In this document: positions 1-64,000 of the stretch, piece after piece
Layout: each line of letters opens with the position of its first letter
Position numbering within the stretch: the stretch's first letter is position 1
Origin: Melghirimyces profundicolus
GTDB taxonomy: Bacteria > Bacillota > Bacilli > Thermoactinomycetales > DSM-45169
Length of the DNA stretch: 64,000 nt
Direction of reading: 5' to 3'
NCBI RefSeq assembly: GCF_003054245.1
Contig: NZ_QBKR01000021.1
Span: 1-64,000, forward strand
Translations under genes and position numbers: made by a program
The notes under the pieces: model-generated
Seen by the model: the letters and a program-made list of their open reading frames with translations, nothing else
Databases searched by the model: none
Told to the model about the DNA's origin: nothing

Positions 1-125
1 TCTCTGCAGGACAGCATAGCGAGACCGGGGAGCGCAAGCGACCCAGGCGAGACTTGTGCTCTGTGAGTGCAGCCGGAGCGGCTTTGGGTAAATGCTGCCG
101 CTCACTTTTTCAAAACTCTTCTAGG
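1..125 (-). mobile_element. MITE-like repeat element, copy A (cut by window edge)
   Basis: This stretch matches, in reverse orientation, the left portion of the repeat found complete at 2722-3090, 6154-6469 and 7544-7912. Its outer end (about 110-125) reads on the minus strand CTAGAAGAGTTTTGA, a diverged form of the family terminal repeat CCAGAAGCGTTGTGA. The element carries no protein gene. The other end lies outside the window. Confidence 0.7.
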
Positions 126-276
126 GAGAATCGGTCGTTTCTCTTTTTCAATCAACGAAGAGTTGACTCGGAACCATAAAAAATATCCCGTACCGGACTC
201 ATGATCCCACCGCCGGAGGGAATTTTAGAAGGAAGATGGAGTCTGGCGCAATCGACAACCGGAAAGGAGGGATCGT

Positions 277-464
277 ATGATTCAATATGACATGTCCGTA
301 TCGGAGATCGTACGGATCTGGCCGGAGACGACGCCGGTTCTGAGGAACAGGGAATTCCCGCGGATGTGGATGATCCGCTCTATAAGATTGCCGTTGGGGA
401 CGCACTGACGGAGCTCGTGAAAGATTTGAACGCATCCATCGAAGCGCGCCACACCGAGGGTTGA
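277..464 (+). pseudogene. DUF1858/DUF542-like small protein gene with a one-base frameshift
   Basis: A good ribosome site (GGAAAGGAGG) precedes ATG 277. The first frame gives MIQYDMSVSEIV followed by a WPET motif, resembling the start of DUF1858/DUF542 small helical proteins. From about 340-355 homology-like sequence continues only in another frame (GIPADVDDPLY, then a TELVKDLN helix) and stops at 462-464. Joining the two frames needs one added base and would give about 62 residues. The gene is therefore either broken by a single-base deletion or affected by a sequencing error. The family assignment rests on sequence resemblance only. Confidence 0.45.
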
Positions 465-918
465 AGATCGGCAGGGTTATTCATCCTGTCCACGAGGGGA
501 GATACAAGGCAAAAACGGTCGTTGCGTGGCGTCCCATTTTGAAATGTAGGGGATTCAAAGGACGATGGCCCCTTTCCTGTGTTGGGAATCACCCGTTTTC
601 TTTCCGTCAGTGGGAGCATGGGGACACCCAGTCCTATCCTGTGGGCTTATACATTCCAGGTAAACGAGGACCCCACCTACAGGAATGCTTCCTCAAAAAA
701 CCGAGATTCGAAGAGAATATATGAGTTTCCTCTTATTTTCTTGAGGGAGGGAGTATTCATTGTCAGGTAAACAGCAACGTGTTTTCACTCACTCTACAGA
801 CCAATTATCGTAAAGCCCGGCATCTGGGAACGGGTTTTGCGTTTTTTATCCATAACGCCCATTCCCATTTCACCGATTCAGAATAAGGTGAAATGCCCAC
901 TTCATTATGGAACCCTTT
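465..918. other. Gene-free stretch with two hairpins
   Basis: I see no ORF here with both a ribosome site and recognisable protein sequence. Two hairpins are present: a terminator-like one at 812-847, and an imperfect palindrome at about 866-897 (CATTTCACC paired with GGTGAAATG) without a T-run. The second sits just past the end of the ymaF-like gene and may mark its 3' end. Confidence 0.4.
812..847 (+). terminator. Probable rho-independent terminator
   Basis: AAAGCCCG (812-819) can pair with CGGGTTTT (831-838, one G-T pair), and GCGTTTTTT follows. No intact plus-strand gene lies directly upstream, so it may serve the degraded region to the left. Confidence 0.4.
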
Positions 919-1281
919 TTACCTTGCCACGCCTTTGTAGTGATGGGTATGGGGCGTGTCTCCCGCGGTTGTTGTGGTCCCTTGTATTTCGTGATAGTGG
1001 CTTCCGTTGGGTAACGGAATGGGAGGACCAGTGATCCCGTGGAAATGGTGGACATGGCCATCATCAAACGTGGTGGTTCCCCGGTATTCATGGACATGAT
1101 GGTCAAGATTAGCGGCTGGAGCTGTGATCCCCGCCAATCGATGCCGATGTCCAACGTCAAAAGAGGTCATTCCCCGATATCGATGCGCATGAAGAAAACC
1201 CGATGGTTCGTGCGTATAAATGTCAACTTCAAATGGGTGTTCATGCAAATCATCGTGGACTTGGTGGTTCAGATTCTTCAA
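919..1281 (-). CDS. ymaF: YmaF-family histidine-rich protein
   Basis: The gene encodes 120 residues from a TTG start with GGGGAG seven bases upstream. The protein consists of repeated His-rich units of the kind H-x-H plus TSFD(V/D)GH and HGITGP motifs, recurring roughly every 30 residues, which is the hallmark of the YmaF family found in sporulating Bacillales. There is no signal peptide or membrane segment. The function is unknown; the spaced histidines suggest metal binding, which is inference. It is a single-gene unit facing away from its neighbours. Confidence 0.8.
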   Translation of the reverse strand: MKNLNHQVHDDLHEHPFEVDIYTHEPSGFLHAHRYRGMTSFDVGHRHRLAGITAPAANLDHHVHEYRGTTTFDDGHVHHFHGITGPPIPLPNGSHYHEIQGTTTTAGDTPHTHHYKGVAR

Positions 1282-1372
1282 TAGTCACTCCCCCTATTTA
1301 AAAACGGTTCGCTATATGAAATATGAGAGGCAACTGAGAAAAGCAACGGCAAATGGCCGATTCACAATAGAT

Positions 1373-1398
1373 AAGGAACCCCTTGGATGGGGTTCCTT
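1373..1398. repeat. Perfect 10-bp inverted repeat
   Basis: AAGGAACCCC (1373-1382) and GGGGTTCCTT (1389-1398) form a perfect hairpin with a six-base loop. Neither side has a T-run, so a simple terminator is unlikely. Confidence 0.6.
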
Positions 1399-1458
1399 GA
1401 GGAATCAAAGGGGTACTGCCGCAGTTGTAACAAGGGGTTTCGGGATTTTACCCAATGT

Positions 1459-1492
1459 AACACAGCAGTCGCAATGGAACACAGCAGTCGCA
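1459..1492. repeat. 15-bp tandem direct repeat
   Basis: AACACAGCAGTCGCA occurs at 1459-1473 and again at 1478-1492. It lies directly upstream of the lysine 2,3-aminomutase remnant in non-coding sequence and may be a scar of rearrangement. Confidence 0.6.
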
Positions 1493-1519
1493 GGGTAGAT
1501 CCCCGCTTAGCCTTCGTGA

Positions 1520-1693
1520 TTGGGTGGTGCGCGAATCCATGTCATGGCCCACTTCAACCACCCCCGGGAACTGACGGATGAAGCCTATCGGGCGATTGAC
1601 GTCCTTCAACGAGCCGGCGTCATACTGGTCAACCAAACCCCGGTGCTGAAAGGGATCAACGACGATCCCGAAGTTCTGGCCGTTTTCGTTTAA
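1520..1693 (+). pseudogene. Lysine 2,3-aminomutase (KamA-family) remnant
   Basis: An open frame without a start codon encodes about 57 residues containing RIHVMAHFNHPRELT, then AGVILVNQTPVLKGIND. This is the conserved central-to-C-terminal part of KamA-type radical SAM aminomutases (NHPRE and NQ-x-LLKGVND regions). The N-terminal half with the CxxxCxxC cluster site, and the true C-terminus, are missing: the frame stops at 1691-1693 after AVFV. It is a dead fragment of a gene that would have been about 400 residues long. Confidence 0.75.
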
Positions 1694-1730
1694 AAAAAGA
1701 GAGACGCTCGATTCCATCCGGCCGTCTCCC
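1692..1730 (-). terminator. Terminator of the DDAH-like gene
   Basis: On the minus strand GAGACG (1723-1728) pairs with CGTCTC (1701-1706) across a 16-base loop, followed by a seven-T run (1692-1698). It lies 24 bases past the stop of the gene ending at 1754. Confidence 0.65.
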
Positions 1731-1753
1731 CCATATTCCAAGGTGGAGGTGTT

Positions 1754-2608
1754 TCACTCCCGCAACAAGGGGAGGGTGCAACAACGGAAAGCACCGCCGG
1801 ATTTGATGATTTCCGAAAGGTCCACTTCAATCACGGTAAACCCGTGTCGGCGAAGGCGGGTGTTGAGCTCGGGGTTGATCGGCTGACTGAGGACCGTCCG
1901 GTTACCGATGGACAATACATTGGTCCCCAACCGGAACTGCTCTTCTGCGGTCACTTCGATCAGACTGTATCGGGAGGACAGCCGGGCGAGATCGCTCGGA
2001 TAAAAGGCCGGGGGGTAGATCAGCGCTTCCCGGTGGGAAAGGGGATTGAACACACAATCCAAGTGAAGGTATTTCTCGGGAAATGGAAGGCTGATCACGT
2101 TCATATGGGGCAGCGCGCGACGGATTTCAGCGATGGCCCTTCGGGCGGTTCGACCGCTGTCCCCGATGTAGACCGTATCCCGGTCGATGATGACGTCGCC
2201 TCCTTCAATGCTGCCGGCGGAAACCTCCGTATATGGGATCTCCTCCCGTTCCAGCCAGGCTTTCAAGAGGTTTTCCTCCCCTTGACGGACCGGCTCTTCC
2301 ATCCGGGAGACAAAGAGGCGGGGTCCCAGTGTAAAGCCGATGTCCCGGGTAAACACCTGGTCGGGATAGCGGGAGTCGGGATCCAACAGGATGACCTCGA
2401 TATGGTGGTCCCTTAATACATTGACCAGGTTGCGGTGTTGCCGTTCCGCCCGTGATCGGTCGATATTCTCTTTGGCGAAATGGCGTTGGGTACGGTTGAT
2501 CACTTCCCGGATTTCCAAAAAGCGGGGAGGGCAGAGGATCACCCGTTTCAGACGATCATATTCGCTCCAGCACCGGGGACGGTGGAGGGTTGGGGTTGCC
2601 TGAATCAT
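1754..2608 (-). CDS. Dimethylarginine dimethylaminohydrolase / arginine deiminase-family protein (YkgA-like)
   Basis: The 284-residue protein has the amidinotransferase (pentein) fold signature: FTRDIGFTLG near residue 88, EGGDVI near 134, the catalytic His in LHLDCVFNPL near 180, and the catalytic Cys in SGGAFRCCTLPL close to the C-terminus. Such enzymes hydrolyse guanidino compounds such as dimethylarginine to citrulline, or are close relatives with unproven substrates. The start is ATG 2608 with GGAGG ten bases upstream. It stands alone, with its own terminator at 1692-1730. The substrate cannot be fixed from sequence alone. Confidence 0.85.
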   Translation of the reverse strand: MIQATPTLHRPRCWSEYDRLKRVILCPPRFLEIREVINRTQRHFAKENIDRSRAERQHRNLVNVLRDHHIEVILLDPDSRYPDQVFTRDIGFTLGPRLFVSRMEEPVRQGEENLLKAWLEREEIPYTEVSAGSIEGGDVIIDRDTVYIGDSGRTARRAIAEIRRALPHMNVISLPFPEKYLHLDCVFNPLSHREALIYPPAFYPSDLARLSSRYSLIEVTAEEQFRLGTNVLSIGNRTVLSQPINPELNTRLRRHGFTVIEVDLSEIIKSGGAFRCCTLPLLRE

Positions 2609-2696
2609 GGGGGCAGGACCTCCGTGATTTCGTTTGTTTTTTTATAACCTGTCCAGGAGGTTTTAAACCATGCATCGGGGAAAGAGCCTTCCGTTT

Positions 2697-2722
2697 AAAA
2701 AAGACCACCTTCATCGGTGGTC
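2697..2722 (-). terminator. Terminator of the leuCD unit
   Basis: GACCACC (2703-2709) pairs with GGTGGTC (2716-2722), with six T on the minus strand (2697-2702). It is about 370 bases beyond the leuD stop; element copy B fills the space between, so the element appears to have inserted between leuD and its terminator. Confidence 0.75.
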
Positions 2723-3090
2723 TGGAAGTATTGTGAAAAAGTGAGCGGCGGCATTTACCCGAAGCCGCTCCGGTTGCACTCACAGAGCACAAGTCTCGCC
2801 TGGGTCGCTTCACTCCCGGTCTCGCTATGCACTCACAGAGCACAAGTCTCGCCTGGGTCGCTTGCGCTCCCCGGTCTCGCTATGCTGTCCTGCAGAGATG
2901 TAGGAGGCACTGTCCGCTCCGAATCATCCTGCTGCGGGCAGGGGCAAACGCCTGCGGATGCAACACAGAGAAGCTTTTGCCCCTGAACGCCTTTGCTGGC
3001 TGATTCTCCGCCGGGCAGGACAGCAAAGTCGCTATTTCGGGTAAACGCTTCCCTTCTTCTGAGCCTGAACATCAATCACAACGCTTGTAG
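2722..3090 (+). mobile_element. MITE-like repeat element, copy B
   Basis: This is a complete copy of about 369 bp. The left end reads CTGGAAGTATTGTGA and the right end TCACAACGCTTGTAG, which are inverted repeats. Subterminal repeats (CATTTACCC near 2752 and GGGTAAACGCTT near 3040) and an internal GGGGCAAA/TTTGCCCC pair add structure. A module of about 53 bp starting GCACTCACAG is tandemly duplicated (2776-2828 and 2829-2883). No protein is encoded. The right end stops a few bases before the leuD stop codon. Confidence 0.8.
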
Positions 3091-3095
3091 TGGGG

Positions 3096-3716
3096 TCAAA
3101 CCCCTTGCTCCTTTTCGATCCGGTAATATTGCGGGATGTTTTCTTCGTATGAGTGGATCTGTTCTTCCTTTTGCAGGGTGATGGCGATGTCGTCCAGTCC
3201 GTTCAGGAGGCAGTAACGGCGGTAAGGTTCCACCTCAAAATCAGTGGTGAAGCCGTTTCCGTCACTGATCCGGGTCTCTTCCAGATCGACGGTAAGAGTC
3301 CGGGTCTCCTTGGTTTCGATCCGTTGAAACAGCGTGTCCACCGTCTTTTCCGGCAACCGGATGGGGAGGATTCCGTTTTTGAAACAGTTGTTATAAAAAA
3401 TGTCGGCAAAGGTGGGAGCGATCACCACCCGGAAACCGAAGTCCAACAGGGCCCAGGGGGCGTGTTCCCGGGAGGATCCGCAACCGAAGTTGGTTCGGGT
3501 GAGGAGGATGGTACCGCCGGCGTATTCCTCCCGGTTGAGTTCAAACTCCGGATCCGGGTTTCCATTCATGTCAAAACGCCAGTTATAGAAGAGGTACTGG
3601 CCGAACCCGGTTCGCTCCACCCGCTTCAGGAACTGTTTGGGGATAATCTGATCGGTGTCCACGTTGGCCCGGTCCAGGGGCACCACTTTCCCGGTGTGCT
3701 TGGTGAAAGCTTCCAT
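3096..3716 (-). CDS. leuD: 3-isopropylmalate dehydratase small subunit LeuD
   Basis: This is the small (swivel) subunit of isopropylmalate isomerase, which converts 2- to 3-isopropylmalate in leucine synthesis together with LeuC. The 206-residue protein, of normal family length, begins MEAFTKHTGKVVPLDRANVDTD and contains IIPKQFLK, the GCGSSREHAPWAL signature near residue 76, and FADIFYNNCFKNG. The start was placed at ATG 3716 because AGGAGGGAAACA precedes it; an in-frame upstream ATG would extend into leuC. It follows leuC by 13 bases and is certainly co-transcribed. Repeat element copy B abuts the 3' end. Confidence 0.95.
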   Translation of the reverse strand: MEAFTKHTGKVVPLDRANVDTDQIIPKQFLKRVERTGFGQYLFYNWRFDMNGNPDPEFELNREEYAGGTILLTRTNFGCGSSREHAPWALLDFGFRVVIAPTFADIFYNNCFKNGILPIRLPEKTVDTLFQRIETKETRTLTVDLEETRISDGNGFTTDFEVEPYRRYCLLNGLDDIAITLQKEEQIHSYEENIPQYYRIEKEQGV

Positions 3717-3729
3717 ATTGTTTCCCTCC

Positions 3730-5142
<1,413 letters not shown>

Positions 5143-5210
5143 ACATCTCACCTCTTCGTTGGTCCCGGGGCTCGAAAAAGTAGGTCCCGGTGAAAAGATA
5201 TATTGTTGCC

Positions 5211-5238
5211 ATTGTAGCAAACTTTCCGAATCCCGCAA
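5211..5238 (-). promoter_or_regulatory. Sigma-A type promoter candidate for leuCD
   Basis: On the minus strand TTGCGG (5233-5238) is followed after 16 bases by TACAAT (5211-5216). The leader to the TTG start is about 60 bases and carries GGTCCCGG twice (5161-5168 and 5183-5190). I found no T-box sequence. Confidence 0.45.
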
Positions 5239-5278
5239 GTTCGGGTTTCTATGTCGAAATGTTATGAATGATGCCATC

Positions 5279-5308
5279 TAAAAAAAGAGCCCACAATCGG
5301 GGTGGGCG
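5279..5308 (-). terminator. Terminator between the DinB gene and leuC
   Basis: GCCCAC (5290-5295) pairs with GTGGGC (5303-5308); on the minus strand CTCTTTTTTT follows. It lies upstream of the leuC promoter candidate, so it most likely ends transcription coming from the DinB-family gene. Confidence 0.7.
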
Positions 5309-5539
5309 AAAAAGGTGTCGTGTTTCCAGGGTGTCAGAATCCGATCTGACTGCTTTCCGTTTACCCTGATCACGAGAAACCGACAATATTGTTCCAAAAT
5401 TTTATCCATCATAATGGAACGTATCTATCTTCATCTGGTATCCGTTGAAAAACCCTGAAATAAAGGAAAAGGTTTGAAGAAGAGTGGTCGGATTGGTTTA
5501 TATTTTTTTATTTTTTCGCGAAAAACGGAAGGATCCTTT

Positions 5540-6058
5540 TCACCAGTTCATCCGTTCCCGGAGGGTGAGGATCTGGGCCAGGTGATGCCGGCTGTGCCAG
5601 GAATAGTGACGCAGGGCTTTTTCCAAAGACAGGAAACCCTCGTCGGGATGGACATATCCTTTTTGGAATTGTTCCGGGCGCATGGTTTGCAACAGCCCCA
5701 CCCAACGCTGGTGAAGGGTATCCAAAAATTGGACGGATACCTCCACCGGTATGTCCGCTGTATCGGAAAGTTTCGCCCAGCGGTCCTGATTGTAAGGTTG
5801 GATGGTGGGCCGGTTCTCCGTCAAGGCCAGTTTGAAGCGAAGATAGCCGTTCAGGTGGCTGTCCGGCAAATGGTGGACGACCTGTCGGACTGTCCATCCC
5901 CCCGGACGGTAAGGTGTGTTCAGTTGCTCAGGTGTAAGTCCGGAGACGGCATCCCGCAGGCGGTTGGGTGTTTCCGACAGCATCCAGATGTGCCAATCGA
6001 CGGATTCCTTCTGTCTGGAAAGGTCGAAACGGCCGATCGGATAGCGCAGGTTTTCCAT
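5540..6058 (-). CDS. DinB/YfiT-family putative metal-dependent hydrolase
   Basis: The 172-residue protein matches the DinB four-helix fold of the YfiT/BstA type. It begins MENLRYPIGRF and carries the metal-binding histidines in VHHLPDSHLN (near residue 72) and HSRHHLAQI near the C-terminus. YfiT proteins bind divalent metals; some relatives use bacillithiol, which fits the ytxJ gene elsewhere in this window. The start at ATG 6058 is supported by AGGAGG seven bases upstream; element copy C lies about 95 bases further upstream. The substrate is unknown. Confidence 0.85.
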   Translation of the reverse strand: MENLRYPIGRFDLSRQKESVDWHIWMLSETPNRLRDAVSGLTPEQLNTPYRPGGWTVRQVVHHLPDSHLNGYLRFKLALTENRPTIQPYNQDRWAKLSDTADIPVEVSVQFLDTLHQRWVGLLQTMRPEQFQKGYVHPDEGFLSLEKALRHYSWHSRHHLAQILTLRERMNW

Positions 6059-6153
6059 GGAAATCCTCCTGTTGCCTTTTTGATTTTTGGAGGCCCCCTC
6101 CAGAGCCCCCCGCCCATGTGTAAGGGGGACGGGGGAAACAGGCTTCCGAGTAA

Positions 6154-6469
6154 CCAGAAGCGTTGTGAAAAAGTGAGCGGCAGCATTTACCCAAAGTCGC
6201 TCCGGCTGCACTCACAGAGCACAAGTCTCGCCTGGGTCGCTTGCGCTCCCCGGTCTCGCTATGCTGTCCTGCAGAGATGCAGGCACTGTCCGCTCCGAAT
6301 CATCCTGCTTCGGGCAGGGGCAAAACGCCTTCGGATGCCACACAGAGAAGCTTTTGCCCCTGAACGCCCTTGCAGGCTGATTCTCCGCCGGGCAGGACAG
6401 CAAAGTCGCTGTTTTGGGTAAACGCTTCCCCTTTTCTCGAAACGAACATGAAATCACAAACGCTTCTGG
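6154..6469 (+). mobile_element. MITE-like repeat element, copy C (cleanest copy)
   Basis: This copy is 316 bp, with left end CCAGAAGCGTTGTGA and right end TCACAAACGCTTCTGG, inverted repeats differing by one inserted base. TAA flanks both ends (6151-6153 and 6470-6472), consistent with a short target duplication. The internal GCACTCACAG module is present once, so this may be the ancestral form. There is no credible ORF. Confidence 0.85.
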
Positions 6470-6565
6470 TAAAATTGTTTATATTCATAATATTTCATTT
6501 GTGCTCTGATTAAAAGGGGGTACGGATCACTTCCATAGGCAGGGGGGATGGATCTGTGATATGAT

Positions 6566-6579
6566 GGAACAAATGTTCC
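6566..6579 (+). promoter_or_regulatory. LexA (DinR) box candidate
   Basis: GGAACAAATGTTCC is a perfect palindrome and matches the Gram-positive LexA core GAAC-N4-GTTC. A -10-like TATGAT lies just upstream (6559-6564), and the radical SAM gene begins 11 bases downstream, so binding would block its transcription. This implies damage-inducible expression, which is inference. Confidence 0.6.
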
Positions 6580-6589
6580 GATCGGTGAG

Positions 6590-7546
6590 GTGGTGAGGGT
6601 GAAAAACGGTCAACAGCCGGACCGCTGGTTCCCGGCCAGGCCGAAGTCGGTCCTGAACCGCGTGACGGATAAGCGGATGCCGTTTAAGTGGTCGATCAAC
6701 CCCTACCGGGGGTGCGGACACGGGTGTCATTTTTGTTATGCCCGGGCTACGCACGTCTGGTTGGGATTCCATGCCGACGACAGTTTTCGGAACAATATCT
6801 ATGTCAAACGGGATGCCGCAAGCGTTCTCCGGTCCGAATTGAAGCGGGGGAAGTGGAAGGGAGGGGGCATCGCCATCGGGACGGCGACCGACCCGTACCA
6901 ACAGCTGGAGGGGAAACTCGGGATCACCCGGTCCATCCTGGAGGTGCTTCGGGAATTCGGGATCCCCTGCGGGATCACCACCCGTTCCCCGTTGATTCTG
7001 AGGGATCTGGATCTTCTTCAAAAAATGAAGGTCACTTCGGTCAATGTCAGCATCAGTACCCTGGATGAAACGATCTGGAAAAAGACGGAGCCCTCTTCTC
7101 CCCATCCCCGACAACGCCTGAAGACCGTCCGGGAGCTGAACCGGGCCGGGGTGCCGGCGGGTGTCTTCCTGGCTCCGATCCTGCCGTATTTGACCGATTC
7201 GGAAGTCCAGCTGAAGTCGCTGGTGGAAGCGGCTGCGGAACACGAAGCGCGTTTTGTGGTTCCGTCCGTCCTCCGTCTGCGCCCGGAAGTGAAAAGCTGG
7301 TTTTTCCGGCAGATGCACCCGGCTTTTCCCGGGGTTTATCCTTCGTTGGTCCGCTTGTACCAAGATGGGGCCAGAGCTCCGGAGGATTATCGGAGCGCCC
7401 TGCTGGAGCGGGTGGGGCGGCTGGCGGAAGAGGCGGGGCTCCCCACCCGCATTCCGCCCCAAGAAGAACAGGAAGGGCCTCGGTCTTCCCTGTCCGGACA
7501 AAAACCGGCAACCGGAGAAGCGCCGGTGCAACTGAGTTTATTTTAG
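6590..7546 (+). CDS. Radical SAM protein of the SPL/Rv2578c family
   Basis: The 318-residue protein carries the radical SAM cluster motif CGHGCHFCYA near residue 42 (CX3CX2C), then GTATDPYQ, TTRSP and a SISTLDE segment, as in the spore photoproduct lyase-like Rv2578c family; the C-terminus QLSLF is typical. The reaction is unknown, but relatives act on nucleic acid. The start is GTG 6590, with GTG 6593 and GTG 6599 as alternatives, since the purine-rich GTGAGGTGGTGAGG serves several of them. A LexA-like box precedes it. The stop codon TAG is formed by the left end of element copy D, so that insertion sits exactly at the gene end. Confidence 0.85.
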   Translation: MVRVKNGQQPDRWFPARPKSVLNRVTDKRMPFKWSINPYRGCGHGCHFCYARATHVWLGFHADDSFRNNIYVKRDAASVLRSELKRGKWKGGGIAIGTATDPYQQLEGKLGITRSILEVLREFGIPCGITTRSPLILRDLDLLQKMKVTSVNVSISTLDETIWKKTEPSSPHPRQRLKTVRELNRAGVPAGVFLAPILPYLTDSEVQLKSLVEAAAEHEARFVVPSVLRLRPEVKSWFFRQMHPAFPGVYPSLVRLYQDGARAPEDYRSALLERVGRLAEEAGLPTRIPPQEEQEGPRSSLSGQKPATGEAPVQLSLF

Positions 7547-7912
7547 AAGTATTGTGAAAAAGTGAACGGCGGCATTTACCCGAAGCCGCTCCGGTTGCAC
7601 TCACAGAGTACAAGTCTCGCCTGGGGTCGCTTCTCTCCCCGGTCTCGCTATGCACTCACAGAGTACAAGTCTCGCCTGGGGTCGCTTCTCCCCGGTCTCG
7701 CTTTGCTGTCCTGCAGGGATGTATGCACTGTCCGCTCCGAATCATCCTGCTGCAGGCAGGGGCAAACGCCTTCGGATGCAACACAGAGAAGCCTTTGCCC
7801 CTGAACGCCCTTGCAGGCGGATTCTCCGCTGGGCAGGACAGCAAAGTCGCTACTTCGGGTAAACGCTTCCCTTTCTTCTGAGTCTAACAATAAAAAATCA
7901 CAACGCTTTTAG
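7544..7912 (+). mobile_element. MITE-like repeat element, copy D
   Basis: The left end reads TAGAAGTATTGTGA and the right end TCACAACGCTTTTAG. The GCACTCACAG module occurs twice in tandem (about 7597-7649 and 7650-7700), as in copy B but with different small changes. The internal GGGGCAAA/TTTGCCCC hairpin is kept. The copy overlaps the stop codon of the preceding radical SAM gene. Confidence 0.8.
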
Positions 7913-8005
7913 TGGTGGAAGCGACGGAACCGATGGTTCCCCTGTTTCTTTCATGTCCCGTCCCCTCCCTTCATAATCTGAAATAAAGATGATACCGAGG
8001 GAGGA

Positions 8006-8821
8006 ATGGTGCGGGTGGAATATGTGGCGGCGGCTTTGTTTGAACATCGGTTTTGGCTGCAGGTCCTGGGGGACCATGCCCGGTTTATCCGGGACTCCCT
8101 GGCACCGGGAGAGAAGGAGGCGATCCGGAGGGCCAAAGGGTATGTGACCGCTTTTGACGGACTGCTGGAAAACGCCCGACGACCCGTAACGGATCCGAAA
8201 GCCGTCCGTTCCCTCACGGGAGAAGCCAAGCAGGCGGCAGAGGGGATCCGGGAGTTTAAGCTTTCCCTTGTCAAAGCGCATCTGACCGCTTCAATCGGGA
8301 TCTCCCTCAGTCCGTCCTTCCTGAACCACATGGTGAACGAGGTGGAGGAATACCTCCGGTTGTTGTCTTTTCTCTGCCGGGGGGAAGTTCCGCCCCGGGA
8401 ACATCCCGTTCACCATCATCTCCTCTGGCTTCAGGATGCCTATGGCCACTCTTCGGCGCTCGCCGGGAACCTGGACTTTGTGGAGAAGAGCTGGAAGAAG
8501 AAAAGCGACCGGTTCACCCAACACTTTGAAGCGTTTTACCTGAAAGCCGTGGAGCTGGCCGGCTATCTGCGCACCTGCCTCGCGGATTTTCCGGCTCTGC
8601 GCCGCTTTCACCGGGAAGTGGAACTGGAAATGGCGTTGTTCCAGAACTTTTTACAGGAGTTGGAAGAGTTCCGGTTGAACAAGGAAGTGTTGGGCGTGCT
8701 GACTCCCTTGATGGCGGACCACATGTTCCGGGAGGAGTGCTATTATCTGACCAAATTGGCCGCTTCCTCCCACACCCAGTCCCCTCCTTGCGATCCCGCA
8801 GAGCCCCGGCAGGAAGGATGA
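8006..8821 (+). CDS. DUF2935 protein (hemerythrin-like helical fold)
   Basis: The 271-residue all-helical protein has two similar halves, each with an EHRFWLQVLGDHARF or H-rich start (EHPVHHHLLWLQDAYGHSS near 132), as in the DUF2935 family of Bacillales and clostridia. Conserved His/Glu residues in these halves suggest a metal site, which is inference from the fold. GGGAGGA touches ATG 8006, so GTG 8015, nine bases from that site, is probably the real start, shortening the protein by three residues. It is followed by a strong terminator at 8837-8870. Confidence 0.8.
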   Translation: MVRVEYVAAALFEHRFWLQVLGDHARFIRDSLAPGEKEAIRRAKGYVTAFDGLLENARRPVTDPKAVRSLTGEAKQAAEGIREFKLSLVKAHLTASIGISLSPSFLNHMVNEVEEYLRLLSFLCRGEVPPREHPVHHHLLWLQDAYGHSSALAGNLDFVEKSWKKKSDRFTQHFEAFYLKAVELAGYLRTCLADFPALRRFHREVELEMALFQNFLQELEEFRLNKEVLGVLTPLMADHMFREECYYLTKLAASSHTQSPPCDPAEPRQEG

Positions 8822-8836
8822 GACCGTCCCATGAAC

Positions 8837-8870
8837 AAACCGCTTCCCCTCGGAATGGGAAGCGGTTTTG
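8837..8870 (+). terminator. Rho-independent terminator
   Basis: AAACCGCTTCCC (8837-8848) pairs perfectly with GGGAAGCGGTTT (8857-8868) and runs into TTTTG. It ends the DUF2935 gene; read on the minus strand it is only weak. Confidence 0.8.
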
Positions 8871-8884
8871 GGGTTGCGCGCCGA

Positions 8885-9250
8885 TCATAAACGGCCGCCC
8901 ATTTGTTCCAGAATCTTTTCCGCTTCTTCGAAGCGCCCCTCGTCTGTGATCACGGTGACCGACAGATCCTCCGCCCCGAATTCATCGCTTCCGTCGGCCA
9001 TGCCGCTGGAATGGATGTCGACGGCCTTCAGAATTCCCGGATCGTGGCCGGTCACCGGTGCCCCCGTCACAGTGGAGAGGGAAGAGGGGGGTTCGGCGAT
9101 CGGGTTGTCCAAATCGCTGCCGTCTTCTTTGGGGCTCAGGGAAAAGCGGGAAAGTTCCACCGTGTCAAACCCTTGTGCCTTCAGTTGTCGGACCGCTTTC
9201 TTGGCCTGCGGTTCCGTTCGGAAAAATGCGATGACGTTTCGTTCACCCAT
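8885..9250 (-). CDS. Small general-stress-like protein (hypothetical)
   Basis: The 121-residue soluble protein opens with a beta-alpha-beta pattern (NVIAFFRTEPQAKKAVRQL, then GFDTVELSRFS) and closes with a second such unit (LSVTVITDEGRFEEAEKIL), suggesting a ferredoxin-like fold as in YflT/general stress 17M-like proteins. The middle is Gly/Ser/Asp-rich. The start ATG 9250 follows AAAGGAGGACCTCC. No catalytic motif is visible, so the stress assignment is tentative. Confidence 0.6.
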   Translation of the reverse strand: MGERNVIAFFRTEPQAKKAVRQLKAQGFDTVELSRFSLSPKEDGSDLDNPIAEPPSSLSTVTGAPVTGHDPGILKAVDIHSSGMADGSDEFGAEDLSVTVITDEGRFEEAEKILEQMGGRL

Positions 9251-9310
9251 GGAGGTCCTCCTTTTACAATCGGTTTCCGATTAATGTAAAACCGGGGAGT
9301 CCATTTTATA

Positions 9311-9356
9311 CCGGCGGCAAAAAGCGCCCGCTCCTACGGGCGCTTTTTGCCGCCGG
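9311..9356. terminator. Long palindromic bidirectional terminator
   Basis: CCGGCGGCAAAAAGCGCCCG (9311-9330) pairs perfectly with its complement at 9337-9356, a 20-bp stem with a six-base loop. The A/T block inside the stem is unusual. It lies beyond the 3' end of the LCP gene, on its minus-strand exit path. Confidence 0.65.
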
Positions 9357-9367
9357 CTTGAAATGGA

Positions 9368-9403
9368 AAAGCCACCTCCCATGGGAAAGGCGGAGGCGGC
9401 TTT
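9368..9403 (-). terminator. Terminator of the LCP gene
   Basis: AAAGCCACCTCC (9368-9379) pairs with GGAGGCGGCTTT (9392-9403) with one mismatch. Read on the minus strand it ends in GGCTTTTCCATTT, eight bases past the LCP stop codon. Confidence 0.65.
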
Positions 9404-9410
9404 GGGGTGT

Positions 9411-10532
9411 TCATTCGTTCCCGTTTTCGGTTGTGCTTCCGGTCGTGTCGGCCGGTGCCTGCCCCGGTGCGGGGGATCCGTCCTGGGTTCCCGTGCCGCT
9501 TGGATCGGGGGCGGTTTCCGTGTTTGGGTCGGGCTCCTGGGTTTCAGGCGGGTCGTAGGGGCGACCGTCCAGGGTTTGGGTGGGAAGTTCCAGCTGTTTC
9601 CGGATGATGTTGCTGAGACGGAGGCGCTCCTGATCGGAGACGATGTAATACCAGATGCCCCTCGGGTTGTTGTTGCTGTTTTCCCCGTTCATTTTCAGTG
9701 TTTCCAAGTGATCTTTGGGGATTTTGCGGTAGATGTTCTGAAGGGCGAGAAGCTGGTCGATCTGCATGTTGTGGGTCACATTGTTGCCCACCGATTTCAG
9801 GATGTCGTCGATTTTGGTCACGGATTTGATGCTGACAGCTTCGTCCATCACCGCCTGGATCACTTCCCGTTGACGCATGTTGCGTCCGAGGTCGCCGCGG
9901 GGGTCCGATTTCCGCATCCGAACATAACCCAGGGCGCGCATGCCGTCCAAGTGGGCGGGTCCTTTCTCGTAGTACTGCATTTTGTTGAAAAGACGGACGG
10001 AGAAATCAAAGGGGACATTGACATCCACTCCGCCGACGGCATCCACCACGTCAATGAATCCGTTGAAGTTGACTTTTACGTAGTAATCGATGGGGATATT
10101 GAGAAAATGCTCCACGGTGGAGACCGTGTTGGTCATCGGGCCGACACCGGATTGGATGCCGTAATAGGGAGCGGCGTTGATTTTGGTTTTCACCCCGTTG
10201 CTGTTTTGGATTTCGGTCAGGGTGTCCCGGGGGATGCTGAGCAATTCGATCGATTTCTTTTCCGGGTTGACGGCCGCGATCATGATCACATCGGCACGCC
10301 AGTTTTGTGTGTCCGCATTCCGGACGTCGGTACCGACAAACATCACCGTGAAAGGATCCTTCATCGTGACCTCTTCCTGCCGCATTTCCGATTTTTGGCG
10401 GTTGAGAGGGTCATAGGACTGGTCAACGGCTCCCCAGACCTGGTAGATAAAATAACTGGAAGCGCCGATAATCCCCGCCATGCACAGGAGAAGGACCCGG
10501 AGCCACAGTTTCTTTCTTTTTTTTCTTTTCAC
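9411..10532 (-). CDS. LytR-CpsA-Psr (LCP) family cell-wall glycopolymer ligase
   Basis: The 373-residue protein has a short basic N-terminus, one membrane helix (about residues 9-31) and an extracytoplasmic LCP domain with FVGTDVR, the Arg pair in LSIPRDTLTEI near 100, INAAPYYGG-like and VDAVGGVDVNVP, and an RMRKSDPRGDLGR motif. LCP enzymes transfer teichoic acid or other anionic polymers from undecaprenyl carriers to peptidoglycan. The C-terminal 55 residues are Pro/Thr/Gly/Asp-rich and probably disordered. The start is GTG 10532; no clear ribosome site is visible and a tiny ATG-AAC-ACG-TGA ORF overlaps the start. Confidence 0.9.
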   Translation of the reverse strand: MKRKKRKKLWLRVLLLCMAGIIGASSYFIYQVWGAVDQSYDPLNRQKSEMRQEEVTMKDPFTVMFVGTDVRNADTQNWRADVIMIAAVNPEKKSIELLSIPRDTLTEIQNSNGVKTKINAAPYYGIQSGVGPMTNTVSTVEHFLNIPIDYYVKVNFNGFIDVVDAVGGVDVNVPFDFSVRLFNKMQYYEKGPAHLDGMRALGYVRMRKSDPRGDLGRNMRQREVIQAVMDEAVSIKSVTKIDDILKSVGNNVTHNMQIDQLLALQNIYRKIPKDHLETLKMNGENSNNNPRGIWYYIVSDQERLRLSNIIRKQLELPTQTLDGRPYDPPETQEPDPNTETAPDPSGTGTQDGSPAPGQAPADTTGSTTENGNE

Positions 10533-10540
10533 GTGTTCAT

Positions 10541-11054
10541 ACCGTGACTGCTTGATAGGTCATACCCCACTTTTGTATCCAGCTCATGATTTCTCTTTTT
10601 TCAGGTGCCTTTTTGTAAATGTTTAATCCCCGGTTTGGGGTTGGATGAAACGATTGCCGAACAGGGTAACGGCGAAATTCGTCCGGCTGTTTCACCGCTG
10701 CCGGCGTGGAAGCAGTGAGCGGAGTCCGGGAACCACCGCTCAGTGCCTCCTCCGGCCGATGGGGCCCGGGTTCCATCGGTATCGGGATATCCGGAGAGTC
10801 AGGTGTGGAAACCGATTTCCCCCTGACCGGCGGCAAGACACGCTTCTGGAAAGGGCGTCAAGCCACCTTCCGGGGGAAGAGGGAAGGTTTCATTATATAT
10901 AAAGAATAACGCAAAAGATGTCGGAATGGAAAGAAAAAAACGGGAAACATGAAAAACCGGTATAATGGAGAAGTTTCATAAGCCGATATGAGTAATTCAT
11001 CAGTTTGGTTGTATTTTCAGGTATGTCAATTTACCATGTATATATTATGATTTC
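10541..11054. other. Intergenic region of about 500 bases without a clear gene
   Basis: This region separates the divergent LCP and hydrolase genes. The minus strand is open from about 10836 to 10537 (Pro-rich, TTG start), but I recognise no family and do not call it. A weak hairpin ACCTTCC/GGAAGGT lies near 10865-10890, followed by an AT-rich stretch. TATTAT-like -10 candidates sit near 11041-11048. I matched no riboswitch consensus. Confidence 0.4.
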
Positions 11055-12107
11055 ATGAGCGATCTCCAGGCGGCGGGAATGACCCGGCCGTCCCCTTCGA
11101 CAGCAGGAAAGCGGGGGAACGCATTGAAAGGCGCAATCATCGGATGGGTTGTTTTTTTGTTTCTGGGAGTTGTCACCTCCAGTTGGATATTTGGGGAGGG
11201 CTCGGCACAACAAGCGGAATCCGACAGGCTGGTTCAGCCTCAGGTGGGGGAAAACGCGGTCGGAGGAAAGAAAGATCGGAACTCTTTCCACAGCACGAAC
11301 GGGAAAATCATCAGGAGAGAGAAGCTTGCCGTTCCCTCCCCCTACGGGAAGAAGGTGGATTTGTACCGGATTCGCTACCTCAGCGACGGGGCTCAGGTGG
11401 TGGGATTCCTTTCGAAACCCCGCCATGTGAAAGGGCGGATCCCGGCCATCATTTACAACCGCGGCGGTATCATCGAAACCAGTAAAATCCGGAAGATCAC
11501 CCTCAAACATATCGCCAAGCTGGCATCCAACGGATATGTGGTGGCGGCTTCCCAGTACCGGGGAGTCGACGGGGGAGGCGGTCTCCCGGACTTGGCCGGC
11601 AAGGATGTCCGGGATGTGCTCAACCTGATCCCTTTGGTGGACGGCCTGCCCTACGTGGACCGGAACCAAAAAGTCATGCTCGGTTTTTCGCGCGGAGGGA
11701 TGATGACCTATCTGGCGATCAAGCAGGGCGCGGAGGTACGGGCCGCGGCCGTCATCGGAGGAGTGTCGGACCTGACCGCTCTGTACGAACAGAGCGGGGA
11801 CGTTTTCCGAAACCCCTTAAACAAGCTGGTGGGAGATCCATTGCTGGATGCGGAGGAGTACAAGGAGCGTTCTGCGGTGGAATGGCCCGGAAAACTGAAA
11901 GTGCCCCTTTTGTTAATGCATGGACTGAATGACCGAACGGTTCGTCCCGAGCATTCGGAACGGCTGGCTGAAGCGTTGTCGAAGCTCGGTTATGAACACC
12001 GCTTGGTCCTCGTGCCGGGAGGCAGCCATTACCTCTACAGCCACCCGAAGAAGAGGGATGAGGAAATTCTTCGCTGGTTCGACCGGTATCTCGCGGAGAG
12101 CAGCTGA
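11055..12107 (+). CDS. Membrane-anchored prolyl oligopeptidase-family (S9) alpha/beta hydrolase
   Basis: The 350-residue protein has an N-terminal membrane helix (about residues 26-46) followed by an extracytoplasmic alpha/beta hydrolase domain. Visible active-site elements are the oxyanion region YNRGG, the nucleophile elbow GFSRGG near residue 212, the acid in HGLNDRTV near 295 and the His in PGGSHYL near 326. The family includes S9 peptidases and esterases. ATG 11055 has a poor ribosome site; ATG 11079 after GGCGGGA is an alternative. It lies 45-65 bases upstream of phnD and may share its transcript. Confidence 0.8.
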   Translation: MSDLQAAGMTRPSPSTAGKRGNALKGAIIGWVVFLFLGVVTSSWIFGEGSAQQAESDRLVQPQVGENAVGGKKDRNSFHSTNGKIIRREKLAVPSPYGKKVDLYRIRYLSDGAQVVGFLSKPRHVKGRIPAIIYNRGGIIETSKIRKITLKHIAKLASNGYVVAASQYRGVDGGGGLPDLAGKDVRDVLNLIPLVDGLPYVDRNQKVMLGFSRGGMMTYLAIKQGAEVRAAAVIGGVSDLTALYEQSGDVFRNPLNKLVGDPLLDAEEYKERSAVEWPGKLKVPLLLMHGLNDRTVRPEHSERLAEALSKLGYEHRLVLVPGGSHYLYSHPKKRDEEILRWFDRYLAESS

Positions 12108-12172
12108 AGGGTGAAACCGCTCAGCATGTCTCCATCAACCAAGGAATCACGATGAACAGGGAGGAATCCCGA

Positions 12173-13048
12173 ATGCATTGGAAACGTGCATTGCTGTGGA
12201 TATCTGCTTTTGCATGGCTCCTCACGGCGATCGGGTGCGGAAAGGAAGCGGAGCCTTTCAAAGTGGGGGTGATTCCCGCCCAAAACGAGGGAAACATGAA
12301 ACAGGCGATGGAGCGTTTGGAAGAGAGGTTGGCCGAGGGACTGGAGAAACCGGTGGAAATCAAGATCTATTCCGATTATCAGGGCGTGGTGGAAGCCCTG
12401 AAATACAAGAAAATGGACATGGCTTTTCTGGGGCCTCTCACTTTCGTCCAAGCCCGTGAGACCACGGGAGTCCATGCGGTGGTCACCCAGTTGATCGACG
12501 GGAAGCCTTACTACCATTCCTATCTCATCGTGCCGAAGGAGTCCGGGCTGGATTCGATCGAAGAAGTGGCGGAAAACAGCAAAAAGATCCGGTTTGCCTT
12601 CGGGGATCCCAACTCCACTTCGGGTTCCCTCATTCCCGGAATGGCATTGAAGAAACAGGGGGTATTCGAAAACGAGCAGGAGCATGATTTCAAAGGGATC
12701 ACCTATACCGGTTCCCATGATGTGACGGCCCTCTCCATCCAGAACGGAAAGTATGACGTCGGAGCCATCGACAGCGCGATCTTCAACCAGCTGGTCGAAA
12801 GCGGAAAGGTGGACAAGGACAAAGTCCGGGTCATCTGGAAGTCGGAACCACTGTTCCAGTATCCCTGGGCGGTCCGGAAGGATGTGGACGGTCCAACGGT
12901 GAACAAGCTGAGAAAGACCTTCCTTTCCATCAAGGACCCGAAAATCCTGAACGTCTTCGGTGCGAGCGGGTTTACCCAAGCAGAGAACAGCGACTATGAA
13001 TCCATCCGACGGGCGGCAAAGGAAGCCGGTCGACTGGAGATCGAGTAA
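12173..13048 (+). CDS. phnD: Phosphonate/phosphite ABC transporter substrate-binding lipoprotein PhnD
   Basis: The 291-residue protein has a signal peptide ending in the lipobox LLTAIGC, so it should be anchored to the outer membrane face. The mature part shows the PhnD pattern: FKVGVIPAQNEG, a YSDYQGVVEALKYKKMDMAFLGP segment and FGDPNSTSGSLIPG, which in the family contact the phosphonate. The start is placed at ATG 12173 (GGGAGG, eight bases away) rather than the in-frame ATG 12152. It forms an operon with phnE and phnC. No C-P lyase or phosphite dehydrogenase gene is near, so the ligand (phosphonate, phosphite or phosphate-like) is open. Confidence 0.9.
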   Translation: MHWKRALLWISAFAWLLTAIGCGKEAEPFKVGVIPAQNEGNMKQAMERLEERLAEGLEKPVEIKIYSDYQGVVEALKYKKMDMAFLGPLTFVQARETTGVHAVVTQLIDGKPYYHSYLIVPKESGLDSIEEVAENSKKIRFAFGDPNSTSGSLIPGMALKKQGVFENEQEHDFKGITYTGSHDVTALSIQNGKYDVGAIDSAIFNQLVESGKVDKDKVRVIWKSEPLFQYPWAVRKDVDGPTVNKLRKTFLSIKDPKILNVFGASGFTQAENSDYESIRRAAKEAGRLEIE

Positions 13049-13061
13049 GGCGGGAAATGAG

Positions 13062-13820
13062 ATGGGTCCGTTGAGGAAAAAAGCGGTTCCGGCGTCGGTG
13101 CTGATTTTGGTGGCCGTCGTCTTCAGTGCATGGGATGCGGAACTTCATTTTGGGGATGTTACGGACATTGGAAATTCCTTTGACTTTTTGTCGGGAATGT
13201 GGCCGCTGGATTTCTCCATGGCAGACCATACCCTGGAGGAAACCCTGATCACCGTTGAAATGGCGTTTTTGGGAACGGTGGCGGGATTGGCAGTCGCCTT
13301 GCCCCTGTCTTTTCTCGCGGCCCGGAACACTTCTCCCGGTCCTGTGGTCTGTAACGGGGTTCGTTCGTTTCTCACGTTACTCCGCTCCATTCCCGAACTG
13401 GTGCTGGCGTTGATTTTTGTTCCCACTTTCGGACTGGAACCCTTGACCGTGATTGTGGCGATTTTCCTTCACAATGTGGCGGTGTTGGGCAAACTGTTGG
13501 CGGAACTGGTGGAAGCGGCCGATCCCGGCCCCCGGGAGGCCGTCGCTTCCACGGGGGCCCGGGATGTGCTGGTGGCGCTCTACGGAATTGTTCCCCAAAT
13601 CTTTCCCAACATCCTGTCCCATTACTTTTACCGGTTGGAAGTGGGGGTCCGGTCTTCCCTCCTCTTCGGAGCCATCGGAGCCGGAGGAATCGGGGATGTG
13701 TTGTTCCTCCATTTCAAGACCTTCGAATATGCGGCCATGGCGGTCGACATTCTGGCGATCATGGTTTTGATCTGGCTTCTGGATATCCTTGGTGCCTTCT
13801 TCCGTGCAAAGGTGATCTGA
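13062..13820 (+). CDS. phnE: Phosphonate ABC transporter permease PhnE
   Basis: The 252-residue integral membrane protein has about six hydrophobic segments and the permease EAA-type loop ELVEAADPGPREAVASTGA near residue 150, followed by FGAIGAGGIGDVL. It forms the membrane channel for the PhnD/PhnC importer. The start is ATG 13062, eleven bases after the phnD stop, with AAGGCGGG as ribosome site. The gene ends one base before the phnC start. Confidence 0.9.
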   Translation: MGPLRKKAVPASVLILVAVVFSAWDAELHFGDVTDIGNSFDFLSGMWPLDFSMADHTLEETLITVEMAFLGTVAGLAVALPLSFLAARNTSPGPVVCNGVRSFLTLLRSIPELVLALIFVPTFGLEPLTVIVAIFLHNVAVLGKLLAELVEAADPGPREAVASTGARDVLVALYGIVPQIFPNILSHYFYRLEVGVRSSLLFGAIGAGGIGDVLFLHFKTFEYAAMAVDILAIMVLIWLLDILGAFFRAKVI

Positions 13821-13821
13821 G

Positions 13822-14631
13822 ATGTTGCAATTCATCGATTTGACCAAACGATACGGAAAAGCAGATCCTCCCGCTCTTCAGGATTTCTCACTGACCGTGG
13901 AGGAAGGGGAATTTGTGGTGCTGCTCGGTCGGAGTGGAGCTGGAAAATCCACCCTGATCCGGTGCGCGAACGGTTTGATCCGGCCGACGTCGGGGGAGGT
14001 TCGATGGAAGGGCGAGAGCGTGACCCGGGCGAAAAAAGAGGAGCTTTTGAAACTTCGGGCCGGCATGGGAATGATTTTTCAGCAGTTTCAGCTGATCTCC
14101 CGTCTGGATGTACTGACCAATGTCATGGTGGGCCGGTTTCACCATCTCCCCCTCTGGCGGAGTCTCACAGGAACGTTTCCCCCGGAGGTGGTTGAGACGG
14201 CTCGGGAAGCGCTGCACCGGGTCGGTATCGGCCATCTTGCCCGGCAGCGGGCCGACGGTTTGAGCGGCGGACAACAACAGCGGGTGGCGATTGCCCGGGT
14301 GCTGGTTCAAAGGCCAAAACTGCTTCTGGGGGATGAGCCGGTGGCCAGTCTGGATCCCGTCACGGCGGATGCGATCCTGAGACTTTTGAAGGAGATCCAC
14401 CGCCATGAGAAAATGACCACCATCCTCAACCTCCACGATGTGCACATGGCCCGCCGGGTGGCCACCCGGATCGTCGGGATCCGGAACGGGAGGTTGGTGT
14501 TTGACGGAAAACCGGAGGAACTGGACGAAAGTCGGGTGTGGGACATCTACCGCCCGGACGATGATTGTTGCCGGCCGTTTTTAGTTCATGAATCTCAGCC
14601 GCCTGTTTCCCATGTCCTCCTCCGGGTGTAA
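13822..14631 (+). CDS. phnC: Phosphonate ABC transporter ATP-binding protein PhnC
   Basis: The 269-residue ATPase shows Walker A GRSGAGKST near residue 36, a Q-loop (IFQQFQL), the ABC signature LSGGQQQRVAIARVL, Walker B LLLGDEP with ASLDP, and the switch His in LNLHDVH. It powers uptake through PhnE. Its ATG follows the phnE stop by a single base, so translation is coupled. A perfect hairpin (14636-14666) terminates the operon. Confidence 0.92.
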   Translation: MLQFIDLTKRYGKADPPALQDFSLTVEEGEFVVLLGRSGAGKSTLIRCANGLIRPTSGEVRWKGESVTRAKKEELLKLRAGMGMIFQQFQLISRLDVLTNVMVGRFHHLPLWRSLTGTFPPEVVETAREALHRVGIGHLARQRADGLSGGQQQRVAIARVLVQRPKLLLGDEPVASLDPVTADAILRLLKEIHRHEKMTTILNLHDVHMARRVATRIVGIRNGRLVFDGKPEELDESRVWDIYRPDDDCCRPFLVHESQPPVSHVLLRV

Positions 14632-14635
14632 AAAA

Positions 14636-14668
14636 GAAGGTTCCGGCATTCGGTGCCGGAACCTTCGC
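14636..14668. terminator. Bidirectional terminator between phnC and the UbiB-like gene
   Basis: GAAGGTTCCGGCA (14636-14648) pairs with TGCCGGAACCTTC (14654-14666). A five-A run precedes it (14631-14635), giving a T-run for minus-strand transcription; the two flanking genes converge here. Confidence 0.75.
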
Positions 14669-14680
14669 TGTTGAAGGAGG

Positions 14681-16357
14681 CTACAGCCGTCCCGATTTGA
14701 AGATGGAATAGATCAGCCACATCAGCATAAACACCGCAATCAAAAAACCGATCTCGATGGCGGGCACTTTCCACAGGAGGGTCTGTTGCCGGGTGAGGGA
14801 AGATCCGATGATCAAACCGCACATGATGATACTGAATGAAAGCAGTACAATGCTGTAGGAGAGACGGTTGACAATCTGGTCCAGTTTTCGGAGGAAGAGG
14901 TTCAGCCGGGGCACCCCCACGTCCACCTGAACTTTTCCCTTTTGAAGATTTTCCGCTATTTGGAGCAGGTGTTTCGGCAGCTCGATCAAAGTTTCTCCGA
15001 GGTCATAGATGTTTCTCCAGGTTTCCCGGGCGAGCCGCTTCGGGTTGAACCGCTCTTTTAACAATTGTTCCCCGAAGGGACGCGTAATCCGGGTGACATT
15101 GATATCCGGGTCCAGCTTTTTCACGATGCCTTCCAGGGAGAGGAGGGTTTTCCCGAGGAGGGTCAGATCGGGCGGGATGCGGATCCGGTATCGGAAAGCG
15201 AGATCAAACAAATCATGGACGGCTTCCCCGAGGCTGATGTCGGAGAGGGCGACGTTGTAATATTTTTCGCGCAGGTCGTCCACGTCGAGCCAGAAGGCTT
15301 CCCGGTCCACATCTTCGGGCACCATCCCCATCCGGAGCATTGCCCGGACGGCCGCGTCGGTATCCTGGTGTATCATGGCGATAATCATGGAAGAAAAGTG
15401 ACGTTGCATTTCCGGAGTGAGCCTGCCGACCAGACCGAAGTCGACAAAAGCGATTCGGTTTCCCGGAAGAGCGAACAGATTTCCCGGGTGGGGATCTCCG
15501 TGGAAAAACCCTTCTATCAGAATCTGGCGGAATACGGCCTGGACCAACCGTTCCGCCACGATTTCGGGAGACAGGCCGGCTTCCTTCAGATCCTCCAGCC
15601 GGGTCAACCGGATGCCGTGGATGTATTCCATCGTCAGGATCCGGTGGGTGGTCAGATCCCAGTACACCTCAGGGATGTGAACCGGGTCTTCTTCTCCGAA
15701 CCCGTTTTTCACCTTTTCCATGTGGCGTGCCTCGGCGGTGAAATCCAGTTCCTGACGGACGGCCTTTGCCAGCTCGTCCACCAGTTTGCCGACCTGATAC
15801 TGTTCACCCCAATCCAAGCGCTGTTCTGCAAGGGTCGCCAACTCTTTCAGGATGGAAAGGTCTCGCTGGACGTGACCGGCAATTCCAGGCCGTTGGATTT
15901 TGACGGCCACGGTTTCCCCGTTATGTAACACCGCCCGGTGGACTTGGCCGATCGAGGCGGCGGCGATGGCCTCTTCATCAAATTCCGCAAAGTACCGGGT
16001 GTAATCCCCCATCTCCTGTTCCAGCACTTTCCGGATTTCTTGAAAAGGGAGAGCGGATACCTCATCGTGAAGTTTGTTTAACTCAGCGATCACTTTTTCG
16101 GGCAGGAGGTCGGAGCGGGTGCTGGCCACCTGACCGAGCTTGACGAAGGCCGGGCCCAGGCTCTCCAGCGCCTCCCGGATATGTTTGCCCACCGAAGCGG
16201 GGTCCTGATGGATCGCACCCGTCTCGGTGGGGCTTTTGGGAAGGGACAGTTTTGTGAAAAGTCCCATCTCCTCCAACAGATATCCGAAACCGTGCCGGGC
16301 GAAGGTGTAGACGATCTCCCGGTACCGGTTGAGGTTTCTAATCTTTTTGCCGAACAT
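14681..16357 (-). CDS. ABC1/UbiB-family atypical protein kinase-like membrane protein
   Basis: The 558-residue protein has the ADCK/UbiB features: KxGQ-like FVKLGQVASTRSDLLP near residue 72, an Ala-rich AAASIGQVHRA nucleotide loop, VAVKIQRPG with the lysine, the catalytic HGDPHPGN, and IAFVDFG in place of the usual metal motif. Two membrane helices form the C-terminus. Bacterial homologues support quinone or lipid metabolism, but the substrate here is unknown. The start is ATG 16357 (AAGGAG, 11 bases upstream); a GTG four codons earlier overlaps the ribosome site. It follows the phasin-like gene closely. Confidence 0.88.
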   Translation of the reverse strand: MFGKKIRNLNRYREIVYTFARHGFGYLLEEMGLFTKLSLPKSPTETGAIHQDPASVGKHIREALESLGPAFVKLGQVASTRSDLLPEKVIAELNKLHDEVSALPFQEIRKVLEQEMGDYTRYFAEFDEEAIAAASIGQVHRAVLHNGETVAVKIQRPGIAGHVQRDLSILKELATLAEQRLDWGEQYQVGKLVDELAKAVRQELDFTAEARHMEKVKNGFGEEDPVHIPEVYWDLTTHRILTMEYIHGIRLTRLEDLKEAGLSPEIVAERLVQAVFRQILIEGFFHGDPHPGNLFALPGNRIAFVDFGLVGRLTPEMQRHFSSMIIAMIHQDTDAAVRAMLRMGMVPEDVDREAFWLDVDDLREKYYNVALSDISLGEAVHDLFDLAFRYRIRIPPDLTLLGKTLLSLEGIVKKLDPDINVTRITRPFGEQLLKERFNPKRLARETWRNIYDLGETLIELPKHLLQIAENLQKGKVQVDVGVPRLNLFLRKLDQIVNRLSYSIVLLSFSIIMCGLIIGSSLTRQQTLLWKVPAIEIGFLIAVFMLMWLIYSIFKSGRL

Positions 16358-16401
16358 GATTGAGGACACTCCTTACATGCCATCTGGGATGGGAAGTGAG
16401 G

Positions 16402-16740
16402 TCAGGACGTTTCACCCTCTTCCTGGGGGCGGTTTCGGGTTTCCACCCGGTCCAAACGGGTCTCCAGCATTCGAATGTGTTGTTTCAGCTGATCCATCTC
16501 CTCCCGGGTCGCGATCTCCATTTCGTTCAGGACTTTTCTGATCCGCTCCCGGAGAAAGTGGTCCAGTTGCTCCTGTTCCTGTTCGCCCTTGGCGACCAGT
16601 TTGTCCAGGACTTCCCGGGAGGCGTTGGGGGTCATTTCCCCGCGTTTCACCAAGTCTTTCATCGTCTTTTCCGCCCGTTCCTTGCTGACGACGGCCAGGC
16701 CGAGCCCGGCGGCAAACCCTTTTTTCACCCAGTCTTTCAC
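16402..16740 (-). CDS. Phasin-family / polyhydroxyalkanoate granule-associated-like protein
   Basis: The 112-residue protein begins MKDWVKKGFAAGLGLAVVSKE and continues as a charged helix with heptad pattern up to the C-terminus (about residues 60-100, coiled coil). This arrangement matches the small phasin-like proteins often encoded just upstream of UbiB-type kinases in Bacillota. The role is unproven; it may act as an accessory or membrane-interface partner. The start follows AAAGGAGGAACCC. It is co-transcribed with the UbiB-like gene, 45 bases apart. Confidence 0.75.
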   Translation of the reverse strand: MKDWVKKGFAAGLGLAVVSKERAEKTMKDLVKRGEMTPNASREVLDKLVAKGEQEQEQLDHFLRERIRKVLNEMEIATREEMDQLKQHIRMLETRLDRVETRNRPQEEGETS

Positions 16741-16925
16741 TTTGGGTTCCTCCTTTATGGTAACATTCGTCTTTCACGGTCTTATCCCTCTTTTCCCCTG
16801 CAAGGGGAGGAGTAATCAGGAAAGCCGCCTCTCTTCTAAAGTTATGTCATCAAACAGGGGAGCATGTGTCGGAGGAGTCGGCGTTGATTTCCCCGAATTT
16901 GAGAAGGTGGAAGGAGGAAAAAACC

Positions 16926-18359
16926 ATGCATCGACCGAGGATCGTCATCGCCGGCACCGAATCCGGGGCGGGAAAGACGACGCTGACCCTGGGTTTGCTG
17001 GTTGCATTCAAAAAACGGGGGCTTACCGTGCAGGGTTTCAAGGTGGGCCCGGATTATATCGATCCGGGTCACCATACTGCTGTGACGGGACGCCCTTCCC
17101 GGAACCTGGACACCTGGATGATGCCTGAATCGGTCATGGAGGAAGTGTTTTTCCGGGGCGGCGAAGGGGCGGACCTTTCCATCGTGGAAGGGGTGATGGG
17201 GCTTTTTGACGGACGGGCGCCCGACAGCGACGAAGGCAGCACGGCCCAGGTGGCCGAGCGGTTGACATGCCCCGTTCTCCTGGTGGTGGATGCGGGGGGG
17301 ATGGCCCGCAGCGCCGCCGCGGTGGTTCGGGGGTTTCAGAACTTCCGGCCGGGGGTTCGCGTGGCGGGGGTGATTGTCAACCGGGTCGGCGGGGAAGGCC
17401 ATTTCCGGTTGCTTAAAACCGCGGTGGAAGGGGCGTGCGGAATCCCGGTGGTGGGATGGCTGCGGGAGGATGCGGAAATCAGCATCCCCGAACGGCATCT
17501 GGGTTTGGTAACCGCGGCGGAAGGGCCGAACGAAGCGCTTTATGAAGGACTGGGCGACCTTTTGGAAGAAGGAGTCGATCTGGAAGAAATCCTCCGGTTG
17601 GCCCGTGAAGCCCCGTCGCTCCACATGCCCCCCCGGCCGGTGTTCCAAGAATGGCCGGAGGCGGAAGAAAAACCCACGGTAGCGGTGGCCCGTGACGCCG
17701 CCTTCCATTTTTACTATCCCGAAAACCTCGATCTGCTTCGTTTGGCCGGGGCGGAATGGGTGGAGTTCAGCCCCCTGGCCGGTGAGCCGGTTCCGTTGGA
17801 GGCGGACGGTGTGTGGCTCGGCGGAGGGTTTCCCGAAATCCATGCGGCGGATTTGGCCGCGGGGGAAGAAGTGAAGCGCTCCTTCAGGGAGGCGGTGAAA
17901 CGGGGAATGCCCGTCTATGCGGAGTGCGGCGGATATATGTATCTCTGCCGGGAGATCGTGGACTCCGAAGGGCACCGATATCCCATGGCGGGGGTGATCC
18001 CCGCGGAGGTCCGCATGCAATCCCGGTTGACCGCCCTGGGTTACCGGGAAGTGCAGGCGCTGACGGATTCCCCCTTGCTGAAAAAAGGGGAAAAGGCACG
18101 CGGCCACCAGTTCCGGTATTCCACGCTGACGCCGATCACCCGTCCGTTCCCCCATGCCTACAACTGCGAAGGAGGCTGGGCGGGGCCGGAGCGGGAAGGA
18201 TATGTGAGGGCGAATCTGATCGCCGGGTACACCCACCTTCACTTCGCCTCCAATCCGGCGATGGCGGAGCGGTGGGTGAACCGTTGCCGACAGTACCGCC
18301 GGAAGCGAAATCAACACATGAATCAGACAATGGAATGGAAACGGGACGGGGAGTCCTGA
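16926..18359 (+). CDS. cobB: Cobyrinate a,c-diamide synthase (CobB/CbiA)
   Basis: This enzyme amidates the a and c side chains of cobyrinic acid with glutamine and ATP. The 477-residue protein has an N-terminal dethiobiotin synthetase-like ATPase (GTESGAGKTT near residue 9, GFKVGPDYIDPGHH near 40, EGVMGLFDG) and a C-terminal class I glutamine amidotransferase with the catalytic Cys in YAECGGYMYL near 335 and YTHLHF. The start is ATG 16926 after GGAAGGAGG. It is alone: no other cobalamin genes lie within this window, which suggests a salvage role or a pathway encoded elsewhere. Confidence 0.92.
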   Translation: MHRPRIVIAGTESGAGKTTLTLGLLVAFKKRGLTVQGFKVGPDYIDPGHHTAVTGRPSRNLDTWMMPESVMEEVFFRGGEGADLSIVEGVMGLFDGRAPDSDEGSTAQVAERLTCPVLLVVDAGGMARSAAAVVRGFQNFRPGVRVAGVIVNRVGGEGHFRLLKTAVEGACGIPVVGWLREDAEISIPERHLGLVTAAEGPNEALYEGLGDLLEEGVDLEEILRLAREAPSLHMPPRPVFQEWPEAEEKPTVAVARDAAFHFYYPENLDLLRLAGAEWVEFSPLAGEPVPLEADGVWLGGGFPEIHAADLAAGEEVKRSFREAVKRGMPVYAECGGYMYLCREIVDSEGHRYPMAGVIPAEVRMQSRLTALGYREVQALTDSPLLKKGEKARGHQFRYSTLTPITRPFPHAYNCEGGWAGPEREGYVRANLIAGYTHLHFASNPAMAERWVNRCRQYRRKRNQHMNQTMEWKRDGES

Positions 18360-18381
18360 TTAAAAGATAAGGAGAAAACGG

Positions 18382-18576
18382 ATGAGCGCCCTGCTTGAAT
18401 TGCTGGAGCTGGTCTGGGTGGGAGTGAAATGGATGGTTCGTGTGATCGTCGGGATTCTCGAACTGATCGATTTATCGGCTATGTCAGCCGATTTCGTTCA
18501 TTGGATGAGGAAAAAAGGGAGGCGTCTCTCCAAAGGGTTGCGCAAGCGGTTGGGAGGACGGTCACCGGGGGAATGA
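18382..18576 (+). CDS. Small hydrophobic protein of unknown function
   Basis: The 64-residue protein starts 22 bases after cobB with a good ribosome site (AAGGAG). Residues 1-32 are strongly hydrophobic (LLELLELVWVGVKWMVRVIVG), followed by a basic tail (RKKGRRLSKGLRKRLGG), so it probably associates with the membrane. I recognise no family. Its stop overlaps the start of the next small ORF (ATGA), which supports both being translated. Confidence 0.55.
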   Translation: MSALLELLELVWVGVKWMVRVIVGILELIDLSAMSADFVHWMRKKGRRLSKGLRKRLGGRSPGE

Positions 18577-18716
18577 TGACGATCCCATCGGTGCAGACAA
18601 AAAACGGTGAAGAAGTTGATGTGACACGTTATCGTTGGGTTGTGGATGATCAGATCCCCATTTTTACACAGAACCGTAATTACATTGAACAGCATGTATA
18701 CATAGAGGAAGAATAA
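18573..18716 (+). CDS. Small protein of unknown function, translationally coupled
   Basis: The 47-residue soluble protein begins MMTIPSVQTKNGEEVDV and ends HVYIEEE. Its ATG overlaps the stop codon of the preceding gene (ATGA), with CCGGGGGA as ribosome site. Base composition is more AT-rich than its neighbours. No domain was recognised. Confidence 0.5.
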   Translation: MMTIPSVQTKNGEEVDVTRYRWVVDDQIPIFTQNRNYIEQHVYIEEE

Positions 18717-18972
18717 GGCTGCCTTTTATCATCCAAGAAGTCTTTCCAGACTATTCCCATCAAAAATGTTGGGCGATTATGTTAACAGGATTCATAAGGG
18801 ATCCTTTTCTGCCGGTCCCTCCTCCCTCGGTTCATTGACAGGAAAGAACGCGCAAAGTATAGTGGTGTCGAACCGAACCTTCCTCCCATAGAGGCATGTC
18901 TCCAGAGCACCGGTATGACAGACATCGTGTTTTCCTGGGTGAGGGCTTTTTTACATACAGAGGGGGAACCCC

Positions 18973-19674
18973 ATGTTTTGGAAGTCGGTCAATCCGCTGA
19001 TCGAACAGATTGAGATTGAATCCAACCCCGGCAACCAACCGGTCACTGTCCGATACCTTCCCGACGGCTTGGAGGAGATCGGGACGGGGACCGATGCGGT
19101 GGTCGTCCGCCATTCCTCCCATCCCGGGGTGGTTTTCAAACGGTATGCCGCCGGACGGGAAAAGGCGCGGTTGGACGAATACACTGTGTACCGGCGGTTG
19201 GGTCAATCCGACTATTTTCCCGTCTGTTTCGGAATGGAGGACCATTTTCTCGTCCTGAGCTATGAGAAAGGTCCCACCCTTTATGACTGCCTCATCGAGG
19301 GAATTCCCATCCCGGAGAACGTCATTCGGGAGGTGGATGAGGCGCGGGACTATGTCCGCAGCCGGGGCCTCAATCCCCGGGACATCCATCTGAAGAACGT
19401 GCTGTTGCAGGACGGGCATGTCAAACTGCTGGACGTCTCGGAATACCTCAAGCCCGGCAATGACGGGCGCTGGGATCATCTGGTCCAGGGGTACCGCCTG
19501 TTTTATCCCTGGATCGAGGGACGGAAAATCCCCATTTCTCTCATCGAACAGGTGAAACAAGCCTATTATGACCAAGTGGAAGGCGACTTCTCCCTGATTG
19601 ACTTCGGCCGCCGTTTCCTCCAGCTCTGGAAGGGTGCCCGCCGTCAACCTCGAGATCGGAGTCCGGAAAAGTAA
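18973..19674 (+). CDS. YrzF-like serine/threonine protein kinase homologue
   Basis: The 233-residue protein has a small kinase fold: GTGTDAVVVRH as nucleotide loop near 37, VVFKRYAAG with the conserved lysine, LVLSYEKGPTLYD as hinge, and a catalytic loop RDIHLKNVLL near 135 with His and Asn. The metal motif reads LLDVSEY instead of DFG, as in YrzF-type bacterial kinases, so activity may be reduced or altered. The start follows AGAGGGGGAACCCC. It forms a single-gene unit with its own terminator. Confidence 0.75.
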   Translation: MFWKSVNPLIEQIEIESNPGNQPVTVRYLPDGLEEIGTGTDAVVVRHSSHPGVVFKRYAAGREKARLDEYTVYRRLGQSDYFPVCFGMEDHFLVLSYEKGPTLYDCLIEGIPIPENVIREVDEARDYVRSRGLNPRDIHLKNVLLQDGHVKLLDVSEYLKPGNDGRWDHLVQGYRLFYPWIEGRKIPISLIEQVKQAYYDQVEGDFSLIDFGRRFLQLWKGARRQPRDRSPEK

Positions 19675-19761
19675 GTTCACGTCTTATTATGATGCCTGTC
19701 TGAAAGAAGAGGATCTTGGTCATGCGTTTTAACATTAGATCGCAGTAAGATAAAGAGACAG

Positions 19762-19788
19762 AAGCCGGCTCTGAGGAGCCGGCTTTTC
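19762..19788 (+). terminator. Rho-independent terminator
   Basis: AAGCCGGCTC (19762-19771) pairs with GAGCCGGCTT (19776-19785), then TTCC. It lies about 90 bases after the kinase-like gene and insulates it from the regulated acyl-CoA operon downstream. Confidence 0.75.
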
Positions 19789-19808
19789 CGTTGCAGCCGG
19801 AAAATCAT

Positions 19809-19859
19809 TTGAAATAGTCAGACATATCATGATAAAATTAAATACTAACCGGTAGGTAT
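19809..19859 (+). promoter_or_regulatory. Promoter and TetR-type operator 1 of the acyl-CoA ligase operon
   Basis: TTGAAA (19809-19814), an 18-base gap and TAAAAT (19833-19838) form a sigma-A-like promoter. Immediately downstream, 19842-19859 is the perfect palindrome ATACTAACCGGTAGGTAT. Near-identical 18-mers occur at 25868, 26940, 28776 and 33720, all around the same gene island, and a TetR gene lies inside it at 26190. Confidence 0.7.
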
Positions 19860-19881
19860 ATTATCAAAACAAGAGGAGCGT

Positions 19882-19986
19882 ATGGAAGACTTTTCAAGTT
19901 GGAGTGATTTTGTCCGTAAATTCCGGGTTGAAGAGGTAAAGTACGAAACGGTTTGGAGGGATTGTGATGGCGGATCCTCATTTTGA
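19882..19986 (+). CDS. 34-residue leader ORF overlapping the acyl-CoA ligase start
   Basis: ATG 19882 has a strong ribosome site (AAGAGGAG) directly after operator 1. It encodes MEDFSSWSDFVRKFRVEEVK and ends TGA 19984-19986, inside the ligase gene in another frame. The amphipathic sequence looks protein-like rather than random. It could be a real small protein coupled to the ligase, or a relic of a longer N-terminus. No family was recognised. Confidence 0.4.
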   Translation: MEDFSSWSDFVRKFRVEEVKYETVWRDCDGGSSF

Positions 19987-21652
19987 ATTTTGGCCGGACC
20001 GTATGCCTGTCTCATTGGATATCCCCCGGACGACGGTTTGGGATAACCTGGCTGTGTCGGCACGACGGTATCCTCACCGTACGGCGATCTATTACTATGG
20101 TCAGTCTTTATCTTATCAACGGCTGCTGGAGGAAGCGCAACGGTTGGCCGGATTCCTGCAGAACGAGCTCCATGTATCCAAGGGCGATCGGGTACTGTTG
20201 TTCATGCAAAACTCTCCCCAATTTATCATCGCCTTTTACGCGATCTTGCGGGCGAACGCAGTCGTGGTGCCGTTAAACCCGATGAACGTGAGGTCGGAGC
20301 TTGCGTTTTACATCGAGGATTGCGAACCGAAGGCCGCGATTGTCGGTCAGGAACTGTACGACCGGATCGCCCCCTTGAATGGAACCTCCCTGAAGCACAT
20401 CGTTGTCGCCGCTTATTCGGATTACCTCCCACCCTCTCCGGTCGTTCAGCCACCGGAGGAAGTGACCGCTCCACGGGTCAAGGTGAAGGATGACGACGTC
20501 ACCCTCTGGTCGGAAGCGCTCACAAACGGGGGTCCGCCCGGCCCTCACACCGCTCGGTCATCGGATCTGGCGGTCTTGCCGTACACCTCGGGAACAACCG
20601 GCAAACCAAAGGGTTGCATGCACACCCATTACACCGTGCAGGCCACCTTGGCAGGCGCCTCTGCCTGGAATCATCTCACCCCCAATGCCGTGGCATTGGC
20701 GACTTTGCCCCTATTCCACGTCACAGGGATGCAGCACAGTATGAATACGCCGATTTTTACCGGGGGCAGCATGGTCGTGATGACCCGTTGGAATCGCCAT
20801 ACCGCCGCGAAGTTGATCCAAATCCATCGGTGTACCCATTGGACCGGGATCAGTACGATGGTGGTCGATTTTCTCGCCAACCCCGACTTGAGGGAGGTGG
20901 ATGGCAGCTCGCTCCAGTTCGTCGGGGGAGGGGGTGCACCGCTGCCCGAAGCGGTGGGGGAGGAGCTTTACAGGCAGACGGGATTGCGCTTTGTGGAAGG
21001 GTACGGTTTGAGCGAGACAATGGCTCAAACCCACATGAATCCCGTTCACCGGCCCAAGCTGCAATGTTTGGGGATCCCCTCCTTTGATGTGGACGCCTGT
21101 GTGGTCAACCCGGACACTCTGAAACCGCTGGGACCCGGGGAGGAAGGGGAAATCCTTCTTCGCGGCCCGCAAGTTTTCAAAGGGTATTGGAGACGGCCGT
21201 CGGAAACGGAGAACGTTTTTGTGAAGATCGATGACGGCCCCCCCTTTTTCCGAACGGGGGACATCGGGAAGGTGGACGAAGAGGGGTATTTTTTCATCGT
21301 GGACCGGTTGAAACGGATGATCAACGCGTCGGGGCTGAAAGTGTGGCCGACGGAAGTGGAAGGGGTGCTGTACAAGCACCCGGCGGTCAAACAAGCCTGT
21401 GTCATCGGGGTGCCGGATGAACGTCGGGGCGAAACGGTCAAGGCGTTTATCGTTTTAAAGTCACCGGAACGCGGCAAGGTCAGTGAAGAGGAGATCATCC
21501 GGTGGTCCAAGGAGCGGTTGGCCACCTATAAATATCCGCGGATCGTCCAGTTTATCGATGAGCTCCCGATGACGGGGAGCGGAAAAATCCTGTGGCGGAA
21601 GCTGCAGGAGGATGAGCGGCACAAATGGAATCAGGCCGAAAAGACCCGATGA
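19967..21652 (+). CDS. AMP-forming acyl-CoA synthetase (long/medium-chain fatty acid-CoA ligase type)
   Basis: The 561-residue ANL-family enzyme activates a carboxylic acid to its CoA thioester using ATP. It shows the P-loop-like [11 protein letters not shown] near residue 205, [11 protein letters not shown], the YGLSET motif near 340, FFRTGDIG, and the C-terminal catalytic lysine in [12 protein letters not shown]. The start is ATG 19967 (GGAGGG, seven bases). It heads the operon ligase - dehydrogenase - lactonase remnant - comB - kinase - SDR, directly behind operator 1. In the proposed 4-hydroxyacid pathway it would take the LvaE role; the chain-length preference cannot be read from sequence. 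Confidence 0.88.
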
Positions 21653-21668
21653 TAAAGGGGAGTTTCCT

Positions 21669-22898
21669 TTGAATTTCGATTACTCGGAAAAGGTGAAAGA
21701 GCTGCGGGACCGATTGGAGTCGTTTATGGAAGAAGTGGTTTATCCCAGCGAGAGCGTCTACGCCCGGCAATTGCGGGAGGGAGGTCGGTGGTCGGTCCCT
21801 CAGGTGATGGAGGAGATGAAGGCGAAGGCGAAAAAAGAGGGGCTTTGGAACCTGTTTCTGCCGGACAGCGAATGGGGCGGCGGGTTAACCAATCTGGAAT
21901 ATGCCCCCCTCTGCGAAATCATGGGCCGTTCCTTCATCGCACCTGAAGTGTTCAATTGTGCCGCTCCGGATACGGGGAACATGGAAGTGTTGGAACGGTA
22001 CGGCACGGAAGAGCAGAAAGAACAATGGTTGAAACCCTTGCTGGCGGGTGAGATCCGTTCCTGTTTTTCCATGACGGAGCCGGAGGTTGCATCCTCCGAT
22101 GCGACCAATATGGAGGCAACCATCACGCCCGACGGGGACGAATACGTGGTTCACGGCCGCAAGTGGTGGTCTTCCGGCGCCGGGGATCCACGGTGCAAAG
22201 TGGCCATTGTCATGGGAAAAAGTAATCCGGATGCTCCCAGGCACGCCCGGCACTCGATGATTCTCGTTCCTCTGGATACGCCGGGGGTTCACATTGAACG
22301 GATGCTGCCGGTGTTCGGCTATGACGATGCCCCTCACGGCCACGCGGAAATTCGATTCGACCAGGTTCGGGTGCCCAAGTCCAACATCATCTGGGGGGAA
22401 GGAAAAGGGTTCGCCATCGCCCAGGGACGGCTGGGGCCGGGACGGATCCATCACTGTATGCGGTTGATCGGTGCTGCCGAGCGGGCGTTGGAATTGATGG
22501 CAAGCCGGGTCAAGGAACGGGTCGCCTTCGGAAAGCCTTTGGCCGATCAGGGGGTGATCCGGGAATGGATCGCCGATTCCCGGATCGAGATTGAGCAAGC
22601 CCGGCTGTTGACGCTGAAAGCGGCGTACATGATGGATACGGTCGGGAACAAGGTGGCCAAAAAGGAAATCGCAATGATCAAAGTGGTCGCTCCCAACATG
22701 GCCCTTCGAGTGATCGATCGGGCGATTCAGGCCCACGGAGGAGGGGGAGTGAGCGAGGATTTCCCGTTGGCCTTTATGTGGGCCCAGGCCCGTACTCTTC
22801 GCCTTGCCGACGGCCCCGACGAGGTGCATCGCCGGGCGATCGCCAAGCTGGAGTTGTCCGGCGGGAATAAAGCGGACCATCCGGTCATACGGAGCTGA
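21669..22898 (+). CDS. Acyl-CoA dehydrogenase, ACAD10/11-like
   Basis: The 409-residue FAD enzyme has [14 protein letters not shown] (flavin/substrate loop near 135), a WWSSGAG strand, [13 protein letters not shown] and the C-terminal [15 protein letters not shown]. The usual catalytic Glu motif YEGT is replaced by ADGPDE, the pattern of ACAD10/11-type proteins, which act on phosphorylated 4-hydroxyacyl-CoAs. The start is TTG 21669 (GGGGAG, six bases), 16 bases after the ligase stop, as the N-terminus [15 protein letters not shown] fits the family. The neighbouring kinase gene at 23938 supports this assignment. Confidence 0.88.
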
Positions 22899-22912
22899 CG
22901 GGGAGGGTCCCC

Positions 22913-23113
22913 ATGACCAATCGAGTCAACACGGTACAGGGTCCCATTTTGGTCGATGAATTGGGAAAAACCCCGGACTTAAGACGTTTCGGAGTGACTC
23001 AGGAGCAGATGGATCAAATGTTGATCAAAAATCCCCAACGGTTGTTCGGTGGCAGTGGCTCCGGTACAGGGGTCGACACGCTTGCCCGATCGGACGACGC
23101 CTCCGGACCGTAA
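22913..23113 (+). pseudogene. Phosphotriesterase/lactonase-family gene with large internal deletion
   Basis: The 66-codon frame starts properly (GGGGAGGGTCCCC, ATG). Residues 1-20 (VNTVQGPILVDELGKT) match the N-terminus of phosphotriesterase-like proteins, and residues 24-46 (FGVTQEQMDQMLIKNPQRLFGG) match their C-terminus. The roughly 270 residues between, with all metal-binding His and Asp residues, are missing, and the end runs into unrelated Gly/Ser-rich sequence. It cannot be active. Intact relatives include lactonases, which fits the operon theme. Confidence 0.7.
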
Positions 23114-23156
23114 CCCGTCCGGATGTCAAAAATGCAGGGGAGGCGGACGGCGACAG

Positions 23157-23912
23157 ATGAAAACATTGCGCTTATGGCTGCGAAAAGAGGAGATCGATCC
23201 GGAAGCGTTGTCCGGAAGCACTGCCGTGGTCATCGATGTGTTGCTGGCCACCACCACGCTGCAGGCCATTGTGGAAGGCGGTGCCTGTCGCGTATTTCCG
23301 ACCGGCAGCATGGAGGAGGCGTTGCGACTGCATCAATCTTTGGATTCGCCTCAAGTGCTGACCGGGGGGGAAGAAGACGGGTTGTTGATTGACGGTTTTG
23401 ATTGCGGCCCGTTCCCCGATGAATTTGGTCCAGACAAGGTGAAGGGGAAGGATGTCGTCTTTTTAAGCACCAACGGGACGCGGGCCATCGCCGGAGCGCG
23501 GTCCGCGTCCCGGCTGCTCATCGCCTGCCTGCGAAATGCGCCGTCGGTGGCCCGGTATCTTTCGGAAACGGATTCCGACGACATTTATTTGATTTGTTCG
23601 GGATCGAAAGGACGTGTTTCCCTGGAAGACACCTTGTGTGCCGCCGTGATCCTGTCCCGGATGGATACACGGGGCTGGAAGCTGGATGATGCCGCTTGGC
23701 TGGTTCGGGAGTTCGGATGGACACAACAGCAAAAGACCGGGGAAATTCTTCAGCAAGCCCGGGTGGGCCGCTGGTTTATGCAAAACGACAAAGCTGACCT
23801 CCTTCGCTATGTCGGAGACATCGGGGCGAGCCACTCGCTGATCGAAGTGAAGAACGGGAGATTGCATCTCCTCCCTCCCCACCCCCAGTCCGCTTCTCCG
23901 GCCGAGCCGTAA
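23157..23912 (+). CDS. comB: ComB family 2-phosphosulfolactate phosphatase homologue
   Basis: The 251-residue protein belongs to the ComB fold: VVIDVLLATTTLQAIVEGGA near residue 20, TGGEEDG, DGFDCGPFPDEFG, LSTNGTRAIA near 103 and CSGSKGRVSLEDTLCAA. Characterised ComB is a Mg-dependent phosphatase of coenzyme M synthesis, but most bacterial members have unknown substrates. The start is ATG 23157, with GGGGAGG rather far upstream (about 12 bases). It sits between an acyl-CoA dehydrogenase and an APH-type kinase, so it may act on a phosphorylated acyl intermediate or product; this is inference. Confidence 0.8.
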   Translation: MKTLRLWLRKEEIDPEALSGSTAVVIDVLLATTTLQAIVEGGACRVFPTGSMEEALRLHQSLDSPQVLTGGEEDGLLIDGFDCGPFPDEFGPDKVKGKDVVFLSTNGTRAIAGARSASRLLIACLRNAPSVARYLSETDSDDIYLICSGSKGRVSLEDTLCAAVILSRMDTRGWKLDDAAWLVREFGWTQQQKTGEILQQARVGRWFMQNDKADLLRYVGDIGASHSLIEVKNGRLHLLPPHPQSASPAEP

Positions 23913-23937
23913 AAAATGTTGGCGAGGTGAAACAACC

Positions 23938-25011
23938 ATGTCTGAACAAAAGGAAACCGAAACGATCCCTGTCCGTCCCGGGGAAGATTTTGACCGGGAG
24001 CGGTTGTCCGGTTACCTGCGGGAGCACCTGGAAGACCTGCCCGGGGGATCCTTGGAGGTGCGGCAGTTTCCCGCCGGAGCCTCCAACCTGACTTATCTCC
24101 TTCGAATCGGGGACTGGGAAGCGGTATTGCGGCGCCCGCCGCTGGGGCCTCTGCCCCCCAAAGCCCACGACATGGAGCGGGAGGCGACTTTGCTGAAAAA
24201 GCTTCATCCGGTCTTTCCCCTGGCTCCGAAGCCCTATCTCCTCTGCACCGAACCCGGGGTGCTGGGAGCCGTTTTCTATGTGATGGAACGGAGAAAAGGG
24301 GTGGTCTTGGACGGAGATTTTCCGGCCGGCGTCGATGTGACAGAGGACCTTTGTCGACGGATTTCGGAGACGGTGGTGGAGACGCTGGTACGGTTGCATG
24401 CCATCGACTGGCGGGAAGCGGGGCTGGAATCCTTCGGCCGCCCGGAGGGTTTTTTGAAGCGGCAGGTGGAAGGGTGGATCCGACGTTATGACAAGGCGAA
24501 AACCGACGACATTCCTCAAGTGGAGCTCCTCACCCGCTGGCTGACCGGTCACATACCTCAAAGCCCGGCGGCGACGGTGATTCACAACGATTTTAAGTTG
24601 AACAACATGCTGTTGGACCCGTCGGATCTGAGCTCGCCCACCGCTGTCGTGGATTGGGAGATGACAACCATCGGAGACCCTCTGTTCGACTTGGCCGTCT
24701 CCTTGAGTTATTGGGTGCAACCGGATGACCCGGCGGAGTTGCGGGACATCTTGCCCTCGGTGACCGGACGGTACGGCTTTATTTCCAGGGAGCGGTTTTT
24801 GGAACTGTACGCGGCCAAAAGCGGTCGGGATTTGTCGTCGATGCACTTTTACATGACCTTTGCCTATTTCAAACTGGCGGTCATTATCCAGCAGATTTAT
24901 GCCCGGTGGAAAAAGGGGCAAACCCGGGACCCCCGCTTCGCATCCTTCGGTGAACGCGTACGCGGCCTCATCCGTTATGCCGCTCAGTTTGCCAAAGCCG
25001 GACGGATTTAG
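23938..25011 (+). CDS. APH-family phosphotransferase (ACAD10/11 / LvaA kinase type)
   Basis: The 357-residue aminoglycoside phosphotransferase-like kinase shows PAGASNLTYLL (nucleotide loop near 45), AVLRRPPLGPLPPKAHDM with the conserved Arg/Lys region, the Brenner motif HNDFKLNNML near 218 and the metal motif VVDWEMTTIGDP near 238. This PPLGxLPPxAHDMxRE pattern is typical of kinases fused or linked to ACAD10/11 acyl-CoA dehydrogenases, which phosphorylate the 4-hydroxyl of 4-hydroxyacyl-CoA. It lies in the operon with a ligase, dehydrogenase and SDR. The ribosome site is GGCGAGG. Confidence 0.85.
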   Translation: MSEQKETETIPVRPGEDFDRERLSGYLREHLEDLPGGSLEVRQFPAGASNLTYLLRIGDWEAVLRRPPLGPLPPKAHDMEREATLLKKLHPVFPLAPKPYLLCTEPGVLGAVFYVMERRKGVVLDGDFPAGVDVTEDLCRRISETVVETLVRLHAIDWREAGLESFGRPEGFLKRQVEGWIRRYDKAKTDDIPQVELLTRWLTGHIPQSPAATVIHNDFKLNNMLLDPSDLSSPTAVVDWEMTTIGDPLFDLAVSLSYWVQPDDPAELRDILPSVTGRYGFISRERFLELYAAKSGRDLSSMHFYMTFAYFKLAVIIQQIYARWKKGQTRDPRFASFGERVRGLIRYAAQFAKAGRI

Positions 25012-25076
25012 TGGCACCTGTCGGCCGACTGGCCCACCGGCATTTTAAAAAAGTGACCCGGAAAGGATGGTTTTCA

Positions 25077-25853
25077 TTGAACACCCAAGATTTGTTTCGC
25101 TTGGACGGAAAGACAGCGATTGTCACCGGAGGAGGAAGAGGGCTCGGTCAATACATGGCGGAAGCCCTGGCGGAGTCCGGGGCGAGGGTGGTCTTGTGTT
25201 CCCGGAAATGGGAGGCCTGTGAGCAGGTGAAAGAAGAGATTGAAAACAAGGGGGGAGAAGCTCTCGCCTTCGCCTGTGATGTTACCCGGCCCGAAGAGGT
25301 GGAGCGCGTGGTGGCGGCGACGGAGGAGGCCTTCGGCGGCGTGGACATCGTCGTCAACAACAGCGGGACCACCTGGGGGGCACCGCCGGAGGAGATGCCC
25401 GTTGATAAGTTTGAACGGGTGATGGATGTCAACGTGAAAGGGGTCTTTTTGATGTCCCAGGCGGCGGGAAAACGGATGATCGCCCGGGGCAAAGGAGGGA
25501 GGATCATCAATATCGCCTCCGTTGCCGGTCTGGGTGGCGGTCATCCCGAATACATGCAGACGGTCGGCTACAATTCCAGCAAGGGGGCGGTCATTACCAT
25601 GACCAAAGATCTGGCAACCAGCTGGGCCCGGTACGGGATCCAAGTGAATGCCATCGCTCCCGGCTGGTTTCCCAGCAAAATGTCCCGGCCGCTTCTGGAG
25701 AAGTTTGAGGAAAAGATGCTCTCCCACATTCCGCTGGCCCGGTTCGGGCAACCGGATGATATCAAGGGAATCGCCGTGTTCCTGGCATCCCCTGCCGCCG
25801 CTTACATGACGGGACAGGTCGTGGTGGTGGACGGCGGGGCGACCGCTTGGTGA
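25077..25853 (+). CDS. Short-chain dehydrogenase/reductase (operon 1)
   Basis: The 258-residue SDR begins NTQDLFRLDGKTAIVTGGGRGLG, with the NAD(P) glycine motif near residue 18, VNNSGTTWG, the catalytic Ser region NIASVAGLG and Y-NSSK (YxxxK) near 168. It closes the first operon and may oxidise or reduce a hydroxy- or keto-acyl-CoA. The start is TTG 25077 (AAAGGATGG); a GTG overlapping the kinase stop at 25011 would add 22 atypical residues. Confidence 0.85.
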   Translation: MNTQDLFRLDGKTAIVTGGGRGLGQYMAEALAESGARVVLCSRKWEACEQVKEEIENKGGEALAFACDVTRPEEVERVVAATEEAFGGVDIVVNNSGTTWGAPPEEMPVDKFERVMDVNVKGVFLMSQAAGKRMIARGKGGRIINIASVAGLGGGHPEYMQTVGYNSSKGAVITMTKDLATSWARYGIQVNAIAPGWFPSKMSRPLLEKFEEKMLSHIPLARFGQPDDIKGIAVFLASPAAAYMTGQVVVVDGGATAW

Positions 25854-25861
25854 ATTGCAGG

Positions 25862-25963
25862 GTGAATATACTGACCGGTGGGTTTTTGCGAGTTTTTGAA
25901 AAGGAGGAGGGAATCGGCGTCGTCACGATCGACAATCCTCCGATGAATCCCGGTCTGAGCTGA
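25862..25963 (+). pseudogene. Enoyl-CoA hydratase N-terminal remnant
   Basis: Starting at GTG 25862, nine bases after the SDR stop, a 33-codon frame reads FLRVFEKEEGIGVVTIDNPPMNPGLS and then hits TGA. This is the N-terminal strand of enoyl-CoA hydratase/crotonase proteins (GIAVVTIDNPPMNA type). Everything after is lost; a strong terminator follows at once. It suggests that operon 1, or a separately controlled gene, once continued with a crotonase. Confidence 0.6.
25868..25885. promoter_or_regulatory. TetR-type operator 2 (degenerate)
   Basis: ATACTGACCGGTGGGTTT matches the island palindrome at most positions, but the right half is imperfect. It overlaps the crotonase remnant, so it may be a relic of a promoter region or a coincidental match. 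Confidence 0.4.
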
Positions 25964-25988
25964 CCTTCCCCGGGAGATGAAGCGGCTG

Positions 25989-26034
25989 ATCGGAGATATC
26001 GTTTCAAAAAGAAAAACGATGTCTCCGATTTTTT
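25989..26034 (+). terminator. Strong rho-independent terminator of operon 1
   Basis: A 16-bp stem with one mismatch (25989-26004 with 26014-26029), ending CTCCGAT and followed by TTTTT, closes the ligase-to-SDR operon. Confidence 0.9.
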
Positions 26035-26189
26035 ACCTTGCTTTATCGGCAGTATAAAGATGGAGTCCAATCTTTTATACAAACATTCGGATTGGGGTCG
26101 GAATGTAGTAGAATGGTTAATGGACTGCGTCATTAATTTCCATCGAAGATGAAAGGCAATCGGTTCCGGAAGAAAGGGGAATTCACAGG

Positions 26190-26759
26190 GTGGATATAAA
26201 AAAGAAGATTATCGAACAGAGTATTCAATTATTTGAAATGAAGGGATTCAGCGAAACATCGATTCAGGATGTGGTGGAGGCGCTGGGTGTCACCAAAGGG
26301 ACTTTTTACTATTATTTCAGCTCCAAAGAACAGTTGTTGAGAGAAATCCATTTGATGTATATCGATGGACTCTTAAAACTCCAGGAACAGATCATGGAAA
26401 ATCCGGGGACCCGTTATCAAACCAAATTATATGAAACCGTTAAACTGTTGATTACGCAAATTAAAGTCACCGGCCGACCGGCCAGAGTATTCCATCGCGA
26501 GATGAGGCATCTGAAACCGGAAAGCGCTTCGATGGTGAAACAAAAGAGAAAGTTGTTTCGGTTAAACATCCAAAAAATCATCGAATCGGGAATGGAACAC
26601 GGAGAATTCCGACAAGATTTACGAGCGGATCTTGTTGCGTTTGCCATCCTCGGGATGTGTAACTGGAGTTACAACTGGTTTGATCCCAACGGACCTGTGA
26701 CGGATGAAGAACTGGTAGAGACGTACATGGAGACCCTGTTGAACGGGATTGTAAATTAG
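26190..26759 (+). CDS. TetR/AcrR-family transcriptional regulator
   Basis: The 189-residue regulator has the N-terminal helix-turn-helix (IIEQSIQLFEMKGFSETSIQ, then VTKGTFYYYFSSKEQLL at about residues 30-47) and a variable ligand-binding C-terminus. Members of this branch (FadR/KstR2/LiuR-like) sense acyl-CoAs and repress catabolic genes. It lies in the centre of the island whose transcription units carry the shared palindrome ATACYNACCGGTNGGTAT, making it the obvious candidate for binding it. The start is GTG 26190 after AAGGGG. No copy of the palindrome is seen before its own start, so autoregulation is not evident. Confidence 0.9.
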   Translation: MDIKKKIIEQSIQLFEMKGFSETSIQDVVEALGVTKGTFYYYFSSKEQLLREIHLMYIDGLLKLQEQIMENPGTRYQTKLYETVKLLITQIKVTGRPARVFHREMRHLKPESASMVKQKRKLFRLNIQKIIESGMEHGEFRQDLRADLVAFAILGMCNWSYNWFDPNGPVTDEELVETYMETLLNGIVN

Positions 26760-26861
26760 CTGTTTCTTTAAACATCGATTGTGTTCTCCTGTGAAAGGGG
26801 AGGGTTGGGGTTTCCGTCGAAGGGCAAGACATTGGATGGAGCAGAGAGGAACACCAACTCG

Positions 26862-26883
26862 ACCGTCCCGTGGACGGTTTTCG
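26862..26883 (+). terminator. Terminator of the tetR gene
   Basis: ACCGTCC (26862-26868) pairs with GGACGGT (26872-26878) across a three-base loop, then TTTTC. It lies about 100 bases after the tetR stop. Confidence 0.65.
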
Positions 26884-26901
26884 TATAACCGATAAAATAT
26901 G

Positions 26902-26957
26902 TTGAATATATGCACTTGTTGAAATATAATAAAAAATAAATACTTACCGGTTGGTAT
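26902..26957 (+). promoter_or_regulatory. Promoter and TetR-type operator 3
   Basis: TTGAAT (26902-26907), a 17-base gap and TATAAT (26925-26930) form a good sigma-A promoter. The palindrome ATACTTACCGGTTGGTAT follows at 26940-26957, where bound repressor would block early transcription. Confidence 0.75.
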
Positions 26958-26983
26958 GTTTCGGGACGAAACGAGGGTTGGCA

Positions 26984-27739
26984 ATGAGGTTGGCAAACCG
27001 AGTGGCGATCGTCACCGGGGCCGGAAGCGGGATTGGACGTGCGGCGGCACAAAAGTTTGCCCGGGAAGGGGCCAAGGTGGTGGTTGCCGATATCCATTCC
27101 GAAACCGGGGCGATGACAGCCGCTTCCATTCAAGAAGAGGGAGGAGAAGCGGCTTTCATCGCTGTCGACACCTCTTCTTATGAGAGTGTTAAGTCCCTTG
27201 TGGAACAGACACTGGAGCTTTACGGGCAATTGGATATCATGTTCAACAATGCGGGCATTGTCAGCGGACGATATTCTGTTCACGACATGCCGCTGGATGA
27301 ATATCACCGAACAGTGGCGGTGAATCAGCACGGGGTTTTTTACGGAATCAAGGCAGCGGGAAACGCGATGAAAGAGAAGGGAGGCGTGATTATCAATACG
27401 GCTTCCATCTACGGATATATCGCCGATCGGAAACAATTTCCCTATCACGCCAGCAAAGGGGCCGTGGTCATGATGACCAAATCGGCCGCCTTGGATTTGG
27501 CCCGCTTTAACATCCGGGTGGTCGGCGTGGCGCCGGGTCTGGTCGAAACCGGTATTGTAAGTGAATGGAGAAATCATCCGGATCTTTGGAACAAGGTTGA
27601 AAAGGCCCAGATGAGGGGCAAGGCGGGTACACCGGAGGAAATCGCCAATGTGGCGGTTTTTCTGGCCAGTGATGAGGCTTCCTTTATGAACGGCCACGTT
27701 TTTTGCGTGGATGACGGAGCGGCTTCCTTCAAGCGATAA
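26984..27739 (+). CDS. Short-chain dehydrogenase/reductase (operon 2)
   Basis: The 251-residue SDR begins MRLANRVAIVTGAGSGIG (cofactor loop at residues 12-18), with MFNNAGIVSG, NTASIYGY and the catalytic YHASK near 150, and ends DDGAASFKR. It likely acts on a hydroxyacyl or keto substrate of the island. The start is ATG 26984, with GAGGG seven to eight bases upstream, 27 bases after operator 3. It is followed after 24 bases by the quinone oxidoreductase-like gene. Confidence 0.88.
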   Translation: MRLANRVAIVTGAGSGIGRAAAQKFAREGAKVVVADIHSETGAMTAASIQEEGGEAAFIAVDTSSYESVKSLVEQTLELYGQLDIMFNNAGIVSGRYSVHDMPLDEYHRTVAVNQHGVFYGIKAAGNAMKEKGGVIINTASIYGYIADRKQFPYHASKGAVVMMTKSAALDLARFNIRVVGVAPGLVETGIVSEWRNHPDLWNKVEKAQMRGKAGTPEEIANVAVFLASDEASFMNGHVFCVDDGAASFKR

Positions 27740-27763
27740 AAAATCGGGCAAGGAGGAATCATC

Positions 27764-28765
27764 GTGCGGGCATGGCAGGTTCAACAACTGGGGGATCCGA
27801 GTGAGGCTCTGCATCAGGTGGAGTTGGCCAAACCAAGGCCGGAATCGGGAGAAGTATTGATCAAGGTGGAAGCGGTAGCTCTGAACTTTCTTGATATCTT
27901 GCTTTGCCAGGGCAAGTATCAGGAGAAGCCGTCCTTGCCGTTTACGCCCGGCGCCGAGATTTCAGGGACGGTGACCGAGGCCGGGGAAGGGGTCTCTCTG
28001 AAAGCGGGGCAGCGGGTGTTGGCTACGCCGCCCTTGCCGCGTGGAGGACTTACGGAATGGGTCTGTGTGCCGGAAGATCATGTTTATTCCATTCCGGATT
28101 CGATGTCCTGGAATGAGGCGGCATCGATGTTTATCACTTACCAGACCGCTTACTATGCGCTGCATCGGCGCGCCGGAATCCAACCGGGCGAAGTGTTGTT
28201 GGTTCATGCCGGAGCCGGAGGAGTGGGGTCCGCTGCGATTCAATTGGGATTGGCGGTCGGGGCCCGTGTGATCGCCACCGCAGGAGGCCCGGAAAAAGTG
28301 AACATTTGCAAAGAACTGGGGGCTGAAGCGGTCATCGACTATCGGACAGAGGATTTTGTGAAAATCGTGAAGGAAGCGACGGAAGGCCGTGGGGCCGATG
28401 TAATCTTTGACCCGGTTGGCGGTGACACCTTCGACCGTTCCAAAAAATGCATCGCATTTGAGGGACGGCTGCTCGTAATCGGCTTCGCCGGAGGCCGCAT
28501 CGCCGACGCCCCGACCAACCATGCCTTGGTTAAAAATTATTCTGTGGTCGGGGTCCATTGGGGATTGTTCCGCCGGCTGATGCCGGAACGGGTGATACAA
28601 GCGCATCGTGAATTGATGGAATTGTACGAAAAAGGAGCGATTCGACCCCTTGTATATAAGCAGTTTCCCTTTGGGGAGTTGCCGCAAGCCTTGAACCTTT
28701 TGGCGGATCGGAAAACATGGGGGAAACTGATTTTGACTCCTCCTGTGGTTCAGGCTGTTAAGTAG
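27764..28765 (+). CDS. Zinc-free quinone oxidoreductase / enoyl reductase-like MDR protein
   Basis: The 333-residue medium-chain dehydrogenase lacks the catalytic zinc cysteines and resembles QOR-type NADPH oxidoreductases. Visible parts are LNFLDILLCQGKYQ, TPGAEISGTV, the dinucleotide loop VHAGAGGVGSAAIQLG near residue 148, and FDPVGGDTFDRS. It may reduce an unsaturated acyl-CoA or quinone; the exact substrate is open. It starts at GTG 27764 (AAGGAGG, seven bases) in one transcript with the SDR. Confidence 0.88.
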   Translation: MRAWQVQQLGDPSEALHQVELAKPRPESGEVLIKVEAVALNFLDILLCQGKYQEKPSLPFTPGAEISGTVTEAGEGVSLKAGQRVLATPPLPRGGLTEWVCVPEDHVYSIPDSMSWNEAASMFITYQTAYYALHRRAGIQPGEVLLVHAGAGGVGSAAIQLGLAVGARVIATAGGPEKVNICKELGAEAVIDYRTEDFVKIVKEATEGRGADVIFDPVGGDTFDRSKKCIAFEGRLLVIGFAGGRIADAPTNHALVKNYSVVGVHWGLFRRLMPERVIQAHRELMELYEKGAIRPLVYKQFPFGELPQALNLLADRKTWGKLILTPPVVQAVK

Positions 28766-28775
28766 GGGCTCCAAA

Positions 28776-28793
28776 ATACCAACCGGTTTAGTC
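28776..28793. promoter_or_regulatory. TetR-type operator 4, before the ABC transporter genes
   Basis: ATACCAACCGGTTTAGTC has a perfect left half and centre (ATACCAACCGGT) but a weak right half. It lies between the quinone oxidoreductase gene and the permease gene, 60 bases before the latter. Confidence 0.55.
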
Positions 28794-28852
28794 ATTGAGG
28801 CGGATGCTTTTTTTCCGAAACGGTTCCGTGGCCAAGAAGGAGGGAAAGAAGT

Positions 28853-29716
28853 GTGGATCTGTTTTTACAACAGCTGTTAAACGGCTTGTCGACAGGCAGT
28901 GTGTACACTCTCGTGGCACTGGGTTTAACCATGGTGTTCGGCGTGTTGCACATCCCCAATTTTGCCCATGGTGCATTTTATATGATCGGTGCTTACGTCA
29001 CGTTGACGGTGATGACCATTTTAGGGTTACACTACTGGGTTGCCATGATCTTTTCCGTTTTCGTGATCGCGTCGTTGGCGGTTCTGTCCGATCGGCTGGT
29101 CTACCACCCGCTTCGAAATGCTTCACCGCTGCAACATATGATCGCGGCCGTTGGTATTTTGTTGTTTTTGGAAGCGCTTGCGCAGGTTTTGTGGGGAGCT
29201 GATTATCGCCGAATGGAAACTTCCTATGATGATGTCGTCCATATTTTCGGGCTGACAGTGACCGAACAGAGGTTGTTGATTCTGATCGCCGCAGTTGTGA
29301 TCATGGCGGCCCTTCATTGGTTCCTGAGGAAAACGATGATCGGTTCAGCGATTATCGCCATGGCGCAAAACCGGGAAGGAGCTTACTTGGTGGGGATCAA
29401 CGCAAATGTGATCTCTGTCTTAACTTTTGCCATTTCCGGAGCGTTGGCAGCGGCGGCCGCGACGCTGGCCTCTCCGATCAACCTCATTTTTCCGGCGATG
29501 GGTAACCTCGTGATTATGAAAGCCTTTGTCATCATTATTATCGGTGGAATGGGCAGTATACCGGGAGCCATTTTGGGAGGCTATTTATTGGGGGTGGCGG
29601 AGAGCTTTGGTGCCACTTATATCTCCGGCGACTATAAAGATATGATTGCGTTCGTATTACTCGTGATTATCTTGACTGTAAAACCGACAGGCCTGTTTCC
29701 GGGGAGGGTGCACTGA
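28853..29716 (+). CDS. livH: Branched-chain amino acid-type ABC transporter permease LivH
   Basis: The 287-residue protein has about eight hydrophobic segments and the LivH signatures LLNGLSTGSVYTLVALGLTM, HGAFYMIGAYV, MAQNREGAYLVGIN (cytoplasmic loop) and a C-terminal IIGGMGSIPGAILGGYLLG. It forms half of the membrane channel. The start is GTG 28853 (AAGGAGGGAAAG). In this context the cargo is probably a carboxylic acid or amino-acid-derived acid that feeds the acyl-CoA enzymes, rather than leucine itself. Confidence 0.9.
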   Translation: MDLFLQQLLNGLSTGSVYTLVALGLTMVFGVLHIPNFAHGAFYMIGAYVTLTVMTILGLHYWVAMIFSVFVIASLAVLSDRLVYHPLRNASPLQHMIAAVGILLFLEALAQVLWGADYRRMETSYDDVVHIFGLTVTEQRLLILIAAVVIMAALHWFLRKTMIGSAIIAMAQNREGAYLVGINANVISVLTFAISGALAAAAATLASPINLIFPAMGNLVIMKAFVIIIIGGMGSIPGAILGGYLLGVAESFGATYISGDYKDMIAFVLLVIILTVKPTGLFPGRVH

Positions 29717-30735
29717 TGGATAAAGTGATGAACATTAGAAACGGCGTGATTCTCACTTTTATCATCACGCTTCTCCTGCCGTTCATCGTGCAAAGCCAGT
29801 ATGTTTTGCACGTCGTGACGATGGCGTTGATCTGGGCGATCAGTGTATACGGTTACAACATGAACGTCGGTTACGTCGGGTCATTGTCCCTGGCCCACGT
29901 CGGTTTTTTTGCCATCGGTGCATACACACTCGGCCTGTTAACCGTGAAAGCCGGTTGGAATTTTTGGCTCGCTTTTATGGCGGCTCTCGTCCTGTCCGCG
30001 GCGATCGGGTTCCTGGTTGGATTGGTGTCGTTTCGCACGAAAGGTCACTTTTTCGCGATCTACACGATGTGTGTCGGGTTTATTATCTATCTCATCATCG
30101 ATAAGTGGGACAGCTTGACAGGAGGCGTTCGCGGTTTGATCGGCATACCCCATCCGGCTCCGATCGGCCCCCTCACCTTTGACACGTTAACCTCACAATA
30201 TTACTTGGTGTTGTTCTTCCTGGCAGTGACGATTTTGGTGGCCAAGCGCCTTCTTCACTCCCTGCTCGGGCGGACCTTTCTGGCAGTCAATAACAGCGAA
30301 GAGCTTGCCCGGGCAATTGGCATATCGACAAGGAAAAACCAACTGTTGTCCTTCGTGATCTCCTGTTTTTTTGCCGGATTGGCCGGTGCTTTATACGCCT
30401 CCTTCGTCCGGTTTATCGGGCCCGACATCGCTTCCATCGTCCTGGGATTCGAAATGTTAATGTACTTGATCATCGGCGGGATCGGAACGTTGGCCGGTCC
30501 TTTGGTGGGGACGCTTCTCATGGTGTGGCTGACACAGTCGCTGCAGTTCTTGCAGGATTCCCGCATGGTCCTATTCGGGCCGGTTCTGGTGTTGCTTGTC
30601 ATCTTTTATCCGCAGGGGATTGTCGGAGGGATCACCAACCATTGGAGGAAGAGGCGTAAACGATCGGATTTAAAACATTCGGAGTCAAAACTTCCGAAGC
30701 AGGTTCCAAGTCATCGTGTAAACGCGAGGAGGTGA
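29716..30735 (+). CDS. livM: Branched-chain amino acid-type ABC transporter permease LivM
   Basis: The 339-residue membrane protein has roughly nine helices and the LivM features YNMNVGYVGSLSLAHVGFFAIGAY, RTFLAVNNSEELARAIGIS (coupling loop) and IIGGIGTLAGPLVGT. It partners LivH. Its ATG overlaps the livH stop (TGATG), so translation is coupled. The last 30 residues form a basic cytoplasmic tail (RKRRKRSDLKHSE). Confidence 0.9.
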   Translation: MDKVMNIRNGVILTFIITLLLPFIVQSQYVLHVVTMALIWAISVYGYNMNVGYVGSLSLAHVGFFAIGAYTLGLLTVKAGWNFWLAFMAALVLSAAIGFLVGLVSFRTKGHFFAIYTMCVGFIIYLIIDKWDSLTGGVRGLIGIPHPAPIGPLTFDTLTSQYYLVLFFLAVTILVAKRLLHSLLGRTFLAVNNSEELARAIGISTRKNQLLSFVISCFFAGLAGALYASFVRFIGPDIASIVLGFEMLMYLIIGGIGTLAGPLVGTLLMVWLTQSLQFLQDSRMVLFGPVLVLLVIFYPQGIVGGITNHWRKRRKRSDLKHSESKLPKQVPSHRVNARR

Positions 30736-30739
30736 ATGG

Positions 30740-31525
30740 ATGTTCTTAAAAGTCGAACAGCTGACAAAGAGGTTTGGAGGGTTGACAGCCAATCACAACA
30801 ACGACTTAGAGGTGCATAAGGGCCATATTCACGCGATTATCGGGCCGAACGGGGCCGGCAAAACAACTTTTTTCAACCTGATCAGCGGTTTTCAACCGCC
30901 GACCTCCGGAACCATTACCTTTAAAGGCACGGATATTACAGGGATGCCGCCAAACAAAATTGCCGAACGGGGCATTGCCAGAACGTTTCAAACGACCCAT
31001 CTGTTTGAAAAAGCGACGGTCCTGGACAACGTCATGATCGGGAACCGGTTGAGGACCCAATCCGGGTTTTGGGATGCCATTTTCAGGACGAGGCGTGAAA
31101 GGCGGGAGGAAAAAGAGAGCCTGAATAAGGCTTATAAAGTGCTGGAGTTTGTAGGACTCCCCCATCTGGCCGATGAACCGATCGCGGGTATCACCCAAGA
31201 ACAAAAAAAGCGGGTCGCCTTTGCTCTGGCCCTCGCAACCGAACCGGAACTGGTGCTGCTGGATGAGCCTGCGGCAGGCGTCAATTCCGGCGAGACGGAC
31301 GGGCTTGCGGCATTGATCAAAAAGATGACGAAAAGGGGCCTTACCGTTTGTCTGATCGAACACAAAATGGCGATGATCATGTCGCTGGCGGATCGAATTA
31401 CGGTGCTCAATCAAGGGGAACGCATCGCGGAGGGAACGCCTAAGGAGATTCAAAATCATCCGGCGGTCATCGAAGCGTATTTGGGAGGTGGTCAACCTGA
31501 ATCCAGCAGAACTGAAACTGTCTGA
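30740..31525 (+). CDS. livG: ABC transporter ATP-binding protein LivG
   Basis: The 261-residue ATPase has Walker A GPNGAGKTT near residue 35, RTFQTTHLFEKATVLDNVMIG, signature-like ITQEQKKRVAFALALA (a divergent LSGGQ), Walker B LVLLDEPAAGVN, and the switch His in LIEHKM. The signature deviates from LSGGQ yet keeps the helix, a variation to note. The ribosome site is GAGGAGG, four bases after livM. Confidence 0.9.
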   Translation: MFLKVEQLTKRFGGLTANHNNDLEVHKGHIHAIIGPNGAGKTTFFNLISGFQPPTSGTITFKGTDITGMPPNKIAERGIARTFQTTHLFEKATVLDNVMIGNRLRTQSGFWDAIFRTRRERREEKESLNKAYKVLEFVGLPHLADEPIAGITQEQKKRVAFALALATEPELVLLDEPAAGVNSGETDGLAALIKKMTKRGLTVCLIEHKMAMIMSLADRITVLNQGERIAEGTPKEIQNHPAVIEAYLGGGQPESSRTETV

Positions 31526-32216
31526 TTTGTGCGTGAACTACGGCCGTTTCACCGCGTTGAGAGAGGTTTATATGGAAGTGAAACGGGGCGAGTTGGTGGT
31601 GTTGCTCGGGGCCAACGGAGCCGGGAAAAGCACGATTTTCCGGACGATCAGCGGGTTGACTAAACCCAGTTATGGTGAGATAACCTTCCTCGACAAAAAA
31701 ATAAGCGGTTGGTCGCCCAACCGCATCGTAATGTTGGGAGTCGTTCAATGTGCAGAAGGAAGAAAGCTGTTCCCGGGTATGACTGTGTTTGAAAACCTGA
31801 AGATGGGCGGTTTTGTCCATCGCCAAAACAAGCGGGAACTGAAAGCACTGTTTCCATACGTGTTCGATTTATTTCCGATCTTGCGGGAAAAAAAAGACCA
31901 ACCGGCGGGGTCCTTGAGCGGGGGCCAGCAGCAGATGCTGGCTATTGCGAGGGCATTGATGGCCAAACCGAAGCTTCTGTTGCTGGATGAGCCGTCCCTG
32001 GGACTGGCGCCTCTCATCGTCAAGCAGCTTTTCGATATCATTCAAAGAATCAACCAAGAAGGGACCACCGTTCTGCTGGCGGAGCAAAATGCGAGTGCGG
32101 CGTTGAAAATTGCGGACCGGGGTTATGTGATCGAAAGCGGCGAAATCGTCATCGAGGGAAGTAGCGAAACCTTGTTAAACCATGATCAAATCAGAAAAGC
32201 ATATATCGGAGCTTAA
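31488..32216 (+). CDS. livF: ABC transporter ATP-binding protein LivF
   Basis: The 242-residue ATPase has Walker A GANGAGKST near residue 42, GVVQCAEGRKLFPGMTVFENL, the signature SLSGGQQQMLAIARAL and Walker B LLLLDEPSLGLAP. GTG 31488 overlaps the end of livG by 38 bases. GGGAGG adjoins the GTG, so initiation a few codons downstream cannot be excluded. Confidence 0.9.
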   Translation: MVNLNPAELKLSDLCVNYGRFTALREVYMEVKRGELVVLLGANGAGKSTIFRTISGLTKPSYGEITFLDKKISGWSPNRIVMLGVVQCAEGRKLFPGMTVFENLKMGGFVHRQNKRELKALFPYVFDLFPILREKKDQPAGSLSGGQQQMLAIARALMAKPKLLLLDEPSLGLAPLIVKQLFDIIQRINQEGTTVLLAEQNASAALKIADRGYVIESGEIVIEGSSETLLNHDQIRKAYIGA

Positions 32217-32239
32217 AGGAGAAGAAAGGGGAATTCGGC

Positions 32240-33481
32240 ATGGTGAAAATCAGAAAACTCCAACTATTGGTGTTAACGGTATTGTTGGCTTTCAGTTTGA
32301 CAGGGTGTCTAAGTCAGTCCATGGACAGCACCAGTGCCGGGGGAGGAAAAAAGAACGAGGAGGAAGCGAAGACGGAAACTCCTGAAGTCGCCGAAGGAGA
32401 AAAGGTCGTAAACATCGGTTACAGCGGACCGTTGAGCGGACCAGCAGCCCTGTACGGACAAAATGTGCTGAACGGTATCGAAATGGCGGCAAAGGAAATC
32501 AACAACAGCGGCGGTTTCAAAGTCGGCGGTCAGACCTATAAGATCAACCTCGTCGCATTGGATGACAAGTACTTGCCCAATGAGACGGGGACGAACGCCA
32601 AACGTCTCGTTCAGGAAAAGGACACTTCGATCGTTTTTATTCCTCACAGCGGTGGTGTGCTTGCATCGCAAGTCTTTAATGAGAAGGACGAATTTATCAT
32701 CGGGGCATATACCAGCGAACCGCGAATCGAAAAGCAGAACAATGCATTGACGGTGGGGATTCCTCCTAAATATAGCAACTATCCCGAAATGTTCTCCGAA
32801 TACGCGATGAAGAAATTTGGGAAGAGACTGGCCGTTCTCCCGACGGCGACCCAGTACGGCAAAGACTGGACGGAAACGCTGGTCCCAGTTTGGAAGAAAA
32901 TGGGCGGAGAAGTGGTTTATAAAACGGAGATCGATTTTAACAAAGAGACCGATTTTTATTCGACTGTGACCAATGCCTTGGATAAAAAACCCGACGTTCT
33001 GTTTGTCGGCGGACCTTCGGAACCGACGGCTTTGGTGATGAAACAGGCGAAGCAACTCGGGTTCAAAGGCGGGTTCATGGTGATGGACCAAGCTAAAATG
33101 GAAGAGATGGCCAAGGTGTTGGGCGGTTACGACAAGCTGAACGGCATGATCGGGGTGAAGCCGGTTCGTGAAAATAACGAACCCGGTACCGCCAACTTTG
33201 TGAAAACATACGAATCGAAATACAAAAAGCTGGCCACATCTGAATCCGCTTTCAATTACCAGTCTTTGTACGTTTTCGTGGAAGCGATGAAGGCAGCGGG
33301 GACGGTGGATGAGCCGAAAAAGATTATGGCCGGTATGGATGAGGGCATCAAGAATCTTCCCAAAGAAAAGAGCATTTACCCCCTTGAGGGGATTACTCAG
33401 AAAGGCGGATTTATCTGGCCGCCCCATGTCGCAGCAGTGGAAGACGGCAAAGTGGTCATTATCGAAGGGGATAAAAAATAA
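32240..33481 (+). CDS. ABC transporter substrate-binding lipoprotein (LivJ/LivK type)
   Basis: The 413-residue protein has a signal peptide with lipobox LTGC, a Lys/Glu-rich linker (about 30-55), and a type I periplasmic-binding domain beginning VNIGYSGPLSGPAALYGQNVLNGIEMA. It delivers ligand to LivHMGF. Related proteins bind amino acids, amides, or aliphatic and aromatic acids; the ligand cannot be told here, but co-regulation with acyl-CoA ligase and dehydrogenase genes suggests an acid. The ribosome site AAAGGGG precedes ATG 32240. Confidence 0.9.
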   Translation: MVKIRKLQLLVLTVLLAFSLTGCLSQSMDSTSAGGGKKNEEEAKTETPEVAEGEKVVNIGYSGPLSGPAALYGQNVLNGIEMAAKEINNSGGFKVGGQTYKINLVALDDKYLPNETGTNAKRLVQEKDTSIVFIPHSGGVLASQVFNEKDEFIIGAYTSEPRIEKQNNALTVGIPPKYSNYPEMFSEYAMKKFGKRLAVLPTATQYGKDWTETLVPVWKKMGGEVVYKTEIDFNKETDFYSTVTNALDKKPDVLFVGGPSEPTALVMKQAKQLGFKGGFMVMDQAKMEEMAKVLGGYDKLNGMIGVKPVRENNEPGTANFVKTYESKYKKLATSESAFNYQSLYVFVEAMKAAGTVDEPKKIMAGMDEGIKNLPKEKSIYPLEGITQKGGFIWPPHVAAVEDGKVVIIEGDKK

Positions 33482-33516
33482 CGGGACATTGGTTGGATCT
33501 TTACCTGGATGACGTA

Positions 33517-33548
33517 TTCCCCCCTCCGGCATCCTGCGCCGGGGGGAT
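33517..33548 (+). terminator. Hairpin after the ABC transporter operon
   Basis: A GC-rich stem with one bulge (33517-33530 with 33538-33548) lies about 40 bases after the binding-protein gene. A T-run is lacking, so termination may be weak. Confidence 0.4.
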
Positions 33549-33677
33549 CCTCATGCAGATCCACCCGGTGCTCGTCGAAGTAATCCATCGATCGTCCGAT
33601 TTGGAGGGGAGAAGAAATTCCTAAGGGCCTGTGCCCAACCGGGGCATGGGTCTTCATTGCGAAACGATCTGAAGGGT

Positions 33678-33737
33678 TTGGATTCGTCGTTATTTTATGA
33701 TAAAATAGAAAAAACAAACATACCAACCAGTTGGTAT
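33678..33737 (+). promoter_or_regulatory. Promoter and TetR-type operator 5
   Basis: TTGGAT (33678-33683), a 17-base gap and TAAAAT (33701-33706) form a promoter; ATACCAACCAGTTGGTAT (33720-33737) follows, a palindrome with one central mismatch. It is placed exactly as at operators 1 and 3, directly before the second acyl-CoA dehydrogenase gene. Confidence 0.75.
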
Positions 33738-33765
33738 TCTTTGAAAAAAGGGTAGGCGAAGGCAT

Positions 33766-34932
33766 ATGCATTTACGGTTAACAGAGGAACAAAAAATGAT
33801 TCAACAAACCGTCCGCAAGTTTGTTCAGAAAGAACTTATGCCATTGGAACCCGAAGTTCTGCGAAATGAAAGAGAAGGAAAACCAGGGATTTCCCGGGAA
33901 AAGAAAAAAGAATTGCAAAAAAAGGCAGCTGATTTGGGTTTTTGGGGAATCAACACGCCCAAAGAGTACGGGGGTGCTGATTTAGGGCAGGTGATGCAAG
34001 CGGTTTTAACCATCGAAATCTCCAAAACCTTCGTTCCCTTTTTTTTCGGAGGGTATGCCGACAACATTCTTTATTATTGTAACGAGGAACAGAAGAAACG
34101 CTATTTGATCCCCACCCTCAACGGAGAGAGAATATCCTGTTTTGCTCTTACGGAACCCGGGGCGGGTTCGGATACGCGCAGAATCAAAATGTCGGCGGAA
34201 AAACGGGGAAACGAATGGGTACTGAACGGTGAGAAAATATTTATCACCAACGGAAACGAAGCGGACTTTGCCATGGTCTTTGCTGTTACGGACAAAGAGA
34301 AAAAAGGCCACGGTGGAGTGACCTGTTTTCTCGTCGACCGTGATATGGGCTGGCGATCGGAATATATCCACACGATGGGAGAATGGGGTCCGGCCTCACT
34401 CATTTTTGACAATGTCCGTGTACCGGAAGAGAACGTATTGGGAGAGTTGCATGGTGGTTATCAACTCGGGTTGGAATGGATCGGATTTCACAGGTGGTTG
34501 GTCGGTGCAAGAGCGGTAGGCAGTGCGGAACGGGTTTTGCAAATGGCGATCGACCATTCCAAGCAGAGGATCACCTTTGGGAGACCGTTGGCGGACAGAC
34601 AGGCGATCCAATGGCAAATCGCCGATTCAGCGGTTGAGATCGAGGCTGCCAAGTGGTTGGTCTTCAATGCGGCGTGGACGTTGGATCAAGGGGAGGACAA
34701 CCGGCACCTGGCATCCATGGCAAAGTTGTTCGGAGCGAACATGGGAAATCGCGTCATCGATCGCGTCCTGCAAATCCATGGTGGAATGGGGTATACGAAA
34801 GAGCTCCCCATTGAACGTTGGTACCGGGAAGCGCGGTTGTGGAGGATTTATGACGGAACCGACGAAATTCAGAGGATGATAATCGCCAGAAACCTTCTGA
34901 AAGGACATGTGAAACTGGGGGATCTGGTTTGA
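33766..34932 (+). CDS. Acyl-CoA dehydrogenase (operon 4)
   Basis: The 388-residue FAD enzyme has LRLTEEQKMIQQTVRKFVQ at the N-terminus, CFALTEPGAGSDTRRIK near residue 125, FITNGNEADFAMVFA, RITFGRPLADRQ and the C-terminal IHGGMGYTKELPIERWYREARLW. The catalytic base position of the YEGT motif is Asp here (IYDGTDEIQ). It introduces the double bond in an acyl-CoA. The start is ATG 33766 after AAAAGGGTAGG. It heads the operon dehydrogenase - SDR - MaoC - MaoC. Confidence 0.9.
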   Translation: MHLRLTEEQKMIQQTVRKFVQKELMPLEPEVLRNEREGKPGISREKKKELQKKAADLGFWGINTPKEYGGADLGQVMQAVLTIEISKTFVPFFFGGYADNILYYCNEEQKKRYLIPTLNGERISCFALTEPGAGSDTRRIKMSAEKRGNEWVLNGEKIFITNGNEADFAMVFAVTDKEKKGHGGVTCFLVDRDMGWRSEYIHTMGEWGPASLIFDNVRVPEENVLGELHGGYQLGLEWIGFHRWLVGARAVGSAERVLQMAIDHSKQRITFGRPLADRQAIQWQIADSAVEIEAAKWLVFNAAWTLDQGEDNRHLASMAKLFGANMGNRVIDRVLQIHGGMGYTKELPIERWYREARLWRIYDGTDEIQRMIIARNLLKGHVKLGDLV

Positions 34933-34970
34933 TCTGATTTTAGTTTTATATCGAAGAGGAGGAGAGAATC

Positions 34971-35732
34971 ATGGATCGATTGGCGGGAAGGGTTGCTTTG
35001 GTGACAGGTGCCAGCCGGGGAATCGGCAAAGGGATTGCCCAACGTTTCGCCAAGGAAGGGGCGAAGGTGTGCCTTGCCGACCTCAATGAAGAACAATTGC
35101 GTGCAACGGAGAAGGAATGTAAAGAGCAAGGCATGGAAATCATCGCGATCCAAACCGATGTAACCGATCGAAGTCAAGTGGAGAACACGGTCGGCGAGAC
35201 CGTGCAAAAATGGAGACGATTGGATATTCTCGTCAACAACGCAGGCATTATTCGCGATAATCTGTTGTTCAAAATGACGGACGACGATTGGCAGCAGGTG
35301 TTAAACGTACACTTGACGGGTTCCTTTTATTGCAGCCGTGCCGCGCAAAAACATATGGTGGAACAAAACTACGGGCGGATTATCAACTTGTCTTCGACAT
35401 CGGCCCTGGGTAACCGGGGACAGTCCAACTACTCGGCGGTGAAAGCGGGTTTGCAGGGCTTTACCAAGACGTTGGCGATCGAGCTCGGGAGATTCGGGAT
35501 CACTTGCAATGCCATCGCTCCGGGATTTATTGAAACGGATATGACCCGGGCGACGGCGGCGAGGATCGGCGTCGATTTTGAAGATTTTGTCGAAGCGGCC
35601 CGAAAGCAGATCCCCGTCGGGCGTGCCGGAAAACCGGAGGACATTGCCAATGCGGCTCTGTTCTTCGCCTCGGAGGAATCGTCGTTTGTCAGCGGTCAAG
35701 TCCTTTATGTTGCCGGCGGTCCGAAAGCGTAA
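34971..35732 (+). CDS. FabG-like 3-oxoacyl reductase / 3-hydroxyacyl-CoA dehydrogenase (SDR)
   Basis: The 253-residue SDR has TGASRGIG near residue 12, LVNNAGIIRDNLL, NLSSTSALGNRGQSNYSAVK with the catalytic Ser and YxxxK, and APGFIETDM, closely following FabG. Next to an acyl-CoA dehydrogenase and MaoC hydratases it probably works in the catabolic direction, oxidising 3-hydroxyacyl-CoA. The ribosome site is GAGGAGGAGAG. Confidence 0.9.
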   Translation: MDRLAGRVALVTGASRGIGKGIAQRFAKEGAKVCLADLNEEQLRATEKECKEQGMEIIAIQTDVTDRSQVENTVGETVQKWRRLDILVNNAGIIRDNLLFKMTDDDWQQVLNVHLTGSFYCSRAAQKHMVEQNYGRIINLSSTSALGNRGQSNYSAVKAGLQGFTKTLAIELGRFGITCNAIAPGFIETDMTRATAARIGVDFEDFVEAARKQIPVGRAGKPEDIANAALFFASEESSFVSGQVLYVAGGPKA

Positions 35733-35760
35733 CTGAAAAAAATGTAAAGTGGGTGGAACT

Positions 35761-36210
35761 ATGTGGACAGATCGGCTCGGAAGCCGTTCGCAGGGAGAAG
35801 TGAATGAAGTGGAAAAGGGGGCGGTCCGGAAGTTCGCTGAAGCCATTGGCGACCTCAATCCGCTTTACCTCGATGATGAGGTGGCGAAAAACAGCCGATA
35901 CGGAAAACGGATCGCACCGCCCACCTTTCCGATCACCTTTCGCTACGGCTTCATCGAAGGGTTGGAGTTGCCCAAAAGCGGCTTGATTCACGGCGATCAA
36001 CGGTTTGAGTACCAGCGTCCGCTGTTTGTCGGTGAAGAGGTGTTTTGTTATCTCGTATTCAAAGATGCTTTTGAAAAAGAGGGGAGCCGTGGACGGTTGG
36101 ATTTTCTCGTCTTTGAACGGGTGGGGGAGGATCAAGAGGGGGAGCGTATTTTTGCCGCTCGCTCGACCATTATTGTGACGGAAGCGGTTCGAAAGGAGAT
36201 GTACACATGA
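35761..36210 (+). CDS. MaoC-like N-terminal (FAS1-type dehydratase domain) protein
   Basis: The 149-residue hot-dog fold protein carries FAEAIGDLNPLYLDDE near residue 25 and KRIAPPTFPITFRYG, typical of MaoC_dehydrat_N. Such proteins usually pair with a separate MaoC half to make a heterodimeric enoyl-CoA hydratase; the next gene supplies that half. The start is ATG 35761 (GGGTGG); a GTG-ready frame four codons upstream is less likely. It overlaps the next gene by ATGA. Confidence 0.82.
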   Translation: MWTDRLGSRSQGEVNEVEKGAVRKFAEAIGDLNPLYLDDEVAKNSRYGKRIAPPTFPITFRYGFIEGLELPKSGLIHGDQRFEYQRPLFVGEEVFCYLVFKDAFEKEGSRGRLDFLVFERVGEDQEGERIFAARSTIIVTEAVRKEMYT

Positions 36211-36644
36211 CTCAGCAGCTGTCTGTTCATTGGGAAACCGGGGACCGGTTGGAACCCATCACCCTGCCGCCGGTGACCCGCTTGGAGCTGATCAAATACG
36301 CGGGGGCGTCAGGCGACTACAACCCGATCCATACCATCGACGAGGCGGCTGAAAAAGCGGGGTTGCCGGGGGTAATCGCTCACGGGATGCTGACGATGGC
36401 GAAAATTTCGCGGTTGTTCTCAACCCAGCTGGAGTCCGGTTTTGTGCAAAATTTTTACACCCGCTTTGTCGGCATGGTGTTCATAGGCGATGTCATCACG
36501 CTTGGCGGAAAAGTGATCGGCAAAGAAAAAAGGAATCAAGATACAGTCTACCGGTTTGAAGTGTTTGCACGCAATCAAAAAGGAAAGGATGTCGCCGTGG
36601 GAGAACTCACTTTTTTCACCTTGGGTGATTTGACCCGGGCATGA
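36207..36644 (+). CDS. MaoC-family (R)-enoyl-CoA hydratase
   Basis: The 145-residue protein contains the hydratase 2 motif GASGDYNPIHTIDEAAEKAG (Asp and His five residues apart, near residue 33) and HGMLTMAKISRL. It is predicted to hydrate 2-enoyl-CoA together with the preceding MaoC_N protein. Translation is coupled to that gene by ATGA overlap, with GAAAGGAG as ribosome site. It ends the operon at a strong terminator. Confidence 0.88.
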   Translation: MTQQLSVHWETGDRLEPITLPPVTRLELIKYAGASGDYNPIHTIDEAAEKAGLPGVIAHGMLTMAKISRLFSTQLESGFVQNFYTRFVGMVFIGDVITLGGKVIGKEKRNQDTVYRFEVFARNQKGKDVAVGELTFFTLGDLTRA

Positions 36645-36676
36645 AAAAAAGTGGGCCGTTGTGCGGCCCTCTTTTT
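36644..36676 (+). terminator. Terminator of operon 4
   Basis: GGGCCG (36653-36658) pairs with CGGCCC (36664-36669), flanked by seven A before and TTTTT after, so it could act on both strands. It starts directly at the MaoC stop codon and closes the island. Confidence 0.85.
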
Positions 36677-36912
36677 GTGCGAATCTCCATTCGATCCCTT
36701 CGACCACGTTTTTTCCGGTGGGGTCTGTACGCCGTGGGATAGGGAGATGGTTGCTCCCGGAACCGAAAATCCGGGAGTGAATCCGTTCATACCTCCCTCC
36801 GGTCGGTACTGCCTTCAATGTATGGTGTTCGCCAGGGAAAGTGAGAATTACCGATTTTTTCCTCCGTATTCTCTTCTCCTTCCGGACAGAATCCAGCATA
36901 GGAGGTGTTTGC

Positions 36913-37212
36913 ATGGCGGAGCGGAACGGTTGGAGCGGCAGTCCGGGCGTTCCCTTGATTTCCGACGGGAAAGAGAGGCAGAAACGTTCCCATGACCGCT
37001 ATGAGGTGTATGTCAACGGGAAATTCATGGGACATAAAGTCTTGTCATCCGAAAGCGAAAGCCCTCAGGATGTGGAGACTTATCTGGTTTCCATGGGGAT
37101 CCATTGTTTCACTCTCCGGGTGGAGGGGGACCGGATCCGAATCCGGACGGAAGGGAAACTGCATGAAAAATCGGTGAGGGACCATATAGCCGCCCACCTC
37201 AAAAACCGGTGA
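36913..37212 (+). CDS. Hypothetical protein, 99 residues
   Basis: ATG 36913 has a strong ribosome site (AGGAGGTG). The protein is soluble: a polar N-terminus, then RYEVYVNGKFMGHKVL, a helix around SPQDVETYLVSMG, a strand pair (CFTLRVEGDRIRIRTEG) and a basic C-terminus. No family was recognised. It is the only clear gene between two terminators. Confidence 0.6.
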   Translation: MAERNGWSGSPGVPLISDGKERQKRSHDRYEVYVNGKFMGHKVLSSESESPQDVETYLVSMGIHCFTLRVEGDRIRIRTEGKLHEKSVRDHIAAHLKNR

Positions 37213-37348
37213 CCGGGATGCTTCATCTTCGGCACAGACCCGGACTTGGTGGACCGTACCATTTATCAGTTGAAATCGCTGGGAAAAAACGATACATATT
37301 ACTGATAAAAGAATGGAAATCATTGAAGAAAGTGGTATGGCAAAGATT

Positions 37349-37375
37349 CACCCCGCTCCCGGAGGGGGGGTTTTT
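37349..37375 (+). terminator. Probable terminator
   Basis: ACCCCGCTCC pairs imperfectly with GGAGGGGGGT, followed by TTTTT. It is about 140 bases after the 99-residue gene and upstream of the peroxiredoxin gene. Confidence 0.55.
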
Positions 37376-37423
37376 CTGTACATGCTGTTTTTTTCCATTC
37401 AACCGCATGGGGTGGAGTGAGGG

Positions 37424-38048
37424 ATGGAAACAGGGGAGGTGAATGAGGTGCCGGAAGAGACGACAGGGGAGTGCCGTCTGCCTTTTTGCGCCACCCGGGA
37501 TGATCCAGCCCCGGATTTTTCCGCTTCCGCGTATTTCAATGGAAAGGTGGAGAAGATCAATCTGAAGGATTACCGGGGGAGCTGGGTGATCCTCTTCTTC
37601 TATCCCAGCGACTTCACCTTTGTCTGACCGACGGAATGGGCGGCGGTCGCCGCCATCTATCCGCAGATCCGGCAAATGGGGGGCCGGCTGTGGGGAGTCA
37701 GCACCGACAGCGTTTACAGCCATAAAGTGTTTACCGAGATTTCCCCTTCGGTCCGGAACCTTCCGTATCCTCTGATCAGCGACCGAAGCCAGCAAATCAG
37801 CCGTTCTTACCGTGTCCTGGATCCGGAATCGGGTACGTCTTTTCGTGCCACGGTTGTTCATTGGCCCGGAGGGGTTCATCGTTTCCAAACAGGTGTACCC
37901 GTCCAATGTGGGACGTTCCGGTCCGGAAATTCTGCGATTGTTCCAGGCTTTGCTGTTTGGCGCAAGAACAGGTCTGGGGGTTCCCGCCAATTGGGTCCCG
38001 GGAATGCCCGGTCTGAAAAGGGACGTCCAGGATGCGGGAAAAATATGA
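37424..38048 (+). pseudogene. AhpC/TSA peroxiredoxin gene with in-frame TGA at the catalytic Cys and a downstream frameshift
   Basis: The frame reads [21 protein letters not shown], then [12 protein letters not shown] (37625-37627), PTEWAAVA. In peroxiredoxins this motif is TFVCPTE with the peroxidatic Cys, so TGA replaces exactly that codon. Known PrxU enzymes use selenocysteine there. Just after the TGA, GGCGGC-GGTC-GCCGCC forms a hairpin with a G-starting loop 17 bases away, as in bacterial SECIS elements. About 230 bases later (37850-37857, ACGGTTG) the frame must shift by +1 to continue FIGPEGFIVSKQVYPSNVG to stop 38046-38048. CPANW, the usual resolving Cys motif, reads VPANW. So it is either a selenoprotein gene with a frameshift (or sequencing error), or a decayed gene. 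A second possible start is GTG 37448. Confidence 0.7.
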
Positions 38049-38159
38049 ATCGAGCCGCCGCAAATCGATGCGGTGGCTTTTGGTTTCCGTGAGTTGGGAA
38101 AAAGAAGAACCGGCTCTTTAACCGGTCCGTTCGATCTGTATTCGTTTCCGGAAATGAAA

Positions 38160-38232
38160 AAGAGGCTGTCGACCGGTTGGACCGCCGTTTCGAGACCGAG
38201 GAGAGGAGAAGGAAAGGGTTCGACAGCCTCTT
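38160..38232. repeat. 13-bp inverted repeat enclosing 47 bases, IS-end-like
   Basis: AAGAGGCTGTCGA (38160-38172) and TCGACAGCCTCTT (38220-38232) are perfect inverted repeats. GAGGCTGTC-type ends are typical of IS1182/IS4-like insertion sequences, so this could be a tiny non-autonomous element. On the minus strand a T-run follows, so a terminator role is also possible. Confidence 0.5.
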
Positions 38233-38330
38233 GAAAGAAGGAGGTATATTATAGTGATATATTTTTGTATATATCTAAGTATATTATATCGGGTGATCAT
38301 ATGAAAAAGGAAGTGTCTGTTTTTTCCATC

Positions 38331-38355
38331 GCAGGTTTTGCAACCTGCCCTTTTT
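38331..38355 (+). terminator. Rho-independent terminator-like hairpin
   Basis: GCAGGTT (38331-38337) pairs with AACCTGC (38342-38348), then CCTTTTT. It lies 60 bases upstream of the CoA-binding protein gene, so it ends upstream transcription or acts in the leader. Confidence 0.6.
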
Positions 38356-38415
38356 CACTTCTTTGGGAATCCGTTTTCGGGGTATGGTATTGTAAGGGAA
38401 AAAGGAGGAATGATC

Positions 38416-38838
38416 GTGTTTCAGAACCCGGACAATGAGCAAATCCGAGAACGATTGAAAGAAGCGAAAAACATTGCAGTGGTCGGTCTCTCCGACAAAC
38501 CCCACCGGACCAGCCACATGATCGCCCGGGCACTGCAACAGGCGGGTTACCGCATTTTTCCCGTCAACCCGACGCTGGAAGGACCGGTTTTGGGAGAACC
38601 CCCCTATGCTTCCGTCGAGGCGATTGATGAACCAGTGGATATTGTGGATGTGTTCCGCAGAAGCGAGCACTGTGTCCCGGTGGCCCGCGACGCGGTGGCC
38701 GCGGGGGCAAAAACGCTGTGGCTGCAACAGGGGATCTTCAACGAAGAGGCGGCTCGGATTGCTCGGGAGGCCGGTTTAACCGTGATCATGGACCGTTGCA
38801 TCAAAGTGGACCACGCCATCCTTCTCGGAAGAAGCTGA
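38416..38838 (+). CDS. CoA-binding domain protein (YccU/COG1832 family)
   Basis: The 140-residue Rossmann-fold protein shows NIAVVGLSDKPHRTSHMIA near residue 17, GYRIFPVNPTLEGPVLGEPPYASV, DVFRRSEHC and LWLQQGIFNEEAARIA, the complete pattern of the CoA_binding_2 family. Family members bind CoA or a nucleotide, and their role is unclear. The start is GTG 38416, seven bases after AGGAGG; ATG 38410 is too close to that site. Confidence 0.85.
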   Translation: MFQNPDNEQIRERLKEAKNIAVVGLSDKPHRTSHMIARALQQAGYRIFPVNPTLEGPVLGEPPYASVEAIDEPVDIVDVFRRSEHCVPVARDAVAAGAKTLWLQQGIFNEEAARIAREAGLTVIMDRCIKVDHAILLGRS

Positions 38839-39057
38839 CCGATCATCCGGTGCCAACCGGGTGCGGATGGAATAAATGATGGGGAAGGGCTCCCGCCTGT
38901 CGAGGGAAGTTTCAGGCATTCACCCTTTTTGGGATCGGAGGGGTTCTCCGGGCCCGGTGATTGACAACGAGACCCCATATGGAATCATAATATAAAACAG
39001 GAGTCCGCCACCTTTCAGCCACAAGCACCGATTCTCTTTTAAGAGAGGTGATGGCTT

Positions 39058-39240
39058 GTGCAAACGATGAAGTTGTCCGCTTTAATTTTGACAGTTTCTC
39101 CTGATTTGTACGACCTGCTTCGGAAAGAAGAGTTGGATTCGGAAGTGCTCGTTACCGATATTCAAGCCCTGAACAGGGAAGATATCAGCGAAATTATCGA
39201 ACAGGCCATTCAACAGCATCACCGGGCTCCGTACCATTGA
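39058..39240 (+). CDS. Hypothetical small protein, 60 residues
   Basis: GTG 39058 lies seven bases after GAGAGGTGAT. The protein is hydrophobic and acidic: LSALILTVSPDLYDLLRKEELDSEV, then EDISEIIEQAIQQHHRA. A promoter candidate with TTGACA (38961-38966) and CATAATATAAA lies about 90 bases upstream, and a perfect terminator follows, so it looks like a self-contained gene. No family was recognised. Confidence 0.6.
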   Translation: MQTMKLSALILTVSPDLYDLLRKEELDSEVLVTDIQALNREDISEIIEQAIQQHHRAPYH

Positions 39241-39255
39241 TTGTGTATGGCCGGC

Positions 39256-39289
39256 AAATCCCCTTCACTGTGGGTGAAGGGGATTTTTT
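39256..39289 (+). terminator. Rho-independent terminator
   Basis: AAATCCCCTTCAC (39256-39268) pairs perfectly with GTGAAGGGGATTT (39274-39286), then TTTG. It ends the 60-residue gene. Confidence 0.85.
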
Positions 39290-39381
39290 GTGGTTCGACC
39301 GGGGATGGAGATCCCCGGATTTTTTTATTTCGGGCAATAAAATCTATTGTTCTCACGAATCAATCTGATGAGAAGCAGTAA

Positions 39382-39418
39382 AAGCGTTGTGAAAAAGTGA
39401 GCGGCAGCATTTACCCAA
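39382..39418 (+). mobile_element. MITE-like element, left-end fragment (copy E)
   Basis: AAAAGCGTTGTGAAAAAGTG and the following GAGCGGCAGCATTTACCC match the first 35 or so bases of the repeat family exactly as in copy C; the rest of the element is missing. It abuts the 3' end of the truncated MFS gene, pointing to a deletion that removed both. Confidence 0.7.
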
Positions 39419-39426
39419 GCCCACTC

Positions 39427-39834
39427 TCATACGGGGACGGTGTCCGTGCGTTCCAAGCCGGCTTTCTCCCGTATTTCCATTCCGCTTGCCACCCGTCGGA
39501 AGAACAGAAGACCGGACCCTCCCAAGCCTGAAAAGAGAAGGGCCATCCCCCGGGCAGGGAGAAATCCCCCGAGGGTAATGAAGGCACCCCCGAGGATCAT
39601 GGTAACGAAAGCCATGATTTGATCCACGGCCATGTAAGTACTTCGGGCATGATCCGGTGCCAATTCACCCAACATCGCCTTATTCACGGGAATGAAGGTG
39701 GCTTCGCCGACGGTCAGTACTCCCATCGTGAACACCAATACCCAGGGTGTGAGGCCCAAGGTCAATCCGGCGTAACCCCAAGTGCAGAGGAAGATACCGA
39801 AGGTGTTTCGGTCAGGATGAACCAGGTGATCCAA
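39427..39834 (-). pseudogene. MFS transporter, C-terminal remnant
   Basis: The frame encodes about 135 residues with three to four hydrophobic helices (FGIFLCTWGYAGLTLGL, WVLVFTMGVLTVGEATFIPVNKAMLGELA, AFVTMILGGAFITLGG, ALLFSGLGGSGLLFF). This is the last third of a 12-helix MFS permease (YttB/MdtH-like; VNKAMLGELAPDHARSTYM is the typical loop). No N-terminal two thirds and no ribosome site are present, so the gene is dead. Confidence 0.75.
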
Positions 39835-39990
39835 AAAGATATCATCACGGGAAACATTTTCTCTTGAAAAAGGTCAGGGAACGATTTTCCGCGGAAAATC
39901 GGGTTGTGTCGGCCGGGTGAATCCGTGCTATACTGAGGTCGAAAGAACAGTTGTACAGTCTGTGCCTTCTCAAGGGGGTTCTTAAAGGAT

Positions 39991-40503
39991 ATGCCTCAGG
40001 AACAGACGAAGGAGTTGTGTGAACGGACCCGGGGGCACCTCCGGGATGCCAACCGTCTGCTGAATGATTTCCTTGACCAGCATAATCTGCGGACGCTGAC
40101 AAGCGAAGAGTCGGAAAGGAGCGGGAATGAAAACTTTCTCAGGGAGTTTCTGGCCGATCTTCGGCGTTTGGCCGTCTTTTGCGACCTGGGATACGAAAAA
40201 GTGAGCCTGGTCCTCCGTCGGGCGAAGTTCAACGAGGAATTTGCCGCCAAAGTACTGAATGAAGTGTTCCGTTCCTGTGTCAACAACTTCTACTGTCCCC
40301 GCAATGAAGTTTATGAAGAAGACGGACGCTATTCCTATACCAATCGTGATGCCTTCCGCTTCCGGGAGGAACCCCCGGAATCATTAAAAGAGTTGACATT
40401 TCGGTTATCCCGGATTTTTGAAAAGTTGAGAGATGAATTGGAATATTATGAGACCGATCCCATCACCCGTCTCCGGATGCAGAGACATTCCGCCACATCC
40501 TGA
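39991..40503 (+). CDS. DUF3907 (YpuI-like) protein
   Basis: The 170-residue soluble, mostly helical protein has FLADLRRLAVFCDLGYEKV, NNFYCPRNEVYEEDGRYSYTNRDAFRF and a C-terminal LRDELEYYETDPITRLRMQR, which fits the DUF3907/YpuI family of Bacillales. No function is known. It starts at ATG 39991 after a modest ribosome site (AAAGG) and ends at a symmetrical terminator. Confidence 0.65.
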   Translation: MPQEQTKELCERTRGHLRDANRLLNDFLDQHNLRTLTSEESERSGNENFLREFLADLRRLAVFCDLGYEKVSLVLRRAKFNEEFAAKVLNEVFRSCVNNFYCPRNEVYEEDGRYSYTNRDAFRFREEPPESLKELTFRLSRIFEKLRDELEYYETDPITRLRMQRHSATS

Positions 40504-40521
40504 GATTCATCTTGGGGCAAC

Positions 40522-40557
40522 AAAAGACCCGCTTCCGGTTCGGAGAGCGGGTCTTTT
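40522..40557. terminator. Bidirectional terminator
   Basis: AAAAGACCCGCT (40522-40533) pairs with AGCGGGTCTTTT (40546-40557). It separates two converging genes and can stop transcription from both sides; it even touches the stop codon of the acyltransferase gene. Confidence 0.85.
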
Positions 40558-40560
40558 GTC

Positions 40561-41619
40561 TCAACCGGTTTTGCTGCGCTTTTCCTCGTCCCCTTTTTTT
40601 GAAGAGGAAAAGATCCAACTCAACCGGGGCTGTACCAGCGGGCGGGTCACTTTGTAAACCCAATCGGAAGAAAGAAAGAAAGTGAGTCCGATCGCTGCCA
40701 GGATAACGAGTCCATGCTGAAAGAAGGTTTGCAGGTGTTCCTCCGGTTCAAAGGCTTTGAAGGTCTTGATGAAAAATCCGTGCCACAAGTAGACGTAAAG
40801 GGAACGGCTTCCCAGTCGGCTGATGAAGGTCTTTCTCTCCGGCACCAAAGCCAGGAAACAGAGGGAGGCAAAGATTGCAAGGGCAAACGTGAGGATCCGG
40901 TAACCGCCCGCATACCACTCGGTTTGCCCCAGCTCTTCATAAGGAAACGAGTAGTACAGCCACCGTCGCCAATCCAGGTCCAGTACAAGGGAATGGTATT
41001 GAAACCAATGCATGAGGGCCGGCAGAACAACCATCCCTCCGACAGCGAGCCATCGTCTTCCCCGGGTGAAAAGGAAGTTAAAATGATGTCGTTCCAAATA
41101 ATATCCCGCGATGAAGAAGGGGAAAAAGGCCGCCGTCCGGGCCAGTCCCAACAGGCTGTCCGCACCGTCCATGTAACCGGCCAGGACCGCCAGCAACACG
41201 GAGGTCAGAACCGGATATTTCAACTGGATGAAGTAGGGGAGAATCACTCGCCAGGTGAAAAGGCTGAGAAGAAACCACATCAGCCAGTACGGGTCGAGAA
41301 CGGAGAGGCTGAAGTCTGAGAACTCCCGGGGAAGAGCGGCAAAGACGGAATAGAGAACCTGAAACAGCACATAAGGGATCAAAATCGTACGGATCGCCTT
41401 TTGTGCCTGGTCTTGGCGATGGATGTTTTTTGAAAAATAACCGGCTATCAATATGAAAAGCGGCATATGGAAGGTGAAAATGGTCAGATAAAGGGCCATC
41501 ATCCATTCGCTTTGGTCAACGAAGGGACGGATGGCATGGCCAATCACCACCAGTGCAATCAATAAAAACTTTACATTATCGAAGTAGTAATCCCTTTCTG
41601 CGGATTCATTTGCTTTCAT
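40561..41619 (-). CDS. Acyltransferase family 3 membrane protein
   Basis: The 352-residue protein has about ten membrane helices and the Acyl_transf_3 pattern: YYFDNVKFLLIALVVIGHAIRPF near the N-terminus (with the conserved His in VIGH), TFHMPLFILIAGYFSK, PYWLMWFLLSLFTWR and LYVYLWHGFFI. Family members transfer acetyl groups onto cell-envelope polysaccharides or small molecules. The start ATG 41619 has no strong ribosome site. The acceptor is unknown. Confidence 0.85.
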   Translation of the reverse strand: MKANESAERDYYFDNVKFLLIALVVIGHAIRPFVDQSEWMMALYLTIFTFHMPLFILIAGYFSKNIHRQDQAQKAIRTILIPYVLFQVLYSVFAALPREFSDFSLSVLDPYWLMWFLLSLFTWRVILPYFIQLKYPVLTSVLLAVLAGYMDGADSLLGLARTAAFFPFFIAGYYLERHHFNFLFTRGRRWLAVGGMVVLPALMHWFQYHSLVLDLDWRRWLYYSFPYEELGQTEWYAGGYRILTFALAIFASLCFLALVPERKTFISRLGSRSLYVYLWHGFFIKTFKAFEPEEHLQTFFQHGLVILAAIGLTFFLSSDWVYKVTRPLVQPRLSWIFSSSKKGDEEKRSKTG

Positions 41620-41853
41620 GGTCGGTGAAAACCCCTTGATGCCATTTTTGGTTGATCTCTCTTCTTCTATTTCCTACTTCATAAACTTACAATAACATGG
41701 AAGTCAATAAAAGAACCGATAACGTCAGACGATTCGGATATTTTGTCGAAAAGGCGTGACAAAAAATGTCGAATGCGATAAAATCAACGTTGTTATATAT
41801 CGTCCAAGATGCGGGTGGATCGAAGGGATAATCAGGCAGAAGGGGGAGTCCAG

Positions 41854-42555
41854 ATGACTGGAGGCACGGCGGCCAAGGTGGATGAGGTACATACGGACGA
41901 CCGGGCGTTGACGCAGATCGGGGGCAACGGAAACGCGGAAGTCGACCGGTATTGGGATCTGGCCAGGCTGAAGGTGAGGAGAAAACGGTTTTCCGAAGCG
42001 CTGGCTGCCCTGGAAGAATTGTTGGAGGCGGATCCCTTTCATGTGGAGGGCCTTCTGTTACGGGCCCGGGTGTTGGAGGAAGCGGGTCGGATGGATGAGG
42101 CCCGCAAAGCCTATCGGAAGGTGATATCCGGGTATCCGGAATACAGTCCGGGCCACCGCGAGTTCGGGAGGTTTCTTCTGTTCACCGAAGGATCCCCCGG
42201 TGCCTCGGAAACCCATTTGATGAAGGGGCTGACCATCAATCCTCAGGACGCTTTCGCCCATGCCCTTCTGGCTGAAGTGTACGCCCGAACCGGCCGGAAG
42301 CAGCAGGCGCTTCTTCATGTGGAGATCGCTTCCCGGTTCCGGACGGAAGACATCCGGTACTTTGAAGTGTGCGCCAAAGTACTCGCACGCTTGGGGGAAT
42401 CGACGGAACAAGTCCGTCTGTTGAAGCGCACCGTGTTTTCCCATGCTGATAACCGGGCGGCCAAGGTCCGGTTCAAACGGGCGATGCGGGCGGAACGAAG
42501 GGAAAAAAAGAACCCGAGAGCATTCAAGCGGTACTTGCAAAAAGTTTTGCCCTGA
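41854..42555 (+). CDS. Tetratricopeptide repeat protein
   Basis: The 233-residue cytoplasmic protein contains four to five TPR-like helix pairs between about residues 30 and 190 (KRFSEALAALEELLEADPF, GRMDEARKAYRKVISGYPE, NPQDAFAHALLAEVYARTGRKQQALLH) and a very basic C-terminal tail (RAMRAERREKKNPRAFKRYLQK). TPR domains mediate protein contacts; no partner is evident. The start is ATG 41854 after AAGGGGGAG; upstream codons lack a ribosome site. Confidence 0.75.
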   Translation: MTGGTAAKVDEVHTDDRALTQIGGNGNAEVDRYWDLARLKVRRKRFSEALAALEELLEADPFHVEGLLLRARVLEEAGRMDEARKAYRKVISGYPEYSPGHREFGRFLLFTEGSPGASETHLMKGLTINPQDAFAHALLAEVYARTGRKQQALLHVEIASRFRTEDIRYFEVCAKVLARLGESTEQVRLLKRTVFSHADNRAAKVRFKRAMRAERREKKNPRAFKRYLQKVLP

Positions 42556-42594
42556 TTCGGGAAACAGAAAATGAGAAAAATATTCACACAAACA

Positions 42595-42623
42595 TCGACA
42601 AATTTCGAAACCTGTGTTATAGT
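42595..42623 (+). promoter_or_regulatory. Promoter of the small RNA
   Basis: TCGACA (42595-42600), a 17-base gap and TATAGT (42618-42623) give a good sigma-A promoter. No ORF with a ribosome site follows before the terminator at 42765. Confidence 0.6.
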
Positions 42624-42629
42624 AAAAAT

Positions 42630-42796
42630 GTAAGCGAGGTTGACCTCCTTGCTTCAGGCTTGGACGGAGCCGTCGTGGAGTCATCGATGAAGCGAGAAGC
42701 TCCCCTCCGGAGCACGTCAAGCTACCACGCTTCTTAACTCCTTAATCTTGACCCTCTTTCATGTGGCCAGGTGTTCCCATCCTGGTCTTTTTCTTT
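42630..42796 (+). ncRNA. Candidate small RNA with IS200/IS605 right-end (omega-RNA)-like core
   Basis: Between a promoter (42595-42623) and a terminator (42765-42796) lies about 165 bases without an ORF. It begins with hairpin AAGCGAGGTTGACCTCCTTG and holds a structured core: GTCGTGGAGTCATCGATGAA, then GCGAGAAGCTCCCCTCCGG, AGCACGTCAAGC. The GATGAAGCGAGAAGC plus GCTCC/GGAGC hairpin plus ACGTCA pattern recalls the right end of IS605-family tnpB elements, which doubles as the omega-RNA scaffold. No tnpB or transposase lies nearby. It could be a solo or co-opted omega-RNA, or an unrelated regulatory RNA upstream of nagA. Confidence 0.5.
42765..42796 (+). terminator. Terminator of the small RNA
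   Basis: GGCCAGG (42765-42771) pairs with CCTGGTC (42781-42787, one G-T pair), then TTTTTCTTTT. It is well separated from nagA. Confidence 0.75.
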
Positions 42797-42854
42797 TGCC
42801 CTCCGACGGTATGGTCTTTTGCCACGGATCCTTCCCTGAAAAAAAACGATTGGA

Positions 42855-42883
42855 TTGACGCAGCCCCTCTCCGAAGGTAAGCT
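42855..42883 (+). promoter_or_regulatory. Promoter candidate for nagA
   Basis: TTGACG (42855-42860), 17 bases and TAAGCT (42878-42883). The nagA GTG lies about 50 bases downstream. I found no convincing NagR or cre site here. Confidence 0.45.
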
Positions 42884-42931
42884 ACAGGGGAGTGGCCGTC
42901 CGAGGCGGAATCAGACAGGGAGGGATGGCAC

Positions 42932-44086
42932 GTGACCGTTAAAGTGTTCCGGGGTCCGGTGGTCCTGGCGAAGGGGTTGCTGGAAGATGGAATGGTGGTG
43001 ACCGAAGGGGAGAAAATCCGGTATGTGGGGCTCCCCCGCCGGGTGGAGAAGGCCGGGGAAGAAGTGGTGGCTTCCGGAACGATCTGGCCGGGATTGATCG
43101 ATCTTCATGTTCACGGCACCGGAGGGGCGGATGTAATGGATGGAACCCCGGAGGCGTTGGAGACGATATCCCGGACTTTGGCGTCTTACGGTGTAACCGC
43201 TTTTCTGGCAACCACGGTCACCATGGACCGGCTCCGTCTCCAGAAAGCGCTGGCCAATGTGGCCAAGGCGGGGTCCCGCTTGTCCGGGGCACGGGTTCTC
43301 GGCGTGCATCTGGAAGGGCCGTGGATCTGTCCGGCCAGGTGTGGGGCCCAAAACCCGGATTACGTAGTGGACCCCGGGCCCCAAGATGCGGAGTGGGTTT
43401 GGAAAGCGTCCGGGGGCGGACTCCGAATCGTCACGCTGGCCCCCGAACGCCCGGGGGCCCTGGATTTGGTTCGGAAGCTGGCGGAGCATGGAGTGGTGGT
43501 TTCCGCCGGACACACGTCGGCCACTTATCGGGAAATGGAAACAGCGATCGAGGCGGGAGTCTCCCATGTGACCCATGCTTTCAACGCCATGACGGGACTG
43601 CATCACCGGGAGCCCGGTGTGGCCGGAGCCGCCCTGACGGATGACCGGCTGACCGTTGAGTTGATCGGCGACGGTTTTCATGTCCATCCCGCGGCGGTGA
43701 AACTGTTGGCCCGGGCGAAACAGCCGGATGGCCTGATTCTCATCTCGGACGGGATCCGGGCTGTCGGCCGTCCTGACGGGATTTACGAGCTGGGCGGACT
43801 GAAGGTGACGGCCCGAAACGGGAAAGCGGTTTTGGAGGACGGAAGTTTGGCGGGCAGTCTCCTCACCTTGGACCGGGCGGTATACAACACGGCGGATTAT
43901 GCGGGCATTCCCCTTTGGCAAGCGGTGCGGATGGCGTCTCTCGCCCCGGCGAAGCGACTGGGACTCGAAGGGGAGATGGGAAGCCTGGAACCGGGGAAGC
44001 GTGCTGACCTCGTAGTGACGGACGGGGACGGAAGGGTTTCCCGGGTGTTCGTCGGGGGCCGGGAAGTGCCGGTGGAACGGCCTTGA
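42932..44086 (+). CDS. nagA: N-acetylglucosamine-6-phosphate deacetylase NagA
   Basis: This amidohydrolase removes acetate from GlcNAc-6-phosphate, feeding amino-sugar recycling into glycolysis or wall synthesis. The 384-residue protein has the metal motif DLHVHG near residue 58, GVHLEGPW near 125 with the metal-binding Glu, SAGHTSA, HAFNAM, GDGFHVHP and the catalytic Asp in LISDGIRAVG near 272. The start is GTG 42932 after GGGAGGGATGG. nagB is not adjacent. The NagZ hexosaminidase at 54341 could supply its substrate pathway. Confidence 0.93.
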   Translation: MTVKVFRGPVVLAKGLLEDGMVVTEGEKIRYVGLPRRVEKAGEEVVASGTIWPGLIDLHVHGTGGADVMDGTPEALETISRTLASYGVTAFLATTVTMDRLRLQKALANVAKAGSRLSGARVLGVHLEGPWICPARCGAQNPDYVVDPGPQDAEWVWKASGGGLRIVTLAPERPGALDLVRKLAEHGVVVSAGHTSATYREMETAIEAGVSHVTHAFNAMTGLHHREPGVAGAALTDDRLTVELIGDGFHVHPAAVKLLARAKQPDGLILISDGIRAVGRPDGIYELGGLKVTARNGKAVLEDGSLAGSLLTLDRAVYNTADYAGIPLWQAVRMASLAPAKRLGLEGEMGSLEPGKRADLVVTDGDGRVSRVFVGGREVPVERP

Positions 44087-44115
44087 AAGCCGGAAGGGAG
44101 GGAGAGTGCCCCACT

Positions 44116-44517
44116 GTGAAAAGCTATCATCCCCTTTATCTGCGTTTTTTCAAATATTACCATGCGGGCCGGTATTGGGAAGCCCATGAGGTATTGGAAG
44201 AGTTGTGGCAGACGCAGCGGGATAACGATTTCTATCACGGGTTGATCCAAGTGGCGGCCATCATGCACCAGTTGAAACGGGGGAAAGTACGGGGGGCCCG
44301 GAAGCTTTCCGCCAGTGCCATCAGATACCTCACCCCTTTTTCCCCGGAGACGGAGGGGGTCGATGTCCGCAGGGTTCTCCGCTGGTTGAACCGGTGTCTC
44401 GAGGTGTTGCCCGAAAGGCCCCGGATCATGGACCCCCGGGAGGTGGAGTCCCTCGGTCTCGGTACCTGCGAGCTTCCCGACATGGCCTCATCCATCAACC
44501 GATCCCCGTCCCGCTAA
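44116..44517 (+). CDS. DUF309 protein
   Basis: The 133-residue helical protein carries the DUF309 signature FFKYYHAGRYWEAHEVLEELWQ near residue 10 (His/Glu residues perhaps metal-binding) and YHGLIQVAAIMHQLKRG. Function is unknown, though the family is widespread in Bacillota and archaea. The start is placed at GTG 44116, which begins just before the conserved domain and follows GGAGGGAGAG; a TTG at 44083 overlapping nagA would add 11 unlike residues. It is probably co-transcribed with nagA. Confidence 0.82.
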   Translation: MKSYHPLYLRFFKYYHAGRYWEAHEVLEELWQTQRDNDFYHGLIQVAAIMHQLKRGKVRGARKLSASAIRYLTPFSPETEGVDVRRVLRWLNRCLEVLPERPRIMDPREVESLGLGTCELPDMASSINRSPSR

Positions 44518-44525
44518 AAGGGAGG

Positions 44526-44550
44526 ACCGGCCGAAAAGCCGGTTTTTTTC
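44526..44550 (+). terminator. Terminator after the DUF309 gene
   Basis: ACCGGC (44526-44531) pairs with GCCGGT (44538-44543), then TTTTTTC. Confidence 0.8.
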
Positions 44551-44655
44551 TTTATCCAATCAAAAACTCTTTTATTTTTGAATGAGAAATGTCACCTTTT
44601 GATCCTCTGCCTAATAAGATATACCGATAGAATGTCGATCAAAAGGAGGATATCC

Positions 44656-45231
44656 ATGAAAGGGCGCTGTTGGACGGAAGAAGAAGATCGATTGTTGGCA
44701 GAAACGGTTCTCCGTTCGGTCCGGGAGGGCGGCCATCAGCTGAGAGCCTTTGAAGAGGTTGCCGAAAAAATTGACAGATCCCCGGGAGCCTGCGGGTTTC
44801 GGTGGAATGCCGTCGTCAGGAAGAAGGAAGCGGAAGCCTTTCGGGAAGCGAAAAAGGAACGGGTGGCCAAACAGCTGAAAAATAAACGGGAAAGCTCCTT
44901 CTCGTTAAAAGAGGTCATCCATCAGCTGAAAGAATTCGAAGCCGAATACCGGTCCACCCGGGCGCACCTTACCGAACTGAAACGCGAGTTGGACGAAAAA
45001 AAGAGAAAGCTGGGAGATGCGGAAGCGGAACATCACCGTCTGACAAAGGAATGGAAGGCCTTCGAAAATTTTCAAAGCGAAATCAAAGACCGATACACGA
45101 GTCTTCTCCGCCTGTTCCAGACAGCTCGGGACCTGGAGTTAACAAAAGGGGATTCGGAAAAAAATACAACCGACGCGGAATATGCTCCGGATGGGTCACA
45201 AGCGCAGTCGGAACGGGAAGTCGAATCATAA
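44656..45231 (+). CDS. RsfA-family transcriptional regulator (first paralogue)
   Basis: The 191-residue protein starts with a Myb/SANT-like DNA-binding unit ([22 protein letters not shown], then [11 protein letters not shown]) and continues as a long coiled coil (about residues 75-150, [25 protein letters not shown]). This is the RsfA/YwfN layout; B. subtilis RsfA adjusts prespore gene expression under sigma-F. The start is ATG 44656 after AAAAGGAGG. A shorter paralogue follows directly. Confidence 0.85.
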
Positions 45232-45269
45232 CCATATAGCATGGCGAAAACGAAAGAGGTGCAGGACTG

Positions 45270-45665
45270 ATGTCCCGTTCCTGGAGCCCCGAGGAAGACC
45301 GAATGCTGCTCAGATGGGTCACCCAGTGCCGGCAACTGGGAATGAGCCGCGCCGATACCTTCGCATCCGTCGCGGACCGTCTGGATCGGAGCGAGAGCGT
45401 TTGCTTCTCGAGATGGAAAGTGTTGAGCAAAGAAGCGGCCAAAGCCCAAGCCCGTCAGCCGAACTCGTCCACCCTTCAGGAGCGCATTCGTCGGCTGGAG
45501 GAAAAACTGGAGGCCAACCAGAATGAAATGAAGAAACTGATGGAGGAAAATCGCAAGACGAGGGAAGAGATGAGATTTTTTGAAATCATGCTGCTGGAAG
45601 AATACCGGATTCTCATCAGCCTGCTGGACAAGAAAAATCCCAAGCCCCGGCTTCATCGGTTGTGA
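45270..45665 (+). CDS. RsfA-family transcriptional regulator (second, short paralogue)
   Basis: The 131-residue protein has the same plan as its neighbour: SWSPEEDRMLLRWVTQCRQLG and CFSRWKVLSKEAAKAQ as the Myb-like DNA-binding unit, then a coiled coil (LQERIRRLEEKLEANQNEM) and FEIMLLEEYRILISLLDKK. The coiled coil is shorter than in the first copy. The ribosome site is AAAGAGGTG. Tandem arrangement suggests duplication and possible heterodimers, which is inference. Confidence 0.82.
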   Translation: MSRSWSPEEDRMLLRWVTQCRQLGMSRADTFASVADRLDRSESVCFSRWKVLSKEAAKAQARQPNSSTLQERIRRLEEKLEANQNEMKKLMEENRKTREEMRFFEIMLLEEYRILISLLDKKNPKPRLHRL

Positions 45666-45675
45666 TTCGAACAGG

Positions 45676-45699
45676 GGACCCGAAAACGGGTTCTTTTTT
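45676..45699 (+). terminator. Terminator after the RsfA pair
   Basis: GGACCCG pairs with CGGGTTC across AAAA, followed by TTTTTTA. Confidence 0.75.
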
Positions 45700-45768
45700 A
45701 TTTGCGGGATTTCACCGGCGGGGAAAATACGGTATGATCTTGGTAACCGTGTGCAAGGAGTGGGATGA

Positions 45769-46116
45769 ATGGCGCAATGGAAAGAAATAACGACAGTGGA
45801 AGAGTGGGAACAAGCTCTCCGCCGTTCCGAAGAACAGCCGGTTCTGGTGATTAAACACAGCACGCGCTGTCCGGTCAGCGCGGAAGCCTGGGAGGAATAC
45901 CGGGAGTTTGTCTCCGGCAAGGCGCCGGAAGAAGCGGAGTATATCATGGTGAAAGTGATCGAATCCCGGGAAGTGTCCAACCGGATTGCTGAGGATTTGG
46001 AGGTGCAGCACAAGTCTCCCCAAGCCATCCTGTTCCGAAACCGGAAACCGGTTTGGCACACCTCCCATTGGCACATTAAAACAGCAGCACTGGAAGAAGC
46101 ATTCCAAGCGCATTGA
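45769..46116 (+). CDS. ytxJ: YtxJ monothiol bacilliredoxin (BrxC)
   Basis: The 115-residue thioredoxin-fold protein has the single active Cys in KHSTRCPVSAEAWEEY near residue 34 (TRCPVS in place of CxxC) and the cis-Pro region HKSPQAILFRNRKPVWHTSHW. It reduces bacillithiol-mixed disulfides on proteins, so the organism should make bacillithiol. The start is ATG 45769 after AAGGAGTGGG. In B. subtilis ytxJ sits with ytxG-ytxH; here it is about 10 kb away from those genes. Confidence 0.92.
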   Translation: MAQWKEITTVEEWEQALRRSEEQPVLVIKHSTRCPVSAEAWEEYREFVSGKAPEEAEYIMVKVIESREVSNRIAEDLEVQHKSPQAILFRNRKPVWHTSHWHIKTAALEEAFQAH

Positions 46117-46124
46117 ATACACGG

Positions 46125-46153
46125 CGGGCAACCCGGAAACGGGTTGCCCGTTT
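46125..46153 (+). terminator. Terminator after ytxJ
   Basis: CGGGCAACCCG (46125-46135) pairs perfectly with CGGGTTGCCCG (46140-46150), then TTTGG. Confidence 0.75.
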
Positions 46154-46275
46154 GGTTATGGAAGTGTCCGGTTTCCGTCGATAACCGGACAAAAGGAAGG
46201 TGTTGCGGGCTTGTTTTTGGAACGGGACAAAAGGGGCGTTCATAGACTGGGGTAGAAGCCCAGTCGATGACATAC

Positions 46276-46304
46276 GAAAAACCCCCGGATGAGGGCCGGG
46301 GGTT
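46276..46304 (-). terminator. Terminator of the YjcZ-like gene array
   Basis: CCGGGGGT (46296-46303) and ACCCCCGG (46281-46288) pair; on the minus strand TTTT follows. It is located 12 bases past the last mini-gene stop. Confidence 0.8.
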
Positions 46305-46315
46305 CGCAGAAGGAT

Positions 46316-46420
46316 TTAGTAATAGCCCCAGACACCGACCAGGGCGAAAATGGTGGCAATGACCAGCAGGAACAGAAGCAGCCGACGCAGGCCAAAACCA
46401 TAGCCATAACCGTAGCCCAT
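46316..46420 (-). CDS. YjcZ-like sporulation mini-protein 1 (34 residues)
   Basis: The minus strand encodes a Gly/Tyr-rich start (MGYGYGYGFGLRR), a hydrophobic helix LLLFLLVIATIFALVGVWG and YY at the end. This Gly-Tyr head plus single membrane helix is the YjcZ family, short spore-associated proteins of Bacillales. GGAGGTGAG precedes the ATG by six bases. It is the last of five similar genes in a row. The genes are too short for normal ORF finders. Confidence 0.85.
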   Translation of the reverse strand: MGYGYGYGFGLRRLLLFLLVIATIFALVGVWGYY

Positions 46421-46482
46421 TTATCTCACCTCCTTTTCAAAGTAAAGAGGTGTTTCTTTTCACCCGAATCGCCCGGAATGCA

Positions 46483-46581
46483 TCAGCAAATATAGGGAAT
46501 CAGGGCGAAGATGGTGGCGATGACCAGCAGGAAGAGCAGCAGACGGCGCAGACCGAACCCGTAACCGTATCCGTATCTCAT
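46483..46581 (-). CDS. YjcZ-like sporulation mini-protein 2 (32 residues)
   Basis: It reads MRYGYGYGFGLRR, then the same helix LLLFLLVIATIFALIPYIC. The C-terminus differs from its neighbours by ending in Cys. The ribosome site is AAAGGGGTG. DNA similarity with mini-gene 1 is high in the helix region, consistent with recent tandem duplication. Confidence 0.85.
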   Translation of the reverse strand: MRYGYGYGFGLRRLLLFLLVIATIFALIPYIC

Positions 46582-46619
46582 GGAAAACACCCCTTTCCTG
46601 CGGAAGGTGAGGTTCCGGA

Positions 46620-46727
46620 TCAATAACCGTATCCCCAGATACCGACAAGGCCAAAGATGGTGGCGATGACCAGCAGGAACAACAGGAGGCGTCTCAGCCC
46701 AAATCCATAGTAACCGTAGCCAGACAT
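46620..46727 (-). CDS. YjcZ-like sporulation mini-protein 3 (35 residues)
   Basis: It reads MSGYGYYGFGLRR, helix LLLFLLVIATIFGLVGIWG, and YGY at the end. The ATG follows GGGGGGTTACGA, a G-rich ribosome site. It lies 38 bases upstream of mini-gene 2 on the minus strand. Confidence 0.85.
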   Translation of the reverse strand: MSGYGYYGFGLRRLLLFLLVIATIFGLVGIWGYGY

Positions 46728-46843
46728 TCGTAACCCCCCCTTTTCATTTGATTGAAATGGGCGGGTACCCGAAATGCCCCGCCATAAAAGGGAATTTTAC
46801 TATTCTCAACCCTGCCGTGAACCTGCCGGACTCTGCCATGAAC

Positions 46844-46942
46844 CTACCAGCACCAACCAAGCAGTGCGAAGATGGTAGCGATCACCAGCAGAAAGAGCAA
46901 TAAACGCCCCAGTCCGAATCGGTAGTCTCCTTTGCCTGACAT
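46844..46942 (-). CDS. YjcZ-like sporulation mini-protein 4 (32 residues)
   Basis: It reads MSGKGDYRFGLGR, helix LLLFLLVIATIFALLGWCW. The Gly-Tyr head is degenerate and two Trp and a Cys close the protein. The ribosome site is GAGGAGGGG. A CATAGGTTGTA motif, fitting a mother-cell sigma-E/sigma-K -10 element, lies 25-35 bases upstream. Confidence 0.82.
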   Translation of the reverse strand: MSGKGDYRFGLGRLLLFLLVIATIFALLGWCW

Positions 46943-46966
46943 ATTTCCCCTCCTCCGCTCTTTTGC

Positions 46967-46977
46967 TACAACCTATG
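46967..46977 (-). promoter_or_regulatory. Sigma-E/sigma-K type -10 candidate before mini-gene 4
   Basis: On the minus strand CATAGGTTGTA matches the mother-cell -10 pattern CATA-N2-T-T. The same word with one change (CATAGATTGTA) occurs before mini-gene 5 at 47218-47228, so the pair looks functional. Confidence 0.45.
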
Positions 46978-47041
46978 CACCCAGAAAGGGATGTGTACAG
47001 GCGGATATCACGGGGTAGGCGAATTAAAGAAAGGCATCGGT

Positions 47042-47152
47042 TTACAGAGCGCCGACGAACCAGAAGATGGTCGGAATTACAAGGAGGAACAGAAGGAGTC
47101 GTTGCAGCCCTCCGCCGGGATATTTGCCGTAGTAGCCCCAGGGATCAATCAT
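47042..47152 (-). CDS. YjcZ-like sporulation mini-protein 5 (36 residues, divergent)
   Basis: It reads MIDPWGYYGKYPGGGLQR, then LLLFLLVIPTIFWFVGAL. The head is longer, with Pro and a central Gly run, and a Pro interrupts the helix. The ribosome site is AAAGGAGG, about 11 bases away. It is the first gene of the array and the most diverged. A sporulation-type -10 candidate lies further upstream. Confidence 0.78.
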   Translation of the reverse strand: MIDPWGYYGKYPGGGLQRLLLFLLVIPTIFWFVGAL

Positions 47153-47192
47153 GGGAGTGACGTCCTCCTTTCATCGAAGTGGGGTCGCACAA

Positions 47193-47207
47193 TCACAACG
47201 CTTCTGG
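47193..47207. mobile_element. Solo terminal repeat of the MITE-like family
   Basis: TCACAACGCTTCTGG is the exact complement of the left end of copy C, with no other part of the element around it. It lies between the sporulation -10 candidate and mini-gene 5, inside that gene's leader. Confidence 0.5.
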
Positions 47208-47217
47208 GACCCTTTGG

Positions 47218-47228
47218 TACAATCTATG
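47218..47228 (-). promoter_or_regulatory. Sigma-E/sigma-K type -10 candidate before mini-gene 5
   Basis: On the minus strand CATAGATTGTA, 66-76 bases before the start of mini-gene 5. It matches the motif before mini-gene 4 in 10 of 11 positions. Confidence 0.4.
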
Positions 47229-47368
47229 CCATCGGAGTGGAATCCGTTCGGCCTCCCGCCTTGCCGGAGATTGTCCGCCCAAAAACGGGAATTTTGGACG
47301 AAAGCCCGCCCCCGGGTCCCTGCGCCGGCATAAGGTGAAGAGATCAAGATCTCAACGGAGGGATAAGG

Positions 47369-47656
47369 ATGGCGAACAAAGGTCCTTCGAGTAAAGAGAT
47401 GGCCCAACTGATTAACAACGTTCTCGGTCACAATGTCCTGACGGAAAAGCAATTAAACCAAATTCTCGCGGGGGCCAGGCGGGCCCACGAAAGGGGCGGA
47501 ATGCCGGCGGTCTTGGACTATCTGATGAAAGTGACTCAAGCCGATGTGGAAAAAGGGGAATTGGAACATTTTGCGGACAACGTCCGGAAAAACCCGCAAA
47601 TGGGAATGGATATCCTGCATGGAAAACGAAAAGCACCGAAAAAACGAAAAAAATAA
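47369..47656 (+). CDS. Hypothetical protein, 95 residues
   Basis: ATG 47369 follows GGAGGGATAAG. The protein is helical and soluble: MAQLINNVLGHNVLTEKQLNQIL, a RRAHERGG turn, MPAVLDYLMKVTQADVEKGELEHF, and a very basic tail (KRKAPKKRKK) that could bind nucleic acid. No family was recognised. It stands alone with a terminator. Confidence 0.6.
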   Translation: MANKGPSSKEMAQLINNVLGHNVLTEKQLNQILAGARRAHERGGMPAVLDYLMKVTQADVEKGELEHFADNVRKNPQMGMDILHGKRKAPKKRKK

Positions 47657-47681
47657 GACCGGCCTTGGGGTCGGTTTTTTT
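47657..47681 (+). terminator. Terminator
   Basis: ACCG and CGGT close a loop in ACCGGCCTTGGGGTCGGT, followed by seven T. Confidence 0.6.
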
Positions 47682-47765
47682 GATTGAAGAGAAATCCCTT
47701 GTGATAATCCCGCCTGAAATGATCTATACTATGCCGGAAACGATTGGAAGAAGGAGGAGTGTGCG

Positions 47766-47993
47766 GTGGAACAGTTAACGCAGATGGAACTTTTGCATTT
47801 GCAGGATCTGATCGGCGCGGAGGCGCTGGCCGTTCGCAAATGCCAAATGTATGAAAAGCAATGCAAAAGTGGCGAAATGAAACAATGGTTTCGTGATGCC
47901 GCGGAGCTTCACCGGGCTCACATCCGGGGGATGATGAAAGAACTTCGGCGACATGACGGACGGGAACGTAAACACGCCGAACGCAAGCAGTGA
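47766..47993 (+). CDS. CotF-like spore coat protein, short form (75 residues)
   Basis: The protein (TQMELLHLQDLIGAEALAVRKCQMYEKQCK, then ELHRAHIRGMMKEL) has the two-helix pattern of the N-terminal part of CotF-like coat proteins, related to ferritin-like folds. The start is GTG 47766 after AGGAGGAG. The next gene encodes the complementary longer CotF domain, so the two may pair. Role: spore coat, inferred from family. Confidence 0.75.
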   Translation: MEQLTQMELLHLQDLIGAEALAVRKCQMYEKQCKSGEMKQWFRDAAELHRAHIRGMMKELRRHDGRERKHAERKQ

Positions 47994-48008
47994 CCGGGAG
48001 GGATCACG

Positions 48009-48311
48009 ATGGGTCTTTTGGAAAGGGAAATGGCGCAGGATATGTTGATGATGGAGAAACAGCTGACACAATCGTACTCACATACGGAAAGCTACTGTGC
48101 CAATCGTGCACTCCGGGAAGCGATGCACCGGATGCACACGGAGACGGAAGAACTTCACACCCGCCTGTTCAACACCATGCATCAGAAGGGATGGGTTCAG
48201 ACGCCGGTGGCGGGGCAACAGGAAATTGAAAGCGCCATTCTTCACTGGGAACAGCAGGCGTTGAAGCAGCCCGAACTGGGCGGGGACAAGCATCAAAAAG
48301 ATCGTCGATGA
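48009..48311 (+). CDS. Spore coat protein CotF-family
   Basis: The 100-residue protein shows the CotF pattern: REMAQDMLMMEKQLTQSYSHTESYCANRALREAMHRM, then LFNTMHQKGWVQTPVAGQQE. CotF-type proteins are coat components of Bacillus spores. It starts 16 bases after the preceding gene with GGGAGGG and is co-transcribed with it. Confidence 0.85.
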   Translation: MGLLEREMAQDMLMMEKQLTQSYSHTESYCANRALREAMHRMHTETEELHTRLFNTMHQKGWVQTPVAGQQEIESAILHWEQQALKQPELGGDKHQKDRR

Positions 48312-48345
48312 CAGGGAAGAGAACGGATCGAAAGGAGGGGGAAAC

Positions 48346-49779
48346 ATGTTTTCTTGGTTGGTCAAAAGGGTGACCAACGGAGTGGTGGACTCCATGCTGG
48401 ACCGAATGATTCAGGATCCTTACACGGAGAACCTGTTCTCCTTCGTCACCATCGCCCAAAAACTGAATCCCCGTGCCATCATCGAAGCGACCATGCGAGC
48501 GGAGTCGGGAAAGCCGATCTCCCGTCCTCTGGGGAGTCCGGTGATTCGGTCTCCCTGGAACCATCTGAGTTTCAATCCGGTCCATCTGTACCGGATGCCC
48601 ACCCAGGACGGGGTCCAGATCCGCACCGGGACCACGATCGGTCCCCGGGCGAAAAAACCTTTAAAACTGGAGATTCCGATTCTGATCTCCGGCATGTCCT
48701 ACGGGGGAGCCCTCGGCCTGAAAGCCAAGATGGGGCTGGCCCGGGGTGCGTCCCTGGCGGGTACGGCCACCAACTCGGGAGAAGCCCCCTTGGTCCCGGA
48801 AGAGCGCCGGGAAGCCAAGTATTTCATCGGACAGTACAACCGGGGTGGCTGGTTGAACGACTCCGAATCCTTGCGCCAGCTGGACGCCATTGAAATCCAG
48901 CTCGGACAAGGAGCCCAGGGTGCCGCACCCATGGGAAGCAGCTCTTGGCAGATGGATGAATCTTTCCGAAAACGGTTTGAAATTCCGGAGGGAGAAGACG
49001 CCCCGATCCATACCCGCCTTGAGGGTGTGAACAGCCCGGAGGAGTTTCCGCCCCTGGTCCGCAACCTGCGTGAAACCTACGGGGTGCCGGTTGGGCTGAA
49101 AACCTGCGCCGGGCACTATCTGGAACGGGAGCTGGACGTGGCATTGGAAGGCGGGATCGACTACATCGTGGTGGACGGCGCCGAGGCGGGGACCCACGGG
49201 GGGCCCACCATCCTTCAGGACGATCTGGGGCTTCCCACCCTGCACGCCCTGGCACGAACGGTCCGTCATTTGGAAAAGCGAGGGGTTAAAAGGGAGGTGT
49301 CGGTCATCGCGGCAGGCGGGCTGACCACGCCGGGCCATTTTCTGAAAGCAATGGCCCTGGGAGCCGATGCCGTATACATCGGGTCGATCGCCCTCGTGGG
49401 GATGCTTCACACCCAATTCAACATCGCCTCCCCGCTGGAGCCCCCGGTTCAAGTGCTTTTGTACCACGGAAGGTTCAAGGAAGATTTCGACGTGGAGCAG
49501 GGAGCCGAACATCTGGCCAAGTTCCTGAAATCCTGCGTGGAAGAGATGAAAATGGTGGCTTATGCCATCGGGAAGACAGACCTGAGCCAGGTCGACCGTA
49601 GCGACCTCGTCTCCCTGGACCGGGAGCTGGCCCGGATCCTGGGGGTGGACTACGCCGGTCATCCCCGCGACGAGCAACACCTCGCCTGGACGGAGGAACG
49701 CGATCCCTGGGAATTCACCTCTGCTCCGGATACCTTCCCCCAGCGGCCGGAAGGGCCGAAACCGCCGGTTTACCATTGA
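48346..49779 (+). CDS. FMN-binding glutamate synthase-family protein (YerD-like)
   Basis: The 477-residue protein is the GltB FMN-binding domain without the amidotransferase part: ILISGMSYGGALGLKAKMGLARGA near residue 107, IEIQLGQGAQGAAPMG, VGLKTCAGHYLE, VVDGAEAGTHGGPT and IAAGGLTTPGHFLKAMALGADAVYIG. It lacks the Cys cluster of true glutamate synthase. Bacterial relatives (YerD) have unknown reactions; oxidoreductase activity is likely. The start ATG 48346 follows AAAGGAGGGGG. Confidence 0.88.
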   Translation: MFSWLVKRVTNGVVDSMLDRMIQDPYTENLFSFVTIAQKLNPRAIIEATMRAESGKPISRPLGSPVIRSPWNHLSFNPVHLYRMPTQDGVQIRTGTTIGPRAKKPLKLEIPILISGMSYGGALGLKAKMGLARGASLAGTATNSGEAPLVPEERREAKYFIGQYNRGGWLNDSESLRQLDAIEIQLGQGAQGAAPMGSSSWQMDESFRKRFEIPEGEDAPIHTRLEGVNSPEEFPPLVRNLRETYGVPVGLKTCAGHYLERELDVALEGGIDYIVVDGAEAGTHGGPTILQDDLGLPTLHALARTVRHLEKRGVKREVSVIAAGGLTTPGHFLKAMALGADAVYIGSIALVGMLHTQFNIASPLEPPVQVLLYHGRFKEDFDVEQGAEHLAKFLKSCVEEMKMVAYAIGKTDLSQVDRSDLVSLDRELARILGVDYAGHPRDEQHLAWTEERDPWEFTSAPDTFPQRPEGPKPPVYH

Positions 49780-49793
49780 GAAGGAATCCCGGG

Positions 49794-49819
49794 AACCCGG
49801 CCCGTTGCCGGGTCTTTTT
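49794..49819 (+). terminator. Terminator after the YerD-like gene
   Basis: ACCCGGC (49795-49801) pairs with GCCGGGT (49807-49813), then CTTTTTT. Confidence 0.85.
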
Positions 49820-49910
49820 TGTGAAAACAACAAAATCCGCTTCGCTGAAATCCGCGGAAGTTTCTCTGAAGGGGAAGAGGGGAACAGAGGCCGCAAGGAG
49901 GGTCTCGGTG

Positions 49911-50102
49911 ATGAAAGCAATCAGAGGAAAGAAAGCGTTGGAGGATATGATTGACCGACTGAAAGGTTTGGAGCTGGCGATGAGGGTCTGCCGCGACCGC
50001 AGGGTGGTGCGGCAGCTGGCCGGCCGGTACGACCGGTGCATGCAGGAGTTATTCGCCGCCTTTGACAGACCTTTTCAAGGACAAATGGACCCACCGTTCT
50101 GA
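49911..50102 (+). CDS. Hypothetical basic small protein, 63 residues
   Basis: ATG 49911 (preceded by GTG 49908) lies behind GCAAGGAGGG. The protein is a short helical hairpin: MKAIRGKKALEDMIDRLKGLELAM and RRVVRQLAGRYDRCMQELFAAFD, ending PPF. It contains two Cys. No family was recognised. Confidence 0.5.
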   Translation: MKAIRGKKALEDMIDRLKGLELAMRVCRDRRVVRQLAGRYDRCMQELFAAFDRPFQGQMDPPF

Positions 50103-50331
50103 CCATCCGGTTCTGCATAGAAAAACAAACCACACCCAGCCGTCCTCCCTTCCCGGAGGTCGGCTGTTCGTGTGTCCAAATTGCAGGGAATCCTGCAAAA
50201 AACCCTTCTCATTTTTCCAAACTCGTTTAAAATGGTATTATAATCGGATTTATCCTATTGAAAATGGATTCCTTCCCGACTGCACCCACGGGAAGCTTTA
50301 ACCACACCGGCACGAAAGGAAGGGAAACCGG

Positions 50332-50613
50332 ATGGATGCGCAATTGAAACAGATGGTGTCGATCGTCCTCCGCATGATCAAGGAGGTCTACCAAACCACC
50401 GTCAAACTGGAAGAAGTACTCAACTCCGGGAGTGTGCAGATCCTTTCGCGGGATTTCGATCCCCTCAATGAACTGTTGGAAGCCATTCAATATCCGGAGG
50501 AGAAAGCCGATCTGGTATACGAGTTGATCCAGGTTTATCTGGAAGACGGGATGCCCCTCGAGGAAGTGGTTCTGGGGATTGAGAACGGGATGAAAGAAAC
50601 GGTGAACAATTAA
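50332..50613 (+). CDS. Hypothetical helical protein, 93 residues
   Basis: ATG 50332 follows AAGGAAGGG. The acidic protein has two helical parts (QMVSIVLRMIKEVYQTTVKLEEVL and DLVYELIQVYLEDGMPLEEVVLGIENGM). A TATAAT-like -10 lies near 50236-50241, and a strong terminator follows, so it is a single-gene unit. No family was recognised. Confidence 0.55.
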   Translation: MDAQLKQMVSIVLRMIKEVYQTTVKLEEVLNSGSVQILSRDFDPLNELLEAIQYPEEKADLVYELIQVYLEDGMPLEEVVLGIENGMKETVNN

Positions 50614-50631
50614 AACGACGGGTACATAACG

Positions 50632-50653
50632 GCCGGGGCTCCCCGGCGTTTTT
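50632..50653 (+). terminator. Terminator
   Basis: GCCGGGG (50632-50638) pairs with CCCCGGC (50641-50647), then GTTTTTTC. The two-base loop is tight. Confidence 0.75.
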
Positions 50654-50660
50654 TCTGGGT

Positions 50661-50918
50661 TCACCTGCCAACCGCATAAACGGTGCCACAGACGGTGCAG
50701 CGGCCGGCCCGGAAGGAGGGCGGGTCCGCAAACTCTTTTAAGGGAACTTGGATTTCTTTCCAGATGGGTTTGACGGAAGTGTGGGTGACATCGATCTCTT
50801 CCTCCACGTGGGGGCAGGTGACCTCTTCCACACCTTCGGGGACCGTCACGATTTTTTCTTTCGACAGGTCGGGGCCGAACACACCGCGGAGTCGGTCCAA
50901 CATGGAGTCGTGAATCAT
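50661..50918 (-). CDS. Hypothetical protein with two cysteine motifs, 85 residues
   Basis: From ATG 50918 (AAAGGAG about 11 bases upstream) the protein reads MIHDSMLDRLRGVFGPDL, then VTCPHVEEEIDVTHTSV and a C-terminal CTVCGTVYAVG. The final CxxC looks like half of a zinc ribbon, and the single Cys-Pro-His could complete it. No family was recognised. The reading frame stays open far upstream (to about 51572), but that extension looks non-coding. Confidence 0.55.
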   Translation of the reverse strand: MIHDSMLDRLRGVFGPDLSKEKIVTVPEGVEEVTCPHVEEEIDVTHTSVKPIWKEIQVPLKEFADPPSFRAGRCTVCGTVYAVGR

Positions 50919-51458
50919 CTGTGTTTCAACTCCTTTCGTACCGAACAGGTGGAAGGTGGGATCCGGAGGGGGGGAGTTGGGCCGGGAGGGAGCGGCGTGG
51001 TTCGTCCAAGCGTTGAGCAACAGTACTTTGGCCACTTCCAGGGCCCGGGACCGGAACCGTTCCCGGCCGTAAAGGATCCACCCCCGGGCCGATCGCCCCC
51101 CTGACCTCCACTCCCCTTCCAGGTGGATTTCCCACTTCAAGAGGCTGCCTTTCCTGAGCTTCGCCCTGAGAGGCCTTCCGTCCTCCTTTTCAAGGGAGGG
51201 GTGGATTATTTTTCCGTACCGGCCCCCAAACTCCGTGTGGAACCATCTGAATCCGCTCCTCGCCAAAACAACGCCCCCTTTTCCAATCTTATGTTTCCGG
51301 CTGGAGATATTTTCATCCTTGACGACCCGCGGCGGATTGTCAAGTTTGCTTTTCACTCCCCAGGTCGGTTTGGAGTCTCTCATTCCTGTTTTTGTCATGC
51401 CGGAGTATACAACAGCCGCTTCAGGGGAGGATGTTAAGGATCCATTCAAGGAAAGCGG
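50919..51458. other. About 540 bases without a recognisable gene
   Basis: The minus strand is open through this region in frame with the gene ending at 50661 (from about 51572), and the plus strand is open at 51123-51437, but neither has a ribosome site with protein-like content. The long open frames probably reflect GC-rich composition. I saw no terminator or repeat of note. Confidence 0.35.
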
Positions 51459-52190
51459 GTGAGTGAAATGAATTTCCATTTGAGAGGCATCGTGGGAGCG
51501 GCGGCGGCCACCGGGCTGTTGCTCGGTGGAACGGCCACGTCCCCCTCTCTTACCGGACAACCGACCGTCCAAGCGGCGGAAGAACGCCCGGACGAAGCAA
51601 AAGCGGAATCACCCTATCACCGATTCCAAAAACACCTGGCCGACTATCTGGGAACCGATGAGGCCGAAGTGCAGAAAGCGCTGGAAAGCCATGCGCCGAA
51701 AGATGTGGCATGGGCTGCGGTGATTGCCAAATCGGCCGGCCGGTCCCTGGAGGAAGTCCTGGCCGCCAAGACAAACAAAAGATGGCGGGAAGTGGCTGAA
51801 TCTTACGGAGTGCCTCAGGAAACGTTCCGTCGGGAGGCCGGAAAGCTTTTCCGCCGTACGGCCAAAGTGAGGCATCTAAAGCTGCATCCCGAACGGACCA
51901 TCCGGGGGTTGGCGGCTTATCTCGGGACGGAGCCGGGAGAGGTGGTCCGTCAGGGCAAGGCGCAGGGTGCGGACCTTCACGACCTGGTCAAAGCCGCGGT
52001 ACTCTCCAAAGCCGGCGGCAAACCCTTCAAAGAGGTATTGGCCCTCAAAGAGAAATACGGCTCCTGGAAGGAAGTCGCCGAAAATCTGGGAGTGGAGAAG
52101 CCTGCATGGAAAAAGGAAAGGAAAAGGCTGGCCGAGATCATCCGCCGGGAATGGGAAGCAGAGGGGAAAAAGGTTCGTGAAAAACGGTAA
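51459..52190 (+). CDS. Secreted protein with two tandem repeats, unknown function
   Basis: The 243-residue protein has a signal peptide (GIVGAAAATGLLLGGTATS, cleavage probably near VQAAEE). The mature part consists of two copies of a unit of about 70 residues: YLGTDEAEVQKAL with AVIAKSAGRSLEEVLAAK and REVAESYGV, and YLGTEPGEVVRQG with AVLSKAGGKPFKEVLALK and KEVAENLGV. Each ends in a very basic segment. The start is GTG 51459 or ATG 51468. An extracellular or spore-envelope role is possible; no family was recognised. Confidence 0.65.
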   Translation: MSEMNFHLRGIVGAAAATGLLLGGTATSPSLTGQPTVQAAEERPDEAKAESPYHRFQKHLADYLGTDEAEVQKALESHAPKDVAWAAVIAKSAGRSLEEVLAAKTNKRWREVAESYGVPQETFRREAGKLFRRTAKVRHLKLHPERTIRGLAAYLGTEPGEVVRQGKAQGADLHDLVKAAVLSKAGGKPFKEVLALKEKYGSWKEVAENLGVEKPAWKKERKRLAEIIRREWEAEGKKVREKR

Positions 52191-52196
52191 GAAAAA

Positions 52197-52213
52197 CCCC
52201 GGGAAAACCGGGG
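52197..52213 (-). terminator. Terminator for the minus-strand membrane protein gene
   Basis: CCCCGG and CCGGGG form a stem with a T-run on the minus strand (52192-52196). It sits 55 bases beyond the stop at 52269. Confidence 0.65.
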
Positions 52214-52222
52214 CTGAGCGGC

Positions 52223-52250
52223 AGGCGATCCCTGGAGGGATCGCCTTTCC
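52223..52250 (+). terminator. Terminator for the secreted repeat protein gene
   Basis: AGGCGATCCC (52223-52232) pairs with GGGATCGCCT (52237-52246), then TTCC. Confidence 0.7.
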
Positions 52251-52268
52251 TCGGGGATTTCCGGGTTG

Positions 52269-52976
52269 TCATGGATCCGGTAGGATCAAGGGACCCACTT
52301 TTTTCATGGAAAAGTGGAGTTTCTCGTTGAGATCGGACTCCAAGTGGATGAAGCGGTAATCGGGTTTCAGGGTTCGGGATCCGGGGTCGAGGGGAGCGAC
52401 CAGCAGCGCATCCTTGTAGGTGTCGATCACCACCAGCGGGTCTTTGCTGTTGGAGACCAGGTAGTATTCCTGGTTTTTGGCGATGGTGGAACCGCTGAAG
52501 TAGGAGACGGAGATCATCAGCACTGACAGGATGGTCACGGCGGCCACGTTGGTCATCCGCCTTTGCTTCTGGGCGAGATGAAAGAAGAGAAACAGGAAGG
52601 CGGCGTGGAGCAAAAACAGAAACAAGATGAGGCCGAAGTTTTCCCGGCTGAGGGAATAACTCAGTTTCATGCCGATGATCAGGGCAATCACAGTGGGGAT
52701 CAGCACCGAAAACAAATGGGGGCCGTAGCGCCTGAATCCCGGGAGGGAAATGCAGAGATAAGAGATGAAGAGAGTGAAGATCATGACGCAAATGGAAAGG
52801 ACCACCGAGTTGAGGTTGATTTCCACAAACATGGAGGGGATTCCGAAGTAAGTTTTGTAGCCCACGTCACTCATGTAAGCGGAAAAATAACCCAACCCGG
52901 TGATTCCCGCCAGAAGCAATCCTTCCGGCGCCCGGTAGATCAGTTTTTCGAGGGGGGAGCGTCCCTTGTCGGACAA
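52269..52976 (-). CDS. Multi-pass membrane protein, unknown function
   Basis: The 235-residue protein has about five membrane helices (GLLLAGITGLGYFSAYMS, VVLSICVMIFTLFISYLCI, LFSVLIPTVIALIIGM, LILFLFLLHAAFLFLFF, VAAVTILSVLMISVSYF) and an extracytoplasmic C-terminal domain of about 65 residues (YYLVSNSKDPLVVIDTYKDALL). The start is TTG 52976 after AGGAGG. No family was recognised, but the C-terminal domain resembles small substrate-presenting tails. It is a single gene with a terminator. Confidence 0.65.
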   Translation of the reverse strand: MSDKGRSPLEKLIYRAPEGLLLAGITGLGYFSAYMSDVGYKTYFGIPSMFVEINLNSVVLSICVMIFTLFISYLCISLPGFRRYGPHLFSVLIPTVIALIIGMKLSYSLSRENFGLILFLFLLHAAFLFLFFHLAQKQRRMTNVAAVTILSVLMISVSYFSGSTIAKNQEYYLVSNSKDPLVVIDTYKDALLVAPLDPGSRTLKPDYRFIHLESDLNEKLHFSMKKVGPLILPDP

Positions 52977-53046
52977 AGTGTCACCCTCCTGTCTTTTGTG
53001 GATGGATAAGAAGAATATACCGAAGCTTCCGATCCTTTTGAACAAG

Positions 53047-53072
53047 ATAAACCCCGTCCTTCGGGACGGGGG
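53047..53072 (-). terminator. Terminator of the dehydrogenase gene
   Basis: CCCCGTCC (53052-53059) pairs with GGACGGGG (53064-53071) around TTCG/CGAA; on the minus strand TTTATC follows. It lies 14 bases past the stop at 53086. Confidence 0.75.
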
Positions 53073-53085
53073 GCCGGAGACTGGT

Positions 53086-54168
53086 TCACATCTGAAGGCT
53101 GTTCCAGACTTCCAGCTTGGTTTGTACTTTCTGGATCACTTCGTTGGTGAATTCGGACGTGGTGGCACTGCCGCCCAGATCGGCGGTCCGGTGTCCTTCT
53201 TTCACCGTTTCGATGGTGGCTTCGTAAATGGCCCGGGAAGCGACGGAGGCCTGGTCGATGTCCAGGTGGGACAGAAGGGAAGCGGCGGCGAGAATCATGG
53301 CCATCGGGTTGGCCAGGTTCTTGCCGAACAGGGTGGGAGCTGTGCCATGGGGGGCTTCAGCCATGACCACTCGGGGGTTGAAATCGTCGTCGAAGCTCAT
53401 CAGGATGGATTCGGCTCCGGCAATCGACCCGAAGAGTTGCAGGACCATATCGCTCAGGCAGTCACCGTCCCGGTTGAGAGCGGGGATCACCAGGGAGTCT
53501 CCCGTGTTGTTGAGCAGGAGGGCGTAGGTGGCATCGATCAGTTGGGGTTCATAGGTGACTTCCGGGTAGCGTTTGCTGGCGGCGTCCATCTCTTCTTTCA
53601 GCATACCTTCGTAGATCGGACTGACCGTGTACTTCGGACCCCCGAACACTTTTCCCCGGGTGCGTTTGGCATGGCGGAAGGCGTATTCCGCCACGGCCCG
53701 GCATGTTTTGCGGTCGATGGCTTCCGTCCGGTAGGAGACTTCGTTGATCCCGTCCCCTTCCCGCCATTCCTTGGCCCCATAGGCGTCACCGACGGCCATT
53801 CGGATCACCGAGATCGGGGCAAAAGCGCCTGCGACGGGACGAACACCCGGGATGCGCCGGCCGGTCCGAATGATGACTTTGCCGTCAATCTCCTTGCGCA
53901 GGATGGCGTTGGGGCTGCCCACATCCCCTTTTTCTTCCGGGGTGATGGTGGCCGCTTTCAGGCCGTAGCCGGCTTCTTTCATGGCCCGGGCCGCCTCGTA
54001 CACCACTTCGTTCTTGGTCTTGCGGCGGTTCTCCAGGCTGAGATCAAAGTGTTTCAGGGAGATCTCGAAACCGATGACTTCCGGGTCCAGGACCCGGAGT
54101 GCCTCTTCCAGGAGTTCCTGACCGGTCTGGTCCCCTTCCAGGACCACGATCGTCTTCTTCTCTTCCAA
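53086..54168 (-). CDS. Isocitrate/isopropylmalate dehydrogenase-family enzyme
   Basis: The 360-residue decarboxylating dehydrogenase shows the N-terminal VVLEGDQTGQELLEEAL, the substrate-binding KAATITPEEKGDVGSPNAILRKE segment, IRTGRRIPGVRP, LNRDGDCLSD (metal-binding Asp) and AEAPHGTAPTLFGKNLANPMAM. The RTGRR version differs from LeuB and from classic Icd, so the substrate may be isocitrate, 3-isopropylmalate or homoisocitrate. The start is TTG 54168 after AGAGGTGAT. leuCD of this window lacks leuB nearby, so this enzyme could be a candidate; that is inference. Confidence 0.85.
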   Translation of the reverse strand: MEEKKTIVVLEGDQTGQELLEEALRVLDPEVIGFEISLKHFDLSLENRRKTKNEVVYEAARAMKEAGYGLKAATITPEEKGDVGSPNAILRKEIDGKVIIRTGRRIPGVRPVAGAFAPISVIRMAVGDAYGAKEWREGDGINEVSYRTEAIDRKTCRAVAEYAFRHAKRTRGKVFGGPKYTVSPIYEGMLKEEMDAASKRYPEVTYEPQLIDATYALLLNNTGDSLVIPALNRDGDCLSDMVLQLFGSIAGAESILMSFDDDFNPRVVMAEAPHGTAPTLFGKNLANPMAMILAAASLLSHLDIDQASVASRAIYEATIETVKEGHRTADLGGSATTSEFTNEVIQKVQTKLEVWNSLQM

Positions 54169-54340
54169 CGGGATCACCTCTTCTATAATATCCTTCCCCA
54201 TTATAACGGGCGGAGAACCTCCGTACCACACCGCTGAAGATTCGGAAAATCGGGTCTTCCAATCTTCTTCAAATCCTGGCCGACCCCAAGATATAATGAG
54301 AGAGGTGAGCATCGCAGAAAAACAAAAAGGAGTGGTCGGT

Positions 54341-56104
54341 TTGGCCCCTTTCCTGCGGGGTTTGTTTATTGCGGTCCTGTCCTTCTCCATCCTTGTCCTT
54401 CCATCCTCCCGCCCCGGGAATTCCGGGACTTCGGCGGACCAATTTCTTTCAAAGGGGAGAGAGGGGATCGAAGGAGCGATCGATCGGATTATCGGGGAAA
54501 TGACCCCGGAGGAAAAAGTGGGACAGCTGTTCATGGTCGGCTTCCATAACGGGGAACAGCCGGCTTTTGAAATGAACCCACAGATCCGAACCCTGATTCG
54601 GGATGAAAAAGTGGGCAGCGTCATCCTGTTTGACCGAAACCTCCAATCTCCCCGCCAAGTGGCGGAGCTGACCAACGACATGCAGCGTCTGGCACTGTCC
54701 GGCTCTTTGGGACTCCCCCTCCTGATTTCCATTGACCAGGAAGGAGGAAAAGTGGTTCGGATGCGCGAAGGGGTCACGGTATTCCCCGGAGGAATGGCGC
54801 TGGGAGCCGCCGGGGACCCGTCGATCACCCGTCTCTCCGGACGGGTGGTGGGTTCGGAGCTACGGGCCATGGGGATTAACATGAACCTGGCTCCGGTTTT
54901 GGATGTGAACAACAATCCGAAAAATCCCGTGATCGGAGCCCGTTCCTTCGCAAGCGACCCGAAGCTGGTTGCATGGATGGCTTCCGCCCAGATCCGCGGC
55001 TACCATGACGGAACAGTCCTCACGGTGGCCAAGCACTTTCCCGGACACGGAGACACTGCCACCGATTCCCATGTGGATCTTCCGGCCGTTCCCCACTCCC
55101 TCGATCGGTTGAACCGGGTGGAACTGGTCCCCTTCAAAGAGGTCCTCGATGAAACCGATGCGGTGATGTCGGCACACATCACGTTCCCTGCGATCGAAGG
55201 GACTCCCGGATTGCCGGGCACCCTTTCCAAAAAAGTGCTGACCGGTCTTTTGAGGGAACGCCTCGGTTTCAAGGGAGTGATCATCACCGATGATATGGAG
55301 ATGGGAGCCATCGTGGACCGTTTCGGTGCCGAGGAAGCGGCGGTTCGGGCGATCAAATCCGGGGCGGATATCGTGCTTGTTTCCCACGACCTTTCCCGGC
55401 AGCAGGCCTCCATTCGGGCCGTGCGGGAAGCCGTGGCCAAGGGGGAAATCTCCGAAGAGCGGATCGACCGGTCGCTCCGGAGGATTCTCCGCCTGAAGAT
55501 GAAACGGATGGGCGGGACCTCCGTGGCGTCTCAGCCTTTGGTTCCGACGGAAAACATCCGGGAGCGGGTGGGTACAAAGGAGAACGGTTCCGCCGCGGAA
55601 CAGGCGGCACGCGCCGCCCTCACCCTCGTGCGGGATCCGCAGCATCGGCTTCCATTAAACCCGTCTCAGTCCAAACAACTCCTCGTCGTTTCTTCCGTCG
55701 GGGCAGAACCGATGGGAAGCTTCTTTTCCGATCTCGGCTTCTCCGTCCGCGTGCGGACCCTGGATACGGATCCCGGCCCCGATGACATCCGGGAAGTCAC
55801 AAAACAGGCGGCCGGTGTGGACTCCGTAATCATCGGCACCACGCGGGCGGAAGCGAACCAGGGACAGGCCGAACTCATCCGGAGACTGGAAGCCGGAGGG
55901 ATTCCGGTGATCGCTTTGGGATTGGACACTCCCTACGAGGTGAAAGCGTTGCCCGACTCCACCCCGTATCTCGCGCTTTACAGCGCCACCCCGGAATCCC
56001 TGAAAGCCGCCGCGGAGGCCCTGGTCGGCGAAACTCCGATTCGGGGGAAACTTCCCGTGGAAATCCCCGGCCGTTACCCCGTCGGCCACGGATTGAAAAG
56101 GTAG
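54341..56104 (+). CDS. nagZ: Glycoside hydrolase family 3 beta-N-acetylhexosaminidase NagZ
   Basis: NagZ releases N-acetylglucosamine from cell-wall fragments. The 587-residue protein has a signal-type helix (about residues 3-23), the GH3 catalytic barrel (GQLFMVGF, SIDQEGGKVVRM near 130, NLAPVLDVNNNP, the KHFPGHGDTATDSH His/Asp loop near 225, nucleophile Asp in IITDDMEMGA near 310) and a C-terminal domain as in Bacillus NagZ/YbbD. The start is placed at TTG 54341 (AAAGGAG, eight bases); ATG 54296 lacks a ribosome site. It is secreted or membrane-anchored and may supply GlcNAc for nagA. Confidence 0.9.
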   Translation: MAPFLRGLFIAVLSFSILVLPSSRPGNSGTSADQFLSKGREGIEGAIDRIIGEMTPEEKVGQLFMVGFHNGEQPAFEMNPQIRTLIRDEKVGSVILFDRNLQSPRQVAELTNDMQRLALSGSLGLPLLISIDQEGGKVVRMREGVTVFPGGMALGAAGDPSITRLSGRVVGSELRAMGINMNLAPVLDVNNNPKNPVIGARSFASDPKLVAWMASAQIRGYHDGTVLTVAKHFPGHGDTATDSHVDLPAVPHSLDRLNRVELVPFKEVLDETDAVMSAHITFPAIEGTPGLPGTLSKKVLTGLLRERLGFKGVIITDDMEMGAIVDRFGAEEAAVRAIKSGADIVLVSHDLSRQQASIRAVREAVAKGEISEERIDRSLRRILRLKMKRMGGTSVASQPLVPTENIRERVGTKENGSAAEQAARAALTLVRDPQHRLPLNPSQSKQLLVVSSVGAEPMGSFFSDLGFSVRVRTLDTDPGPDDIREVTKQAAGVDSVIIGTTRAEANQGQAELIRRLEAGGIPVIALGLDTPYEVKALPDSTPYLALYSATPESLKAAAEALVGETPIRGKLPVEIPGRYPVGHGLKR

Positions 56105-56114
56105 GGTTTTGCAT

Positions 56115-56140
56115 TTCCAGCCGGTGTTTGCCGGCTGGAA
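56115..56140. terminator. Hairpin after nagZ
   Basis: TTCCAGCCGG (56115-56124) pairs perfectly with CCGGCTGGAA (56131-56140). It lacks a T-run on the plus strand, so it may be a weak terminator or a 3'-end stabiliser. Confidence 0.45.
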
Positions 56141-56178
56141 GGCATCATGTAAAATGGATGAAAAGGAGGAGAGGTGAC

Positions 56179-56595
56179 GTGATTTTACAGCTCAGTGCGG
56201 CGGTCGCCGCACTCGCTTTTGTCGTCCTGGTGACGGCCGTGGTGATCTCCCTGCGGAAATTGAACCGAACCCTGGATTCCGTGGATCTCACTCTGAACGA
56301 GGTGCGCCCAAAACTGGAAGAACTGACCGATCAATCCAAACGGACCTTGGAAGAAGCCCGGATACTGATGGAAGACGTTCACAAAAAGACCCGGCAAGCC
56401 GACTCATTTTTCGAGACCCTCCGGAATATGGGGAATGGGCTCCAGGAATTATCCTCCAGTATTACCCGCAACGCTTCCGCTCAGAAGGAACGTTTGGGGA
56501 ATGTAACGGCCCTTCTGGGTTCCGGTTTGGACCTCTTTAAAAAATGGCGATCGGACAAGTCGTCGAATAAGGGAAAAGTGAAAAGGGTCAAATAA
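56179..56595 (+). CDS. ytxG: DUF948 protein (YtxG-like)
   Basis: The 138-residue protein has one N-terminal membrane helix (LSAAVAALAFVVLVTAVVISL) and a long helical cytoplasmic tail with LDSVDLTLNEVRPKLEELTDQS and TRQADSFFETLRNMG, the DUF948 pattern. B. subtilis ytxG is a general-stress gene upstream of ytxH. The start is GTG 56179 after GGAGGAGAGG. It is probably co-transcribed with ytxH, 20 bases downstream. Confidence 0.85.
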   Translation: MILQLSAAVAALAFVVLVTAVVISLRKLNRTLDSVDLTLNEVRPKLEELTDQSKRTLEEARILMEDVHKKTRQADSFFETLRNMGNGLQELSSSITRNASAQKERLGNVTALLGSGLDLFKKWRSDKSSNKGKVKRVK

Positions 56596-56615
56596 TATTC
56601 AAAGGAGCTGATCCC

Positions 56616-56918
56616 ATGGGTCAAGGCAAAGCCTTTTTCGGTGCAGTGATCGGCGGTATGATCGGGGCGGCCGCCGCCCTCCTGCTGGCTCCCAAAACGG
56701 GACGTGAAACGCGGGAAGAACTTCTTAAAAGCCTGGATGAAGCAAAGGAAACCTTCCGGTACCGCTCAGGGGATCTCGCCCGGATGGCGGGGGAGATGAA
56801 AGAGACGGCGTCGGAAAAATGGATTGAACTCAGGGGCTTCCCAAACAGCCAATCCCAAGGGGAGAAAGAACCGGAAGAAAGTAAACTGGTGGAAATCGGG
56901 GGCCGAAAGACGGATTGA
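56616..56918 (+). CDS. ytxH: YtxH-domain general stress protein
   Basis: The 100-residue protein begins with the YtxH signature GAVIGGMIGAAAALLLAPKTGRETREELL (glycine-rich membrane helix at residues 7-25), followed by a charged helix. YtxH proteins belong to the general stress response in Bacillales; their mechanism is unknown. The ribosome site is AAAGGAG. It follows ytxG, preserving the classical gene pair. Confidence 0.88.
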   Translation: MGQGKAFFGAVIGGMIGAAAALLLAPKTGRETREELLKSLDEAKETFRYRSGDLARMAGEMKETASEKWIELRGFPNSQSQGEKEPEESKLVEIGGRKTD

Positions 56919-56928
56919 CGAAGGGGAC

Positions 56929-56960
56929 CGGGACATTCACGGAATGTCCCGTTTTCTTTT
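56929..56960 (+). terminator. Terminator of ytxGH
   Basis: CGGGACATTC (56929-56938) pairs perfectly with GAATGTCCCG (56942-56951), then TTTTCTTTT. Confidence 0.85.
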
Positions 56961-57032
56961 AAGTCCAAGGCATGTCTATCCCCGTCCCAGGCCGCATAGA
57001 TATGAAACAAACCGACTGGACGGGGGTCGAGG

Positions 57033-57455
57033 ATGAACCGAGAAATAATCTATGCGCTGTTGGCGGCGCTCAGCTTCGGAGTGGCACCCATCTTCGAAAA
57101 ACTGGGTCTCGCCCGGACGGATCCCTCCATTGCCCTTTTTCTGCGGGCGGCGGTCACGACGGTAGGCATTTCCGTCTACCTCTTTTTCTTATCCAAAGAG
57201 CAACCGATCGGCATCCCCGATTTCCGGAGCATCGTGTATGTCTTATTGGGGGGTGTGTTCGGAGTGATGATGGCCCAATACTTTTATTTCAAAGCCCTTC
57301 AGTTTGGAGATGTCGGGCGGGTGATGCCGGTGGTCGGAAGTTTTCCGGTCCTCGCGTTTCTCCTTTCCGTGGTGGTTTTTGGGGAGACGGTAACATTTAC
57401 CAAAGTTTGCGGAATTCTTCTGGTGATGGCAGGTGTGTATCTTCTGGGAGATTAG
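57033..57455 (+). CDS. EamA/DMT-type half-size transporter
   Basis: The 140-residue protein contains four to five membrane helices and a single EamA unit: IIYALLAALSFGVAPIFEKLGLA, then VMMAQYFYFKALQFGDVGRVMPVVGSFPVLAFLLSVVVFGET and VCGILLVMAGVYLLG. Half-size EamA proteins work as dimers, like small multidrug/DMT carriers; the substrate is unknown. The ribosome site is a G-rich GGGGGTCGAGG directly before the ATG. Confidence 0.85.
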   Translation: MNREIIYALLAALSFGVAPIFEKLGLARTDPSIALFLRAAVTTVGISVYLFFLSKEQPIGIPDFRSIVYVLLGGVFGVMMAQYFYFKALQFGDVGRVMPVVGSFPVLAFLLSVVVFGETVTFTKVCGILLVMAGVYLLGD

Positions 57456-57646
57456 TTGCATATCCGTTTATATCTTAAAGGAAACCAAAGAATATGGGCC
57501 TGCAGTCCATCCATTACGTCTTGGAAGGGGTTGTACTTTCCGCCGGAAAATGTTCTCCTGTATCTTAGATTGGATCAACCGATCATGAGAGAAACAATCG
57601 ACCGCAGGTCGGAGAAAAAACGACGACTGGGAGCAGGAGGATCTCC

Positions 57647-58180
57647 ATGAGTTTTGATAAAACACAGAGAAAATCCATGACCGATGAATTTCTCGAGCGT
57701 CTGCAGGAGCACCGGCGTTATCTCTATCATATTGCTTATCGCCTGACGGGCAACACCGAAGACGCGAAAGACCTGATGCAGGAAACGCTCTGGCAGGCCC
57801 ACCGAAAATCGAATAAGTACGTCTACGAGAAATCGCTGAAGGCATGGCTCCGCACCATGATGACCAACCGCTTCAGAGACCAAAAAAGGAAAAAAAGTTT
57901 GAAGATGGTTGCCTTGGAAGATGCGTTTATACAATCAGAACCCCCCCATTCCGTGAATGTCTCCGTCGAGGAGCAGGTGGAACAACGAATGATGCTGGAG
58001 CAGGTGAAAGACGAAATCCGCGACCTTCCCGAGATTTACCGGAGGGTGGTGGTTCTCCGGCATTTCCGCGGGTATTCTTACTCCGAGATCAGCGAAGCTC
58101 TGGACATTCCGGAGGGGACGGTCAAGACGCAACTGTTCCGTGCGCGGAAGATGTTAAAAGAACGACTCTCCAAAAAGTAA
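57647..58180 (+). CDS. ECF-type RNA polymerase sigma factor
   Basis: The 177-residue sigma factor has region 2 (YLYHIAYRLTGNTEDAKDLMQETLWQA near residue 25, AWLRTMMTNRFRDQ) and region 4 (LPEIYRRVVVLRHFRGYSYSEISEALDIPEGTVKTQLFRARKML), typical of ECF factors. It is followed 12 bases later by a membrane zinc-type anti-sigma gene. The start is ATG 57647 after AGGAGG. I could not find an obvious autoregulatory -35 GGAAC promoter in the 190 bases upstream. Confidence 0.92.
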   Translation: MSFDKTQRKSMTDEFLERLQEHRRYLYHIAYRLTGNTEDAKDLMQETLWQAHRKSNKYVYEKSLKAWLRTMMTNRFRDQKRKKSLKMVALEDAFIQSEPPHSVNVSVEEQVEQRMMLEQVKDEIRDLPEIYRRVVVLRHFRGYSYSEISEALDIPEGTVKTQLFRARKMLKERLSKK

Positions 58181-58192
58181 GGGGATCGATGG

Positions 58193-58933
58193 ATGTCTTC
58201 TTGCAAGGATATGGATCGCCTGATCCAACTCTATGTGGACCAGGAGATAGACGAGGCGGACCACAGGCGGCTGAAGGAGCATGTGGCGGAGTGCGACGAT
58301 TGCCGCAGCCACCTTCAGGAGATGATCGCCCTCGTTCACTCCTTGGAGGAGATCCGAAAGCATGCGGAGAGACCTTCCAAGCCTGTGACCATGGCGAATT
58401 ACGCGATCAAATGGGCAGCCGTCTACACCGCCATCGCATTTTTGGTGGCCTTTGTCCCCGGAATTCTGCAACACCGCAACACCCAAGTGAATGAAATGGC
58501 GAGCAGCACGGCTCCTGCCGCGGCGACTCACCAGAAGATGATGGTGCTGGCCACCCAGGCTGAGAAATTGCACATTCCGGAGAATGACTATGTAAACATT
58601 ATCAGCCCCAGTAGACTGACGGGGGAGTTGGAGGGGGAAACCGCCCTGGTTTATCCCAGCGCCATGCCGTTTTTCCTGGAGAAATCGGCCTGGTTCCAGG
58701 AGATCAAGCGATTTGTCTTTGTCCGGGTCCCCGACGACAAGACCTTGGCAACCATCCTGACGGCCTCGGGATTGTCCCCGGATCAAAGCCATCTCAAAAA
58801 ATTGAGCTTCCCTATGTCCGTGATTCTCACCAAGGGAAAAAAAACGCGTTTCGAGACCTTTTCTTTTCCGGAGAACGAGAAAAAAATCTCCCACTGGTAC
58901 GATCAGATCGCCACAACGCCTGCGATTCAATGA
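58193..58933 (+). CDS. Membrane-bound zinc-type anti-sigma factor
   Basis: The 246-residue protein begins with a zinc-binding anti-sigma domain: DMDRLIQLYVDQEID, HVAECDDCRSHL (HxxxCxxC) near residue 30. One membrane helix follows (about residues 74-92, WAAVYTAIAFLVAFVPGI), then an extracytoplasmic sensor domain of about 150 residues. It should hold the ECF factor inactive until an envelope signal arrives. The signal is unknown. The ribosome site is AAGGGG. Confidence 0.88.
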   Translation: MSSCKDMDRLIQLYVDQEIDEADHRRLKEHVAECDDCRSHLQEMIALVHSLEEIRKHAERPSKPVTMANYAIKWAAVYTAIAFLVAFVPGILQHRNTQVNEMASSTAPAAATHQKMMVLATQAEKLHIPENDYVNIISPSRLTGELEGETALVYPSAMPFFLEKSAWFQEIKRFVFVRVPDDKTLATILTASGLSPDQSHLKKLSFPMSVILTKGKKTRFETFSFPENEKKISHWYDQIATTPAIQ

Positions 58934-58937
58934 AGAG

Positions 58938-58960
58938 GGCCGATTACCCGGCCTTTTTTT
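58938..58960 (+). terminator. Terminator of the sigma/anti-sigma pair
   Basis: GGCCG pairs with CGGCC across a six-base loop, then seven T. Confidence 0.75.
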
Positions 58961-59046
58961 CATGAACGGCTCCAAAATTATCCCCTGACAGGATGCTTTC
59001 TTTTCGATATAATATGCGTTAAAAATTCAGGAGGGGAGTTTTGAAG

Positions 59047-60138
59047 ATGAGCCATGAACTGGATCGGTTGCGGGCACAGATGGACGAGGTCAATTTGAAG
59101 CTTCTGGAGCTTCTGAGCCACAGAGCCCATCTGGCGCAATCCATCGGTCAAGTGAAAAAGAAACAGGGGATCCACCGTTTTGATCCCGAACGGGAACGGG
59201 ACATGCTGGAGAGAATCACGAAATCCAATCCTGGTCCGTTTGATAATGATACCATCCGCCACCTCTTTAAACAGATCTTCAAAGCTTCCCTCGACCTTCA
59301 GCAGAAAAACCACAAAAAAGCACTCCTCGTCAGCCGGAAACAGCAGCCGGAAGACACCGTCGTCCAGGTGGGGGAAGTCGCCGTCGGCGGCCCCGGAAAA
59401 ACCGTCATTGCCGGACCTTGTTCGGTGGAAACGGAAGAGCAGGTGCGTGAAGTCGCCCGCGCTCTCCGGCAACAGGGAGTCCGTTTGATACGCGGAGGTG
59501 CCTTCAAGCCCCGCACCTCTCCTTATGATTTTCAGGGGCTCGGAGAAGAAGGCCTTCGGATGCTTCGCCGGGTGGCGGATGAGTTCGGATTAAAAGTGGT
59601 CAGTGAGATCGTCAATCCGGCGGACATCGAATTGGCAGAGGAAACCATTGATGTCATCCAGATCGGCGCCCGCAATATGCAAAACTTCGAACTATTGAAA
59701 GCGGCCGGCGCTTCCCGGCTCCCTGTTTTTCTCAAACGGGGGATGTCGGCGACGGTGGAGGAATTCCTTTTCGCCGCTGAGTATATCGTCTCCGGCGGCA
59801 ACAGCCGCGTGATGCTGTGCGAACGGGGGATTCGCACCTATGAAAAATGGACGCGGAACACGCTGGACATCTCCGCTGTTCCCCTGTTGAAGCAGGAAAG
59901 CCACCTTCCCGTTTTCGTGGACATTACCCATTCCACGGGGCGCCGGGACATCCAGTTGCCGGTGGCCAAAGCCGCGCTGGCTGCGGGAGCCGATGGCATC
60001 ATGATGGAAGTGCACCCCGACCCCGCCGTGGCTCTGTCGGATGCCAACCAACAAGTGGATATCCCGCAATTTGAGGCGTTCATGGAAGATATCCGGAACC
60101 AAGGTTTGCTTCAGCCGGCCGAACCGATGCTGAGATAA
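59047..60138 (+). CDS. aroA: Bifunctional chorismate mutase / DAHP synthase AroA(G)
   Basis: The enzyme carries a chorismate mutase domain (residues 1-85, [35 protein letters not shown]) fused to a DAHP synthase of the AroG-type found in Bacillus ([13 protein letters not shown] near 120, [70 protein letters not shown]). It starts the shikimate pathway, with feedback through the mutase domain. The start is ATG 59047 after AGGAGGGGAG; TTG 59041 is an alternative. ccpA follows about 200 bases downstream, as in Bacillus. Confidence 0.93.
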
Positions 60139-60153
60139 CCGGACAGGATCCAC

Positions 60154-60182
60154 AACCGGTCTTTTTACAGGCCGGTTTTTTT
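60154..60182 (+). terminator. Terminator between aroA and ccpA
   Basis: AACCGG (60154-60159) pairs with CCGGTT (60172-60177), then TTTTTC. It lies 15 bases after aroA, so ccpA probably has its own promoter. Confidence 0.75.
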
Positions 60183-60337
60183 CTTCTCCGGCGGGCAGAC
60201 TACGGGTACGTATGGAAAGGAAAGCCAAAATCGTCATGGCGGAAAAGCCCTTTCCCTTTGCACGGTTAAAGGATTTGTCGTATCCTTAATACAAATGGAG
60301 AATGGAAAACCATCAAACCAAAAATTGGGTGTGAAAA

Positions 60338-61366
60338 ATGGGCAAGCGAAAAGAGACGATCACGATCTATGATGTGGCCCGTGAAGCAGGGGTTTCCATG
60401 GCCACCGTTTCCCGGGTCGTCAACGGCAACCCCAACGTAAAGCCGGTCACCCGCAAAAAGGTATTGGACGCGATCGAGCGGATGGGATACCGACCCAATG
60501 CCGTGGCGCGCGGACTGGCCAGCAAAAAGACCACGACGGTTGGGGTGGTGATTCCGGATATTTCCTATGCCTTCTTTGCCGAACTGACCCGCGGCATTGA
60601 AGATATCGCCAAAATGTATCATTACAACATCATCCTCTGCAACTCCGACCTGAAGAAGGAGAAGGAACTGCAACTGACTGAGGCGCTGCTGGAGAAGCAA
60701 GTCGACGGGCTCTTGTTTCTCGGGGGCAAAGTGACCGATGAACACCGGGAGATCTTTAACGGAACCGATGTTCCCGTGGTTTTGGCCGCCACCCGGGATG
60801 AAGCAAAGAATGCGCGTCCCTTTGTCACCATCGATCAGGTGAAGGCGGCCAAGGAAGCCACCGATGTTCTGATCCGGGAAGGACATGAGAGGATCGGATT
60901 CCTCGGCGGTCCGTTAACCGATCCTCTGATCGGGTATCCCCGGTACCAAGGTTATAGGGAAGCGTTGGAGGAAAACGGCATGTCCTTGGACGAAGACCGG
61001 GTTCGTCTCGGAAATTACCGTTATCATTCGGGATACGATGCGGCCAGGGAGCTGTTGGAATCGGAACAAGCACCCACGGCCATTTTCGCCGTCAACGACG
61101 AAATGGCTGTCGGGGCGATCCACGCCGTCCAGGATCTCGGTAAACGGGTGCCGGAGGACGTCTCCATCATCGGTTTCGACAATATCCCCCTCGCTTCCCA
61201 GGTCCGCCCGCTCCTTTCGACGGTGGCCGTCCCCATGTATGATATCGGGGCGGTGGCGATGCGTCTCTTGACCAAGTACATGAATGAAGAAACCATTGAG
61301 GAAGACCAGGTGGTCCTTCCGTACCGGCTGGAACTGAGGGACTCGACCCGCCTGAAGGAAATCTGA
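60338..61366 (+). CDS. ccpA: Catabolite control protein A (LacI family)
   Basis: CcpA is the global carbon regulator that binds cre sites with HPr-Ser-P. The 342-residue protein has the LacI helix-turn-helix ([29 protein letters not shown]), the hinge [26 protein letters not shown] and the periplasmic-binding fold ([50 protein letters not shown]). Its length and the aroA neighbourhood fit CcpA rather than other LacI regulators. The ribosome site is weak (GGGTGTGAAA). Confidence 0.93.
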
Positions 61367-61383
61367 ACCCCGGGGGGAAGCCG

Positions 61384-62103
61384 ATGGGAAAAACGATCGG
61401 GCTGATCGGGGCGATGGCTGAAGAGGTGGCCCTGTTTCTGGAAGAGATGGAGGAGAACGCAAGGGAAGAGTACGCGGGAATCGTTTTTCACCGGGGGTCT
61501 TTCAGCGGAGCACCGGTAGTGGTTTGCCGGTCGGGGGTTGGGAAGGTGAACGCCTCCGTCTGCACGCAACTCCTCATTGACCGGTTTGACGTGGGGACGG
61601 TGATTTTTACGGGGGTGGCCGGGGCATTGGATCCCGCTCTCGACATCGGAGACATCGTGGTGTCCAAGACCTGTGTCCAATACGATGTGGACGCTTCCCC
61701 CCTGGGTTTTCCGAAGGGGACGATCCCGTTTCAGGAGACCTCCGTTTTCCAGGCGGATCCCGAGTGGATTCGTCTGGCGATGGAGGCGGCCGAAGCGTGG
61801 ACGGAGGGGAAAGCGATCCGGGGGAAGGTATTGTCGGGGGACCGTTTTATCGCCCATCCGGAGCAGGTCAGGGAGCTCAGGGAAACCTTCGGCGGTGCCT
61901 GCGTCGAGATGGAAGGAGCGGCCGTCGCCCACGTCTGCCACCTGAACCGCATCCCCTTCGTGGTGATCCGATCGATGTCGGACCGCGCCGACTTTTCCGC
62001 CGGCGTCAATTTCACCGAGTTCGCCTCCCGCGCCGCCCGTTGTTCCAACGGGATCGTGAAAGCGATGTTGAAAAAGCATCAGGTGTTCGATTCAACGGAC
62101 TGA
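61384..62103 (+). CDS. mtnN: 5'-methylthioadenosine/S-adenosylhomocysteine nucleosidase MtnN
   Basis: MtnN cleaves MTA and SAH to adenine and sugar, recycling SAM by-products. The 239-residue protein shows GLIGAMAEEVALFLEEM at the N-terminus, VVVCRSGVGKVNAS, GVAGALDPALDIGDIVVS, SGDRFI, the substrate-binding GACVEMEGAAVAHVC near 177, and the catalytic Asp in RSMSDRADFSAGVNF near 202. The ribosome site is GGGGGGAAG. It follows ccpA by 17 bases and is probably co-transcribed. Confidence 0.92.
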   Translation: MGKTIGLIGAMAEEVALFLEEMEENAREEYAGIVFHRGSFSGAPVVVCRSGVGKVNASVCTQLLIDRFDVGTVIFTGVAGALDPALDIGDIVVSKTCVQYDVDASPLGFPKGTIPFQETSVFQADPEWIRLAMEAAEAWTEGKAIRGKVLSGDRFIAHPEQVRELRETFGGACVEMEGAAVAHVCHLNRIPFVVIRSMSDRADFSAGVNFTEFASRAARCSNGIVKAMLKKHQVFDSTD

Positions 62104-62179
62104 TTTTTCATTCAAGCGGATGGAACCAATAAGAAGCGTTTGACAAAGGGTTATCACACCCACCTTGAACACATGGAAC

Positions 62180-62216
62180 CCCGCCCAACCCTTACCAAAG
62201 GGATGGGCGGGTTTTT
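62180..62216 (+). terminator. Terminator after mtnN
   Basis: CCCGCCCA (62180-62187) pairs with TGGGCGGG (62204-62211), extended by CCCTTA/AGGGA, then TTTTTG. Confidence 0.8.
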
Positions 62217-62311
62217 GAATCCTGGTAAGACGGTCAAGTGAACGTCTTCTTTCCCCGCATAGGGAAGGTTCTTATTTCGTATCCTATCAGAAAAAAGAAA
62301 GGTGCGGAATC

Positions 62312-62521
62312 ATGTCGAAGGAACAAGCCCCCCGTTATTCTCTCGAGTTCTGGGGACCGGGTGAAGAGGATCTGGCCCGGAAGCTTCAGGAGGAGGGAGT
62401 GGAAGTCAGCTTGAGCGGCACTGTCTACCGCGCGGTGTTCCCGGAGGAACATTCCCTCCGGGATTGCCTCTGCGATATGGCAGAATTGACGGACCGGAAA
62501 GTGTATGTGCGGGAGGGTTGA
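62312..62521 (+). CDS. Hypothetical protein, 69 residues
   Basis: ATG 62312 follows AAAGGTG. The acidic protein contains FWGPGEEDLARKLQEEGVEVSL, VYRAVFPEEHSLRDCLCDMAEL and DRKVYVREG. The pattern strand-helix-strand-helix suggests a small alpha/beta domain. No family was recognised. Confidence 0.55.
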   Translation: MSKEQAPRYSLEFWGPGEEDLARKLQEEGVEVSLSGTVYRAVFPEEHSLRDCLCDMAELTDRKVYVREG

Positions 62522-62613
62522 TGATCCGGGTTCCCTTGTCTTCGGCAGGCAATTTCAAGGTCACCACCTCCATTCATAACGGGAGTCTGACACGTTTGGA
62601 TCTCCCATAAACC

Positions 62614-62640
62614 AACACCGGCCCTGCCTGGGCCGGTGTT
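62614..62640. terminator. Bidirectional terminator
   Basis: AACACCGGCCC (62614-62624) pairs perfectly with GGGCCGGTGTT (62630-62640). It separates the convergent 69-residue gene and acuC, which ends at 62643. Confidence 0.7.
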
Positions 62641-62642
62641 CA

Positions 62643-63800
62643 TCATTTCATCAGGTTGGAAAGCCTGAGTGCCTGTTGGACTGTGAGTTGGTTTTTCTGT
62701 GTGATCTCCCCGCGCCGGGGGATCGGTTCGAAGAGCCCTTCGGGGTCGTGCAGGGTGGAGGGCAGGGGAACGGGACTTTTCGGCTGCCACCTGCCCAGCC
62801 AGGAAGCGGGGAGCTTCTCTTCCCCGAGGGGTTTCCCGGCCATTTCCGCCCACAGATAAGTCCAGGCCCGGGGCACCACCCTCCAAATGTCGTATCCCCC
62901 GCCGCCCACTGCAATCCATCGCCCTCCGCAAACCTCATGGGCCAGTTCCCGGATGATCCGGGGGATCTCCCGGTAGATGTTCATCGTGGCGGACAGATGG
63001 GTGAGGGGATCGTACCGATGGGCATCGCATCCGTGCTGGGACAGGATGACGTCGGGCCGGAAGGCGTGGGCCACCCGGGGGACCACCTTCCGAAACGCAT
63101 CCAGCCAAGAGTCGTCTTCCGTAAAGGCGTCCAGCGGGACGTTGACACAAGCCCCCAGTCCCGCATCGTGCCCCCGTTCGTAAACGCCGCCGGTTCCGGG
63201 AAAGAGATAGCGGCCGGTTTCGTGGATGGAGAGAGTCAGGATTTCCGGATCATGGTAGAAGGTCCACTGCACTCCGTCTCCGTGGTGGGCGTCGGTGTCG
63301 ATGTAGAGAACTCTCGCCCCGTATTTTTTGCGGAGGTGGGCGATGGCCACAGAGGCATCGTTGTAGATGCAAAAACCCGACGCTTTTCCCCGCAGGGCAT
63401 GGTGCAGCCCTCCGGAGAGGTTGAGCGCGTGAAGCCATCTTCCGGACATCACGCCTTCTGCCGCTTCCAGCGTGGCGCCGACGATGAGGGAAGCCGTCTG
63501 ATGGATGCCCGGAAACACCGGATTGTCTTCCGTTCCCAATCCGTATTCCTTCAGTCGGTCTGCAGACACTTTCCCGCTGTCCGCCCGTTTGACCACGTTG
63601 ATGTAGTCGGCATCATGGATGAGGGAAAGTTCCTTTTCTTCAGCGATCCGGGGGGGCTTAAGACTCTGTTCATCCAGGAGACCGAAGGAGCGGATCAGGT
63701 CCAAGGTCAGTTCCAGCCGTTTGTTGTTAAAGGGGTGGTTGTCACGGAAACGGTAGGACAAAAAATCCTCGCTGTGGATGAGAATAGCGGTCCCTTTCAT
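62643..63800 (-). CDS. acuC: Acetoin utilization protein / histone deacetylase-family enzyme AcuC
   Basis: AcuC is a zinc-dependent protein deacetylase that in Bacillus reactivates acetylated acetyl-CoA synthetase. The 385-residue protein shows the class I HDAC motifs SGGLHHALRGKASGFCIYNDASVA (active-site His pair near 130), LYIDTDAHHGDGVQ (zinc-binding Asp and His near 160), QHGCDAHRYDPLTHL (zinc-binding Asp) and the C-terminal GGGGYDIWRVVPRAW. The start is ATG 63800 after GGAGGG. It follows a small ORF and the end of an AcuA-like gene, as in the acuABC operon, but acuB is missing here. Confidence 0.93.
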   Translation of the reverse strand: MKGTAILIHSEDFLSYRFRDNHPFNNKRLELTLDLIRSFGLLDEQSLKPPRIAEEKELSLIHDADYINVVKRADSGKVSADRLKEYGLGTEDNPVFPGIHQTASLIVGATLEAAEGVMSGRWLHALNLSGGLHHALRGKASGFCIYNDASVAIAHLRKKYGARVLYIDTDAHHGDGVQWTFYHDPEILTLSIHETGRYLFPGTGGVYERGHDAGLGACVNVPLDAFTEDDSWLDAFRKVVPRVAHAFRPDVILSQHGCDAHRYDPLTHLSATMNIYREIPRIIRELAHEVCGGRWIAVGGGGYDIWRVVPRAWTYLWAEMAGKPLGEEKLPASWLGRWQPKSPVPLPSTLHDPEGLFEPIPRRGEITQKNQLTVQQALRLSNLMK

Positions 63801-63801
63801 C

Positions 63802-63924
63802 CTAACCCTCCGTCGGGAGCGGGGATTTCCCGAGGCCAAACCACCCGGTGCCCCGCTTTTTCAATATCTTGGTATTGGAAGAGATGGAGTATCCATCACA
63901 GTGCAGGATGTCTTCCACCCGCAT
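63802..63924 (-). CDS. Small ORF between acuA and acuC, 40 residues
   Basis: ATG 63924 has a good ribosome site (AAAGGGGG). It encodes MRVEDILHCDGYSISSNTK and ends at TAG just before the acuC ATG. In Bacillus this place is held by acuB, whose product starts similarly (a hydrophobic VE-x-I motif) but is about 210 residues long. The ORF may be a truncated acuB relic or a tiny unrelated gene. Confidence 0.35.
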   Translation of the reverse strand: MRVEDILHCDGYSISSNTKILKKRGTGWFGLGKSPLPTEG

Positions 63925-63952
63925 GGTGTTTCCCCCTTTGAAACACGGACGG

Positions 63953-64000
63953 TCAGTACAGGAAACGGTAGTGGAAACGGAGTCGGTCGAATTTTTCCAT
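63953..64000 (-). CDS. acuA: AcuA-like acetyltransferase, C-terminal end (partial)
   Basis: The last 15 codons before the stop at 63953-63955 read MEKFDRLRFHYRFLY; the gene continues beyond the window. A FDRLRFRYRxLY end together with acuC downstream suggests AcuA, the GNAT acetyltransferase that inactivates acetyl-CoA synthetase. The evidence is short, so this stays tentative. Confidence 0.45.
   Translation of the reverse strand: MEKFDRLRFHYRFLY

Follow-up and report, generated by a model that had tools for sequence, protein, structure and literature searches.

Genomic organization of the peroxiredoxin locus

The window analysed here, a stretch of 64,000 nucleotides from contig NZ_QBKR01000021.1 of Melghirimyces profundicolus, contains on its forward strand a peroxiredoxin gene with an in-frame TGA and, further on, a frame change of a single base (Table 1). 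The portion of the gene before the break matched the Pfam profile PF00578 with an E-value of 2.8e-30 (105 bits against a cut-off of 26). The motif TFV-TGA-PTE spans positions 37616–37636 and places the TGA exactly at the catalytic cysteine codon, the position held by the Cys of AhpC, as an earlier sequence-only reading of this DNA had proposed. The stop codon of the gene, TGA at 38046–38048, is reached in the +1 frame; zero-frame translation beyond the break would stop at 38090–38092. Because terminator-like hairpins stand on both sides, the gene appears to form a unit by itself; the pattern scan that located these hairpins returned 11 such sites in 2.3 kb compared with 3.3 in shuffles. An open frame of 255 amino acids lies antisense to the gene at 37223–37990 (−), on the strand called by a codon-usage scan, and shows no sign of being a gene.

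Table 1. Features of the selenocysteine (Sec) peroxiredoxin gene and its immediate flanks, in window coordinates
Feature	Position	Strand	Remarks
Terminator-like hairpin 5' of the gene	37355–37371	+	Pattern scan
Sec-peroxiredoxin gene, AhpC-TSA domain	37424–38048	+	One in-frame TGA, one single-base frame change
Start codon	ATG 37424, or GTG 37448 after AGGGGAGG	+	Chosen by eye
N-terminal Cys codon, LPFCATRDD motif	37487–37489	+	Only other Cys conserved across most of the family; putative role
Sec codon TGA, peroxidatic position (PSDFTFV-U-PTE)	37625–37627	+	TGA in 85/85 family loci, window included
SECIS-like hairpin GGCGGC-GGUC-GCCGCC, six pairs	37639–37654	+	Covariation (86 distinct sequences), codon-preserving fold test
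Single-base insertion site	37856–37862	+	Seven bases, six in relatives; no frame change in 84/84 relatives
C-terminal third, +1 frame (GPEGFIVSK...VPANWVPGMPGLKRD...GKI)	37863–38048	+	0/14 highly conserved family columns deviate
Intrinsic terminator-like hairpin just 3' of the gene	38052–38079	+	11 pairs, then T-rich tail (pattern scan)

Conservation of the in-frame TGA among related loci

Relatives were first sought in 121 genomes with the part of the gene before the break, the Sec position being entered as Cys. Besides the window, this search recovered four loci at 60–63% identity (in genomes G119, G060, G094 and G102), each with one TGA. A five-sequence alignment of the window and these loci then served as the query of a wider search of the genome_contigs collection; the alignment was itself made from TGA-bearing loci, and the query was begun after the Sec codon, which avoids selecting for TGA. 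The best 80 of 437 relatives, together with the four loci and the window, gave a set of 85 loci. Two of these (L012 and L069) encode the same protein, and 82 distinct proteins were counted after the Sec codon, window excluded. The family so defined (84 loci: the best 80 of 437 plus four) is found mostly in Bacillaceae and their relatives.

All 84 related loci carry TGA at the peroxidatic codon (85 of 85 with the window), and in every non-window locus the frame is clean, with exactly 139 codons from Sec to stop. Close relatives with Cys and a clean frame, which the sequence-only reading had named as the sign of simple gene decay, were absent from these 84 loci. Of 398 genomes sampled across the phylum, 28 matched at E ≤ 1e-40, the window genome included; 26 of these matches contain an internal TGA and the other two are AhpC-like Cys proteins at 41–42% identity. 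Of the 18 phylum-wide TGA loci fetched, 17 were confirmed to have the TGA at the peroxidatic codon and L176 was confirmed separately from its DNA; eight further phylum-wide matches lie outside the fetched set.

A tree of 109 rows, from which the PrxU rows L149–L151 were left out, comprised a clade of 91 rows that all bear TGA, 12 Cys rows and 6 other Sec rows. The window gene falls inside the 91-row clade with support of 100/98, its exact place within the clade not being settled by the tree, and its end branch is long (0.45 versus a median of 0.084). According to a warning from the tree program, long branches come together at the junction of this clade with the other Sec rows. A further clade of TGA-bearing peroxiredoxins without a resolving Cys (L179, L182–L186; GDFTFV-U-PTE, GRFLIDPDG) was observed in other families of the phylum.

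Structure and covariation of the SECIS-like hairpin

The earlier claim that a GC-rich hairpin stands at bacterial SECIS distance held. In GGCGGC-GGTC-GCCGCC, 17 nt separate the UGA from the GGTC loop, inside the 16–37 nt between UGA and apical loop given for the bSECIS model in PMC13188914, which also specifies an upper stem of 4–16 bp and a minimum free energy ≤ −7.5 kcal/mol. The 6-bp hairpin alone reached −11.7 kcal/mol and a 23-nt core −13.1 kcal/mol, both in the SECIS register, and the 23-nt core prefers this register in the window as it does in 77 of 78 relatives. In a 46-nt context it is the minimum-energy fold of 66 of 78 relatives and not of the window, where the same GC-rich arms pair in another register and the SECIS register retains a mean pair probability of 0.40. 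When the 42 nt after the window TGA were randomized with codons preserved, none of 300 sequences folded as stably; dinucleotide shuffles of the 46 nt (−18.9 kcal/mol) gave only moderate support, with z −1.75 and 14 of 200 shuffles as stable. The codon-preserving test was likewise moderate across the family, with a mean z of −1.32 versus −0.52 to +0.05 in four control stretches, and p ≤ 0.05 in 20% of 81 sequences versus 7–15% in those controls.

At the third positions of codons 6 and 7 after Sec, 67 of 81 distinct sequences have G/C and 14 have A/T, with no mixed combination; at the third positions of codons 5 and 8, A/T occurs in 57, G/C in 19 and G/T in 5. The covariation set was enlarged by 11 phylum-wide loci and, after identical 42-mers had been dropped, fell from 96 to 86 rows. 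In these 86 distinct sequences the loop-closing pair is GC in 63, AU in 17 and CG in 6, and is unpaired in none; pairing cells amounted to 97.7% versus 89.9% in shuffles, and cells changed on both sides numbered 44 versus a shuffled mean of 8.8, a level reached in 0 of 500 shuffles. Slid versions of the structure were worse by every covariation measure. The loops of the family read GGUC, AGUU or CGUG, always N-G-U-N' with N and N' paired and with a standard closing pair in 86 of 86, a configuration that the bSECIS model of PMC13188914 allows. Since kinship inflates covariation counts, weight was put on the three pair types and on the absence of mixed states. The hairpin is under RNA constraint and its synonymous bases covary, the folding energies being the less informative line of evidence. 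When the window genome was searched with a SECIS model that stays close to the sequence of this peroxiredoxin family, the present site scored E 7.5e-13 and the next 0.26, the SelD site not being listed.

Selenocysteine machinery of the window genome

The window genome (G000; 3.77 Mb, a draft of 67 contigs) is predicted to decode selenocysteine, having a tRNA-Sec(UCA), SelA, SelB and a Sec-type SelD, all above their cut-offs; the search for selA, selB, selC and selD that the sequence-only reading had called for thus found the complete set. The tRNA-Sec lies on contig C1 with a score of 68.4 bits (cut-off 47), and none of the other matches among the 19 listed passed that value; ARAGORN called it independently with the anticodon UCA. 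The tRNA-Sec cut-off alone is not strict, because 5 of 14 control genomes passed it. SelB scored 371 bits against a cut-off of 242, which was passed in 41 of 121 genomes, the window genome included, and in 2 of 14 controls. Corresponding scores were 601 bits against 268 for SelA (15 of 20 genomes, 1 of 14 controls) and 392 bits against 125 for SelD (15 of 20 genomes, 2 of 14 controls). All 15 SelD genes above the cut-off contain one in-frame TGA, in the window genome within the context GUGCK.

SelD and the peroxiredoxin gene are the only selenoproteins found in the window genome, in a search limited to the families named here. Formate dehydrogenase was considered as a further Sec client and rejected, its single match above the cut-off having no internal stop. 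Formate dehydrogenase alpha genes without an internal stop lie at C6:94995–97004 of the window genome and C27:43519–45528 of the same-genus genome G001, and versions with one in-frame TGA occur in G060 (C9) and G102 (C41).

Genomic context and distribution within the order

Within the order, only one of 42 genomes, the window genome itself, has the gene (E ≤ 1e-32). A search for the flanking DNA covered six genomes of the family, and five stretches were fetched. In G001, both flanks match and enclose 240 nt versus 1077 nt in the window genome (window 37319 to 38397); in G004, both flanks again match, with 441 nt between the equivalents of window 37342 and 38421. The peroxiredoxin gene is absent from both intervals, which are too short to hold it. 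The gene is dispensable in the order, because only one of the 42 genomes has it and the G001 interval is without it. Gain by transfer, or repeated loss, possibly lies behind this distribution. A phage or virus origin was also considered; 36 pattern-matching stretches in viral_contigs included none that encodes a relative.

Traces of other genes border the interval. A fragment of an MFS transporter at 39427–39834 (−), of 135 amino acids, covers profile positions 62–175 of 347 with 31.3 bits against a cut-off of 33.4, and is apparently what remains of a gene, lying 1.4 kb downstream of the peroxiredoxin gene. Upstream, 86 nt at 37234–37319 match positions 1010–1093 of L205, the terminal part of a frame that extends further in G001 (by eye), and seem to be the only remaining tail of that frame. 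Across 80 loci of the family no shared neighbourhood was found, the commonest neighbour cluster occurring in 12 of 80 within 2.5 kb. Genes resembling those of cytochrome bd oxidase (cydAB-like, named by eye) lie downstream in 10–11 of the 80 loci, for example L123 and L099.

Decoding of the TGA and origin of the frameshift

The window TGA is very probably read as selenocysteine, because TGA stands at this codon in 84 of 84 relatives, their frames are clean, the SECIS-like hairpin covaries and the Sec-decoding genes are present. The same observations bear on the rival view of a Cys peroxiredoxin gene in decay, in which the TGA arose by chance as a nonsense mutation. In favour of that view, a second lesion is present and the gene forms the most divergent row of the alignment before the break, but relatives have kept the TGA in every case, alongside hairpin covariation and an intact Sec machinery, and a random nonsense mutation at just this codon, already held improbable when the sequence was first read, is scarcely conceivable and was rejected.

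The +1 shift that the earlier reading had placed about 230 bases after the TGA was confirmed as a single-base insertion: the window reads GTTCATT, seven bases, at 37856–37862, where relatives have six. From TGA to stop the window gene measures 139 codons plus one base; an intact reading frame is present in 84 of 84 relatives and not in the window copy, and the same frameshift was seen in 0 of 84. Conserved columns deviate in 2 of 27 cases before the break and in 0 of 14 after it, against relatives' means of 0.48 and 0.22 deviating columns, respectively, and at least two deviations before the break occur in 10 of 82 relatives. Before the break the window has a mean identity of 0.600, the next lowest mean being 0.602; after the break it is below average, at 0.527 versus a mean of 0.580 (lowest other row 0.477). 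This divergence may just reflect that no near relative is known. The family length, exact but for one base, and the retained conserved residues point to a very young lesion or an error: the insertion is either a fault of the draft or a knock-out of very recent date.

Between decay and sequencing error, the two caveats already attached to the frameshift when it was first noticed, probability is split about evenly; the shift itself is confirmed in the sequence and absent from 84 of 84 relatives. On one account the Sec codon is real but the window copy is a genuine, very recent pseudogene, in which a biological insertion has cost the strain the enzyme; its probability lies just short of an even chance. 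The insertion site contains no homopolymer, long runs of one base being absent from 37856–37862, the gene remnants nearby suggest a scarred interval, and the gene is dispensable in the order. A crude frame scan of the 64 kb pointed the same way: it showed no other clear frameshift, and in the 23 same-strand switches picked out the stop of the first gene lies near the junction. The scan was rough, in that it called the antisense strand at the peroxiredoxin gene, and 11 further segments hold one in-frame stop each, which may or may not mark a gene boundary. Against a pseudogene speak the conserved residues kept on both sides of the break and the retention of SelA, SelB, SelD and tRNA-Sec. On the other account the Sec codon is equally real and the gene intact, the extra base having entered through faulty sequencing or assembly, to which we give almost the same weight, also just under even; the draft state of the assembly (67 contigs) and the exact family length but for one base, with conserved residues kept, favour it, whereas the position outside a homopolymer and the failure of the rough scan to show further breaks of the kind do not. 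Very improbable is a programmed +1 frameshift behind the Sec codon, that is, a double-recoded gene: slipping by +1 on the CCC codon next to the break would, as the sequence reads, bring the gene back to family length, but no frameshift exists in any of the 84 relatives, and the zero-frame VHW fits the V/I-I/V-D pattern of the family worse than the other frame. If real, the insertion would replace the C-terminal end and probably inactivate the enzyme; if a draft error, the gene would be intact. The window copy itself serves chiefly as a warning over a frameshift in a draft genome.

Cysteine residues and proposed catalytic cycle

Selenocysteine peroxiredoxins are known already, and the window gene joins a Bacilli-centred subfamily as a new member; sequence comparison assigns it to a predicted family of selenocysteine peroxiredoxins centred on the Bacilli. 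In all 84 relatives the last 45 residues are free of Cys, so the family as a whole lacks the C-terminal resolving Cys. Its absence from VPANW (37980–37994, in the shifted frame), correctly observed in the earlier reading, is accordingly a family trait, and decay was rejected as its cause since the absence is common to all members. The resolving Cys is likewise absent from the other Sec-peroxiredoxins read. Elsewhere behind Sec, a single Cys occurs in 12 of 84 relatives at scattered positions, most often 71. A Cys within 12 amino acids upstream of the APxF motif is present in 77 of 85 loci, window included, and is thus common, not universal; it is absent from several more distant relatives such as L172–L174.

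In the proposed cycle, SelB and Sec-tRNA-Sec would bind the hairpin and Sec would be inserted at the UGA. The selenol would then reduce peroxides, and, as the C-terminal resolving Cys is missing, the resulting selenenic acid may be resolved by an external low-molecular-weight thiol, by thioredoxin or by the N-terminal Cys of most members. A more specific proposal, which we regard as tentative and rather unlikely, is a Sec-obligate subfamily apart from PrxU, mainly in Bacilli, with no Cys form among the loci read and the C-terminal resolving Cys lost, in which the N-terminal Cys (PFCA) perhaps forms an intramolecular or intersubunit selenenylsulfide. Gene calling with TGA as a stop would end this gene within its active site. 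In many culturable Bacilli the family represents a predicted Sec peroxidase without resolving Cys, and recycling of such enzymes becomes testable there.

Comparison with known selenocysteine and cysteine peroxiredoxins

Sohling and colleagues, cited in both PMC13188914 and PMC8533274, reportedly described a selenocysteine peroxiredoxin (PrxU) of Eubacterium acidaminophilum in 2001. The list in PMC13188914 has an entry for Sec peroxiredoxin (TxxU) with reference to Sohling et al. 2001, placed before the block 'Predicted with high confidence'; a word search of the main text of that article returned no 'Bacillus', 'Bacilli' or 'Bacillota'. A 2006 survey (PMC1794560) counts 12 Sec-Prx and, for Bacillales, only 3 selenoproteins in 3 families. 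No paper on the present subfamily was found by title or opening of the abstract, in a partial coverage of the literature that is no proof of its being unpublished.

The sequence-only reading had likened the position of the TGA to that of selenocysteine in PrxU-type peroxiredoxins. That placement stood, with a refinement as to the family. Against the NCBIfam PrxU model NF040737, with a curated cut-off of 270, the window part, shortened by the frame change, scored 118.5 bits and the four full-length family members tested scored 160–179 bits, whereas separate genes in G048, G088 and G102 reached 365–369 bits. By this curated cut-off the family is best placed next to PrxU and outside it. PrxU (NF040737) and the family share the AhpC-type domain and Sec at the peroxidatic position (TxxU), and the PrxU genes L149–L151 are also TGA-bearing and without a C-terminal resolving Cys (EVTPAGW in PrxU). 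The two differ after Sec, where PrxU reads ATEVAAVAA and the family PTELAAVAA, and in the middle part.

As for its recoding signal, the window hairpin resembles the bacterial SECIS consensus of PMC13188914 in spacing, loop size, loop guanine and N1–N2 closing pair, and differs from it in the 46-nt fold of the window sequence, where a competing register has the greater stability. Typical 2-Cys AhpC proteins (PDB 5y63, 1we0) are similar to the family in the domain and the surroundings of the active site; L014, for example, scored 127.7 bits against 5y63, the Cys of VCPANW being deleted in L014. In contrast to these enzymes, the family has Sec in place of Cys and lacks the C-terminal resolving Cys.
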